Made by a program: the position numbers and the translations under genes
NCBI GenBank assembly: GCA_016124575.1
Contig: WGNM01000010.1
Coordinates: 1-45,791 of the forward strand
DNA length: 45,791 nucleotides
Source: Cryomorphaceae bacterium
Lineage (GTDB): Bacteria; Bacteroidota; Bacteroidia; Flavobacteriales_D; Sanyastnellaceae
Direction of reading: 5' to 3'
Shown: piece by piece, positions 1 through 45,791 of the stretch
Layout: every line of letters begins with the position of its first letter
Position numbering within the stretch: position 1 is the first letter of the stretch
The notes under the pieces: model-generated
The model's database searches: none
What the model was told of the DNA's origin: nothing
What the model saw: the letters and a program-made list of their open reading frames with translations, nothing else

Positions 1-93
1 AGCTAAGGTTTACAAACAAGCAGCCTAGAAATGAACAAAAACACTAAGTTATGAGTCTCCCCCAAACCCCCTCATTACTATGGTTTTAACTGT

Positions 94-101
94 TATATTT
101 G
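94..101 (+). promoter_or_regulatory. Possible -7 box upstream of mnmG
   Basis: TATATTTG matches the Bacteroidota -7 consensus TAnnTTTG and lies about 70 bases before the mnmG start. No clear TTG sits 17-19 bases upstream, so the assignment is weak. Confidence 0.35.
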
Positions 102-146
102 TATATAAGATCTTGTCCAAACAATCCCGACCACTTCATTCTGACA

Positions 147-162
147 CGTTTCACGTGGAACA
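147..162. other. parS: parS-like ParB binding site, upstream copy
   Basis: CGTTTCACGTGGAACA differs by one base from TGTTTCACGTGGAACA, a common variant of the bacterial centromere parS, to which ParB binds for chromosome segregation. It lies 9 bases before the mnmG start codon. A second, perfectly palindromic copy lies just after the mnmG stop. Identification rests on similarity to the published consensus; no parA or parB gene is in the window. Confidence 0.65.
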
Positions 163-171
163 ATTCATACT

Positions 172-2040
172 ATGTTATCTAATTACGACGTAATTGTTGT
201 CGGCGCCGGACACGCTGGTAACGAAGCTGCTGCTGCTGCCGCAAACCTTGGTTCGAAAGTGCTCCTCATTACAATGAACATGGGCACCATCGGACAAATG
301 TCATGCAATCCCGCAATGGGAGGAATAGCCAAAGGCCAGATTGTCCGCGAAATTGATGCAATGGGAGGATACTCCGGTATTGTTTCCGATAGATCGATGG
401 TGCAATTCAGGATGCTAAATAGATCAAAAGGGCCAGCGATGTGGAGTCCGCGCACCCAAAACGACCGTGCACTTTTCTCCCAATACTGGCGTATGATGTT
501 GGAGGAAACACCTAACGTAGACTTCTGGCAAGACATGGTTACATCGTTAATCATCGAGAACCACACTGTTTGCGGCGTTCGCACAGCGATGGGCGTTGAA
601 ATAAAATCAAAGTCTGTAATTCTCACCAATGGCACCTTTCTAAACGGCACCATCCACCTTGGTGAAAAACAATTTGGTGGTGGAAGGGCAGGCGAGGGAG
701 CCGCATTTGGTATCACAGAGCAGCTCTTCGAAAATGGTTTTCAAACAGGCCGTATGAAGACTGGAACTCCACCGAGAATAGACGGAAGGTCGCTCAATTA
801 CAACTTGATGGAAGAGCAACCGGGAGATGCTGATGTCACCGGTTTCTCATATTTAAACATAGAAAAGCCAGCCAGACAACTTAGCTGTCATATCACCTAT
901 ACGAACGAAAACGTCCACGACATTCTCCGCACTGGATTTGATAGATCGCCGATGTTCAACGGACGAATTCAGGGAACTGGACCGCGGTACTGTCCTTCGA
1001 TAGAAGACAAAATAAATCGCTTTGCTGATAAAGATCGCCATCAAATATTTGTAGAACCAGAGGGCTGGAATACGGTAGAAATTTACGTAAATGGCTTCTC
1101 AACCAGTTTACCTGAAGACGTGCAATACGCCGCGATGAAACAAATTCCTGGTTTTAAAAATGCGAAGATGTTCCGTCCAGGCTATGCCGTTGAATACGAC
1201 TACTTTCCTCCAACACAGCTTTACCACACCCTCGAAACTAAGAACCTACCAGGCTTGTATTTCGCAGGACAAATTAACGGAACTACCGGCTATGAAGAAG
1301 CTGCTTGTCAAGGACTAATGGCTGGCATTAATGCGCACTTAAAGATCAACGAAAAAGAAAACCTCATACTGAATAGGAGTGATGCCTACATTGGTGTTTT
1401 GATAGATGACCTTGTAACTAAGGGTACTGATGAGCCTTATCGCATGTTTACTTCGCGGGCTGAGTACCGCATACTGCTTCGTCAAGACAATGCCGATGAA
1501 CGTTTAACACCACTTTCTCATTCCTTGGGATTGGCCACCGATGAACGGATGGGGGCAACGACCAATAAACTGAAATCCATTTCAGAGCTCAAGTCTTTTT
1601 TATCCAACCAAAGTGTTGAGCCGTCTTTACTAAACCCCATCCTCGAGCTAAAAGGCAGTTCACCCATAACTCAAAAAGTAAAAATCGGTGGTGTTCTGAC
1701 ACGTCCGCATATCGTGTTTGAAGATATCCTCGCTGCTTCCCCAGAACTTCAAAACCATGTCGACACCCACAATCTAACCACCGAAGAAATTGAGTGTGCA
1801 ACAATATCTCTCAAATACGAGGGTTATATCCAAAAGGAAAAAGAAATGGCAGATAAAGCGAGTCGACTTGAAGACATTCTGCTTCCTGAAGACTTCGAAT
1901 ATGCCCGATTAACCAACATCAGTATTGAAGCACGTCAGAAACTAACAGAAATCAAACCACGGACGATCGCACAGGCATCTCGCATCTCGGGGGTTAGTCC
2001 GGCTGATGTTTCGGTGCTCCTCATCTATCTCGGACGATAA
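172..2040 (+). CDS. mnmG: tRNA uridine-5-carboxymethylaminomethyl modification enzyme MnmG (GidA)
   Basis: This FAD-dependent enzyme works with MnmE to build the cmnm5 group on the wobble uridine of certain tRNAs in the cytoplasm. The 622-residue length is normal for the family. The FAD-binding dinucleotide motif GAGHAGNEA lies near residues 11-19, and family blocks such as [53 protein letters not shown] and [17 protein letters not shown] are all present. The C-terminal helical domain that contacts MnmE and tRNA appears complete. The ATG start sits just before [11 protein letters not shown], as usual. parS-like palindromes flank the gene on both sides. It appears to be transcribed alone. Confidence 0.98.
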
Positions 2041-2041
2041 T

Positions 2042-2057
2042 TGTTCCACGTGGAACA
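2042..2057. other. parS: parS-like ParB binding site, perfect palindrome
   Basis: TGTTCCACGTGGAACA is a perfect 16-base inverted repeat matching known parS variants (general form TGTTNCACGTGNAACA). It starts two bases after the last base of the mnmG stop codon. With the 147-162 site it brackets mnmG. parS sites usually cluster near the replication origin, so the window may be origin-proximal. Confidence 0.75.
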
Positions 2058-2220
2058 GCCGTTGTTAAAATAGGGCCCATTAGTGGCTCAAATAGCCCCG
2101 CTGGTGCCGCGCCATTACTTTCTTGAGAACTCTTAAAAACGCACCCTTTCTAGGCCTTCTTTTAAAGTGCTCATTTTCAGTGTTTAACCAAATTTGGTGG
2201 TTCTCTGTCCAATAATTCGG

Positions 2221-2228
2221 TAAATTTG
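2221..2228 (+). promoter_or_regulatory. Possible -7 box for the aldehyde dehydrogenase gene
   Basis: TAAATTTG matches TAnnTTTG and lies 20 bases before the gene start. The nearest upstream TTG (2194-2196) is 24 bases away, longer than usual, so only the -7 element is supported. Confidence 0.4.
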
Positions 2229-2248
2229 CAGCCAAATTCAACACAATA

Positions 2249-3796
2249 ATGGAAACAGCACTTGGTATCAACATCCAACACGTATTAGACGTGCTTGGGG
2301 TTAAGGAAAATAACATGGGGGTCTCTACCGGACAAAACAACTTCGGTAGTGGGCCAACAATCACATCAACCACACCTGTTGATGGAACCACGATAGCATC
2401 GTTATCTACTGCCACAGAAGCTGATTACAGAAAAGTAATCGAGACAGCAAATGAAGCTTACGGATACTGGAGAAACGTGCCAGCACCAAAACGTGGTGAG
2501 ATCGTTCGCCAATACGGCGAAGCACTGCGCGTTAAGAAAGCTGAATTAGGTGCACTTGTTTCTTATGAAATGGGAAAGTCTTACCAAGAGGGCTTAGGTG
2601 AAGTTCAAGAAATGATAGACATCTGCGATTTTGCAGTTGGATTATCACGTCAGCTATACGGACTAACGATGCACTCTGAACGTCCGTCTCACCGCATGTA
2701 CGAGCAGTACCACCCACTCGGAATTGTTGGAATCATTAGTGCTTTCAACTTTCCTGTAGCTGTATGGTGTTGGAACACAGCCTTGGCATGGATTTGCGGC
2801 GATGTATGTGTATGGAAACCATCAGAAAAAGCACCCTTGTGCTCGATAGCTTGTCAGAACATCTTCAACGAAGTTGCTGCCGCTAATAATTTGCCTGAAG
2901 GAATTTCATGCATTATCAACGGTGATTACAAAGTTGGTGAATACATGACAAACGACACCCATGTACCTTTGATAAGTGCTACAGGTTCGATTCGAATGGG
3001 GAAAATTGTTGGCCAGGCTGTTGCATCACGTTTGGGTCGTGCATTGCTTGAATTGGGTGGAAACAACGCAATTATAATTACTGCAGACTCAGATCTAAAA
3101 ATGGTTGTTCCTGCAGCTGTTTTTGGCGCTGTTGGAACTTGTGGACAACGCTGCACAAGCACACGTCGCCTTATTATTCACGAATCAGTATACAACGATG
3201 TCCGCGATGCTCTTGTGTCAGCATACAAGCAATTGCGCATAGGCAATCCGCTTGACGAAAAGAACCACATCGGTCCACTTATCGATCAAGGCGCAGTTAA
3301 AGCTTACCTCAATGCTCTAGAGCATGTTGCAAAAGAAGGTGGTAAAATAGTTACTGAAAGCGGTGTAATCACAGGTGAAGGATACGAGTCTGGCTGCTAC
3401 GTGAAACCCGTTATTGCAGAGGTTCAAAACCATTACAATATTGTTCAAGAGGAAACCTTTGCTCCTATATTGTACATCATGAAATACAGCACCATCGATG
3501 AGGCAATAGCGCTTCAAAACGGTGTTAAGCAAGGACTATCGTCAGCAATCATGACAAATAACTTGAGAGAAGCAGAGCGATTCCTTTCTTGTAACGGATC
3601 TGACTGCGGTATTGCAAACGTAAACATCGGCACATCTGGTGCAGAAATAGGCGGTGCGTTTGGCGGCGAAAAAGAAACCGGTGGTGGTCGCGAATCAGGG
3701 TCTGACGCCTGGAAAGTCTACATGCGACGCCAAACAAACACTATCAACTACTCAACACAGATGCCATTGGCACAAGGAATCAAATTCGACTTATAA
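2249..3796 (+). CDS. amaB: ALDH7-family aldehyde dehydrogenase (probable aminoadipate-semialdehyde dehydrogenase)
   Basis: A soluble NAD(P)-dependent aldehyde dehydrogenase of 515 residues, the normal length. The general-base glutamate lies in ELGGNNA (Glu268) and the catalytic cysteine in GQRCTSTRR (Cys302). The ELGGNNA and GTxGQRCT blocks, with FNFPVAVWCWN and the ending GGAFGGEKETGGGRESGSDAWKVYMRR (positions 3652-3732), point to the ALDH7 (antiquitin) group, which oxidises 2-aminoadipate 6-semialdehyde in lysine breakdown or other aldehydes. Neighbours give no pathway clue, so the substrate is inferred from family only. The ATG at 2249 is used; a second ATG 24 codons in (MGVSTGQNNFG) is also possible. 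A strong terminator follows. Confidence 0.9.
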   Translation: METALGINIQHVLDVLGVKENNMGVSTGQNNFGSGPTITSTTPVDGTTIASLSTATEADYRKVIETANEAYGYWRNVPAPKRGEIVRQYGEALRVKKAELGALVSYEMGKSYQEGLGEVQEMIDICDFAVGLSRQLYGLTMHSERPSHRMYEQYHPLGIVGIISAFNFPVAVWCWNTALAWICGDVCVWKPSEKAPLCSIACQNIFNEVAAANNLPEGISCIINGDYKVGEYMTNDTHVPLISATGSIRMGKIVGQAVASRLGRALLELGGNNAIIITADSDLKMVVPAAVFGAVGTCGQRCTSTRRLIIHESVYNDVRDALVSAYKQLRIGNPLDEKNHIGPLIDQGAVKAYLNALEHVAKEGGKIVTESGVITGEGYESGCYVKPVIAEVQNHYNIVQEETFAPILYIMKYSTIDEAIALQNGVKQGLSSAIMTNNLREAERFLSCNGSDCGIANVNIGTSGAEIGGAFGGEKETGGGRESGSDAWKVYMRRQTNTINYSTQMPLAQGIKFDL

Positions 3797-3825
3797 AAAA
3801 AGCCCCGAGAAATCGGGGTTTTTTT
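3797..3825 (+). terminator. Rho-independent terminator after the aldehyde dehydrogenase gene
   Basis: Stem CCCCGA / TCGGGG around a GAAA loop (3803-3818), preceded by an A run and followed by seven T. It begins immediately after the stop codon. The A/T symmetry could let it work in both directions. Confidence 0.9.
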
Positions 3826-3839
3826 ATCTTGTATCCCTT

Positions 3840-5054
3840 ATGCGTAACTACATACTAGCACTAACTTTACTTGCTCTCGGTTGCACCCCAAGCCAGCCGC
3901 CAATTATCGAATCCATCACCCCTGTTGGATCTTGGCGTATGTCTCTATTTCTGGGGCCTGATACACTGGAAACAGATGTAACCATTACTGACTCACTGCA
4001 TTTCATGTTTCACAACGCTGCAGAAGTCATTAAAACCTCAAAAGCATCTTATCAAAACGACTCAATATTCGTTGAGATGCCCGTGTTTCACTCCTATTTC
4101 TTGCTGCATCAAAACAACCAGGATGAAATCATTGGAAAGTGGTTTAACCCAGGTAAATCACCAGAATATCAAATACCCGTTTCATTTAATCGCGTTGTTG
4201 CCCATTCAGAGTTACCCAATACCGCAGACACCTTAAAATACGCCGTAACATTCAGTGAAAATACAGAAGATGCATATCCTGCAGTCGGTTTATTTCTTAC
4301 CCAAAACAACCGAATAAGCGGCACCTTTCTTACCGAAACTGGCGACTATCGCTATCTCGAAGGCGCAATTCTAGGTAACAAGTGGAAGTTCCAATGCTTT
4401 GACGGTTCGCATGCTTTCTTGTTCACGGCAACGCACAATGGCGACTCTTTGATTAACGGAACCTTTTATAGCGGAAATCACTGGTATGAACCATGGAAAG
4501 GAAATATTGACTCAGCAGCAACGCTTCGGAACCCTTATTCACTGACTTATTTGACCGACGAATCAGACTTCTCGTTTAACGCCATGAACCTTGACGGAGA
4601 GATAATAGAATTCAATCCTTCAACCAACAAAGGGAAAGTAACAATCGTTCAGATCTTCGGCAGCTGGTGTCCGAACTGTCTCGACGAATCTTTATTCTAC
4701 AAGCAGCTTTACGCCTCTTATCACGACCAAGGATTGGAAATTGTTCCTGTGGCATTTGAAAAAGGCGACGATTTTAGTTCAAACGTAAACCGTTTAAGAA
4801 AGTACGCTTCAGACCTCAACTTGCCCTTCTCTTCATATCTAGGCGGCAAGGCTTCCAAAGTGGAAGCGTCAAAAATATTTCCAATGCTCAATGCAATATC
4901 CTCGTTTCCAACAACGATATTCTTAGATAAAAGTGGCACTGTGAGGCGAATTCATACAGGTTTCTACGGTCCTGGAACAGGAACACATTATGAACGATTC
5001 ATTTCTGACACAAGGAGCTTTATCGAAGTTTTATTGAATGAAGAAGCATTGTGA
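3840..5054 (+). CDS. TlpA-like thioredoxin-fold lipoprotein
   Basis: Probable periplasmic, membrane-anchored thiol-disulfide protein of 404 residues. The start at 3840 gives a lipoprotein signal (MRNYILALTLLALGC, lipid-attachment Cys15); the reading frame is open further upstream but that part crosses the terminator. Residues about 20-250 form a beta-rich domain of unknown role. A thioredoxin domain follows, with the redox motif WCPNC (Cys277, Cys280) and the cis-proline region SSFPTTIFLD. TlpA/ResA-type proteins usually reduce cytochrome c apoprotein or other envelope disulfides; the substrate here is unknown. The stop overlaps the GTG start of the next gene, so the two are probably co-translated. 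Confidence 0.85.
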   Translation: MRNYILALTLLALGCTPSQPPIIESITPVGSWRMSLFLGPDTLETDVTITDSLHFMFHNAAEVIKTSKASYQNDSIFVEMPVFHSYFLLHQNNQDEIIGKWFNPGKSPEYQIPVSFNRVVAHSELPNTADTLKYAVTFSENTEDAYPAVGLFLTQNNRISGTFLTETGDYRYLEGAILGNKWKFQCFDGSHAFLFTATHNGDSLINGTFYSGNHWYEPWKGNIDSAATLRNPYSLTYLTDESDFSFNAMNLDGEIIEFNPSTNKGKVTIVQIFGSWCPNCLDESLFYKQLYASYHDQGLEIVPVAFEKGDDFSSNVNRLRKYASDLNLPFSSYLGGKASKVEASKIFPMLNAISSFPTTIFLDKSGTVRRIHTGFYGPGTGTHYERFISDTRSFIEVLLNEEAL

Positions 5055-5515
5055 AAGACCTCGGCGTATTTGTATTGGCTAGCTCCCTTTCAGTTGTAGC
5101 AATCTACCTAATAGGTAAAACTGAGATTTTAGGCGGACATGATACAACAGATAACCTCAACGAATCATTTTTAGCTGCGGGTTGTGCCATAAATGCTGTT
5201 ATTGCTTTCGTAAGGGGATATCTCTTCTTCGAACCTCTTGATAACATTAACACCCTCGATGAAGAACAATCTATTCAGGTTTCACAACCCGCTTATTCAC
5301 TGTTTTGGATTCAGATCATACATCCCCTTGGATTGCTTATCAGCATGTCGTTATTGACATATATTATCATGTTCTCTTTTGAGACATTTCACGGCGATGT
5401 AGTCGCATGGTTCACCACCGATATTCTAAAGTCTAGTCTGTTATTGAGTGCGGGCGTCGCTATTCTCTTAGCCTCAACCTTTCACATTCGACATTTGAAC
5501 ATGCGAACTACTTGA
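5051..5515 (+). CDS. Small multi-pass membrane protein of unknown function
   Basis: A 154-residue protein that I do not recognise. It shows about four hydrophobic segments: near residues 3-22 (VFVLASSLSVVAIYLIG), 43-63 (AAGCAINAVIAF), 88-113 (IIHPLGLLISMSLLTYII) and 128-147. The start is GTG, overlapping the stop of the TlpA-like gene in the four-base form GTGA, which suggests translational coupling and perhaps a role with that protein. Its 3' end overlaps the convergent M28 peptidase gene by 8 bases. No catalytic motif is visible. Confidence 0.7.
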   Translation: MKDLGVFVLASSLSVVAIYLIGKTEILGGHDTTDNLNESFLAAGCAINAVIAFVRGYLFFEPLDNINTLDEEQSIQVSQPAYSLFWIQIIHPLGLLISMSLLTYIIMFSFETFHGDVVAWFTTDILKSSLLLSAGVAILLASTFHIRHLNMRTT

Positions 5516-7076
5516 AATCGTTCTGAACATTTACAACCAACTTCCCGTCGCGATTTGCAATATCCCACGCCGTTAAAAACACCAACCGGGCAATGGTCGC
5601 AGTTTTATCGTACATAATCTTATCGGGAGTGTCCGTCGGTTTGTGGTAATCTTCATGAACGCCACTGAAGTAGAAAATGCAAGGAATGTTGTTCTTAGCG
5701 AAGTTATAGTGGTCGCTGCGATAGTAATAGCGATTTGGATCTTTTGGGTCGTTGTACGTATAATCGAGTTCTAAATTTGTGTACGTTGCATTTGTCTTTT
5801 CAGATATTTCATGCAGTTCAGTGCTCAATTTATCTGATCCAATCAAATAAACATAGTTCGAATCGGCGTGTTCAGGATCCACTCTTCCTATCATGTCAAT
5901 ATTCAAATCAACAACCGTAGATTCAAGCGGGAAAACGGGGTGCATGGTGTACCATTCACTTCCCAACAATCCTTTCTCTTCTCCTGAAACGAGCATTAAA
6001 AGGACACTTCTTCTTGGTCCGTGACCTTCATCCTTAGCCTTTTTAAACGCCTGTGCAATTTCCAAGACCGATACCGTTCCAGAACCGTCATCATCGGCAC
6101 CATTGTAAATTTCGCCATCAATTATTCCAACGTGATCATAATGGGCAGTAATTACAACCACCTCGTGTTTAATGATTGGGTCTGATCCCTCAATAAAACA
6201 AAGTACGTTGTCGCTTACAAACTTATTCTCGTCTCTTTTTACAGAGATTGAAGCTTCGTTCTTAGTTAGTTTTGATTTGGGCACACGTTTCTTACGAATC
6301 GACTTGATCATTTTCTCACGAACCTTCTTACCACCAACCAATTTATCTAGCACTTCAGGGCGGACGAAAAAAGTAGGGAGAACCTCACTTCTTTCCTCTC
6401 TTTCCATATCGAGTTTCATTCCTGGATTTGTGAGAAAGTATTTAATGCGCCCTACATATTGATCGTAATCATTGTTCAAAATAACTAAGGCTCTGGCGCC
6501 CAATCTTTCTGCAGCATCGCGTTTTATGCGCCAATCTCCTGACCATTCACTTGGTGACTTTTCGTTGGTAACGAGCGACAATCCATCTGAAGAAAAAGGC
6601 TCTCCATTGAGCACTACAACAATCTTATCCTTAACACTTATGCCCGCGTAGTCATTGTAATATTCACTTTCAACACCATATCCTGCGAACACCACAGAAC
6701 CCTTTAATTCAGTTTGATTGAACCCTGGGAAAAAGTAAAAATCTTCGTAGAAAGAGTAGTTTTTGTCTCCAACAGTCATTTCAGCACTTACCGTTTTCTC
6801 CGTGCGAAGGGGAAATTCTTGCTGGTAGCTACCATCTATGCATCCAGCAACACCCAGACCTTTGAAATAGTCTACAATATAATCTGACGCTGCCTTTTGT
6901 CCGGCCATTCCTGTCTCACGTCCTTCAAATTTATCCGACGCCAGAATCATCAAATGCTGTCTTAACTCATCAGCAGTTATTGTTTCGCTGTAGCGCAATG
7001 CAACGGTATCTTTCTGACAAAACCCAGGTACACTAAAAGACAAAAAGAGTACTATGATTACTAACTTATTCATCAT
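5508..7076 (-). CDS. M28-family zinc aminopeptidase, exported
   Basis: A secreted or periplasmic metallopeptidase of 522 residues. The signal peptide (MMNKLVIIVLFLSFSVPGFCQ) supports an ATG start at 7076, or the adjacent one at 7073. Two-zinc M28 ligands are visible in VVITAHYDHVG, YNGADDDGSGT, LVSGEEKGLLGSEWY, NIDMIGRV and YRSDHYNF. A PA-like insert (about residues 110-230) lies ahead of the catalytic region, as in many bacterial M28 peptidases. The likely reaction is removal of N-terminal residues from peptides. The start overlaps the rpiB stop (ATGATGA), so the two genes share a transcript. There is no C-terminal T9SS sorting domain. Confidence 0.9.
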   Translation of the reverse strand: MMNKLVIIVLFLSFSVPGFCQKDTVALRYSETITADELRQHLMILASDKFEGRETGMAGQKAASDYIVDYFKGLGVAGCIDGSYQQEFPLRTEKTVSAEMTVGDKNYSFYEDFYFFPGFNQTELKGSVVFAGYGVESEYYNDYAGISVKDKIVVVLNGEPFSSDGLSLVTNEKSPSEWSGDWRIKRDAAERLGARALVILNNDYDQYVGRIKYFLTNPGMKLDMEREERSEVLPTFFVRPEVLDKLVGGKKVREKMIKSIRKKRVPKSKLTKNEASISVKRDENKFVSDNVLCFIEGSDPIIKHEVVVITAHYDHVGIIDGEIYNGADDDGSGTVSVLEIAQAFKKAKDEGHGPRRSVLLMLVSGEEKGLLGSEWYTMHPVFPLESTVVDLNIDMIGRVDPEHADSNYVYLIGSDKLSTELHEISEKTNATYTNLELDYTYNDPKDPNRYYYRSDHYNFAKNNIPCIFYFSGVHEDYHKPTDTPDKIMYDKTATIARLVFLTAWDIANRDGKLVVNVQNDFK

Positions 7077-7504
7077 GAGCAAGCAATTTTATTTACACGG
7101 TTGGCATGACGCCCACCTTCAAACTCTGCAGAAAAGAAAGCTTCCATAATATCGTTGGTTTCTGCTTCAGAGGTAAACCGAGCTGGAATACAGCAGATAT
7201 TTGCATCGTTGTGTTGAACAGCCAAAGAAGCTATTTCAGCATTCCAACAAATAGCAGCGCGTATTTTCTGATGTTTGTTGGCTGTGATGGCTACACCATT
7301 TGCAGAACCACATATTAACACACCTAAATCTGTCTTATTAGAAGCAACCGATTCGGCTACTGCATGAGCATAATCAGGATAATCTACAGAATCAGTTGAG
7401 TGAGTGCCTAAGTCTTCAACAGCGAATCCCTTCGATTCTAACCAACTAACAATCAGTGATTTTCTATCAAAACCAGCATGATCGGAACCAATTGCTATCT
7501 TCAT
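7073..7504 (-). CDS. rpiB: Ribose 5-phosphate isomerase B
   Basis: Interconverts ribulose 5-phosphate and ribose 5-phosphate in the pentose phosphate pathway. The 143-residue length is typical. Family features are the start MKIAIGSDHAGFDRK, the catalytic cysteine in LICGSANGVAITANK (Cys65), His98 in QHNDAN and the arginine in CIPARF. Many RpiB proteins have GTGIG where this one has GSANG, a variant that also occurs in Bacteroidota RpiB. Allose 6-phosphate or galactose 6-phosphate isomerases share the fold, but nothing in the context supports them. It is the first gene of the rpiB-M28 pair. Confidence 0.93.
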   Translation of the reverse strand: MKIAIGSDHAGFDRKSLIVSWLESKGFAVEDLGTHSTDSVDYPDYAHAVAESVASNKTDLGVLICGSANGVAITANKHQKIRAAICWNAEIASLAVQHNDANICCIPARFTSEAETNDIMEAFFSAEFEGGRHANRVNKIACS

Positions 7505-7971
7505 TCTTTAATATTTGAGTCAAAGAAACGAATATTCGTTCAGAACAGCGACCTGCTCATACAGCTTTCAGTCCGTTCAAAACAATGTTAACTCAGCGTT
7601 AATAGATGTTGAATACTACTGAGTACTTTATTTTGAACTGTCGATTATTTAGTCTGATACAAATAGTTATGAAAACAACGACAAAAGATGTCTAAAGAAT
7701 TCAGAATAGAATTAACCAAAATTATATGGTTTATGAACGTCTATCAACAACAAACATATACCATCTTTGTATTTTAAGGAGAATGTTAACAACCACATCA
7801 AATCACTGATCATCAATCATAAATGACGTTAATTAGTTGTGTAAAAGGTTTGAGAAACGTTGACAAATGACATAAGCAAGGCGAATGAAGTTTAAATTTG
7901 AACCATATTAACACCCTAATAACAGACTACTATATCTTTTTAAAAAAATTAATTCTTGTATTTATAGAAAG
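7505..7971. other. AT-rich divergent intergenic region
   Basis: This 467-base region separates rpiB (-) from the YwqK operon (+). It is strongly AT-rich, contains no convincing reading frame and must hold the promoters of both operons. CATCTTTG at 7761-7768 is one base from TAnnTTTG but is about 200 bases from the YwqK start. I see no structured RNA or clear repeat. Confidence 0.5.
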
Positions 7972-9495
7972 TTGAAAACAGTTCAAAAGACCATATTGCT
8001 CATTTGCCTCTTGTGTAATTATTCACTTGAAGGAATTTCGCAGGCCGATACATTGGGCGTGCCTACCAAATTTTTCTATGAAAACGGTGTATTGTCTAGT
8101 GAAGGGCCGATGATAAATGGATTACCAGACGGTTTTTGGAAGACCTATTACGAAGATGGGAATTTGAAAACTGCGGGTAACAGGAAGAATCACTTGTTGG
8201 AAGGAGAGTGGTTTTTCAACAGGCCAGATGGCACATTGGAACGCATAATCACCTATTCTGCAGACAAGAGAAATGGATATACCAAAGAGTTCTCAGCTGA
8301 TAGCATTGTGATAGCTCAGATACCTTACGAAGGAGACATACGTTCAGGCTTAGCAACCTATTTTTACGAAACCGGGGAGCGATATAGGGAAACCACGTTT
8401 GTAAATAACAAAGAAGAAGGGAAAGGGTATGAATACGATAAAGACGGACGTGTAATTACAAACCTTACTTACCAAAACGGATTTTTGAGATCCATTGAAA
8501 AGATAAACAGGTATCAAGACGGACAAAGAACAGGGTATTGGATTGATTTGTATCCGAATGGAGTGAAGAAAGAAGAAGGAAATTATCGATACGGATTAAG
8601 GAATGGTGTTTTCAAGTTCTACAACAAGAAAGGAGACCTTGATAAAATGGAGCAATACGTTGATGGAGAGCTGATGAAAGATTCAGAATTGGCGGTTATT
8701 TTAGACATCCGAAAAGAATATTATCCCGATGGGAGGCTGAAATTGGTTGGTAGTTACAATGAAGGAAGTAAGCAAGGCGTGTTCAGAGAATACAATGAAG
8801 AGGGAGTACTTTCGAATGGTTATTTATACGAAGAAAATCTCAAAATCGGAGAAGGTGTAATAGATCCGGAGGGCAAGTATCAAGGACCATGGAAATTATT
8901 TTACCCAACAGGGGAGCTTAGAGCAGAAGGATCATATGTGGATGGATTGCGAGAGGGGCCTTGGAAGTTCTACTTCACCAATGGAAAAGTTGAACAACTT
9001 GGAAATTACAAAACCGGCAATGCTCACGGAGGGTGGAAATGGTTCTTTCAAAATGGTTCAGTAAAACGGGAAGAGAGCTTTAGAAAAGGAAAAGAAGACG
9101 GGGAGTTCTTTGAATACGACGAAGATGGTATTATCATTCACCAAGGCAGCTACATTGATGGCTTGAAAACGGGTCCGTGGATTTATCATGTCAACGACCA
9201 TAAAGAAGTCGGTGAATTCTTAGATGGAGAAAAGAATGGCAAGTGGAATTTTTACGTTGAAGACAAAGAAGTCATTTTTACAGGTGAGTATCTTGTCGGA
9301 ATACCCGTAGGTAAACACAAATATTTCTATCCGAATGGACGGATAAAATTAGAAGGTAAATACGAAGGTGGGGTGAGAGATGGCGATTGGAAGTATTTCA
9401 ATGAAGATGGTACTTTGGCAGTTGCCGTGAAGTATAACAATGGCGTAATGGCTAAAATTGATGGAGTAAAACTCCCGAAAGAGCTCGAAGAATGA
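7972..9495 (+). CDS. YwqK/MORN-type repeat protein, exported
   Basis: A 507-residue protein with an N-terminal signal peptide (hydrophobic core ILLICLLCNYSLEG) followed by about 18-20 beta-hairpin repeats of roughly 20-24 residues with the pattern GxWKFYxxNGxxxxxGxYxxG. Examples are GPWKLFYPTGELRAEGSY and GPWKFYFTNGKVEQLGNY. This is the repeat once named 'toxin-antitoxin system YwqK antitoxin' and related to MORN repeats. Such proteins are common in Bacteroidota and their molecular role is mostly unknown; no toxin is present here. The start is TTG, with no closer ATG. The stop overlaps the downstream kinase start (ATGA), which suggests it acts with that kinase, perhaps on the envelope side. 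Confidence 0.85.
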   Translation: MKTVQKTILLICLLCNYSLEGISQADTLGVPTKFFYENGVLSSEGPMINGLPDGFWKTYYEDGNLKTAGNRKNHLLEGEWFFNRPDGTLERIITYSADKRNGYTKEFSADSIVIAQIPYEGDIRSGLATYFYETGERYRETTFVNNKEEGKGYEYDKDGRVITNLTYQNGFLRSIEKINRYQDGQRTGYWIDLYPNGVKKEEGNYRYGLRNGVFKFYNKKGDLDKMEQYVDGELMKDSELAVILDIRKEYYPDGRLKLVGSYNEGSKQGVFREYNEEGVLSNGYLYEENLKIGEGVIDPEGKYQGPWKLFYPTGELRAEGSYVDGLREGPWKFYFTNGKVEQLGNYKTGNAHGGWKWFFQNGSVKREESFRKGKEDGEFFEYDEDGIIIHQGSYIDGLKTGPWIYHVNDHKEVGEFLDGEKNGKWNFYVEDKEVIFTGEYLVGIPVGKHKYFYPNGRIKLEGKYEGGVRDGDWKYFNEDGTLAVAVKYNNGVMAKIDGVKLPKELEE

Positions 9496-12400
9496 CAGAC
9501 AATATTGATCAGTGGATGCACCACAGCAGTGATGCATTGTTGAAAGTTTGTCTTGATACAGGAAAGATGGTCGGCTCAAATGGTCCGGCCGCTTGGCTTT
9601 TGTCTGTAATTTGTGGACAAGGAGCCAATCAGATAACAGACAATCAATTCTCGCTGTTTATAAAAACGTTGGCTGAGTCTTTACTCAACGAAGCCATGGC
9701 TGAGTTGACGATTAAAGACGGTATTTCGCTTCGAGGCGTCAGAATTATAAATTGTCAGAATGTTTTGGTGACCATCGTATCAAGCAACATCGCTTTTCCT
9801 GGAAGGAAAGCTTTAATGGCGTTTGAAAACAATGTTGCGGGTATTTATGAGTCGTCATTCGAAGGAAAATTGATATCCTTTAACGATGCGTTTTGCGAAT
9901 TGTTAGGATACAAAAGAGGAGAGTTGCTCGAATTAAAAAGCACTGAATTGTACGTTCACCCAAAAGAGCGCGACGAGTTCATTAAGCTTATTTCCTTAAA
10001 TGGTAAGATCAATAACAGAGAAATTCGATATCAACGCAAAGACGAAACGATTGCCTGGTGTTTAGAAAATGCCTTCATCTTTGAGAATGGAGAAAGGAAA
10101 CACATTATAGGAACCTTGGTTGATATAACCGAACAAAAGCGAAATAAAGATCGTTTCGAGAATCTTTTTTTTAGCTCCGCAGATGCTGTTTTTTTAATTG
10201 AAAACAACATAATAACTCAAGCCAACAACCGTTCTTCCGAAATTTTCGGATATAGTACGAATGAGTTATACACACTCGATGTTTTCCATCCAAAAATGGG
10301 ACTATTTTTACTGTCAGATGCAGATGTTGCCATTATTTCGAAGAATTTCAGTTCCCTGAGATCAGGAGAATCGGAGCGAAAGAAACTCATCGCAAGAAGA
10401 AAGAACAACAGCTTGTTTCATAGTGAAGTTATTATTTCAAAGTTTCAAGAAGCAGGTGCATCCACTCTTCAATTGGTTGTTCGAGATATTTCAGAACGCG
10501 TGCTTTATGAGGAAGCAATACGTGAAAGTGAAGAACGATTTAAGTTATTAGCACAAGTCTCTATTGAAGGAGTTGCTTTTGTAACAAATCGTGCAATTAC
10601 CGATTGTAATCCACAATTTTCATCACTTTTTGGTTATTTGACGAGTGAAGAAGTGATCGGAAAAAAGCTGAACGAATTCATAGGAGAATCTGAACTATCG
10701 CGTTTGGAGCAAACCATCGACATTAGAAGTGTAAACAAAACAGAAGTCATTACCAAAGCAAAAACAGGTCAGAGCCTGGTGTTGGAAGTAACTTGCAGCA
10801 ACATAGAATACCAGCAAAAAGACATGCAGGTGTTTATGTTTTACGACGTTACATCGCGTAAGCGGGCTGAAAAGGCCCTCGAACAAACTACCGAGCGTTA
10901 CAAATCACTCGTAGAGCAATCGCCAAATGGTATTTTCATCCTCACCGATGGCAGAATAAAATACGTTAACCAAAGCGGAATTAACTTGCTTGATGCCGAA
11001 GAGGAAGATGATTTATACGACATGCCATTCATCGACTTTTTCAATCACAACGATGCGCAAAAGTTAGAAGAAGACCTCATAAGAACACGCGAAGGAGAAG
11101 ACGTTAGTTACCGTGAATACAGAATCCTCGACCGATCGGGCAATGAAATATTCGTAGGTTTTAAGCCAACACTTACCGTTTATGGAGGTGCGCCGTCAAT
11201 ACAAGTTACCACGAACAACCTCAGTGTTCAAGTACAATTGATGCAAGAAACCATGCGTGCGGAGATTGCTGAGGAAATCAATATTGTATTAAAAAGAGAG
11301 ATTGAAGAGCACAAGCGCACGCAAGACAAATTAAGAGCTGCCGAGAATTTCACCAGAAATATCATTCAAAGTTCCATCGATATGATCATAGCCGTCGATA
11401 GGAACAGTAAAATCACAGAGTTCAACCCCGCTGCGCAGGTTCAATTTGGATACACACTCCACGAGGTTATCGGGCAAGATTTAACCATGTTGTTTAAAAA
11501 TAAAGCAGAAGGAAAGAGAGTACTCAAAGAAATTCAAGACAACCAAACCTTTAGTGGCGAGATCACCAATATTACCCAATCTGGAAAGGAGTTCACCTCA
11601 CTGTTGTCGGCAAGTATTATTCGAGATGAAACAGGAGTTGTATTTGGGTCAATGGGTGTTTCGCGCGACATCACAGAATTAAAGAAAGCGGAGAAAGAGT
11701 TGCGGGAGAGTGAAGAGCGTTATCGCGATTTGTTTGAGAATGCTACAGACCTTATTTTCAGTATCGATGGAAGTGGGAAATTCAAGTACGCTAACAATGC
11801 TTTTTGCGAAAAAATCGGGGTATCGTCGAGCTCATTGTCTGCCCTTACCATTCAATCAATAACAAAAGGCAAACTCGATAAAAACCTTTTCGAATGGTTC
11901 GGAGAGCGCACCTTGGAGTTGACACTCATTTCGAAATCTGGCGAAGAGATTCAGGTTTTCGGGTCGACCACCATCCGCAGAAAAAACGACAAACCCGATA
12001 GTTTGCGAGGAATTTTCAGAGATGTAACAGCACTGCGAATGACCGAGCTAAGGGCCAAAGAGCAAGGGGCTAAGCTTGACTCTATATTCAACTCAACCGA
12101 GAACATGATGATCTGGACTTTGAACAAGTCTGGGCAGGTGACCAGTAGAAATGAAAATTTTATCAAATGGCTCAAGCATGATTTCGGAATAGAATTAACA
12201 TTCAATGGCGACGAGACATTCTTTGATGTCTTGAATAACAGTATAAATCGCGATTTAGATCGGTTCGACATCAATATTTTCAAGGAAGTATTCAAAGGAA
12301 AGCCAAAACAATTCGAATTGCCACTTATGACTTCTCATGGCGAAAACGAATGGTTTCAGTTGTTCTTGAATCCAGTGCGCGTGCATGACACAATAGAAGA

Positions 12401-13073
12401 GATTTCTTGTTTGGCGTATGACATCACCGACAGAAAAGAAATGGACCGCAGAATTTTAGGATCGCTCAAGGAAAAAGAAGTCCTACTTCAAGAGGTGCAT
12501 CACCGTGTAAAAAACAACCTCCAAGTCATAAGTAGTATTCTAAATCTGCAATCATCGTTTGTTGATGATGAGCGAATTTTGGGCATCCTCGAAGAGAGTC
12601 AAAGCAGGATAAAGACCATGAGCTTCATTCATGAAACGCTATATCAGACCGCCGACTTTTCATCCATCGATTTTTCAGAGTACATCAACACCCTTGCGAA
12701 GAACCTTGTGCAATCGTACAGCAGAATTGATTGCCGCATAGAGCTTGAGACTCATTTTCAGGATATAACGCTGAATTTAGATCAGGCGATACCGAGCGGA
12801 CTAATTGTTAATGAGTTGGTTAGCAATGCCATGAAGCATGCGTTCAAAAACAGAACGAAGGGATTGATAAACCTATCTGTCACCGAGAAAGGAGGCAAAG
12901 TAACAATTAGTGTTTCAGATAACGGAGTTGGTTTGCCTGAAAGTTTTGACCCAAAAGAATCTGATTCACTGGGTATTTATTTGGTTCATGCCCTCATCGA
13001 ACAACTCGACGCGCAGATGGAAATTATTAGTCGTTCAGGCACCACCTTTTTGATTACTTTTGGAAAGCAATAA
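9492..13073 (+). CDS. Multi-PAS sensor histidine kinase, HisKA_2 type
   Basis: A 1193-residue kinase with no obvious signal peptide or membrane segment, so probably cytoplasmic. After an unassigned N-terminal part (1-110) come about seven PAS modules, roughly at 110-225, 225-345, 346-465, 466-590, 620-740, 745-865 and 870-990; several end in the PAC-type phrase DITEQKR or DITELKK. The HisKA_2 box HHRVKNNLQVISSILNLQ carries the phosphoacceptor, probably His1004. The ATPase domain has the N-box NELVSNAMKHAF (Asn1107) and G1 box DNGVGLP (Asp1143). This kinase type normally pairs with a response regulator, and one starts 11 bases downstream. A helical linker (about 590-625) lies between PAS4 and PAS5. 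Signal unknown. Confidence 0.92.
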   Translation: MTDNIDQWMHHSSDALLKVCLDTGKMVGSNGPAAWLLSVICGQGANQITDNQFSLFIKTLAESLLNEAMAELTIKDGISLRGVRIINCQNVLVTIVSSNIAFPGRKALMAFENNVAGIYESSFEGKLISFNDAFCELLGYKRGELLELKSTELYVHPKERDEFIKLISLNGKINNREIRYQRKDETIAWCLENAFIFENGERKHIIGTLVDITEQKRNKDRFENLFFSSADAVFLIENNIITQANNRSSEIFGYSTNELYTLDVFHPKMGLFLLSDADVAIISKNFSSLRSGESERKKLIARRKNNSLFHSEVIISKFQEAGASTLQLVVRDISERVLYEEAIRESEERFKLLAQVSIEGVAFVTNRAITDCNPQFSSLFGYLTSEEVIGKKLNEFIGESELSRLEQTIDIRSVNKTEVITKAKTGQSLVLEVTCSNIEYQQKDMQVFMFYDVTSRKRAEKALEQTTERYKSLVEQSPNGIFILTDGRIKYVNQSGINLLDAEEEDDLYDMPFIDFFNHNDAQKLEEDLIRTREGEDVSYREYRILDRSGNEIFVGFKPTLTVYGGAPSIQVTTNNLSVQVQLMQETMRAEIAEEINIVLKREIEEHKRTQDKLRAAENFTRNIIQSSIDMIIAVDRNSKITEFNPAAQVQFGYTLHEVIGQDLTMLFKNKAEGKRVLKEIQDNQTFSGEITNITQSGKEFTSLLSASIIRDETGVVFGSMGVSRDITELKKAEKELRESEERYRDLFENATDLIFSIDGSGKFKYANNAFCEKIGVSSSSLSALTIQSITKGKLDKNLFEWFGERTLELTLISKSGEEIQVFGSTTIRRKNDKPDSLRGIFRDVTALRMTELRAKEQGAKLDSIFNSTENMMIWTLNKSGQVTSRNENFIKWLKHDFGIELTFNGDETFFDVLNNSINRDLDRFDINIFKEVFKGKPKQFELPLMTSHGENEWFQLFLNPVRVHDTIEEISCLAYDITDRKEMDRRILGSLKEKEVLLQEVHHRVKNNLQVISSILNLQSSFVDDERILGILEESQSRIKTMSFIHETLYQTADFSSIDFSEYINTLAKNLVQSYSRIDCRIELETHFQDITLNLDQAIPSGLIVNELVSNAMKHAFKNRTKGLINLSVTEKGGKVTISVSDNGVGLPESFDPKESDSLGIYLVHALIEQLDAQMEIISRSGTTFLITFGKQ

Positions 13074-13084
13074 CCACCCTAACA

Positions 13085-13834
13085 ATGTCAGTTAATATAC
13101 TAGTTACAGAAGACGAGAGTATTGTCCGAAAGGACATAGAGCGCAGCTTAAAGAAACTTGGATACAACGTAGTTGGATCAGCGGATACCGGTGAAAGAGC
13201 CGTTGAGTTAGCAATTGAATTGAGACCTGATTTGGCCCTGATGGATATTATGCTCAAAGGAAAAATGACGGGGATTGAAGCTGCAGAGCAGATTAAGAAA
13301 AACATCGATATTCCGATTATTTTTTTGACCGCCTACGCTGATGAGAGCACACTTGCAAAGGCGAAGGTGACAGAGCCTCACGGATATATTTTAAAGCCGT
13401 TTAAAGAGATCGATATCCACACGTCGATTGAGATGGCGATGCACAAACACAAGAAAGAAAGAGAGCTGCGCATTGAAGCAGATTTATTGAGAAGTTTGAC
13501 CGAACACAAAGACGGAGCAGAATTGCTGTTTGTGAAAAGCAACTCTCAGCTGGTAAAGCTTGATATAGATAAAACCCTGTATGTTGAAGCACTAAAAGAC
13601 TATGTGGTGATTCATACCGAACATGCTGATTACACCATTCACTCTACAATGAAAGACATCGAAAAGAAGCTACCGAAAGTTCATTTCGTGCGCGTTCACC
13701 GATCTTTCATAGTGAACATACATAAAATTTCAGCCATTCAAAGCAGTGCCTTGTTGCTTGAAAACGGCGACAAAGAAATTCCTATTGGCGGGTCATATAA
13801 AGACCAAATAGGTGAAAGAATAAACGCATTATAA
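13085..13834 (+). CDS. LytTR-type DNA-binding response regulator
   Basis: A 249-residue two-component regulator. The receiver domain (1-120) has acidic residues DE in VTEDES, the phosphoacceptor Asp54 in LALMDIMLKGK, Thr in IIFLTAYADE and Lys in HGYILKPF. A charged linker leads to a LytTR domain (about 148-248) with VEALKDYVVIHT and FVRVHRSFIVNI, the DNA-contacting core typical of LytR/AgrA-family regulators. It lies 11 bases after the multi-PAS kinase gene and is its probable partner. Target genes are not visible; a LytTR site (paired 9-base repeats) was not found in the operon upstream region. A bidirectional terminator follows. Confidence 0.94.
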   Translation: MSVNILVTEDESIVRKDIERSLKKLGYNVVGSADTGERAVELAIELRPDLALMDIMLKGKMTGIEAAEQIKKNIDIPIIFLTAYADESTLAKAKVTEPHGYILKPFKEIDIHTSIEMAMHKHKKERELRIEADLLRSLTEHKDGAELLFVKSNSQLVKLDIDKTLYVEALKDYVVIHTEHADYTIHSTMKDIEKKLPKVHFVRVHRSFIVNIHKISAIQSSALLLENGDKEIPIGGSYKDQIGERINAL

Positions 13835-14074
13835 AGATAAAACAGCCCTCAAGTGGGCTGTTTTAGTTTCATCAAATGGCTGCGAATTGTACGATTGCCA
13901 TTGGTTTGGCTGAGAGAAACTCAGCCAAACCTGACCAAGAAAATTGAACTTTAAGTATTCATCGCCCGACTCATTGAGTTTGATTGTCAGCGCTTCACCA
14001 GGGCTTTTTTGAGACCAAAGCTGCGCTGAACCACTGGTTAGAGCAACCAGTAGCAGGAGTATGTGATATTTCAT
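13829..14074 (-). pseudogene. Truncated porin gene (N-terminal fragment only)
   Basis: The 81-codon frame begins with a good signal peptide (MKYHILLLLVALTSGSAQLWSQ) and then LTIKLNESGDEYLKFNFLGQVWLSF. The latter resembles the first strand of phosphate-selective-porin-like outer-membrane proteins of Bacteroidota, which normally run to about 400 residues and then continue with an arginine-rich strand. Here the frame runs into the terminator of the LytTR gene: the last 12 codons are the hairpin itself. The rest of the porin is absent, so this looks like a deletion remnant. It follows the SulP gene by 12 bases, the usual transporter-porin arrangement. It could instead be a short secreted peptide, but that is less likely. 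Confidence 0.65.
13838..13866. terminator. Bidirectional terminator between LytTR regulator and porin remnant
   Basis: The stem AAACAGCCC / GGGCTGTTT (13840-13848 and 13855-13863) encloses the loop TCAAGT. T-rich tails are present on both strands. On the minus strand the hairpin lies inside the reading frame of the truncated porin gene. Confidence 0.85.
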
Positions 14075-14086
14075 AAGGACAACGTA

Positions 14087-15700
14087 TTAAGCGTTTTTGA
14101 GCAATCTTTTTTCAGAAAGAGGATGGTCAGTTGCTGAAGTAAGGTGTGACACACCAGTAAGCTTAAACGAACGTCCCGCGAGGTCGAAATTGTGTTCAAC
14201 TGCGTGTAAATTGTGGAGTGCACTGTGGTCAATAAAAGAAGCAGATCCACAATCTATAATCACATTCTTACTTTTATCTATTGCTAGAATGAGGTTTTTC
14301 AGCTTCAAGAAATTGCTGAAAGTCAGAGAATCGGCAACATGTATCGTTGTGGTATCGCCTGATTCTTCGACCCGTAAGTTCGCCTTAAATAATCCACCCA
14401 CACTTTTACTCTTAATTGCGTTGAGGATGAGGTTTACAACCATTCCAATAAGAATACCGAGAAGCAAATCAGTTAGCAACACAATGACCAAGGTTACCAA
14501 GAAAGAGATTAGCTCAGTAGCACCAACTTTTTTCATGTGTTTGAATTCTGCCGGAGACGCCAAACGGAAACCAACCACAATCAACATCGCTGCGAGAGCA
14601 GCATATGGCACGTGATCGAGTACAGGAGCGCCAACAATGAGGAATAGCAACAAGAATCCACCATGAATGAAATTCGACCACTGCGTGCGCGCACCCGCAT
14701 TTACATTTGCTCGGCTCCGAACTATTTCTGCGATCATAGGCAAACCACCGATAAATCCCGCCAATGAAGAACCCCCTCCCACAGCTATCAGTCCGCGGTT
14801 CAAATCACTTTTTCTTTCTTGAGGATCAAAAGAATCCGATGCAATGGTGCTTAAAAGACTTTCAAGCGCAGTAACAATGGCAATTGTTCCCGTTGCCACC
14901 CAGAAAGCAGATGTTGCCACCTTACCAAAGTTTGGCATCACAAAACCCGAAGCCAGATTTTCAGGAAGGTGAATCAACAAGTGCCGACCAACACTGTATT
15001 CATTACCCGCAAAAGAGTACTTGTGATCGTGTTCAAAACCCAAGACATATTCAAGAAGAATTGCGACCATCAGCACCCACAAAGGGGCGGGCAACAATTT
15101 TATGAACTTCAGTTTGATTTTCGGGTGCAGCAGCAAGATGATTACCGAAACAATACCGATGAGAGCCACATCTGGGTTAGCACCAAGAATGGCTTCAGGA
15201 ATACCGATTATCGCCTCGATCAATTCTTTGCCATGCGGTTTTACATCTACAGCAACATAAAACTGCTTCACCATGATGATGACTCCTATTGCCGCGAGCA
15301 TGCCATGCACAACGGCAGTTGGAAAAATGTCGCCCAGTTTACCTGCCTTTAGTAAACCGAGGAGCACAATAATGGCGCCTGCAAAAACTATGGCAGCGAG
15401 GGTATATTCGTAACCAAGGGCATTGTTCCCTTGACCTAACGACTCAATAGCTGCCAGGTTTACAACGATTAGTCCGGCTGCAGGCCCAGTAATAGAAATA
15501 TGGGACTTATTAAAACGAGAAACAAACAATCCACCAATGATTGCTGTAAACAATCCCGCGATAGGCGGAAAACCTGAAGCCACGGCGATTCCCAGACTGA
15601 GGGGCAAAGCGATAAGCGAGACGCTAAACCCTGCCTTGAGATCAGCCAACCAATGTGATTTAGCACCAGAAGCAACTGTTCTGGAAATATCTTTTTTCAT
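14087..15700 (-). CDS. SulP-family inorganic anion transporter with STAS domain
   Basis: An inner-membrane transporter of 537 residues with about 12-14 membrane segments. The SulP signature region lies near the N-terminus (AGFSVSLIALPLSLGIAVAS, PPIAGLFTAIIGG), and a C-terminal STAS domain (about 430-530, with VIIDCGSASFIDHSAL) follows. SulP proteins carry sulfate, bicarbonate or other anions, often with sodium or protons; the substrate cannot be told from sequence, and no carbonic anhydrase or sulfur gene is nearby. The start chosen is MKKDISRTVASG at 15700; the reading frame extends 12 codons further upstream without a plausible signal. A truncated porin gene lies downstream in the same operon. 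Confidence 0.9.
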   Translation of the reverse strand: MKKDISRTVASGAKSHWLADLKAGFSVSLIALPLSLGIAVASGFPPIAGLFTAIIGGLFVSRFNKSHISITGPAAGLIVVNLAAIESLGQGNNALGYEYTLAAIVFAGAIIVLLGLLKAGKLGDIFPTAVVHGMLAAIGVIIMVKQFYVAVDVKPHGKELIEAIIGIPEAILGANPDVALIGIVSVIILLLHPKIKLKFIKLLPAPLWVLMVAILLEYVLGFEHDHKYSFAGNEYSVGRHLLIHLPENLASGFVMPNFGKVATSAFWVATGTIAIVTALESLLSTIASDSFDPQERKSDLNRGLIAVGGGSSLAGFIGGLPMIAEIVRSRANVNAGARTQWSNFIHGGFLLLFLIVGAPVLDHVPYAALAAMLIVVGFRLASPAEFKHMKKVGATELISFLVTLVIVLLTDLLLGILIGMVVNLILNAIKSKSVGGLFKANLRVEESGDTTTIHVADSLTFSNFLKLKNLILAIDKSKNVIIDCGSASFIDHSALHNLHAVEHNFDLAGRSFKLTGVSHLTSATDHPLSEKRLLKNA

Positions 15701-15796
15701 AAAAACCTGTAAATAGATGAGTGCGTGCGAAAACACACACCTAGCGTGAATAGAAAGTTGAGATCAAAACGTCTGAAACAGACGTTAAATCACATT

Positions 15797-16111
15797 CTAC
15801 AGGTTAAACCGCTGAAAATCTAGATATCGAGAAATGTACCAACCATGACACGAAGGGTTTCTCCTTGGGTTGGTTGAAAAAGAATCTTGGACATAAAAGT
15901 AGAAAGGGTCGAAATGAATGCTACCGGCATGGCTTACAAATTTCGAAATGAAACCATTTGAATCTCCCAAATCTTCTTCAGCACCGCTATCGAGCTCACA
16001 AAATGCAGAAATTAAATTGGAAGATTGATCATGCGAATAATGACGTGCGGCTTGCACCCCTATCGAAAGGTAAACAAGCGTAACGACGAATATTCTTAGG
16101 AAAAAGCGCAT
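15797..16111 (-). CDS. Small exported protein of unknown function
   Basis: A 104-residue product that I do not recognise. The start at 16111 gives a signal peptide (MRFFLRIFVVTLVYLSIGVQA) with cleavage expected after VQA. The mature part is about 80 residues, begins ARHYSHDQSS, has an acidic patch (ELDSGAEEDLGDSN) and ends in an aromatic, basic tail (FYFYVQDSFSTNPRRNPSCHG). It contains two cysteines. The gene lies 96 bases upstream of the SulP gene on the same strand, so it may share its promoter. Coding status rests on the signal peptide and open frame only. Confidence 0.5.
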   Translation of the reverse strand: MRFFLRIFVVTLVYLSIGVQAARHYSHDQSSNLISAFCELDSGAEEDLGDSNGFISKFVSHAGSIHFDPFYFYVQDSFSTNPRRNPSCHGWYISRYLDFQRFNL

Positions 16112-16705
16112 GAAATCTGATTTCAACTGCAAAGGTATACGATACCGGGGTTCAGAAGGATACTCTTTAACTAGAAATTAACGAAGATGAGAGTTGAATG
16201 GCATGAGTTGTATGAAGAGGGTGTTTCGTCTCTGGATAACAAAAACAAACACCCATATAAACACCTAATCATGCTCTTTACAACTTAAAATATTGAAAAT
16301 AGGACTTTATTTTAGGCGAAACGGGTCATTTCCAATTAGTTAAGAACCACAGAATTAATTTCTGGCAAACCAACCACTCAGCGGAGAAAAGCCAGCGGGT
16401 GTTAAATCTTGTCATTTCTGTATTCAGTAACAAATTTTGAAATTCTTCGAGATATACACATCGAGTTCCTACTATGGTGCCTGTTAGATAGATCAATACG
16501 ACAGGAATTTGATGCAAATACTGAATATTTCACAAAGAAACGCGAAGTTTCACATTCAAATCCCCACCGAGGATTAGAAATAAATTGTTTCAAGCAGAGT
16601 GATAAAACCAGACATTTGTGATGTCAGATAATTCATGGCATAACAGCGATAAGAAGAGTGGTCTAGGTTAAAGAGAAATAGGTATCTTTCATCAAAACAA
16701 CGAAA
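16112..16705. other. Long AT-rich intergenic region without a convincing gene
   Basis: About 590 bases lie between the small exported protein (-) and the FkbM gene (+). Short frames on both strands (60-70 codons at 16326-16621) overlap one another and carry no signal peptide or known motif, so I do not call them genes. The region must hold the promoters for both neighbours. An imperfect inverted repeat, CCACAGAATTAATTTCTGG, lies around 16350. Confidence 0.45.
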
Positions 16706-17545
16706 GTGATCAAGAAAATTTTAAAGCACATTGTCAACGGAACCCTCGTTGAAAGCATTCGGAATCGAGAGAATGTAAGAAAGCATAAAAAGTGGGATGA
16801 AATTTTGAAATCGGGGAGAGAGTTCTTCGACATGCCACTTTCAACAGGAACATTTCTTCGTTTGCCGCTTTCCTTTGGTTCATCGAAGAAAATTTATCTA
16901 TACGATGCTGAAAAAGAAGAAGTTGAGTTTGTGTGTTCCAGTTTAAAGAAAGGGGATGTCTTTCTGGATATAGGAGCCCATATTGGTTATTTTTCGGTTG
17001 CGGTTTCACCGATAGTTGGTAACATTGGGCAGGTTCACTCTTTTGAGCCAACACCCGGAACATTCTCAAAACTTAAAGCGAATATTGAGGCCAATAAACT
17101 TTCAAATGTTAAGCTAAACAACTTAGGATTGAGTAATGAAAAAACCACATTACAGATTCATCATAATTCTAAGAACGAGGCATTCAACAGCATTGCCAAA
17201 GGCGATGAGTTTTTTGACATGTCCACTGAAATAGAATGTGTTCAACTTGATGATTACTGGAAAAACCAGATGAATTCAAGTCAGGTTGATTTCATTAAAA
17301 TAGATGTTGAAGGATGGGAGGTATTTGTGTTCGAAGGAGCTAGAGAAATGCTATCAGCCCCCAATAGGCCAGCTATACTATTGGAATTTTCTCAAGCAAA
17401 TCAAACCAGAGCAGGAAAGAGCTGTTCAGAGCTTTATTACCTTCTGAAATCTTATGGATATGAGTTTTTTGAATTGGACGGCGGCTTAAAACCGTTTAGT
17501 TTTGTCCCCGAGTTTAATGGGAGCATCAATATACTAGCGCGGTAA
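16706..17545 (+). CDS. FkbM-family SAM-dependent methyltransferase
   Basis: A 279-residue protein with the class I methyltransferase fold. The SAM-binding motif I is DIGAHIGYFS (residues about 88-97), followed by the acidic end of strand 2 in HSFEPTPGTF. The FkbM signature VDFIKIDVEGWEVFVFEGA lies near residues 192-211. FkbM enzymes O-methylate sugars or natural products; in Bacteroidota they often occur in surface polysaccharide loci. The next gene, a membrane acyltransferase, fits that reading. The start is GTG at 16706 (MIKKILKHIV). A 91-base gap separates it from the acyltransferase. Confidence 0.88.
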   Translation: MIKKILKHIVNGTLVESIRNRENVRKHKKWDEILKSGREFFDMPLSTGTFLRLPLSFGSSKKIYLYDAEKEEVEFVCSSLKKGDVFLDIGAHIGYFSVAVSPIVGNIGQVHSFEPTPGTFSKLKANIEANKLSNVKLNNLGLSNEKTTLQIHHNSKNEAFNSIAKGDEFFDMSTEIECVQLDDYWKNQMNSSQVDFIKIDVEGWEVFVFEGAREMLSAPNRPAILLEFSQANQTRAGKSCSELYYLLKSYGYEFFELDGGLKPFSFVPEFNGSINILAR

Positions 17546-17636
17546 TTTTGAGTAATTAACAAAAGCAAAAGTTGTTTGCGACTGTAATCCGTTATCAGAT
17601 TGTAAAACGAGAAGTTAATTAAGCCAGCATTTTCTT

Positions 17637-18746
17637 TTGTTCAGAGCACCGATTCATTCGATTCAATTTACAGTTCGATCGTCTCTTTACCTCAATGCAT
17701 TGAGGTTTATAGCCGCCGAATTTGTTTTGATAGCCCATTTAGCAGAAAGAATCGAACCTCTTCATGCTAAAGAGTTTTACTTTCAGATTGCGAACTTAGG
17801 AAGTTGGTCTGTTGGGATATTTTTTGTTTTGTCAGGTCTGCTAATTGGCAACTCCATTCTTAACGCGAAACAAAAAAGTCGTTCGTTCTTCTCTTATTTC
17901 ATAGACCGATTTAGCCGCATCTACACAGGCTTAATTCCTTCAATGATTGTTGTTTTTATCGTCGACACCATCGCCTACATTTACCTATCAACCCCATTAA
18001 AGAATATAGGATTTGCAGAGCTTACGATCAACATGCTCATGTTAGAGGAATTTCCGCTCTTACAGTCTATCGGCTACTATTTCGACAATAAATCAGTTTG
18101 GTTGAGAGCGCCTTTCTGGGGTTCAGATTTACCTTTATGGACGTTGGCAATTGAGTGGTGGTTGTACATGCTCTCGGGGTGGTTAATACTTAAAAATAAA
18201 AGAGGTGTGTTGTTTTGGGTTGTGCTGATGTTTTTTTCGATAGTACCCCTTTTCCAGTTGTTTTTTGGATCGAGAATGGGTGCCGGCACTACCCTCATTT
18301 GGTTTTCAGGATTCGCAATGCTGATTTTCATGAATAACAAGCATGTGATAAACATATTTGTGAGTAGCATAAATCACCGCATTTCGATCTTCTTCAGCTT
18401 TCTTGTAACCATGGGTTTTTATTTTTCTGGTCATTGGAAATTGAGCGCCATGTTATTCCCAATTTTCTTGTTTTCGCTCCTAATCAAAACCCAGAAAGAT
18501 CATTCAAGTGAAAGTCCGATCAGCACCTACTTTGAGAAACTAGCGGGCTATTCTTTTACCTTGTACTTGATACACTACAGCATTGTTCAGCACTTAGCTA
18601 CAACCATGGTTGATGAATATCCAGTTGGATTCGTTTTGGTTGGGTTTATGACGTCAAACATCCTAGCTTTCATCGTCGCATCATTCTTCGAAACCAAAAA
18701 CGCTTGGCTGCGATCTAGTTTAAAATCCCTGTTCAAGGTAGCATAA
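17637..18746 (+). CDS. Acyltransferase-3 family integral membrane protein (OafA/YrhL type)
   Basis: A 369-residue membrane protein with about ten hydrophobic segments. Family features are the early LNALRFIAAEFVLIAHLAER, matching the RxxAxxxVxxxH pattern with its conserved arginine and histidine, then SWSVGIFFVLSGLLI and FIDRFSRIYTGLIP, and LWTLAIEWWLYML in mid-protein. These enzymes transfer acetyl or other acyl groups to cell-surface sugars from the inner membrane. The acceptor is unknown; co-orientation with FkbM suggests polysaccharide or lipid-linked glycan decoration. The best start is TTG at 17637, since the next in-frame ATG would remove the conserved first helix. Confidence 0.88.
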   Translation: MFRAPIHSIQFTVRSSLYLNALRFIAAEFVLIAHLAERIEPLHAKEFYFQIANLGSWSVGIFFVLSGLLIGNSILNAKQKSRSFFSYFIDRFSRIYTGLIPSMIVVFIVDTIAYIYLSTPLKNIGFAELTINMLMLEEFPLLQSIGYYFDNKSVWLRAPFWGSDLPLWTLAIEWWLYMLSGWLILKNKRGVLFWVVLMFFSIVPLFQLFFGSRMGAGTTLIWFSGFAMLIFMNNKHVINIFVSSINHRISIFFSFLVTMGFYFSGHWKLSAMLFPIFLFSLLIKTQKDHSSESPISTYFEKLAGYSFTLYLIHYSIVQHLATTMVDEYPVGFVLVGFMTSNILAFIVASFFETKNAWLRSSLKSLFKVA

Positions 18747-18793
18747 GGAGTAATAATCTCTTGCCATAGAGTTTGTAGATGTCGAGTAAAATC

Positions 18794-18805
18794 AATCCGC
18801 GGATT
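18794..18805. repeat. 12-base perfect palindrome next to the tRNA-like fragment
   Basis: AATCCGCGGATT is its own reverse complement. It occupies the place, relative to the tRNA-like D-arm fragment at 18815, where the neighbouring copy carries TCCCGCAGGTGCGGGA. Confidence 0.45.
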
Positions 18806-18814
18806 CTTCGAACA

Positions 18815-18910
18815 GACTCTAACCAACTTGGCTAAGACGGCGAGTTACAAAATCAAACCAGAGTGCATGAAAAAAGGGAGTCACAAAACTCCCTTTCGAT
18901 GCTCCCCCTT
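18815..18910. repeat. Tandem repeat unit 1 (tRNA D-arm fragment, spacer, terminator, tRNA 3' end)
   Basis: Matches 18962-19056 over about 95 bases with few differences, a period of 146-147 bases. Read on the minus strand, the unit holds the 3' end of a tRNA-Asn-like sequence (AGGGGGAG), a terminator, a spacer containing TTTGATTTTGTAACTCGC and the 5' half of a next tRNA-like unit (AAGTTGGTTAGAG). Confidence 0.85.
18870..18896 (-). terminator. Terminator copy behind the decayed tRNA-Asn
   Basis: On the minus strand, the stem AAAGGGAGT / ACTCCCTTT is followed by a T run. It is identical to the copy behind the intact tRNA at 19016-19042. Confidence 0.8.
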
Positions 18911-18916
18911 GCTTGA

Positions 18917-18932
18917 TCCCGTAGATGCGGGA
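18917..18932. repeat. 16-base palindromic element, copy 1
   Basis: TCCCGTAGATGCGGGA, a near-perfect hairpin (6-base arms, one G-T pair on one strand), sits where the 5' strand of the T-stem should be in the decayed tRNA. Confidence 0.75.
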
Positions 18933-18947
18933 CAACCCTCTGATTAA

Positions 18948-18963
18948 TCCCGCAGGTGCGGGA
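18948..18963. repeat. 16-base palindromic element, copy 2
   Basis: TCCCGCAGGTGCGGGA, a perfect 6-base-arm hairpin, sits where the 5' strand of the anticodon stem should be in the decayed tRNA. It differs from copy 1 at two positions. Confidence 0.75.
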
Positions 18964-19056
18964 CTCTAACCAACGTACTATGACAGCGAGTTACAAAATC
19001 AAACGAAAGGGCATGAAAAAAGGGAGTCACAAAACTCCCTTTCGATGCTCCCCCTG
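18962..19056. repeat. Tandem repeat unit 2, ending in the intact tRNA 3' end
   Basis: Second copy of the 146-147-base unit described at 18815-18910. It overlaps the 3' end of the intact tRNA-Asn gene and its terminator. Confidence 0.85.
19016..19042 (-). terminator. Rho-independent terminator of tRNA-Asn
   Basis: Minus strand: 9-base stem AAAGGGAGT / ACTCCCTTT with a six-base loop, then a T run. It lies 5 bases beyond the tRNA 3' end. Confidence 0.9.
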
Positions 19057-19121
19057 CTGGACTTGAACCAGCGACCCTCTGATTAACAGTCAGATGCTCT
19101 AACCAACTGAGCTAAGGAGGA
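19048..19121 (-). tRNA. tRNA-Asn (GTT)
   Basis: A 74-base cloverleaf folds on the minus strand. The acceptor stem is TCCTCCT / AGGGGGA (one T-G pair) with discriminator G; the D-arm is GCTC...GAGC with AGTTGGTTA in the loop; the anticodon arm is TCTGA / TCAGA with loop CTGTTAA (anticodon GTT); the T-arm is GCTGG / CCAGC with TTCAAGT. No CCA is encoded. Degraded copies of the same tRNA follow downstream on the minus strand. Confidence 0.97.
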
Positions 19122-19177
19122 ATTTACTCCTGTCGAAACAGGGGTGCAATATTACGTTAATCTTCGTTTCAAAACAA

Positions 19178-19185
19178 TATCTTTG
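19178..19185 (+). promoter_or_regulatory. Possible -7 box for the PfkB kinase gene
   Basis: TATCTTTG matches TAnnTTTG and ends 14 bases before the start codon. The -33 position, 18 bases upstream, reads TTA instead of TTG. Confidence 0.5.
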
Positions 19186-19199
19186 AAAAAAAAATTCAT

Positions 19200-20126
19200 A
19201 TGAGTCTAATCGCAGTTGGCACTGTAGCCTTTGATGCCATTGAAACACCGTTTGGAAAAATCGATAAAGTTGTGGGTGGTGCTGCGACGTATATCACTTT
19301 AGCGGCGAGTTATTTTGTGAAGACATCCAGTCTTATTTCAGTAGTTGGAGATGACTTTCCATCTGCATTTTTGAATGAAATGAGTCATCGCGGAATTGCT
19401 CAAGAGGGTTTACAAATCAAAGCCGGAGAGAAATCGTTCTTTTGGTCGGGTAAGTACCACTACGACTTAAATTCTCGCGACACATTAATCACCGATTTAA
19501 ATGTGCTTGCTGATTTCAAACCTGTAGTACCAAACTCGTACCTCCCGTGCAATTATTTGATGCTAGGAAATCTCGATCCGAGCGTACAGCTTGAGGTTAT
19601 CAACCAAATTCCTGTTCGTCCGCGTTTTGTAGTGCTAGACACCATGAATTTTTGGATGGACATCGCCCTTGATAAACTGAAGGAAGTCCTTCAAAAAGTC
19701 GATGTGTTGACTATCAACGATGAAGAGGCACGTCAGTTGGCCCAAGAATATTCGTTGGTGAAAGCCGCTGCAAAGATCATGGCAATGGGACCAAAGTACT
19801 TGATCATCAAGAAAGGTGAGCACGGCGCACTTTTGTTTGATAAAGACCAAGTGTTTTTTGCACCTGCACTTCCATTGGAAGAAGTAGTTGATCCAACAGG
19901 CGCTGGCGACACATTTGCTGGCGGATTTATCGGGTATCTTGCCCATACGGGCGATCTTTCATTCGAAAACATGAAAAGAGCAGTGATTATTGGCTCTGCG
20001 ATGGCATCGTTTACTTGTGAAGCATTCGGACCAGAGCGCTTGATGAATTTAACCACAGAAGAAATAGATACGCGTATTCAGCGCTTTGTAGATTTAGTAG
20101 ACTTCGATATTCTGCTAATCGAATAA
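19200..20126 (+). CDS. PfkB-family sugar/nucleoside kinase
   Basis: A soluble ribokinase-fold kinase of 308 residues. The N-terminal glycine pair lies in KVVGGAATYITLAASYF, and the C-terminal PfkB signature DPTGAGDTFAGGFIGYL (residues 231-247) holds the catalytic base Asp237 and the anion hole. The ATP-binding strand LIIKKGEHGALLF is also present. The phosphoryl acceptor may be a sugar or nucleoside; sequence and neighbours do not decide it. Its stop codon directly abuts the stop of the convergent M23 peptidase gene, with no terminator between them. Confidence 0.88.
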   Translation: MSLIAVGTVAFDAIETPFGKIDKVVGGAATYITLAASYFVKTSSLISVVGDDFPSAFLNEMSHRGIAQEGLQIKAGEKSFFWSGKYHYDLNSRDTLITDLNVLADFKPVVPNSYLPCNYLMLGNLDPSVQLEVINQIPVRPRFVVLDTMNFWMDIALDKLKEVLQKVDVLTINDEEARQLAQEYSLVKAAAKIMAMGPKYLIIKKGEHGALLFDKDQVFFAPALPLEEVVDPTGAGDTFAGGFIGYLAHTGDLSFENMKRAVIIGSAMASFTCEAFGPERLMNLTTEEIDTRIQRFVDLVDFDILLIE

Positions 20127-20999
20127 TTATTGTTCAAACACAAGGAATTGCAAAGGGTCAACAGGCACCCCGCGCAACCAAACTTCAAAATGCAGGTGAG
20201 GGCCATCGGTGTTCTCACCTGTATTTCCAATCACCGCGATTGAGTCGCCAGCTTTCACATGCTCTCCAACCGTTCTGAATAAGGCTGAATTGTGCTTGTA
20301 CACCGTGACCATGTTACCTTCATGCTGAATCATGATGACATGTCCGCCATCAGATACAAACGAAGCCATAATAACTGTCCCATCCAGCGCAGCTGTGATA
20401 ACCGAATTCGCAGGGGCAACCAAATCGATTCCAAAATGCTCGATTTCTGGGTCGAACGACGATGACAAAGACCCCTCAACAGGTTTGAATAAAAAGCCTC
20501 GTGAAGAGCGTTCTTCAACCCCACCGGAACCCGATATTCTAAGAGAAAAGCGATCTTCCTCAGCTATTCTTGCTCTTAAAGCCGAGTCTTCATCTGAAAG
20601 AGAGAAAAACAACTCAGTAGTTGAAAGCGTTTCGTTTTGTGCCAGCAAAGAAGAGTCTGAAGGAGTGCCACCATTCAAAATTATTTGCAGTTGTTCGAGA
20701 TAGTGCTGTTGTGTTGTCAAAGCAATGCTAACAGAGTCGGCCGATTGTCGGGCATGAAAAGCATCTTTTCGATATGCCTCATCGATGTATCCAGGCACAA
20801 CATATTCTCTTAAAGGAGTGAGCGCAGTGAGGGCGTAAGTGATGCCCCCGACAACAAAAAAACAGGCAGCCACCAATAAAATGACATTTAAAGGGGTGAG
20901 TAAAAGAGAAAAACGTTCTTCGTAGCTTGCCTCCTTTAAAAGCGACAATCGGTACTCGTGACGGAGGGCTCGGAACAGTTTTTTTGGTTTCTTTTTCAA
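20127..20999 (-). CDS. M23-family peptidoglycan endopeptidase, membrane-anchored
   Basis: A 290-residue protein with a short basic cytoplasmic N-terminus, one membrane segment (about 33-53, VILLVAACFFVVGGITYAL), a helical linker and a C-terminal LytM/M23 domain. The zinc-binding motifs are HFGIDLVAP (HxxxD) and HLHFEVW (HxH), with the extra histidine in VYKHNSALF. All expected ligands are present, so it is probably an active endopeptidase cutting peptidoglycan cross-bridges in the periplasm. It runs convergent to the PfkB gene without a gap. Its promoter shares the 114-base divergent region with the PorW gene. Confidence 0.93.
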   Translation of the reverse strand: MKKKPKKLFRALRHEYRLSLLKEASYEERFSLLLTPLNVILLVAACFFVVGGITYALTALTPLREYVVPGYIDEAYRKDAFHARQSADSVSIALTTQQHYLEQLQIILNGGTPSDSSLLAQNETLSTTELFFSLSDEDSALRARIAEEDRFSLRISGSGGVEERSSRGFLFKPVEGSLSSSFDPEIEHFGIDLVAPANSVITAALDGTVIMASFVSDGGHVIMIQHEGNMVTVYKHNSALFRTVGEHVKAGDSIAVIGNTGENTDGPHLHFEVWLRGVPVDPLQFLVFEQ

Positions 21000-21062
21000 G
21001 GTAATTCCTTAATTATTAAGTTACATCCACGCAAGTGACAAAGAAAAACGGAAAATTTGAAA

Positions 21063-21070
21063 TATTTTTG
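21063..21070 (+). promoter_or_regulatory. Possible -7 box for the porW-bactofilin operon
   Basis: TATTTTTG matches TAnnTTTG and lies 43 bases before the TTG start of the PorW/SprE gene. No TTG is seen at the ideal -33 spacing. Confidence 0.4.
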
Positions 21071-21113
21071 CGCCTTTACAGTTAATGATTAGCCTGAATC
21101 AAACAACGCGAAG

Positions 21114-23780
21114 TTGAAGAAATTAGTTGAAATAGTTTTTCCATTCCTATTGGTCTTGATGCTCGTGCAGGGATGCACGAACAAAAAAGATGGCTTTGTG
21201 TACAGGCAGTTTCACAATACTACAGCCCGCTACAACGGATATTTCTATTCTAAAGAAGCCATGCGTGAGGCCGACATGGAATTGGAAAAGAAACAAAAAG
21301 ACGATTACGACAACGTCTTACCCGTTTACTTTTACGGCACAGAAGAAGACGCACAAGTCGTGTTTCCGCTTATGGAGCGGAGCATTGAAAAGAGTTCTCG
21401 CGTAATCGAGCGGCACAAAATGGATGTTTCTTCGAAAAGCACGAAGAAAAACAAGCGCCCGGAGTTAAACAAATGGATTGACGAGAACTATATGCTTATC
21501 GGACAAGCTCATTTCTACAAGCAGAACTATTTCAAGGCTGAGGAAATGTTCCTTTTTGTTACCAGAAAGTACAAAGAGCCTGAAGTGCAGGTGGAAGGAA
21601 ACATTTGGTTGGCGAGATGCTACATGGCCAATGGCGACATGACGCGAGCAAACAACTCAATGCTTAAGGCAATTCAAGTAAAGGGTGTAGAAGACGAAGA
21701 AAAGAAGGCTGAGCTGCACTTGGTGTATGCCGACTATTTCATCAAAATGGAGATGTGGAAAGAGGCGGCAGCACAAATTGAATACGCGCTTCCACTTATC
21801 AAGAAGAAGAAAGACAAAGCCCGACCAACATTTATTCTCGCCCAACTCATGGAGCGTCAGAAGAAATCTCAGGAAGCCATTAATCTTTACAATACCGTAT
21901 TGAGGCTCAAGCCAAAATACGAGATGGCTTTTTACGCTAAGATTAGTCAGGCGCTGGCATTCGATAGAAGAGGAGGAAATGCAGAGAAGATCAAAGAGAC
22001 CCTTTTCAAGATGCTCAAAGACGAAAAGAACATTGAGTATCAGGATCAAATATATTATGCATTAGCCGATTTGGAACTTGAAGATCGACACCGAGATATC
22101 GGGGTAGATTACCTTGAAACGTCATTGGAAGTGAGCGCGGGAAATGTAAGGCAGAAGACAAAAGGGTTTATTCGACTTGCCGACATCTATTTTGACGAAA
22201 GAAATTACCCACTGGCTCAAGCGTATTACGATAGCACCTTTAAAAACCTTGAAGAAACCCACCCACGATATCTTGATGTTAAGAACAAGGCCGAAAGCTT
22301 AACGGAGCTTGTAGGCTATTTGAACACCATTGCTGGAACAGATAGCTTGTTGAAACTGTGTGAGCTTGACGAGGAAACGCTTTTCAAAAAAGTCTCAAAG
22401 ATTCGCCGTCAGATGGTTGAAGAGGAAGAAGAGCGGAGGTACGCCGCCGAACTTGCCGCCGCCGCAGGAAACACCACTGATGAAGGCGTCGGACAGTTTT
22501 GGCCATACAACCAACAACTGAGAGAAAGTGGAAAAGAAAACTTTATCAGCTACTGGGGTGATCGACCGCTTGAAGACAACTGGAGAAGGAAAAACAAACT
22601 CCAACAGGCCTTTGGAGATGGTGAAGAAGAAGCGATAGAAGAAGAAGATGTGGAAGAAGCGGTAGATGTGCAAGATGTTATTCCTTCTGTTGAAGAGCTG
22701 ATCGCACAATTGCCATGTGATGACGAATCGCAGCAAAAAGGTCAGTCAGATATTGCATCGGCATACTATAATTCAGGTGTTATTTACCGGGAAAAACTTA
22801 CAGACTTAGACAACGCCATCGAGCAATGGGAGGTTTTGGTAACCCGATTTGATGACAGTGAGTTTCACCCTACAGCCTTCTATCTGCTTTACAGAACATA
22901 TTTGTTTCGAGAAACAAACGAAGGCTATTCGAATCCGTTTTGTGGGACTTGTAACAGCGTGTATTGGGGACAAATGGTCTTGGATAAGTATCCAGGTACA
23001 GAGTGGGCACAACTTGTCGAAAACCCTGACTACCAAGACTATGCAGAGCTGAAGAAGGCTGAAGAAAGCGAAGAGTACGAGCGTATTTTGGGAGTGTTTT
23101 ACCAACGCGCTTACCTCGATGTTATCTTGCAAACAACCGAGAAAATCGACGCCGAACCAGACAACCATTTGCTATGTAAGTATAAGCTTTTGAAGGCACA
23201 GAGCATTGGTTACATGGACGGCATGACAGGGATGCGAGAGAATTATTTGGAAGCACTGAAGGAGGTTACAACAGCATGTCCAGGTTCTGAAGAGGCTAAA
23301 TTTGCTGAAGAGTTGTTCAAGAAGTTATCAAAGGAGCAGACAGCAAATCAAGAGCTCGAAACCCCCGAGGAGCCCGAACAACAGCCGAATGAAACGACAG
23401 AAGAGTCGCTATTTGCCTATGACACGGCCGCACGTCACTATTTTATGGTGATTGTTCCTCTAGGCAGCGGCGACATCAACGCGATGAAAGCTGATTTGTC
23501 TGACTTCAATACAGCAAACTTCAAAACACTGGCGCTCAAAGTGTCTTCGAACATGTTAGACAAAGACCATCAAGTTATCTTGATTAAGACATTTAACAAG
23601 ATAAACGATGCTGAGGTATTCTATAAAACAATAAGTGCGAACTCAGCGTTTGCTCCAATTATTGAACAAGGATTCGCTTATTCATTGATTTCCAAAGAGA
23701 ATTACGTAACCTTGTTTAAGAATAAGCAAATTGATGCTTATCAGAATTTCTTCACAACCTCATATTCGCTTGAGAAATGA
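21114..23780 (+). CDS. porW: Type IX secretion system lipoprotein PorW/SprE, TPR-rich
   Basis: An 888-residue lipoprotein needed, in Flavobacterium and Porphyromonas relatives, for type IX secretion and gliding. The lipobox is MLVQGC (lipidated Cys21), followed by TNKKDGFVYRQFHNTTARYNGYF, which resembles the start of SprE/PorW proteins. TPR-like helical repeats fill residues about 90-460 and 560-780. The C-terminal part has HYFMVIVPLGSGDINAMKADLSDFN and YSLISKENYVTLFKN, a domain seen at the end of PorW proteins. The acidic low-complexity stretch near 500-530 is a linker. The start is TTG. The stop overlaps the bactofilin start (ATGA). Two T9SS substrates are encoded in the same window. Confidence 0.85.
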   Translation: MKKLVEIVFPFLLVLMLVQGCTNKKDGFVYRQFHNTTARYNGYFYSKEAMREADMELEKKQKDDYDNVLPVYFYGTEEDAQVVFPLMERSIEKSSRVIERHKMDVSSKSTKKNKRPELNKWIDENYMLIGQAHFYKQNYFKAEEMFLFVTRKYKEPEVQVEGNIWLARCYMANGDMTRANNSMLKAIQVKGVEDEEKKAELHLVYADYFIKMEMWKEAAAQIEYALPLIKKKKDKARPTFILAQLMERQKKSQEAINLYNTVLRLKPKYEMAFYAKISQALAFDRRGGNAEKIKETLFKMLKDEKNIEYQDQIYYALADLELEDRHRDIGVDYLETSLEVSAGNVRQKTKGFIRLADIYFDERNYPLAQAYYDSTFKNLEETHPRYLDVKNKAESLTELVGYLNTIAGTDSLLKLCELDEETLFKKVSKIRRQMVEEEEERRYAAELAAAAGNTTDEGVGQFWPYNQQLRESGKENFISYWGDRPLEDNWRRKNKLQQAFGDGEEEAIEEEDVEEAVDVQDVIPSVEELIAQLPCDDESQQKGQSDIASAYYNSGVIYREKLTDLDNAIEQWEVLVTRFDDSEFHPTAFYLLYRTYLFRETNEGYSNPFCGTCNSVYWGQMVLDKYPGTEWAQLVENPDYQDYAELKKAEESEEYERILGVFYQRAYLDVILQTTEKIDAEPDNHLLCKYKLLKAQSIGYMDGMTGMRENYLEALKEVTTACPGSEEAKFAEELFKKLSKEQTANQELETPEEPEQQPNETTEESLFAYDTAARHYFMVIVPLGSGDINAMKADLSDFNTANFKTLALKVSSNMLDKDHQVILIKTFNKINDAEVFYKTISANSAFAPIIEQGFAYSLISKENYVTLFKNKQIDAYQNFFTTSYSLEK

Positions 23781-24196
23781 TTAGAAAAAACACCCGTACC
23801 CCTGATGCAGGAATAGAACGCGCAATAAATCGTATAGTTGAAGGAACAACCTTCAAAGGCGAGGTGACGTGCGAAAGCAACATACGCATCGATGGTAAAT
23901 TTGAAGGTGATCTCAGCACGAAAGGTCGCCTAGTAATAGGACCATTGGGAGAAATTACGGGTACAGTAACCTGTCAGAACTGCGAAGTAGAGGGAAAAAT
24001 CAAAGGTAAACTAGCGGTAGAAGAGTTGCTTTCTTTGAAGTCAACAGCCGTTGCAGATGGAGAGTTTTATTACGGACAGTTATCTATCGAACCTGGCGCA
24101 AGCCTTTCAGGAGCGTGCCACATGGGCAACAAAATAAAAGACATAAAGCAAGCAGACAACAAAGTTGCAAGAACGGCAGAAGAAAGAACGGCCTGA
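23777..24196 (+). CDS. Bactofilin (polymer-forming cytoskeletal protein)
   Basis: A 139-residue beta-helical cytoskeletal protein. The core (about 22-120) shows hexapeptide-like turns such as FKGEVTCESNIRIDGKFEGDL, LVIGPLGEITGTVTCQNCEVEGKIKG and LLSLKSTAVADGEFYYGQLSIEPGASLSG. Bactofilins self-assemble without nucleotides and help place cell-wall enzymes or other envelope machinery. The start overlaps the PorW stop and the 3' end overlaps the next reading frame by 32 bases, so its production is tied to both neighbours. An M23 peptidase, a frequent bactofilin partner, lies divergently upstream of PorW. Confidence 0.92.
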   Translation: MIRKNTRTPDAGIERAINRIVEGTTFKGEVTCESNIRIDGKFEGDLSTKGRLVIGPLGEITGTVTCQNCEVEGKIKGKLAVEELLSLKSTAVADGEFYYGQLSIEPGASLSGACHMGNKIKDIKQADNKVARTAEERTA

Positions 24197-24377
24197 TTCA
24201 TTCCTGCGGTTTACCGGACTTGCCTTTACCATGGCAGGAACAATAGCTGCATGCGTGGGTTTGGGCTATTGGGCCGATAGAAGTTGGGAGACCACTCCCT
24301 TTCTAACAATTTCTGGAGCCATAGTAGGGGTTTTCGCTTCGCTTTATCTCACCATAAAAGACTTAACACGAAAATGA
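24165..24377 (+). CDS. AtpZ/AtpI-type small membrane protein
   Basis: A 70-residue protein with two membrane helices (about 15-37 and 43-62) and the pattern LGYWADRSWETTPFLTISGAIVGVFASLYLTI. This is typical of AtpZ/AtpI-family proteins (F0F1-ATPase subunit I domain) encoded ahead of ATP synthase genes. They aid c-ring assembly or form cation channels. The TTG start at 24165 would place it 32 bases inside the bactofilin gene; a later start is possible, since there are several charged residues before the first helix. The stop overlaps the next gene (ATGA). Confidence 0.82.
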   Translation: MQERQKKERPDSFLRFTGLAFTMAGTIAACVGLGYWADRSWETTPFLTISGAIVGVFASLYLTIKDLTRK

Positions 24378-24733
24378 ATTTTTCGCTTAAGAACATCCTT
24401 GTCTGGTTTCTTCTGTGTTCCGTCTACGGACTTCTTGTCGCCCAAGGACTATTAAAATACGAATGGGTTGTTCCTGCAGTTGTTACAGCTTATGCAGCGG
24501 CCAACATTGGCTTTCTTTGGATGTTGGTGAGGTCGCATCAGCGACACCCGAAGCGATTTGTAGCATCTTTCACAGGAGTCATCGGAATTAAACTGTTTGG
24601 TACGATGGCTTTTTTGTTGGGCTATCTTTTTTTACATCGAGATAACTTTTTACCTGTTGTTGTCGCTCTAGCGCTTAGCTACCTTGTGTTTACAGTGGTT
24701 TTGGTTTCTTCGGTTTTGAAGGCATTTAAGTAA
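24374..24733 (+). CDS. Small four-helix membrane protein in the ATP synthase locus
   Basis: A 119-residue protein with about four hydrophobic segments (8-26, 33-52, 66-84 and 92-112). The start MNFSLKNILVWF at 24374 overlaps the AtpZ-like stop by ATGA; the reading frame runs further upstream without a plausible start. Bacteroidota often encode a poorly conserved membrane protein here, between AtpZ and subunit a, sometimes compared with AtpI. I cannot show that relationship from sequence alone. Confidence 0.75.
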   Translation: MNFSLKNILVWFLLCSVYGLLVAQGLLKYEWVVPAVVTAYAAANIGFLWMLVRSHQRHPKRFVASFTGVIGIKLFGTMAFLLGYLFLHRDNFLPVVVALALSYLVFTVVLVSSVLKAFK

Positions 24734-24759
24734 TCCGCGAATTTTTTAGTTAACACCCC

Positions 24760-24788
24760 TTGTTATCAACATTTATTAACTACTTTTG
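24760..24788 (+). promoter_or_regulatory. Bacteroidota-type promoter for atpBEFHAG
   Basis: TTG at 24760-24762 and TACTTTTG at 24781-24788 are 18 bases apart, matching the TTG-N17-19-TAnnTTTG consensus. The -7 box lies 32 bases before atpB, so the ATP synthase genes can be transcribed separately from the porW operon. Confidence 0.7.
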
Positions 24789-24820
24789 CAGCGATTTTTA
24801 GGGGCAGTAAACCTTCAAAG

Positions 24821-25990
24821 ATGATTTTTCGCACAATCAATAAAACGTACTTTTTTACCGTATTCATGTTGTCGGTTTTCGGCTTAAACGCCGGATTTGC
24901 GCAAGAACACGGAGAGAACCCGATTCACGAAATCGCGGAAGAAGTTCACGAACATGAAGCGGAAGAAGGTTTCAAGGCCGGTGATTACATCATTCACCAC
25001 ATTTCCGATTCGCACAGCATTCACTTTTTTGGTAAAGAGTCGGAAGGAATTCCTGAGGTGAGCATACCGTTGCCAGTAATTTTGTGGACAAACAACGGAC
25101 TAGCTGTTTTCATGTCTTCGGCATTTCATCACGACACAGAAGGAAAAGTAGTAGTTGAGTCGAACGGACAACGTTTCGTTAACTTTCACGATAAGATTAT
25201 GTATGCCACAGCAACCCCAGATCATCACGGGAGCTATGCTGAGGTAGACGAAAAGCACAAGCCGGTAGGCGATATGCCGATTGATTTTAGCATCACCAAA
25301 ACAGTTTTTGGTATGTTGCTGATCATGGTCATTATGATTTTGGTTTTCAGAAGTGTTGCCAAATCTTACACTCGCCGCGAGGGTCAGGCACCAACGGGAC
25401 TGCAGAATGCCATTGAGCCATTGATTTTGTTTATCCGCGACGAGGTAGCAATACCGTCTATCGGAGCGAAGCGCGCGCCGCAGTTTATGCCATTCCTGCT
25501 CACCATGTTCTTCTTTATATGGTTGAGCAACATGTTGGGCTTGGTTCCGTTTTTGGGCGGGTTCAACGTAACAGGAACAATAGGACTGACCATCGTGCTT
25601 GCTGGGTTTGTCTTCATACTGACCAGCATCAATGCTAACAAGCATTACTGGGGTCACATTTTCAATCCTCCTGGTGTGCCTTTGGGCATCAAGTTCATCT
25701 TGGTACCAATTGAATTGCTAGGGGTGTTCATCAAACCATCGGTTTTGATGATCCGATTAACAGCGAATATTACTGCAGGTCACATATCTATTCTTGCCTT
25801 CGTTAGTTTAATACTCATCTTCGCACAGATGATGGGAACTGGCATGGGTTATGGCGTTGGTGTGTTTTCTGTAGCCTTTATGATTTTTATGTTCTTCCTT
25901 GAATTTCTGGTAGCATTTCTTCAGGCGTATGTATTTACCCTGTTGGCCGCCTTGTATTTCGGGGATGCAACACACGAAGTTCATCATTAA
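24821..25990 (+). CDS. atpB: ATP synthase F0 subunit a
   Basis: Stator part of the proton channel, 389 residues. The long N-terminal extension (signal-like MLSVFGLNAGFA, then a His/Glu-rich stretch near 28-55) is usual in Bacteroidota. About six membrane helices follow. The essential arginine is Arg312 in LMIRLTANITAGH. The ending FTLLAALYFGDATHEVHH is family-typical. It is followed after 24 bases by atpE. Confidence 0.95.
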   Translation: MIFRTINKTYFFTVFMLSVFGLNAGFAQEHGENPIHEIAEEVHEHEAEEGFKAGDYIIHHISDSHSIHFFGKESEGIPEVSIPLPVILWTNNGLAVFMSSAFHHDTEGKVVVESNGQRFVNFHDKIMYATATPDHHGSYAEVDEKHKPVGDMPIDFSITKTVFGMLLIMVIMILVFRSVAKSYTRREGQAPTGLQNAIEPLILFIRDEVAIPSIGAKRAPQFMPFLLTMFFFIWLSNMLGLVPFLGGFNVTGTIGLTIVLAGFVFILTSINANKHYWGHIFNPPGVPLGIKFILVPIELLGVFIKPSVLMIRLTANITAGHISILAFVSLILIFAQMMGTGMGYGVGVFSVAFMIFMFFLEFLVAFLQAYVFTLLAALYFGDATHEVHH

Positions 25991-26014
25991 TCAATAATTA
26001 TAAAACAGGTAACA

Positions 26015-26260
26015 ATGGAATTGCTTACTGTTCTTGTCGACACTCTAATGAACCAAGGTCTTGCTGGTCTTGGTGCTGGTGCAGCCGTAATTGGTGCAGG
26101 TATTGGTATCGGTCGCATCGGCGGCTCTGCGATGGAGGCTATGGCCCGTCAACCGGAGTCAATTGGAGATCTTAGATCTAACATGATCGTAGCTGCGGCG
26201 CTTGTAGAGGGTGTAGCCCTTCTTGCGGTGATCGTTTGTCTACTTGTGCTTTTCGTTTAA
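26015..26260 (+). CDS. atpE: ATP synthase F0 subunit c
   Basis: An 81-residue hairpin of two membrane helices. The glycine-rich first helix is AGLGAGAAVIGAGIGIGRIGG, the polar loop is ARQPE and the ion-carrying carboxylate is Glu65 in ALVEGVALL. The Ser/Thr and Tyr ligands that mark sodium-binding c-rings are absent, so protons are the likely coupling ion. Confidence 0.96.
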   Translation: MELLTVLVDTLMNQGLAGLGAGAAVIGAGIGIGRIGGSAMEAMARQPESIGDLRSNMIVAAALVEGVALLAVIVCLLVLFV

Positions 26261-26315
26261 GCACAAATTTTACGGGAAGAAAGTCTTTCCGGTTTAATTA
26301 GTCAAAGAGAATTCA

Positions 26316-26813
26316 ATGGATGCATTGCTTTCACCGAGCCTGGGAACCATGGTTTGGGCTTCGATCGCTTTCCTTGTTGTTCTGTTCATCATGCGCAAGT
26401 TCGCATGGGGGCCGATTCTTCAAGGGTTAAAAGACCGAGAGCAGACCATCGCTAACGCATTGAATGAGGCTGAAAAAGCCCGTCTTGACATTACTAACCT
26501 TAAGTCAGACAACGAAAAGTTGTTGCAAGAGGCTCGTAATGAAAGAGACGCTCTCCTTCGTGAGGGCCGTGACCTAAAAGAGCAGATCATTTCGGAGGCG
26601 AAAGCCAAAGCGAAAGAGGAAGCTGATAAGGTTACTGCTGCAGCGAGAGAGGCCATTCAAAATGAAAAGTTGGCGGCGATGGCTGAACTGAAGTCGCATG
26701 TAGCGAGTCTTTCTCTCGATATCGCAGAGAAGGTTGTCCGCACACATTTGGCCGACCAGGAAAACCAACAACAGCTTGTAACCAAGTTGTTGGGTGAGAC
26801 GGATCTGAATTAA
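26316..26813 (+). CDS. atpF: ATP synthase F0 subunit b
   Basis: Peripheral stalk subunit of 165 residues. One N-terminal membrane helix (about 8-25, GTMVWASIAFLVVLFIMRKFAWGPI) is followed by a long alanine- and charge-rich coiled coil (about 30-150). It ends 5 bases before atpH. Length and composition are normal. Confidence 0.95.
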   Translation: MDALLSPSLGTMVWASIAFLVVLFIMRKFAWGPILQGLKDREQTIANALNEAEKARLDITNLKSDNEKLLQEARNERDALLREGRDLKEQIISEAKAKAKEEADKVTAAAREAIQNEKLAAMAELKSHVASLSLDIAEKVVRTHLADQENQQQLVTKLLGETDLN

Positions 26814-26818
26814 TACCC

Positions 26819-27376
26819 ATGCGTAACACAAAAGTTGCACACCGCTATGCGAAATCTCTTCTTGATCTTGCCACACAACGTGGTGAGATTGAGTTGGTTG
26901 AGGTAGATATGGTGAACCTCATGAATATGGCACGCGACAACCGCGATTTAAGAGCGATGTTGTCGAGTCCAGTTATTCCGAGTGATAAGAAGGAGAAGGT
27001 TTTGAACGCATTGTTCGGCGACCATCAATCTCAACTTGGTATAGCATTCATGCGGATTCTCGCATCGAAAGGCCGCGAGGCATATTTGCCAGAGATCGCT
27101 ACTCACTATGTGGAGCTTATGAAGCAGCGCAAGGGCATTCTTATCGCTGAAGTGCGCACAGCTTCTCCGTTAACGGATGAGTTACGCGCTCAGATTAAGG
27201 TCATCATCGGTAAGATGAAGAAGGGTGACGCCGAGATTACTGAGGTCATTGACCCTACAGTAATTGGTGGTTACATCCTTAAAGTAGAAGATATTATGGT
27301 CGATGCTTCGGTATCTACCCAGCTTCGCAAACTACGTAGGGAGTTTACAAATAACCCTTACGAGGTTAAGATTTAA
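26819..27376 (+). CDS. atpH: ATP synthase F1 subunit delta
   Basis: OSCP/delta subunit of 185 residues linking the F1 head to the b stalk. Family features are VAHRYAKSLLDLA at the N-terminus and the C-terminal VIDPTVIGGYILKVEDIMVDASVSTQLRKLR. It lies between atpF and atpA as in most F-type operons. Confidence 0.95.
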   Translation: MRNTKVAHRYAKSLLDLATQRGEIELVEVDMVNLMNMARDNRDLRAMLSSPVIPSDKKEKVLNALFGDHQSQLGIAFMRILASKGREAYLPEIATHYVELMKQRKGILIAEVRTASPLTDELRAQIKVIIGKMKKGDAEITEVIDPTVIGGYILKVEDIMVDASVSTQLRKLRREFTNNPYEVKI

Positions 27377-27415
27377 AAACAATAGTCTGCATAGCAGACA
27401 TAATTACGTCATTCA

Positions 27416-28993
27416 ATGGCTGAATTGAAACCAGCAGAAGTTTCTGCGATTCTTCGGGAACAGCTTTCGGGCATCAAGTCTGAGGCAGAGCTGCAAGAAG
27501 TTGGTACCGTTCTTCAAGTAGGAGACGGTATAGCGCGTATTTACGGATTGTCCAATGTACAGTCTGGTGAGCTTATCGAATTCGAAAATGGTGTTCGTGG
27601 TATCGCTTTGAACCTAGAAGAAGATAACGTTGGTGCGGTACTTCTTGGCCCAAGTGGTAACCTAAGAGAAGGTGCGAGCGTGAAGCGTACGCGCATGATT
27701 GCATCAGTTCAGGCAGGTAGAGGAATGCTTGGTCGTGTTGTAAACACACTAGGCGAGCCTATTGACGGTAAAGGGCCTTTGGAAGGTCAATTATTCGAGA
27801 TGCCTATCGAGCGCAAAGCGCCAGGGGTTATCTACCGTCAACCAGTAAACGAGCCTTTGCAAACAGGTATCAAAGCAATTGATGCAATGATTCCAATCGG
27901 TCGTGGTCAGCGTGAGTTGATCATTGGTGACCGTCAAACAGGTAAAACAACAGTTGCAATTGATACCATTATCAATCAACGCGAATTTTACGATCGTGGA
28001 GAGCCTGTTTACTGTATCTATGTTGCGATTGGTCAAAAAGGATCTACCGTAGCACAGATCGTAAAAACACTAGAAGAAAACGGTGCAATGCCTTATACGG
28101 TTGTTGTTGCTGCTACTGCTGCTGATCCTGCAACTCTTCAGTTCTACGCGCCATTTACAGGTGCTGCGATCGGTGAGTTCTTCCGCGATACAGGTAATGC
28201 TGCTTTGATTGTATATGATGACTTGTCTAAACAAGCTGTTGCATACCGTGAGGTTTCTCTTCTTCTTCGTCGTCCTCCAGGCCGCGAGGCATACCCAGGT
28301 GACGTTTTCTACCTTCACAGCCGTCTCCTTGAGCGCGCTGCGAAAATCAACAAGACTGACGAGATTGCAGCAAGCATGAACGACCTTCCGTTGTCTTTGA
28401 AAGGACACGTGAAAGGTGGTGGTTCTTTGACTGCACTTCCTATAATTGAGACCCAAGCAGGAGACGTTTCTGCTTATATCCCAACGAACGTAATTTCAAT
28501 TACTGACGGACAGATATTCCTTGAGTCTTCACTTTTCCTTTCAGGTGTTCGTCCGGCTATTAACGTGGGTATCTCGGTATCACGTGTTGGAGGATCTGCG
28601 CAGATCAAATCAATGAAGAAGGTTTCTGGTACTTTGAAGCTTGACCAAGCGCAGTACCGTGAGCTTGAAGCTTTCTCGAAGTTTGGATCTGACCTTGATG
28701 AGGCAACAAAAGCAGTACTCGATAAAGGTGCTCGTAACGTTGAGATCTTGAAGCAAGCTCAAAACGCACCGATGACTGTAGAAGAACAAACAGCGATCAT
28801 CTACTGCGGAACTAACGGTTTGATTTCGAAGGTTCCTGTTAACAAGGTGAAGGAGTTTGAAGTTGAGTTTCTTTCATACATGCGCAACAAGCACAGAGAT
28901 GTTCTTGACGCATTGAAAGCTGGTCAGTTGAACGACGACATAACGAAAACAATTACGAACGTAGCTGCAGATCTTTCTGCTAAATACGCTTAA
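27416..28993 (+). CDS. atpA: ATP synthase F1 subunit alpha
   Basis: Non-catalytic nucleotide-binding subunit of 525 residues. The P-loop is GDRQTGKT (171-178), and the later alpha signature [17 protein letters not shown] with the arginine finger region is intact. Codons are biased to a narrow set (many T-ending codons), as expected of a highly expressed gene. The partner beta and epsilon genes are not in this operon. Confidence 0.98.
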
Positions 28994-29003
28994 TTCATAG
29001 GTC

Positions 29004-29882
29004 ATGGCAGGAGGTCTAAAAGAGGTTAGGAATAGGATTGTATCCATCCAGTCTACCCGTCAGATCACGCAGGCCATGAAAATGGTTGCTGCTGCTAAGC
29101 TTCGTCGCGCGCAAGATGCCATCACTAGAATGCGTCCCTACGCTCAAAAGCTTCAGGAAATCCTGAGCAATGTGAGCGCAAGTTTGGACGCCAGTGAAGG
29201 AGTATACTCTGTTGAACGTGAAGTAAAGAAAGTGTTGTTGGTTGCGATAACTTCTAATAGAGGTTTGTGCGGCGGATTCAATAACAACGTGATCAAAGAG
29301 TGCCGACGCTTGGCAAACGACACGTATGCTGGTAAAGAAGTTCACATTTTATCGCTCGGTAAAAAAGCGAATGATGCTTTCCGCAGAACACCATGGAACA
29401 AAGCGAAGGGATTTGGAGACACGCCTTTTCAAATATTTGATAACCTAACGTTTGAAGCAACATCAAAAGTTGCGCAGACGTTGATGGATCAGTTTGTTGC
29501 AGAGGATTACGACAAAGTAGTTTTGGTATACAACCAATTCAAAAATGCTGCTGTACAGGTTGTTCAAGCAGAGCAGATGTTGCCTGTTGTTAGCCAATCT
29601 GAGTCGGAGTCTACAGCGAATAACGAATATATCTTCGAGCCATCTCGCGCTGAGATTGTAGAACGGATTATTCCAAATTCATTGAAGATTCAGCTTTTCA
29701 AAGCTTTGCTTGATTCGAACGCTTCTGAACAAGGAGCGCGTATGACAGCGATGCACAAGGCTACAGACAACGCAAGTGATTTGTTGCGTGATCTTAAGCT
29801 TAGCTACAACAAAGCCCGTCAAGCGGCCATTACAAATGAGATTCTGGAGATTGTTGGTGGTGCTGAGGCACTTAACGGATAA
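29004..29882 (+). CDS. atpG: ATP synthase F1 subunit gamma
   Basis: Rotor shaft of 292 residues. The N-terminal helix has MAGGLKEVRNRIVSIQSTRQITQAMKMV, LVAITSNRGLCGGFN forms the Rossmann-like core, and the C-terminal helix ends TNEILEIVGGAEAL, all characteristic. It is the last gene of the operon; a strong terminator follows 25 bases later. Confidence 0.97.
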   Translation: MAGGLKEVRNRIVSIQSTRQITQAMKMVAAAKLRRAQDAITRMRPYAQKLQEILSNVSASLDASEGVYSVEREVKKVLLVAITSNRGLCGGFNNNVIKECRRLANDTYAGKEVHILSLGKKANDAFRRTPWNKAKGFGDTPFQIFDNLTFEATSKVAQTLMDQFVAEDYDKVVLVYNQFKNAAVQVVQAEQMLPVVSQSESESTANNEYIFEPSRAEIVERIIPNSLKIQLFKALLDSNASEQGARMTAMHKATDNASDLLRDLKLSYNKARQAAITNEILEIVGGAEALNG

Positions 29883-29906
29883 TCGAACGTGGACATATAT
29901 GGAATC

Positions 29907-29936
29907 AAAAAGCACCTTTCGGGGTGCTTTTCTTTT
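29907..29936 (+). terminator. Rho-independent terminator of the ATP synthase operon
   Basis: The stem AAAAGCACC / GGTGCTTTT (29908-29916 and 29923-29931) has loop TTTCGG and a following TCTTTT tract. It separates atpG from the downstream kinase gene. Confidence 0.9.
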
Positions 29937-30001
29937 GTCATATATTGGAGCACGATTTTTGCTGTGCTACACCCCTTCCACGAAAAAATGGAAACCACCA
30001 A

Positions 30002-31468
30002 ATGAGAATAGGATTACTTCATCTCACCCTTCGGCAGCGCATCTACTTATCGATGCTGACTTTGTTGGCGCTTTCCTTTGTGGCAACTGGAATTGCGGCT
30101 TATTACAACTTCACTAAGCAAGAGGAAGACTACAACAAACAGCGATTAAGTAGAAAAGAACAAGCGGTTCAAGAGAGCATGCATTACTTCTTGCAACAAA
30201 AAGGTGGAGCCATTCCAACCGATTCTGTTACGTCATATTTCTCAGAGAAAATTTGCGAATTGTCGGATGTCCACCGCTTGGCAATAAACCTCTACTCATT
30301 AAAGGGTGATCTCCTAATATCTTCAAGTGTAGATAGTTTACTCGATTTAGGCTTTTCTCAGCAAATCGATTATACTGTAATGAAGCAACTGTCAACGGGC
30401 ACCAATAGGGCCATGCAAGCAAGGGATATTGACCACGGACAATACATCATGGCGTACTGGTATTTTCGAGATGAGAACAACCAACCGCTTGCGATAACAA
30501 ATGTTCGGTACGACAAGCAAGACATCGATACCGATGAGTTGAAATCGTTTTTGTATCAACTGTCGACCATTTATGCCGGACTATTTATTGGCGCGAGCAT
30601 CATCGCTTTTCTGCTCTCCAATTATATAACATCTTCGCTTCAAAAAATTGCTGTTCGAATGAAAGGGGTTAATCCGGCGGCCAAAAATGAACCCATTCAA
30701 TGGACGAGTAATGATGAAATTGGCGCTCTGGTATATGAGTACAATAGAATGTTGTTTGAGGTTGAAGCATCTGTTGAAAAACTTGCAGAAACTGAACGTG
30801 AAATAGCCTGGAGGGAAATGGCGAAACAGGTCGCACATGAAATCAAGAATCCACTCACCCCAATGAAACTTAGGGTACAGCACTTGCAGCGTTCTTGGGA
30901 CCCTTCAGATCCTAATTTCACAGAGAAGCTGAATGTTTTTGCAAGCGCAATGATTGAACAGATCGACACGTTGTCAAACATTGCAACTGAATTCAGTCAT
31001 TTCGCAAAAATGCCTAAGGCTAGCGAAGAAGCGGTTGACTTATATACGACTTTAAAAGGGTGTGTAGACTTGTTTGCCAACACTCCGGGTGTAGAAGTTA
31101 CCCTAAACCCAGAAATAGCTGTAAAAGCGATTATTTTGGCCGACAGAGAAGGTCTCGTGCGCGTGTTCAATAATCTTATTAAAAATGGAATCCAAGCGAT
31201 ACCTGACGGACGAAACGGCAAGGTAGATTGCAGTCTACACGTAGTTGATAATCGGGTGGTCGTTAAGATATGCGACAATGGTTCTGGCATACCCGATGAG
31301 ATGATAGGGAAGATATTTCAGCCAAATTTCACTACCAAAACACAGGGCACAGGATTGGGCTTGGCGATGGTGAAGAACATCGTCAACATTGCAAACGGCA
31401 CCATAGGTTTTGAGACGAGTGCGGAAAAGGGGACGTGTTTTGAGTTGTCGTTCCCGTTGAGTGTCTAA
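30002..31468 (+). CDS. Membrane-bound sensor histidine kinase (HAMP, HisKA, HATPase), NtrY-like
   Basis: A 488-residue inner-membrane kinase. The start at 30002 (MRIGLLHLTLRQRIYLSMLTLLALSF) is preferred because the longer frame crosses the atp terminator. Helices at about 14-35 and 185-208 flank a periplasmic sensor domain. A HAMP linker follows (residues about 205-260), then HisKA with EMAKQVAHEIKNPLTPMKL (His279) and an ATPase domain with NLIKNGIQAIP, DNGSGIP and GTGLGLAMV. The ending resembles NtrY-type kinases. No response regulator is adjacent, so its partner lies elsewhere. Its stop overlaps that of the convergent cyclase-family gene by 4 bases. Confidence 0.9.
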   Translation: MRIGLLHLTLRQRIYLSMLTLLALSFVATGIAAYYNFTKQEEDYNKQRLSRKEQAVQESMHYFLQQKGGAIPTDSVTSYFSEKICELSDVHRLAINLYSLKGDLLISSSVDSLLDLGFSQQIDYTVMKQLSTGTNRAMQARDIDHGQYIMAYWYFRDENNQPLAITNVRYDKQDIDTDELKSFLYQLSTIYAGLFIGASIIAFLLSNYITSSLQKIAVRMKGVNPAAKNEPIQWTSNDEIGALVYEYNRMLFEVEASVEKLAETEREIAWREMAKQVAHEIKNPLTPMKLRVQHLQRSWDPSDPNFTEKLNVFASAMIEQIDTLSNIATEFSHFAKMPKASEEAVDLYTTLKGCVDLFANTPGVEVTLNPEIAVKAIILADREGLVRVFNNLIKNGIQAIPDGRNGKVDCSLHVVDNRVVVKICDNGSGIPDEMIGKIFQPNFTTKTQGTGLGLAMVKNIVNIANGTIGFETSAEKGTCFELSFPLSV

Positions 31469-32238
31469 TCTACAAAAGCGCGGTAAATGACAGGCCTGCT
31501 CGGACTCGCATCATTTTCAAATGGGGCCATTTGGAGGTTCAGCAAGTAGAGATCATCGGGGCAATAGTCAGGCACAAAGATCAATTCAGTAATTGTCCGT
31601 TCAAAATTTGGCTCTTCAGGTACGTTCCAAAAGGCATGATGGGCCAATAATTTTCCTCCGTCGCTTTCTCTATCTACGCTAGGCAGATCTATGAGCAGGT
31701 GTTTAACTCCTCTGCGGGTTAGTTCATGTATCACCTCAGGAAGAATGTAGGGAGGGTTTGTATTGTTGTACACGGCATCGAGTTTCGATACGTTGTTAGG
31801 CATGGAACGTATGATAAAGGCTTCCGGTAAAACTTCAGGAAGATTTTCAAAAGTATCCATTCCGAAAACCAAATCATCAGCGTCACTAAACGCGTCGGCA
31901 AACGCCTTTCTTTTTGGTGTGAGGGTAACGAGTAAGGCAGGACAATGAAAGTTCGTCAACACCTTGTTTACGCTATATACTTTGGGGGTTATATGGCCAA
32001 GACATTCGGTATGTGTCCCATGTCCGTGCGGATTGAAGAATACATTTCTAAAATTAACCGACCCGCCTTCTGCAACAGCCCCGACGAAGCCATCCCCTTT
32101 CACGGGTTCAATTGAGATTGGGTCAACATACCAAGCGGCAAGATGTCCGGGCCCTGCTTGCAATGGTATTGATAGGTCGACACCGTTTGAAAGAGAGCCG
32201 TGGTATGATTTGTTGTTGAAAGTAAAATTGTAGGTCAT
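31465..32238 (-). CDS. Cyclase-family metal-dependent hydrolase (kynurenine-formamidase-like)
   Basis: A 257-residue protein of the cyclase/KynB family. The metal-binding motif HGHGTHTECLGH (residues 71-82) supplies the family histidines, with glutamate in place of the more common aspartate. Family members hydrolyse N-formylkynurenine or related amides; no tryptophan-degradation genes are nearby, so the substrate stays open. The ATG at 32238 begins MTYNFTFNNKSYHGSL and directly abuts the T run of the upstream terminator, leaving almost no leader. The longer TTG-initiated frame would encode the hairpin and is unlikely. Confidence 0.8.
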   Translation of the reverse strand: MTYNFTFNNKSYHGSLSNGVDLSIPLQAGPGHLAAWYVDPISIEPVKGDGFVGAVAEGGSVNFRNVFFNPHGHGTHTECLGHITPKVYSVNKVLTNFHCPALLVTLTPKRKAFADAFSDADDLVFGMDTFENLPEVLPEAFIIRSMPNNVSKLDAVYNNTNPPYILPEVIHELTRRGVKHLLIDLPSVDRESDGGKLLAHHAFWNVPEEPNFERTITELIFVPDYCPDDLYLLNLQMAPFENDASPSRPVIYRAFVD

Positions 32239-32267
32239 AAAAAAAGCGCCACCTATTGGTGACGCTT
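32239..32267 (-). terminator. Terminator after the acidic lipoprotein gene
   Basis: On the minus strand, the stem AAGCGTCACC / GGTGGCGCTT (one mismatch, loop AATA) is followed by seven T. The T run ends directly at the ATG of the cyclase-family gene. Confidence 0.8.
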
Positions 32268-32288
32268 TCGAAGATATGCATGTTTTGC

Positions 32289-33161
32289 TTAGTTGCAACC
32301 CATTGTTCCAAATCCTGATACAACTGAAAATTCAGGCTCACCCTCTTCTTCATCTGTAAATTCAAGGAATAGATCAAGCAGGCCAAGGTACTCTCCGGAG
32401 AAAGAAATTTGACCACCAGATACATCTAGGTCGCCGCTTGCAGACAAGTAAATGCTAAAGTTCACGAAGTCTATCACGTAAGCGAATCCGTGACCAGCGA
32501 GTTCATCTGAATCTTCATCCAGATCTTCTAACCAGTTCAGGATTTCGTAAGAACCAGATGCTTCGTTATCGTACACAATGTACATAGCGAACCCTTGGAA
32601 GAAATCTTCAAAGGTTGCATCTTCGTCTACTTCGCCTTCCGCCAAAGCTTCGAAATCACCAGCGATTCCAAGAACGATAGAAACACCGTCGAAGCTATCA
32701 CCACCAAAATCGAAAAGATCAAGGCCAAGGGCTTCATCGCTAGCAGAGAAGCAGAATGTGTAGTTCACATCCAAAGCTGTTTCTCCAGCAACAACAGTAC
32801 CTCCAGTGTTAGAACCGATAGAACCAGCACCGATGAATAGAATGCCACCACCGTCGTTGTATGGATAGAACACAACCTCATCAGAGTTTGAGAAGTTCCA
32901 TCCTGGATTTGGGTCAGAGAAGCTAAACTCACGTGTGTTCAAGTTGAACTTGTACACAGTGCTTCTATCTTCACTAACGATTCCAATTTCCGGTAGGTTA
33001 GCGACAATTCTTTCGGCAGTACGAAGGTCTTCGGTATCAACCTTGGTTTGACGATTTGCATAAGACACAGGCCCTTGCTCTTTTTGACAAGAGGAAAGGA
33101 TTGCTACCACTGCGAACAATGATAGTAGTGTCGTTGAACGAGTAATTGATAAATATTTCAT
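32289..33161 (-). CDS. Acidic lipoprotein of unknown function
   Basis: A 290-residue envelope lipoprotein. The signal peptide ends in the lipobox LSSC (Cys25), followed by QKEQGPVSY. The mature protein is very acidic, rich in Asp, Glu, Gly and Ser (for example LAEGEVDEDATFEDFF and WLEDLDEDSDELAGHG), and probably all-beta. I do not recognise the family. The gene lies 7 bases after a beta-barrel gene on the same strand, so the two probably form an operon with an outer-membrane role. Confidence 0.8.
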   Translation of the reverse strand: MKYLSITRSTTLLSLFAVVAILSSCQKEQGPVSYANRQTKVDTEDLRTAERIVANLPEIGIVSEDRSTVYKFNLNTREFSFSDPNPGWNFSNSDEVVFYPYNDGGGILFIGAGSIGSNTGGTVVAGETALDVNYTFCFSASDEALGLDLFDFGGDSFDGVSIVLGIAGDFEALAEGEVDEDATFEDFFQGFAMYIVYDNEASGSYEILNWLEDLDEDSDELAGHGFAYVIDFVNFSIYLSASGDLDVSGGQISFSGEYLGLLDLFLEFTDEEEGEPEFSVVSGFGTMGCN

Positions 33162-33168
33162 AGGTCTA

Positions 33169-33915
33169 TTAGTTGAACAACCATCCTAAACGGATCTTGG
33201 CGTTCACATTTGGACCAAATGCTGAGTTAGAACCGTTAACGACAGCTGCAGGAGCATCTTCGTCAGAAGGAAGGAAGTTAGCCAAGTTGTAAGCAACTAG
33301 GTCAGACAATTCCACGGTTGAGTCACCCATATTGGTTTTTGAGAAGCCAAAGCCCATTTCAGCACCAAGGTAAACATTATCAGCGAAATAGAAATCAAAA
33401 CCAGTAACCAAATTCACACCGATACGGGTGTATTTGTCTTTTGCAGTTTCAGTCCACACTACATACTGCTCAGGCTCACCAGCGTTATCAACGTCGTTAG
33501 GACCCCAGTTTTCTACTTCAGAAGAAGTGTTACCCAAAGCAAACTCGATTTCAGCACCTACGTATGGAGACAAACGGTCTGTTCCATCGAAGTGGATTTC
33601 GTATCCTGGACGGATAGAGAAATCAAACGTCTTATCGGTTTGATAAAGGATTGGGCTAACAGGGTTTTCAATGCTGAAATCACCCTCTTGAGACAAAACA
33701 GTCTTATCTGTAGTTGAACCTACGAAAAGGTTTACACGGAAAGCGCTGCTTTCATCTAGGAATGTACGAAAGCGGATACCGCTAACAGAAATAGGACTTC
33801 CACCAAGTGGAGCAAATTGAAGTTCGATGTTTTTGTCACCTCCAATTTGTTTTTGCGCTTGAACAGATGTTACACCGATCAAAGCGGCAGCAAAAAGAAA
33901 CATTGCTTTTTTCAT
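33169..33915 (-). CDS. Outer-membrane beta-barrel protein (OmpA-barrel-like)
   Basis: A 248-residue protein with signal peptide MKKAMFLFAAALIGVTSVQA. Alternating beta strands and a C-terminal strand ending in asparagine after phenylalanine (NVNAKIRLGWLFN) fit an eight- to ten-stranded barrel. Strand-like blocks include LSPYVGAEIEFALGNTS, TRIGVNLVTGFDFYFADNVYLGAEMGFGFS and the terminal IRLGWLFN. Function is unknown. It is transcribed with the downstream acidic lipoprotein, 7 bases away. Confidence 0.85.
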   Translation of the reverse strand: MKKAMFLFAAALIGVTSVQAQKQIGGDKNIELQFAPLGGSPISVSGIRFRTFLDESSAFRVNLFVGSTTDKTVLSQEGDFSIENPVSPILYQTDKTFDFSIRPGYEIHFDGTDRLSPYVGAEIEFALGNTSSEVENWGPNDVDNAGEPEQYVVWTETAKDKYTRIGVNLVTGFDFYFADNVYLGAEMGFGFSKTNMGDSTVELSDLVAYNLANFLPSDEDAPAAVVNGSNSAFGPNVNAKIRLGWLFN

Positions 33916-34056
33916 AAGGTTTGAAATTTAGTAATACTCGTTTCCATCGTGCAAGTTGCTAATATTTAGAGCGTACTTACAATCAAGAAACTTGGGTTAT
34001 TAACATTTAGGTTGTTATATTAACAATTGACCGATCCGTTGACCAGTGAATTACGG

Positions 34057-35901
34057 TTATTCAACTGTTACTGACTTTGCTAGGTTTCTCGGTTGATCGA
34101 CATTGCAGCCCCTCAAAACAGCTACGTGGTAACTTAGCAGTTGCAAAGGTACGGCACAAACAAGTGGTACGAGAGCATCATCGGTTTTAGGAATCTCAAT
34201 TACGTGATCAGCAAGGCTTTTCACGTGGGTATCTCCTGTAGTTACAATCGCGATGATTTTTCCTTTTCGGGCTTTCACTTCCTGAATGTTGCTCACCACC
34301 TTCTCATAGCTCGGGCCTTGCGTTGCAATTACAAACACAGGCATTTCTTGGTCGATCAATGCAATAGGTCCATGCTTCATTTCTGCCGCAGGGTAGCCTT
34401 CGGCGTGTATGTAGCTGATTTCTTTCAACTTCAGCGCGCCTTCCAATGCTACAGGGAAGCTATATCCACGACCGAGGTAAAGGGCATTGGTGGCAGACTT
34501 GTATATTTCAGAGATGCGCTCAATAATTGGGTTGAGCTCAAGCACTTGTTCGATTTTATCTGGAATACTATTGATCTCGGCGATTAGACGATGCAAACGT
34601 TCTGGTTCAATGGTGCCGCGTTTTTGCGCTACTGTAAGTGCCATTAGTGTAAGCACAGTTACCTGGGTGGTGAAAGCTTTGGTAGAAGCGACACCTATTT
34701 CAGGGCCTGCGTGGGTATAGGCGCCACTGTGTGTTGCGCGCGATATGGTAGACCCAACAACGTTACAAACCCCGAATATATGAGCGCCACGTTCTTTTGC
34801 AAGTTGCACCGCAGCGAGTGTATCGGCGGTTTCACCCGATTGACTGATGGCAATAACGATGTCGTCTTCGGAAATGATGGGGTTGCGGTATCTAAACTCA
34901 GAAGCGTACTCTACTTCAACAGGAATGCGGGCGAACTCTTCAAAAAGGTATTCCCCAACCAATCCTGCGTGCCACGACGTACCGCAACCAACAATAACAA
35001 TACGCTTGGCGTTGAGCCACTTTTCTTCGTATAGCTCTATTCCCGACAAACGAATCATTCCTTTTTGAAGATTCATTCTTCCTCTAAAACAATCGCGCAC
35101 AGAACGTGGTTGTTCGTAGATTTCTTTGAGCATGAAATAATCGTATCCGCCCTTTTCGAGGGTTTCAAGTTGCATTTCAAGCTCCTGTATATAAGGTGTT
35201 TTTTCTCTATTTTGAATTGTAACGATTTTCAACCCTTGATTGCGATCAAGCATTGCAATTTCTTCGTCTTCGAGATAAACAACGTTTTTGGTGTATTCAA
35301 TGATTGGAGTGGCATCCGATCCTACGAAGTAGGTGCCATCTTCCCCTATACCGATCACCAATGGTGAGCTTTTTTTAGCAGCAATGAGTTGGTCGGGGTT
35401 GTTTTTATCGAGGACAACAATTGCGTACGCGCCGATTACTTCGTGCAGGGCGATGCGCACCGACTCAAAAAGGTCTTCTCCGGTTTGACGTCGGACATCT
35501 TCAATTAAGTGAGCGAGAACTTCTGTATCGGTATCGCTGTGAAACACGTGACCACGATTAATAAGCTCTTCTTTCAGGGTATTGTAATTTTCGATAATAC
35601 CATTGTGGATGATTGCCAAATTGCCATCACCCGAAAGGTGGGGGTGTGCATTGGTGTCGTTCGGTTGTCCGTGTGTCGCCCATCGGGTATGTCCGATGCC
35701 TATTTGACCCACCGGGTCGTCACCACCAACATGCGATTCAAGGTCTGAAACCTTTCCCTTGCATTTGAATAAATTGATGTCTTTACCATTGATGATGGCA
35801 ACACCCGCGCTATCATAACCGCGGTATTCAAGGCGTTTCAGCCCTTTGATCAGTATAGGATATGCTTCTTCAGTACCGAGATAAGCGACAATGCCACACA
35901 T
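34057..35901 (-). CDS. glmS: Glutamine-fructose-6-phosphate aminotransferase
   Basis: Makes glucosamine 6-phosphate from fructose 6-phosphate and glutamine, the first step to UDP-GlcNAc for peptidoglycan and lipopolysaccharide. The 614-residue length is normal. The glutaminase nucleophile is Cys2 in MCGIVAYLG, with LEYRGYDSAG, IGHTRWATHG and HNGIIENY following. Two SIS domains occupy the C-terminal half (CGTSWHAGLVGEYLFEE; ISQSGETADTLAA; GRGYSFPVALEGALKLKEISY), and the end is DQPRNLAKSVTVE. No glmS ribozyme-like structure is seen in the short leader. Confidence 0.97.
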   Translation of the reverse strand: MCGIVAYLGTEEAYPILIKGLKRLEYRGYDSAGVAIINGKDINLFKCKGKVSDLESHVGGDDPVGQIGIGHTRWATHGQPNDTNAHPHLSGDGNLAIIHNGIIENYNTLKEELINRGHVFHSDTDTEVLAHLIEDVRRQTGEDLFESVRIALHEVIGAYAIVVLDKNNPDQLIAAKKSSPLVIGIGEDGTYFVGSDATPIIEYTKNVVYLEDEEIAMLDRNQGLKIVTIQNREKTPYIQELEMQLETLEKGGYDYFMLKEIYEQPRSVRDCFRGRMNLQKGMIRLSGIELYEEKWLNAKRIVIVGCGTSWHAGLVGEYLFEEFARIPVEVEYASEFRYRNPIISEDDIVIAISQSGETADTLAAVQLAKERGAHIFGVCNVVGSTISRATHSGAYTHAGPEIGVASTKAFTTQVTVLTLMALTVAQKRGTIEPERLHRLIAEINSIPDKIEQVLELNPIIERISEIYKSATNALYLGRGYSFPVALEGALKLKEISYIHAEGYPAAEMKHGPIALIDQEMPVFVIATQGPSYEKVVSNIQEVKARKGKIIAIVTTGDTHVKSLADHVIEIPKTDDALVPLVCAVPLQLLSYHVAVLRGCNVDQPRNLAKSVTVE

Positions 35902-35946
35902 AGAGTGAGTTGGTTGAATTCGTAACGAAGGTAATATAAATGCTTG

Positions 35947-37248
35947 TCAATACGAGTAAGTAATGATAAGCCTCATATTTTGAGTGGGATCGGTATCATC
36001 AGCGTGGGGACCGTTCAAGATTGCGCGCGTAACAGATACACTTGCGTTTCCAGAAACGATGTTCACAAAGTTTGATGGTACCGTACCATTTAAATATTCT
36101 TGAACATAGCGTGTGATGTTGAATCGGTATTCGCTATTTAATGCATCAAACGACCCGCCAATATCAATACTTGTGCTGGTTTGTCCGGGAAGTGTTGCTG
36201 CTTCGCCATCTCCGTTCACTGTCAACAAATAAAGTAAAGATTGTCGAGCAAACCTTCCAGCAGAGCCTGAAACAGGAATAACGAGTTGAGCTTTATTAAT
36301 GGTGCGCCCCTCTATTTCCTTGAAGTCGTCGAGGAAGGGAAATTCAACACGCGTTTTTACAGATGCGCCAGCTTGTACATAGGCTATTTGATCTCCAGGA
36401 TACTCGCCAACGGTCTCTAGCACAGAAAGAGGCCCCATGAAATTGTGCGCGAAGCTATTTACCCTCGCGGCAAGTGTGTTGATGGTATAGACGTAAGATA
36501 AGGTGTCGGTATCGTTATGGTAATAGAGGGTCATCTGTGAATCACCAGAAAGCACATCCAACGAAGCCACGCCCCCTTCAGCAGTATTCGAATAAATATG
36601 AAATCCTTTAAAAAACTCTAGCCAATTGGTGTTTGAATCATAAACCTCTGCGCCAGCGGTGATGAAACGGTCTGCAAGGTCTTGCGATAGGTGGAATCGC
36701 AGTTGTGGAGGAAGACTGTCGTTCAATATTTGAATGTAGTCTGTGGTATTGAATTGCGTATAACGATCAGCAGACACAATCAAGTTTTCATCGAAAGTAG
36801 CGAAAGACCGACTGCTGTAGTAAGCGCTATCGGCATCGATGGTTTCGTTCAGTTCTTTGAGAACAAAGTATTGCGGAAATACAGGGCCGTACACCCCACC
36901 GCTGTGCACCAAAGAAAGTGTCAAGGAGTCGGCAACAGCATTCGTTCCAAAATCGATGTCTGGAGAAGACAACCTCACTTGAGAGTAGAAACTAGCCCTT
37001 GTTTGACCGATTTCAGGGTCGATGTAGTTTCCTAACAACGACAACGACAGTTCGTCGGAACGCAGCGAATCTTCACGCACGGTGCTAACGACCAAGGTTA
37101 CTGTATCGGTTTGAAGAATAGACAGCACCCCGTCTTCCGGTTGAAGAATTAATCCAAGCTCTTGTTCAGGCCGTTTGCACGACGTCAAGATCAGCGCAAA
37201 CAATATTGTAAGACGCAGGATACCAAGGTGTTGGTGGACAGCACTCAA
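35947..37248 (-). CDS. DUF4270 family lipoprotein
   Basis: A 433-residue exported protein of a family largely confined to Bacteroidota. The lipoprotein signal LRLTILFALILTSC supports a TTG start at 37248, four bases after the stop of the upstream GT5 gene. The frame continues upstream through that gene, but that part is a shadow. Characteristic blocks are LGLILQPEDGVLSI, LLGNYIDPEIGQTRASFYSQVRL and NITRYVQEYLNGT. Its role is unknown; it sits in the frequent order panC / GT5 / DUF4270 / glmS, which suggests a link with glycan metabolism. Confidence 0.82.
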   Translation of the reverse strand: MSAVHQHLGILRLTILFALILTSCKRPEQELGLILQPEDGVLSILQTDTVTLVVSTVREDSLRSDELSLSLLGNYIDPEIGQTRASFYSQVRLSSPDIDFGTNAVADSLTLSLVHSGGVYGPVFPQYFVLKELNETIDADSAYYSSRSFATFDENLIVSADRYTQFNTTDYIQILNDSLPPQLRFHLSQDLADRFITAGAEVYDSNTNWLEFFKGFHIYSNTAEGGVASLDVLSGDSQMTLYYHNDTDTLSYVYTINTLAARVNSFAHNFMGPLSVLETVGEYPGDQIAYVQAGASVKTRVEFPFLDDFKEIEGRTINKAQLVIPVSGSAGRFARQSLLYLLTVNGDGEAATLPGQTSTSIDIGGSFDALNSEYRFNITRYVQEYLNGTVPSNFVNIVSGNASVSVTRAILNGPHADDTDPTQNMRLIITYSY

Positions 37249-37252
37249 TGGG

Positions 37253-38083
37253 TTACTCTTCCACCAGGATTGACTTTCCCTCAAGAATAGAATCATAGAA
37301 AGATGAGATCTCACCAACAAAATTGTCTTCAACATAGCTTTCAATTGACGGAACATCAGAACTCGCGATTGCTTCACGCAACTCAGGATCTATATCTGAG
37401 CTACCAACGACAATTCCGTCAGAATATTGAATGGCCAATTTCGTAAGGTTTACGAAAGTTGGGTCTTGCACAACAGAAACCAACTCTTTTTGGATGCCAT
37501 CGAACGCGATTTTATCGATAAGAGAAGGGTTAAGGCTGCCTTCAAACTCATTTTCGTATACACTGTAAACCACTTTCGAATTTGCGAAATGTGGATCGTT
37601 GTTGTAAAACGATTTGATATAAACAGGCAGCATGGCTGTCATAGAACCGTGGCAGTGAATCACATCAGGAACCCAACCAAGTTTCTTAACGGTTTCCATT
37701 ACTCCACGAATGAAGAATATCGAACGCTCATCGTTATCTGGCTGAAGCACCCCTTTTTCGTCTTTCAAAGCAGACTTTCGTTTGAAGTACTCCTCATTGT
37801 CTATAAAATAGACCTGCATTCTGGCTGTAGGAATCGACGCAACCTTGATGATCAAAGGGTGGTCGGTATCGTTTATTATTAGATTCATACCCGATAGACG
37901 AATAACTTCGTGAAGTTGATGGCGTCTTTCGTTAATTTTTCCAAAACGAGGGGTAAAAACCCGTATTTCCTTGCCTTTTTCGTGAATACCTTGAGGTAGA
38001 TTTCTGCTAATCCTTGAAATGATCGTTTCTGGTAGAAAAGGGTCGATTTCTTGTGAAACGTATAGAATCTTAGCTTTACTCAT
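37253..38083 (-). CDS. Stand-alone glycogen/starch synthase N-terminal (GT5) domain protein
   Basis: A 276-residue protein matching only the N-terminal half of glycogen synthase: KAKILYVSQEIDPFLPE, GKEIRVFTPRFGKINERRHQLHEVIRLSG, VYFIDNEEYFKRKSAL and VPDVIHCHGSMTAMLPVYIK. The ADP-glucose-binding KxGGL motif of true synthases is missing, as is the whole C-terminal glycosyltransferase half. Proteins of this shape are widespread in Bacteroidota beside panC and are annotated as glycogen synthase, but catalytic activity is doubtful. The start MSKAKILYVSQ at 38083 is preferred over the longer one at 38110. It is divergent from panC. Confidence 0.82.
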   Translation of the reverse strand: MSKAKILYVSQEIDPFLPETIISRISRNLPQGIHEKGKEIRVFTPRFGKINERRHQLHEVIRLSGMNLIINDTDHPLIIKVASIPTARMQVYFIDNEEYFKRKSALKDEKGVLQPDNDERSIFFIRGVMETVKKLGWVPDVIHCHGSMTAMLPVYIKSFYNNDPHFANSKVVYSVYENEFEGSLNPSLIDKIAFDGIQKELVSVVQDPTFVNLTKLAIQYSDGIVVGSSDIDPELREAIASSDVPSIESYVEDNFVGEISSFYDSILEGKSILVEE

Positions 38084-38195
38084 TTGGATTGCTTTTGTCA
38101 GGAAGTTCATGCAAAATTACACTTTTTTACGCAGCTTTTCAAGTGAATCGTTTAGCTTTGGCGGGTTTGACTTGAAAATAACCCCCAGAACTTAG

Positions 38196-39044
38196 ATGTA
38201 TCTCATTACGAATCAGCAAGATTGGCCATTATTAAGAGCTGGTGTTTTTCCTTCCGGAGCTACGGTAGGTTTTGTTCCGACGATGGGAGCGTTGCATGAC
38301 GGACATCTCACATTGATTGAACGGTCAGTTCGGGAGAACGATGTAACGGTTTGCAGTATTTTTGTTAATCCGACTCAGTTTAACGAGGCGAGCGATTTAG
38401 CGAATTACCCGCGGACATTGCCTAGCGACATGGATTTGGCTGAAAAGGGTCGGTGCAATGTTATTTTCTTGCCTTCAGTAGCAGAGATGTATGGCACACA
38501 TGTGGAAAGCATAGTGGCTGACTATGGAACGTTGACCAACACCTTGGAAGGCGCCCACAGGCCGGGTCACTTCGACGGCATGGTAACAATCGTGCGCAAG
38601 CTGCTTGAGGCCATTTCGCCGAACAGGGCTTATTTTGGTGAGAAAGACTTTCAACAGTTGAGCATCATCAAAGAACTGGTTAACCGAGAAAACCTGCCTG
38701 TTGAAATCGTACCGTGTGATTTGATTCGCGAAACAAGTGGTCTGGCGATGAGTTCTCGAAACGTCAGGCTAGGTGAGCAAGGAAGGAAAACAGCCCTAAC
38801 GCTTAGCGCCACCCTAAGCGCGATGCGCGATGGTGTGTTAAAAGATACGCCTGCAGCATTAAAGGCGTGGGGTACCAACCAAATTGTTGCGGCAGGCTTG
38901 CGCCTGGATTACTTGGAAATTGTTGACGCCAATACCTTCGAACCAATCGAAAAGTGGGAAAATAGAGAGATGCGCATACTTGTTGCCGCGTGGGTTGAGG
39001 GTGTGCGGTTGATCGACAATGCCGACATTTCGCCCAAAGCCTAG
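38196..39044 (+). CDS. panC: Pantoate-beta-alanine ligase
   Basis: Joins pantoate and beta-alanine using ATP to give pantothenate, the vitamin B5 precursor of coenzyme A. The 282-residue length is typical. Motifs: VGFVPTMGALHDGHLTLIERS (HIGH-like), FVNPTQFN, EGAHRPGHFDGM, YFGEKDFQQL and SGLAMSSRNV. The KMSKS-like MSSR is present. panD, often next to it in Bacteroidota, is absent here. Confidence 0.96.
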   Translation: MYLITNQQDWPLLRAGVFPSGATVGFVPTMGALHDGHLTLIERSVRENDVTVCSIFVNPTQFNEASDLANYPRTLPSDMDLAEKGRCNVIFLPSVAEMYGTHVESIVADYGTLTNTLEGAHRPGHFDGMVTIVRKLLEAISPNRAYFGEKDFQQLSIIKELVNRENLPVEIVPCDLIRETSGLAMSSRNVRLGEQGRKTALTLSATLSAMRDGVLKDTPAALKAWGTNQIVAAGLRLDYLEIVDANTFEPIEKWENREMRILVAAWVEGVRLIDNADISPKA

Positions 39045-39105
39045 TGCAATTTGGCGGCTTTTGCGTCACAAATCACATCGCCAATTTATAAGTGCAGTTG
39101 AAAGA

Positions 39106-39134
39106 TTGTGGTAAAGTGATTTCCCCTAACTTTG
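39106..39134 (+). promoter_or_regulatory. Bacteroidota-type promoter for tatA
   Basis: TTG at 39106-39108 and TAACTTTG at 39127-39134 are 18 bases apart, matching the TTG-N17-19-TAnnTTTG consensus. The -7 box is 40 bases before the tatA start. Confidence 0.65.
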
Positions 39135-39174
39135 TAGCTGAATCGTGGCGAGTTGTCACATAAAAGAAATTGCT

Positions 39175-39345
39175 ATGACACCAGGAGTTGGGCAAATAAT
39201 TCTAATTGCATTTGTCGTTTTATTGTTATTCGGAGGAAAGAAAATTCCGGAATTGATGAAAGGCCTTGGAAAAGGCATGAAGGAGTTCAAGGACGCTTCA
39301 AAAGGAGAAGACGAAAGTGATAACCGCGATCGTAAGAACGACTAA
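39175..39345 (+). CDS. tatA: Twin-arginine translocase subunit TatA/TatE
   Basis: A 56-residue membrane protein forming the pore of the Sec-independent export system for folded proteins. One N-terminal helix (about 4-20, [16 protein letters not shown]) is followed by the amphipathic helix [20 protein letters not shown] and a charged tail, the classic TatA layout. The ATG at 39175 is chosen; the frame continues 10 codons upstream without support. tatC is not in the window. Confidence 0.94.
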
Positions 39346-39360
39346 ATAAGCGTTTCGGGG

Positions 39361-40809
39361 GTGGTGAAATTTCGCATCTTATCTATATGTTTTTTCTTTG
39401 GTTTGCTCCTTTTTAATGGGCGAGTGAACGGTCAAGATGAAACAGACACAGAGTTATTGAACGGTCTTTTCCTGACCGAGATAGAAGAAATCTGGCAACA
39501 ATCATTTCGAGATCAGTTTTGCTTAAGCGATGACACGGCTTTCTGGAACGTGAACGCTTACGAGCCAAACCATGTCCCACCGTTAGACACTGCCTTGGTA
39601 TACGCGCGCTTGCGCTTGCTCGACGCACAAAGTCCAATGGACCTCAAGCCGAACGCAGAGGTGCTTGAATACATTCATTTCTACGCGTCAAGAAGAAAAG
39701 AACAATTGGGCAGGATGCTCGGGATGTCTACCTACTATTTTCCGATGTTTGAGGAAAAGCTCGATAAGACGAACCTGCCTCTCGAGTTAAAATATTTGCC
39801 CATTGTTGAGTCGGCATTGAACCCGCAGGCACGCTCACGCGTTGGTGCTTCGGGCCTTTGGCAGTTTATGTTGGCAACAGGCAATGCATACGGACTTGAG
39901 GTAAACTCATACATTGATCAACGGATGGATCCGGTGATGTCGACCGAGGCGGCATGCAAATACCTAGAAAAGCTTTACAGTTTATACGGCGAGTGGAACC
40001 TTGCTTTGGCAGCATACAACGCTGGTCCGGGTAACGTTAACAAAGCCATACGCAGATCTGGAGGCAAAAACACCTATTGGGAAGTTCGTCCGTTTTTACC
40101 CAAAGAAACAAGAGGATACGTACCTGCCTTTATAGCGGTAAACTACCTCATGAATTTCCACGATGATCACAACATCATTCCGGCGCAGCCGAAGTGCTCG
40201 TGGCATGAAACCGACACCATTGTTTTACAAACCCGCTTGCAGTTTGATCAGCTAGAGGCACATCTACCCATCGACAAAGAGACCCTTTCGTGGTACAATC
40301 CAACGTACAGAAAAGGAGTAATTCCCGCCGATGGCCGCCGGTATGCATTGCGCTTGCCGTACGATTTGGTAGCGGGATTCTTACAAAACCAAGACAGCAT
40401 TGTTACCCATGTGCCAGAAGAGGTGGTAGAAGAAATATCAACACCAGAGCCTGCTGTGTATCGGGTTAAAAGTGGTGATTCGTTGGGGTTGATAGCGAAG
40501 CGATATGGCGTAACCGTAGCTGAGTTGAAGGCATGGAATCGTTTGAGAAGTAACATGTTGCACCCCGGTCAAAAACTGACCATCTATGGGAAAGGCAATA
40601 ATAAATCGACGGAGGCAACCGTTACCGGTAAGGAACAGCCTGAAACCTCGACCGCATCACAAGCAACATGGTATACCGTTAGAAAGGGAGATACCATTTG
40701 GAAGATTGCCAGTAAATACAGCGACGTATCGGTTGAACAGATTCAACGGTTAAATGCTGGATTGAATGCCCAGAATCTGAAGCTCGGACAAAAGATTCGC
40801 ATTCGATAA
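39361..40809 (+). CDS. MltD-like membrane-bound lytic transglycosylase with LysM domains
   Basis: A 482-residue exported peptidoglycan-cleaving enzyme. After a signal sequence (FRILSICFFFGLLLFNGRVNG) comes an SLT domain (about 130-260) with LPIVESALNPQARSRVGASGLWQFM (catalytic Glu150) and NLALAAYNAGPGNVNKAI. Two LysM domains bind glycan: one about 363-408 (YRVKSGDSLGLIAKRYGV) and one about 437-481 (WYTVRKGDTIWKIASKYS). The start is GTG; a second GTG follows immediately. It is 15 bases after tatA and 7 before the DUF4837 gene, so the three may be co-transcribed. Confidence 0.93.
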   Translation: MVKFRILSICFFFGLLLFNGRVNGQDETDTELLNGLFLTEIEEIWQQSFRDQFCLSDDTAFWNVNAYEPNHVPPLDTALVYARLRLLDAQSPMDLKPNAEVLEYIHFYASRRKEQLGRMLGMSTYYFPMFEEKLDKTNLPLELKYLPIVESALNPQARSRVGASGLWQFMLATGNAYGLEVNSYIDQRMDPVMSTEAACKYLEKLYSLYGEWNLALAAYNAGPGNVNKAIRRSGGKNTYWEVRPFLPKETRGYVPAFIAVNYLMNFHDDHNIIPAQPKCSWHETDTIVLQTRLQFDQLEAHLPIDKETLSWYNPTYRKGVIPADGRRYALRLPYDLVAGFLQNQDSIVTHVPEEVVEEISTPEPAVYRVKSGDSLGLIAKRYGVTVAELKAWNRLRSNMLHPGQKLTIYGKGNNKSTEATVTGKEQPETSTASQATWYTVRKGDTIWKIASKYSDVSVEQIQRLNAGLNAQNLKLGQKIRIR

Positions 40810-40816
40810 AACGATT

Positions 40817-41854
40817 ATGGTAAAGAAAATTATTTCGATTCTCGCAGTATCTCTTCTTCTGGGATGCGACCAAACCGATGATATTTCGCAAATGCTTCCC
40901 GGACGTGTTGGTCCGTCAGGAGAGGTGTTGGTGGTGATGAAAAAATCGATGAAGTCTGATTCATTGGTGCGGACACTTGAGCGGGTATTTATGGACATAT
41001 ACCCCATGCTTCCTCAGGCAGAGCCGGAGTTTGACCTAACCCTTTTAGATTTTGAAGAGTTCGACCGGTTTTGGAAACCTCATCGCAACGTGCTTTTCAT
41101 TGACATTGCTGACCGCATCGACACCCAAGAGCCGAACCTGGCGATTTTTAAAAACAAGTATGCGAAAGGACAGGTGTATTTGGAGTTGAAGGCCCGAACG
41201 CCTGAACTAGCAGCTGTGGCAGTGCAAGAACGTTCGGAAGAGATCCGCTCTATTTTGGAAATGGAAGAACGAAGTCGGTATATGGACTTGATTCGGGCTG
41301 ATAAAAACTACAAAATAGACAAGACCCTGCAAGAAAAATATGGTATCGCACTCGACGTTCCGAGAGATGCCCGCATCATGGTAGAAGAGACCGATTTTGT
41401 GTTGATCGATCGACAGCTAACGCGGCAGCAAGGTGGTGACAACCACGATGTGAAGGAGGGATTTATGATCTACTTCTATCCGTACACAACAGAAGAGGTG
41501 TTTTCACCACAGTATTTGCTTGCCAAGCGAGACAGTTTGTTGAAACATTACGTGCACGGCAATCCGGAAGGCAGTTTTATGACCACAGAGATGCGCTATT
41601 ATCCGCGGTATGAGGAGATCAACTTCCGCGATCAATTTGCAGCAGAAATACGCGGATTGTGGAAGATGGAGGGTGACTTTATGGGAGGGCCGTTTATCAG
41701 CATCACTCAATTCGATGAGGTCAACAAGCGCATTGTCACCGTTGAGGGATATGCGTATGCTCCATTCTTCGACAAACGCGAATACGTGCGTGAAGTTGAG
41801 GCCATCATTCGATCGCTTCAACACGTAAAGGTTGGCACTATCGTTAGCGAATAA
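40817..41854 (+). CDS. DUF4837 family lipoprotein
   Basis: A 345-residue lipoprotein of a Bacteroidota-restricted family with unknown role. The lipobox is SLLLGC (Cys16). Typical blocks are LPGRVGPSGEVLVVM near the N-terminus, WKPHRNVLFIDIADRI, LDVPRDARIMVEETDFVLIDRQ and the C-terminal GLWKMEGDFMGGPFISI. It follows the MltD-like gene by 7 bases, which hints at a cell-envelope role. Its 3' end overlaps the convergent M1 peptidase gene by 11 bases. Confidence 0.88.
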   Translation: MVKKIISILAVSLLLGCDQTDDISQMLPGRVGPSGEVLVVMKKSMKSDSLVRTLERVFMDIYPMLPQAEPEFDLTLLDFEEFDRFWKPHRNVLFIDIADRIDTQEPNLAIFKNKYAKGQVYLELKARTPELAAVAVQERSEEIRSILEMEERSRYMDLIRADKNYKIDKTLQEKYGIALDVPRDARIMVEETDFVLIDRQLTRQQGGDNHDVKEGFMIYFYPYTTEEVFSPQYLLAKRDSLLKHYVHGNPEGSFMTTEMRYYPRYEEINFRDQFAAEIRGLWKMEGDFMGGPFISITQFDEVNKRIVTVEGYAYAPFFDKREYVREVEAIIRSLQHVKVGTIVSE

Positions 41855-44267
41855 CTTGAATTTGCTTTTTGAGCGACGTCTTGTTGTTTAAAGTCACTAG
41901 CTCAACCACATACACGCCTGCTGCTAGGTCAGACACATCCAATATAGAGGTGTTAGATATTGAGCCAAGGTTTGTTTCAAGAGCCAACTTACCATCGAGC
42001 GCAACCAAGCGGATTGTTTTAACGACCAATTCGGTTGGCCATGATATGGTAATTGATTCGGAGGCAGGACTTGGATAAGCCACAAAATCAGTTTCACTTG
42101 TTTCCCGTATCGCTGCCGCCACATCTCCATTCGCAAGCGCATACTGTCCTTTTCTCAGCACCGGTATAGAGAACAACCCTGCGCCATTGGTGAGTGTTCC
42201 TGGCTGCCACGTATAATCGGGGTACTTCACCCATGCATCCGCGCTGCTCGCGCGATAAACCAGCATAAGATCAGCCTCTGTTACTCCTACCAAATCGTAA
42301 TCGAGATCGGTGACTTCGTTGCCGTTGTAGTTGATTCGGCCATCGAGCTCTAAACCGTCGGGCCAGATACCATCGATGAGCCAGTAGTGGAGGGATGCCA
42401 TTTCGAAAATGTAAGGCGCAGTATTGCTATTATCGGGCGCAATCCACTGATGTTCAACGTGCACCAGGGCCGAGTCGGGAACGATGTTAGCGCCAATGCG
42501 GATATCACAAAACGGAACAGACACCACGCCAGAAAGGTCGTTGATGACATAGGTATGATCCATGCGCGACTGATTGAGTTTGCCGTTGCCGTTAAGCACA
42601 ACCATGGCAGGCACGAACGGGGTCACAATTTCGAACGCATCGAACTGTCCGCTTAAAACCACCTGTGTTTCATAAGCCGTCCAATCATTTGCATAGGCAG
42701 TAACATCGAGGGGCACATTGTTGTAGAACGTATTGGCCTCACGCAGTTTTTGCTCAACGAAGACCGTCGAAGTAAAGTCGTTGACGTTTGCTACCGACAC
42801 AACAGAGTCGACCTCAAACGAGCTAAATCCAGGTTGAAAAATCTGATCATTCCAAAAGTCATCGAGGTTTACGCCTGTGAATAGTGCGAGAGAATCGCGG
42901 AATTCAGCGGCATCGAGGTTAGAGCGACCCAGGTTGGTTTGCATGGCCTGCATGCCTTCACGAAAAACCTCATCGCCCAGGTATCCGCGTAGGTTGTGCA
43001 GTACCGAGGCACCCTTGTAGTAGGTGTGGCGGCCATAAATCTGAGGATCAGGCATTGGCGATAGGGCAAAAAACCCATCATCGTCGATGTGGGCTCTTTC
43101 AAGCACAAACAGGTGGTTGTCTTTCACCGTTTCCACAAATGCGTCACGTCCATCTTTGTATTCAACAAACAGGTGCGAGCTATATTCAGCAGGACCTTCT
43201 TTCATCCACATGTCGTTGTGAGTGCGCATGCAGATGATATCACCCCACCAGTAATGTCCCAGTTCATGAGTAAACAATCCGCCGTTTGAGGCGAGGCTTT
43301 CGCCCGTCATGTATTGCGGATAGGCAATGTTGGTAGGTATTTCCAGGGCCCCATCGGTGGTAAGCACATATCCCACAAATGGAAAAGGGTTTTGACCCCA
43401 CCAATATTCGCACGCATCGATGGCATAGCCGAGCTCTTGAAAAACCGAGTTCATGCCCAACTGGTTGGCGGGTTTTGAGGTTAGGCGGATGTCTACTGGG
43501 CCGAAAGCCCCGTTGTGCGTGAGTTCAGTAGACTCATAGTCGGCCACAGCGATGGCAGAGATGTGTGTTGGTATTTCATGTGGGAAGTCGTAGGTGCGAA
43601 TGAGGGTATCGCCTCCCAGCAGCACCTCATCAACCAAATCACCTTGACACACAGCCCGTTTGTTGCCTGCTGATTTTACGTGATACGTATAGGTTGCGCG
43701 TTCAACGAAGGTATCGAAGCACGGATACCACACCTTACCAAAGTTTGGTGGAATGGTAGTAAGACCGATGCCCAGGTTATAGATGTAGTCGCTCTCAAAA
43801 TAAAAGCCACCCCAATAAGGGTCTTGGTGCGGGTTCCCTTGATAGAATACTGTAATTTCTGAAGGTTCGTCAACAGCGGCTTCTGCGGGGAAGAATACCT
43901 GCAGCACATCACCATCGTGGGAAAAAGATAGCGGTTCGTTGTCTTGTTTAACAGAATCGACAGTAAGTTGAAAGAGGTCGAGTGAGATGCTCGTTACGCC
44001 GGGCATTTTCGCTGCATACGTTATGGTAGTAGCAGCATTGATGTATTGTTGGCTGTATGCTGTTACATCGATCACGATATCGTAGTGAGCGATATCGATG
44101 GTATCGCTTCGGAGTATGCTCGCCTCCATTTCTAATTTCTCAGCAGCCGACAGTTCTTTGGCTCTTGGAGCAGCATGAACATTTTTAAAGTGGTGACAAC
44201 CGCGGTAATCTTGTCCAACAGCTGCTAAAGTCACAAGTGACAATAAGGAGAACAGAAATGATTTCAT
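41844..44267 (-). CDS. M1-family zinc aminopeptidase with T9SS C-terminal sorting domain
   Basis: A secreted metallopeptidase of 807 residues. The start MKSFLFSLLSLVTLAAVGQ at 44267 gives a clean signal peptide; the upstream extension overlaps uppP. The gluzincin motif HELGH (His334, Glu335, His338) with third ligand Glu357 (WMKEGPAEYSS) is complete. The exopeptidase motif reads GALEIPTN rather than GAMEN, so N-terminal specificity may differ. The last about 75 residues (FVAYPSPASESITISW ... LAAGVYVVEL ... KKQIQVIR) form a type A sorting domain that sends it through the type IX system to the cell surface or medium. It lies 40 bases after uppP. Confidence 0.92.
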   Translation of the reverse strand: MKSFLFSLLSLVTLAAVGQDYRGCHHFKNVHAAPRAKELSAAEKLEMEASILRSDTIDIAHYDIVIDVTAYSQQYINAATTITYAAKMPGVTSISLDLFQLTVDSVKQDNEPLSFSHDGDVLQVFFPAEAAVDEPSEITVFYQGNPHQDPYWGGFYFESDYIYNLGIGLTTIPPNFGKVWYPCFDTFVERATYTYHVKSAGNKRAVCQGDLVDEVLLGGDTLIRTYDFPHEIPTHISAIAVADYESTELTHNGAFGPVDIRLTSKPANQLGMNSVFQELGYAIDACEYWWGQNPFPFVGYVLTTDGALEIPTNIAYPQYMTGESLASNGGLFTHELGHYWWGDIICMRTHNDMWMKEGPAEYSSHLFVEYKDGRDAFVETVKDNHLFVLERAHIDDDGFFALSPMPDPQIYGRHTYYKGASVLHNLRGYLGDEVFREGMQAMQTNLGRSNLDAAEFRDSLALFTGVNLDDFWNDQIFQPGFSSFEVDSVVSVANVNDFTSTVFVEQKLREANTFYNNVPLDVTAYANDWTAYETQVVLSGQFDAFEIVTPFVPAMVVLNGNGKLNQSRMDHTYVINDLSGVVSVPFCDIRIGANIVPDSALVHVEHQWIAPDNSNTAPYIFEMASLHYWLIDGIWPDGLELDGRINYNGNEVTDLDYDLVGVTEADLMLVYRASSADAWVKYPDYTWQPGTLTNGAGLFSIPVLRKGQYALANGDVAAAIRETSETDFVAYPSPASESITISWPTELVVKTIRLVALDGKLALETNLGSISNTSILDVSDLAAGVYVVELVTLNNKTSLKKQIQVIR

Positions 44268-44307
44268 AAGCGCACGAGAATGTGCACCAAGATAATGAAA
44301 ATCGAAA

Positions 44308-45096
44308 TCAGATGGCCAAGAATACCGCAATAGCGGATACCACGAGGCAGTATATTGCGAAATAGCGCAGCTGGCTTTTTTTGACCAGGGCGATCATCCA
44401 TTTGCAAGCGAACCAACCGGCGATAAAAGCGGCGATGAAACCAGCGATATATACAGGCAAGCTGGATGTTGAAGCAGAGAGACCACCGTCGAGCAGGTCT
44501 TTCGCGATTTTACCGAGGATGAGGGGCACCACCATTAGGAAAGAAAAGCGAGCAGCGCGCTCACGATCGATGCCGAGTAAAACACTGGTAGAGATGGTTG
44601 CTCCCGAGCGAGATATACCGGGTAGAATTGCTATTGCTTGAGCAACACCGATGATGATCGCCTCTTTGAAACCCACTGATTTATCGGTTTTTTTCGCACG
44701 GTCGGCCAGCAATAGCAGCAAGCCTGTTAACCCCAGCATGGCACCAACCAAGAGGATTTGTCCGCTAAAAAGGGCCTCAATTTCAGACTCAAATACCACC
44801 CCAACGAAGGCGGCGGGAATCATGGAGAGGACGATTTTAAGGGAGTATTGAAATTCGTCGTTGTTTTTAAATGCGAACAAACCGTTGAAGATTCGGGCGA
44901 TATCGGATTTGAAGACGACGATGGTGCTGAGTGCGGTGGCAAAATGGACAACAACAGTGAACATCAGACTTTCAGCTGGCACTTGTTCACTTCCGAGAAT
45001 AGCTTTTCCCAATTCGAGATGTCCAGAGCTAGACACCGGTAAAAACTCTGTAAGACCTTGAATGAGGCCTAGAATAATGGCTTGAAGAACAGTCAC
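44308..45096 (-). CDS. uppP: Undecaprenyl-diphosphatase
   Basis: Removes a phosphate from undecaprenyl diphosphate to recycle the lipid carrier of cell-wall and polysaccharide synthesis; it gives intrinsic bacitracin tolerance. This 262-residue inner-membrane protein has the family motifs LGLIQGLTEFLPVSSSGHLEL and AILPGISRSGATISTSVLLG. The start is GTG, overlapping the stop of the DUF3098 gene (GTGA), so the two are coupled. Confidence 0.95.
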   Translation of the reverse strand: MTVLQAIILGLIQGLTEFLPVSSSGHLELGKAILGSEQVPAESLMFTVVVHFATALSTIVVFKSDIARIFNGLFAFKNNDEFQYSLKIVLSMIPAAFVGVVFESEIEALFSGQILLVGAMLGLTGLLLLLADRAKKTDKSVGFKEAIIIGVAQAIAILPGISRSGATISTSVLLGIDRERAARFSFLMVVPLILGKIAKDLLDGGLSASTSSLPVYIAGFIAAFIAGWFACKWMIALVKKSQLRYFAIYCLVVSAIAVFLAI

Positions 45097-45335
45097 AGGG
45101 ATTTTTGGTTCGAGGCGGACTTCGGTTTTTTCATGATCGCAAACATCACAAAACCGTATCCTCCGAGCACAACAAGCGGAGCGAGGGTAATGCGGCGAAA
45201 GTTGAAGATATCTTCACTGAATTCATTGGGGTCATCGACACCACCGCCAGACATAAGGATAAAACCAACAATGATGATGACTAGTCCGACAAGGAGTAGC
45301 TTATAATTTTCACGTTGAAAAGCGAATTCTTTCAT
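45093..45335 (-). CDS. DUF3098 family small membrane protein
   Basis: An 80-residue protein with two membrane segments (about 12-29 and 50-69). The start MKEFAFQRENYKLLLVGL at 45335 matches the usual beginning of DUF3098 proteins, and the motif GGGVDDPNEFSEDIFNFRRITLAP is the family core. Bacteroidota commonly encode it just upstream of uppP and downstream of ftsX-like genes. Function unknown. The longer upstream frame adds a poor second signal and is not used. Confidence 0.88.
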   Translation of the reverse strand: MKEFAFQRENYKLLLVGLVIIIVGFILMSGGGVDDPNEFSEDIFNFRRITLAPLVVLGGYGFVMFAIMKKPKSASNQKSL

Positions 45336-45439
45336 GTTCTTGGGAGTGCTATTGGACAAAGATACTTGAAAAAGGGCAAGCACAAAAAGTAAGTGCAGCA
45401 TTTGAGTTTGGAGAGTTGCAGTTCCCATCACTCCTTTAT

Positions 45440-45791
45440 CTAATCTCTCACAATCTTCACACTATCTAGCCACGTATTTCCCGATACCCATTGTGCGAGG
45501 TAAATACCGGCAGGCTGATTTGAAAGGTCAATTTGAATGGTTCCTGAGGTGAGTGCAAATGCGGAAAGCGCTTCGCGGTGCACTTCTCTACCTGTTAGGT
45601 CAACCACAATGAGTTCGGTTTGTGTATCGCGAAAGCCGGGAGGCAGCGCAAAGGTGATGTTTGCCAGTCCGGAGGTTGGGTTTGGGTAGGCAGAGAGGGT
45701 GTTTTCAAGACCTATGGTGATTTCTTCTACGTTCACCAAGTGACAACCTGGCTCTAGGCAGCCGAGGGAGTCTACTTTGAAGAGCCAGGGG
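45440..45791 (-). CDS. C-terminal part of a T9SS-exported protein (partial, 5' end beyond the window)
   Basis: The frame is open from 45440 to the window edge, so only about the last 117 residues are seen. It starts mid-protein (WLFKVDSLGCLEPGCH) and then shows the type A sorting domain: LSAYPNPTSGLANITFALP, VVDLTGREVHREALSA and PAGIYLAQWV. The phrase VDSLGCLEPGCH is typical of the linker just before sorting domains in large Bacteroidota surface proteins, often with preceding beta-propeller or repeat domains. The catalytic or binding part is outside the window. Confidence 0.88.
   Translation of the reverse strand, partial: PWLFKVDSLGCLEPGCHLVNVEEITIGLENTLSAYPNPTSGLANITFALPPGFRDTQTELIVVDLTGREVHREALSAFALTSGTIQIDLSNQPAGIYLAQWVSGNTWLDSVKIVRD

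Follow-up and report, generated by a model that had tools for sequence, protein, structure and literature searches.

The genes for a YwqK repeat protein, a multi-PAS histidine kinase and a LytTR response regulator appear to form an ancient block, probably a single unit, that flanks the chromosomal replication origin (oriC) on the right in many Bacteroidia in the GTDB sense, with the YwqK protein as an exported and separable component rather than an obligate part of the sensor. We assign this reading a probability of about 0.6. The block was found in a 45,791-nucleotide stretch of a Cryomorphaceae genome (contig WGNM01000010.1), referred to here as the window, where the order is rpiB <- oriC -> YwqK - PAS kinase - LytTR regulator (Table 1). 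The origin call, the gene order with its depth, and the domain make-up are computed. In the proposed mechanism, the PAS stack of the kinase would read an internal cue, with a membrane domain added in some lineages, and the kinase would phosphorylate the LytTR regulator. The phosphorylated regulator would then switch genes, perhaps including its own operon, and the YwqK protein would be an output of the unit or a passenger. The position at the origin would help to hold the genes together and would provide a high gene copy number in fast growth.

A signalling operon flanking a likely origin is an arrangement that we did not meet in the open-licence papers searched and is new content; nothing in those papers connected LytTR, YwqK or rpiB to oriC in Bacteroidota. 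For a large group of Bacteroidota, in which oriC is commonly far from dnaA according to the accessible text of PMC4755523, the locus provides a precise prediction of the origin and of its unwinding element. The nearest gene block on one side of the likely origin is a signalling operon, which raises the question whether replication control in Bacteroidota receives input from a sensor kinase. The regulator could tie conditions to growth, or it could simply be held at the origin by its position, and conserved gene order at this locus is not by itself evidence of a shared function.

Table 1. Coordinates of predicted features around the three-gene block, in window positions.
Feature	Position	Strand	Remarks
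mnmG/gidA	172..2040	+	5.5 kb from origin
Peptidase M28 family protein	5508..7082	-	beside rpiB in many relatives
rpiB, ribose-5-phosphate isomerase B	7073..7504	-	divergent, across origin; NCBIfam TIGR01120 above cut-off; neighbour in relatives
Predicted chromosomal replication origin (oriC)	7505..7971	.	between divergent rpiB and YwqK; skew minimum, low GC, unwinding element, skew flips in relatives
BUS-like origin unwinding element, predicted	7898..7945	+	DnaA-type box, CCC spacer, TAA TAA CAG trios, AT-rich run; held-out model 28.7 bits
MORN_2/YwqK repeat protein	7972..9495	+	507 aa, TTG start; putative signal peptide, then beta solenoid
Multi-PAS histidine kinase, HisKA_2 type	9492..13073	+	1193 aa, ATG start; soluble
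Kinase HisKA_2 domain	12492..12719	+	Pfam, residues 1001-1076
Kinase HATPase_c domain	12801..13061	+	Pfam, residues 1104-1190
Response regulator, receiver and LytTR DNA-binding domain	13085..13834	+	249 aa
Regulator LytTR domain	13547..13819	+	
Hairpin, 11 pairs	13838..13865	.	possible shared terminator at operon end

Gene content and domain make-up

The original prediction described three open reading frames, with a 4-base overlap between YwqK and the kinase and an 11-base gap between kinase and regulator, and an ORF check recovered all of these in place. It also described a kinase with about seven PAS domains and no membrane segment, which agrees with seven passing PAS_9 stretches (Pfam) and a top 19-residue hydropathy mean of 1.24. 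The YwqK protein matches MORN_2 (PF07661; E 4.1e-38, 125.3 bits against a cut-off of 29.6) with eight passing stretches, the kinase ends in HisKA_2 (3.5e-28) and HATPase_c (1.1e-11) domains, and the regulator combines Response_reg (1.4e-23) with LytTR (1.5e-22). With a HisKA_2 and HATPase kinase, an EDDTK receiver and a LytTR domain, the pair has the same domains and key receiver residues as HisKA_2 kinase-LytTR two-component systems. It differs from these in the very variable length of the kinase (about 610 to 2038 aa), in its position at an origin and in its YwqK partner.

The shared strand, the overlap seen in the window and the short intergenic distances of relatives suggest co-translation, and the three genes probably make up one transcription unit. 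The YwqK-kinase gap in 19 loci ranged from -26 to 55 bases and was at most 23 bases in 18 of them. The hairpin directly 3' of the regulator, called by the terminator tool on the minus strand only, could be the transcript end; terminator-like sites in the region number seven, against 4.9 (sd 2.3) in shuffles. Elsewhere in the same genome (L291 4373-8174, contig C46), a LytS-like kinase, recognised by eye, and a LytTR regulator occur with an epimerase-like gene and a MORN_2 protein. This was rejected as a second operon of the same kind because the epimerase-like gene intervenes, which makes it a looser neighbourhood of both families.

A predicted origin between rpiB and YwqK

The 467 bp gap between the divergent rpiB and YwqK genes is likely the chromosomal replication origin. 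Its GC content of 29.3% makes it, on a scale of 467 bases, the most GC-poor part of the window, and the cumulative GC skew reaches its minimum at 7818, the skew being negative left of 7.5 kb and then mostly positive over the next 38 kb. Local skew flips were found in 80 of 93 loci (73/79 with YwqK first, 5/10 with the regulator alone, 2/4 with the kinase first), and the cumulative minimum lies within the gap, to within 150 bases, in 65 of the 93. Since gene direction confounds local skew, which divergent genes alone could flip, whole chromosomes were also sampled. Chromosome G012, with YwqK at 3.63 of 4.10 Mb, has negative skew at 3.485 Mb and positive skew at 3.690 Mb, and its skew turns back at about 1.0-1.6 Mb. 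G107, where the regulator is alone at 1.758 of 4.63 Mb, changes from negative at 1.720 to positive at 1.770 Mb and returns at 3.68-4.14 Mb, and G528, from another family and with no regulator match, flips at 1.650-1.675 Mb and returns at 4.1-4.7 Mb. The opposite flip is thus about half a genome away in these three sampled chromosomes. In G394 the flip across the locus is weak (-0.021 to +0.024), and the skew is noisy along the whole chromosome.

Besides the window's own order, the neighbourhood of the origin was checked in 20 loci from 17 other family labels. A divergent rpiB lies upstream of YwqK in 17 of these 20, which were hand-picked, most of them for YwqK-regulator adjacency; among the three without it, one is truncated by a contig start, and the exceptions are L280 and L286, the latter with a flank of 781 bases. 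L292, a YwqK-only locus, has the divergent rpiB as well. In L293 (G304), rpiB is absent within about 9 kb of the YwqK orthologue and the skew does not flip; the gene has apparently moved off the origin.

The dnaA gene of the window's own genome is on contig C8, not beside the gap. The locus is unlike that of Melioribacter roseus, whose origin was placed between dnaA and dnaN in the accessible text of PMC3534657. For Flavobacteriaceae, oriC predictions have been published at mnmG (PMC11278836, PMC12843772), and mnmG is also near the origin predicted here. The flanks named in the accessible parts of those two papers are mnmG, with leuB and dnaA, and not rpiB, YwqK, the kinase or the LytTR gene; in PMC11278836, the text and a figure legend conflict on which end is oriC.

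The unwinding element was recognised with a 48-position model trained on 85 loci that excluded the window and its close relative L061. The best site in the held-out window, at 28.7 bits, is the element of Table 1, and the next best anywhere in the window scores 12.9. Sites above 8 bits occur in 72 of the 85 training loci (59/71 with YwqK first, 9/10 with the regulator, 4/4 with the kinase), and in 71 of these 72 the model site is the locus-wide best, a count from training loci for which the held-out window is the cleaner test. Among 22 loci of the class outside the training set, the best site is on the right strand and falls in the stretch from 1500 bases before the YwqK frame to 200 bases inside it in 17, the misses being L272, L278, L280, L286 and L293. 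Forty random 20-kb samples from two relatives gave a model maximum of 20.0 (median 7.3), and 7 of the 17 placed sites exceed that maximum. L273, L279, L281, L282, L287 and L288 have the element some 1.0-1.1 kb ahead of YwqK, a distance suggesting that a further gene separates YwqK from the origin. The called YwqK start in L065 (8783-10384, minus strand) seems to fall inside the unwinding element, where ATGAACACCCCTATG would encode MNTPM, and L064 is similar; both are called starts only.

Motif statistics were obtained from gaps trimmed at rpiB and describe rpiB-bearing loci only; 29 loci that lacked a recognised rpiB were removed, which left 102 loci and, of these, 86 non-redundant gaps. On visual inspection, a DnaA-type box, a short C-rich spacer, TAN triplets and then an AT run recur in the gaps, ahead of whichever gene comes first. 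The composite pattern AACA-N0-3-CC-N0-1-TAN occurs in forward orientation in 44 of the 86 gaps, compared with 6 in the reverse orientation and 6.5 after shuffling. There are 88 occurrences of TTATNAACA (7.8 when shuffled, sd 2.7) and 26 of TTATNCACA (2.7 when shuffled, sd 1.7), against only 4 of TTATCCACA. The palindrome ACGATCGT is enriched in 14 of the 86 origin gaps (L152, L158, L164, L165, L168, L173, L176, L179, L182, L186, L200, L202, L208 and L209), at 0.86 per kb versus 0.05 elsewhere.

The plan of the gap resembles that of the BUS, published as a box followed by a spacer and trios (accessible text of PMC8287927). BUS origins as described there and this gap are both AT-rich and share a skew minimum, DnaA-type boxes, a short spacer and TAN trios. 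They differ in that the box here is mostly TTATNAACA instead of TTATCCACA and that dnaA is on another contig; moreover, a strict box-trio rule modelled on the published one (at most two mismatches to TTATCCACA, plus trios) found no match in the window. No exact TTATNMACA is present in the 7505-7971 gap, and DnaA boxes in the window are weak, one-mismatch ones only, with seven in the best 500 bp versus six at 5.1-5.2 kb.

Conservation and separability of the three genes

The original prediction stood or fell with the conservation of the gene order in relatives, and the order is indeed kept in the window's own order and widely in the class. A regulator-anchored scan of named genomes, from which the best 80 loci were kept (a few genomes contributing two), left 69 loci with enough sequence upstream of the regulator to reveal YwqK, and the gene is there in all 69. 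Kinase and YwqK are both upstream in 67 of these, L193 has YwqK and a broken-up kinase region, and L200 has YwqK without a kinase; the other 11 of the 80 run into a contig edge, with 0-121 bases left to read. One of the loci found in this way, L135, is from Cryomorpha ignava (order Flavobacteriales). The MAG titles of L149 and of L132, L142, L146, L199 and L209 look wrong (one Euryarchaeota, several Chryseobacterium gleum), the regulator identity being 63-82%.

Within the order, 115 of 249 genomes have YwqK and 157 the regulator (E 1e-60). Within the class, which we take to be Bacteroidia of GTDB (the NCBI class of Cryomorpha is Flavobacteriia), a YwqK orthologue (E 1e-50) was found in 137 of 296 genomes, covering 34 family labels as counted by eye, and the regulator (E 1e-70) in 111. 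Both orthologues occur in 106 class genomes, and in 93 of them the regulator lies 0-8.5 kb downstream on the same strand, with 13 cases of non-adjacency; 31 class genomes have YwqK only and 5 the regulator only. Some genomes enter the set twice, under a G-handle and as a named record. A draw from the phylum gave YwqK in 1 of 198 genomes, although the rows listed were of the same order or class only, so this figure says little about other classes. The system is patchy, and the linkage of YwqK, kinase and regulator is ancient and more than chance.

The later locus counts were obtained by profile searches on stop-to-stop frames. All three genes are present in 95 fetched loci, including L158 and L168, and the first 93 of these full loci contain 84 distinct regulators. 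YwqK and regulator occur without the kinase in 7 loci, kinase and regulator without YwqK in 6, and the regulator alone in 12, the remainder being cut by contig ends. YwqK can remain where the kinase or the regulator is absent and can be missing where both stay, so it would be an output or passenger and not an obligate part of the sensor.

The key residues of the receiver (an acidic pair, the phosphoacceptor Asp, a Thr and a Lys) read EDDTK in all 95 full loci. The receiver is also intact in 8 of 9 YwqK loci that lack the kinase, L087 being the decayed one, so the regulator may answer another kinase there. In the regulator-alone loci it is intact in 9 of 12, with two ENDTK and one EDDSK. L087 (5230-5985, G024) has lost the kinase and has DLDCK at the key receiver positions, with the LytTR domain still well conserved. 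Receiver decay as a rule after kinase loss, an idea prompted by L087, was dropped, as decay was seen in 1 of 7 kinase-less YwqK loci and two more such loci are intact.

These patterns bear on whether the order is maintained by position only, in the sense that conservation of order around the origin keeps the genes together and YwqK is functionally unconnected to the kinase and the regulator; we consider this rather unlikely. The unrelated enzyme gene rpiB, on the far side of the origin, also accompanies YwqK faithfully in the hand-picked loci, so that the gene order is at least partly held by position. YwqK furthermore persists alone, and the lone regulator is found beside a recognised rpiB in 10 of its 12 loci. 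On the other hand, the common strand, the overlap and the short gaps in relatives argue against position as the only cause. So does the shrinkage of the YwqK-regulator gap after kinase loss: in the census, 8 class genomes have this gap below 400 bases, at 76-193 bases. A sequence search found no kinase in L274 and L289, the two of these eight that were fetched. The earlier statement that genes this tightly linked usually act together is therefore weakened: overlap and short gaps favour one transcript, but the likely origin also keeps rpiB, and the parts are separable both ways.

The YwqK protein and possible actions of the regulator

The model of the YwqK protein, built with 23 aligned orthologues (mean pLDDT 88.9, pTM 0.52), consists of an N-terminal hydrophobic helix (residues 2-21) followed by one continuous beta solenoid. 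Foldseek matched it to the Morn1 crystal structures 6t69, 6t6q and 6t4r, with E near 1e-8 and TM by target of 0.55-0.58. The predicted fold shares the beta-hairpin solenoid with Morn1 and differs in having about 20 hairpins, counted by eye, in a single rod and a signal-like helix at the N-terminus. The best-scoring Foldseek matches were to Rhs/teneurin, which we rejected as the fold since the TM was at most 0.17 and the rmsd near 30 A, i.e., the overlays are meaningless. The protein is probably exported, as had been proposed. A hydrophobic stretch precedes the first repeat in the window and in 102 of the 115 distinct orthologue frames whose N-terminus could be read, a count that may be slightly high with stop-to-stop frames; export itself is read from sequence.

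An exported solenoid could bind a ligand or the envelope and report to the kinase as an accessory sensor. The translational overlap and the deep co-conservation with the kinase fit such a role, as do the YwqK-linked kinases with a membrane bundle in some lineages: at least two membrane segments were found in 6 of 93 YwqK-linked kinases (two added ones lack the bundle) and in 3 of 16 in a further set; within family label f9, 4 of the 5 YwqK-linked kinases fetched have them. The remaining 87 of the 93 have fewer than two segments, so most YwqK-linked kinases would be unable to meet an exported partner directly, and YwqK stays by the regulator once the kinase is gone (7 loci). We therefore regard an accessory sensor as improbable. 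The original prediction had placed YwqK either in the sensing path or among the outputs; the former is unsupported, with YwqK and the kinase-regulator pair separable in both directions, and the protein could still be an output. All six kinases without YwqK have at least two membrane segments and all six belong to f9; as this is a family effect, membrane segments were dropped as an argument against YwqK-kinase contact.

YwqK repeats are usually labelled antitoxins, as the original prediction remarked, and the locus is a different context for them. The family is named after the antitoxin YwqK of Bacillus subtilis, a name that implies a toxin-neutralising protein. That the protein discussed here has this function is highly improbable. 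It is conserved together with a kinase, a regulator and an origin, and the scanned neighbours (rpiB, the M28 peptidase, the kinase, the regulator and a SulP-type transporter) include no toxin gene or family. The sole NCBIfam match, to adhesin LIC20035, is below the cut-off, at 116.9 of 250 bits.

It had further been suggested that the 7505-7971 gap holds a LytTR site for autoregulation. GTTNAT half-sites are frequent in the 86 gaps (419 versus 158.5 in shuffles), but we rejected them as a LytTR autoregulation box: the enriched form is TGTTNATA, which is TTATNAACA-like and occurs alongside TTATNCACA at a locus where the skew flips. The half-sites thus match DnaA-type origin boxes and cannot be taken for LytTR sites, so they lend the suggestion no support. 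The generic LytTR half-site occurs 81 times in the gaps against 56.8 (sd 7.3), an excess that DnaA-type boxes may explain. The control set of other intergenic regions has a GC content of 0.49 against 0.31 in the gaps, so shuffles are the fairer control. No LytTR motif distinct from DnaA-type boxes was found in the 86 gaps.

Response regulators of the CtrA and MtrA type control replication initiation. In a similar manner, the LytTR regulator might act on the origin, by binding oriC or through transcription away from the unwinding element, and the PAS kinase might thus couple a metabolic cue to replication initiation in Bacteroidia, the regulator staying beside the origin where YwqK and the kinase are missing. 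We consider this unlikely. The search for a binding site found none, and the regulator could be kept there by its position alone. In favour of the idea, a regulator that has lost both partners is still located at the origin, and YwqK starts beside the unwinding element, which ends 26 bases ahead of the start of that gene.
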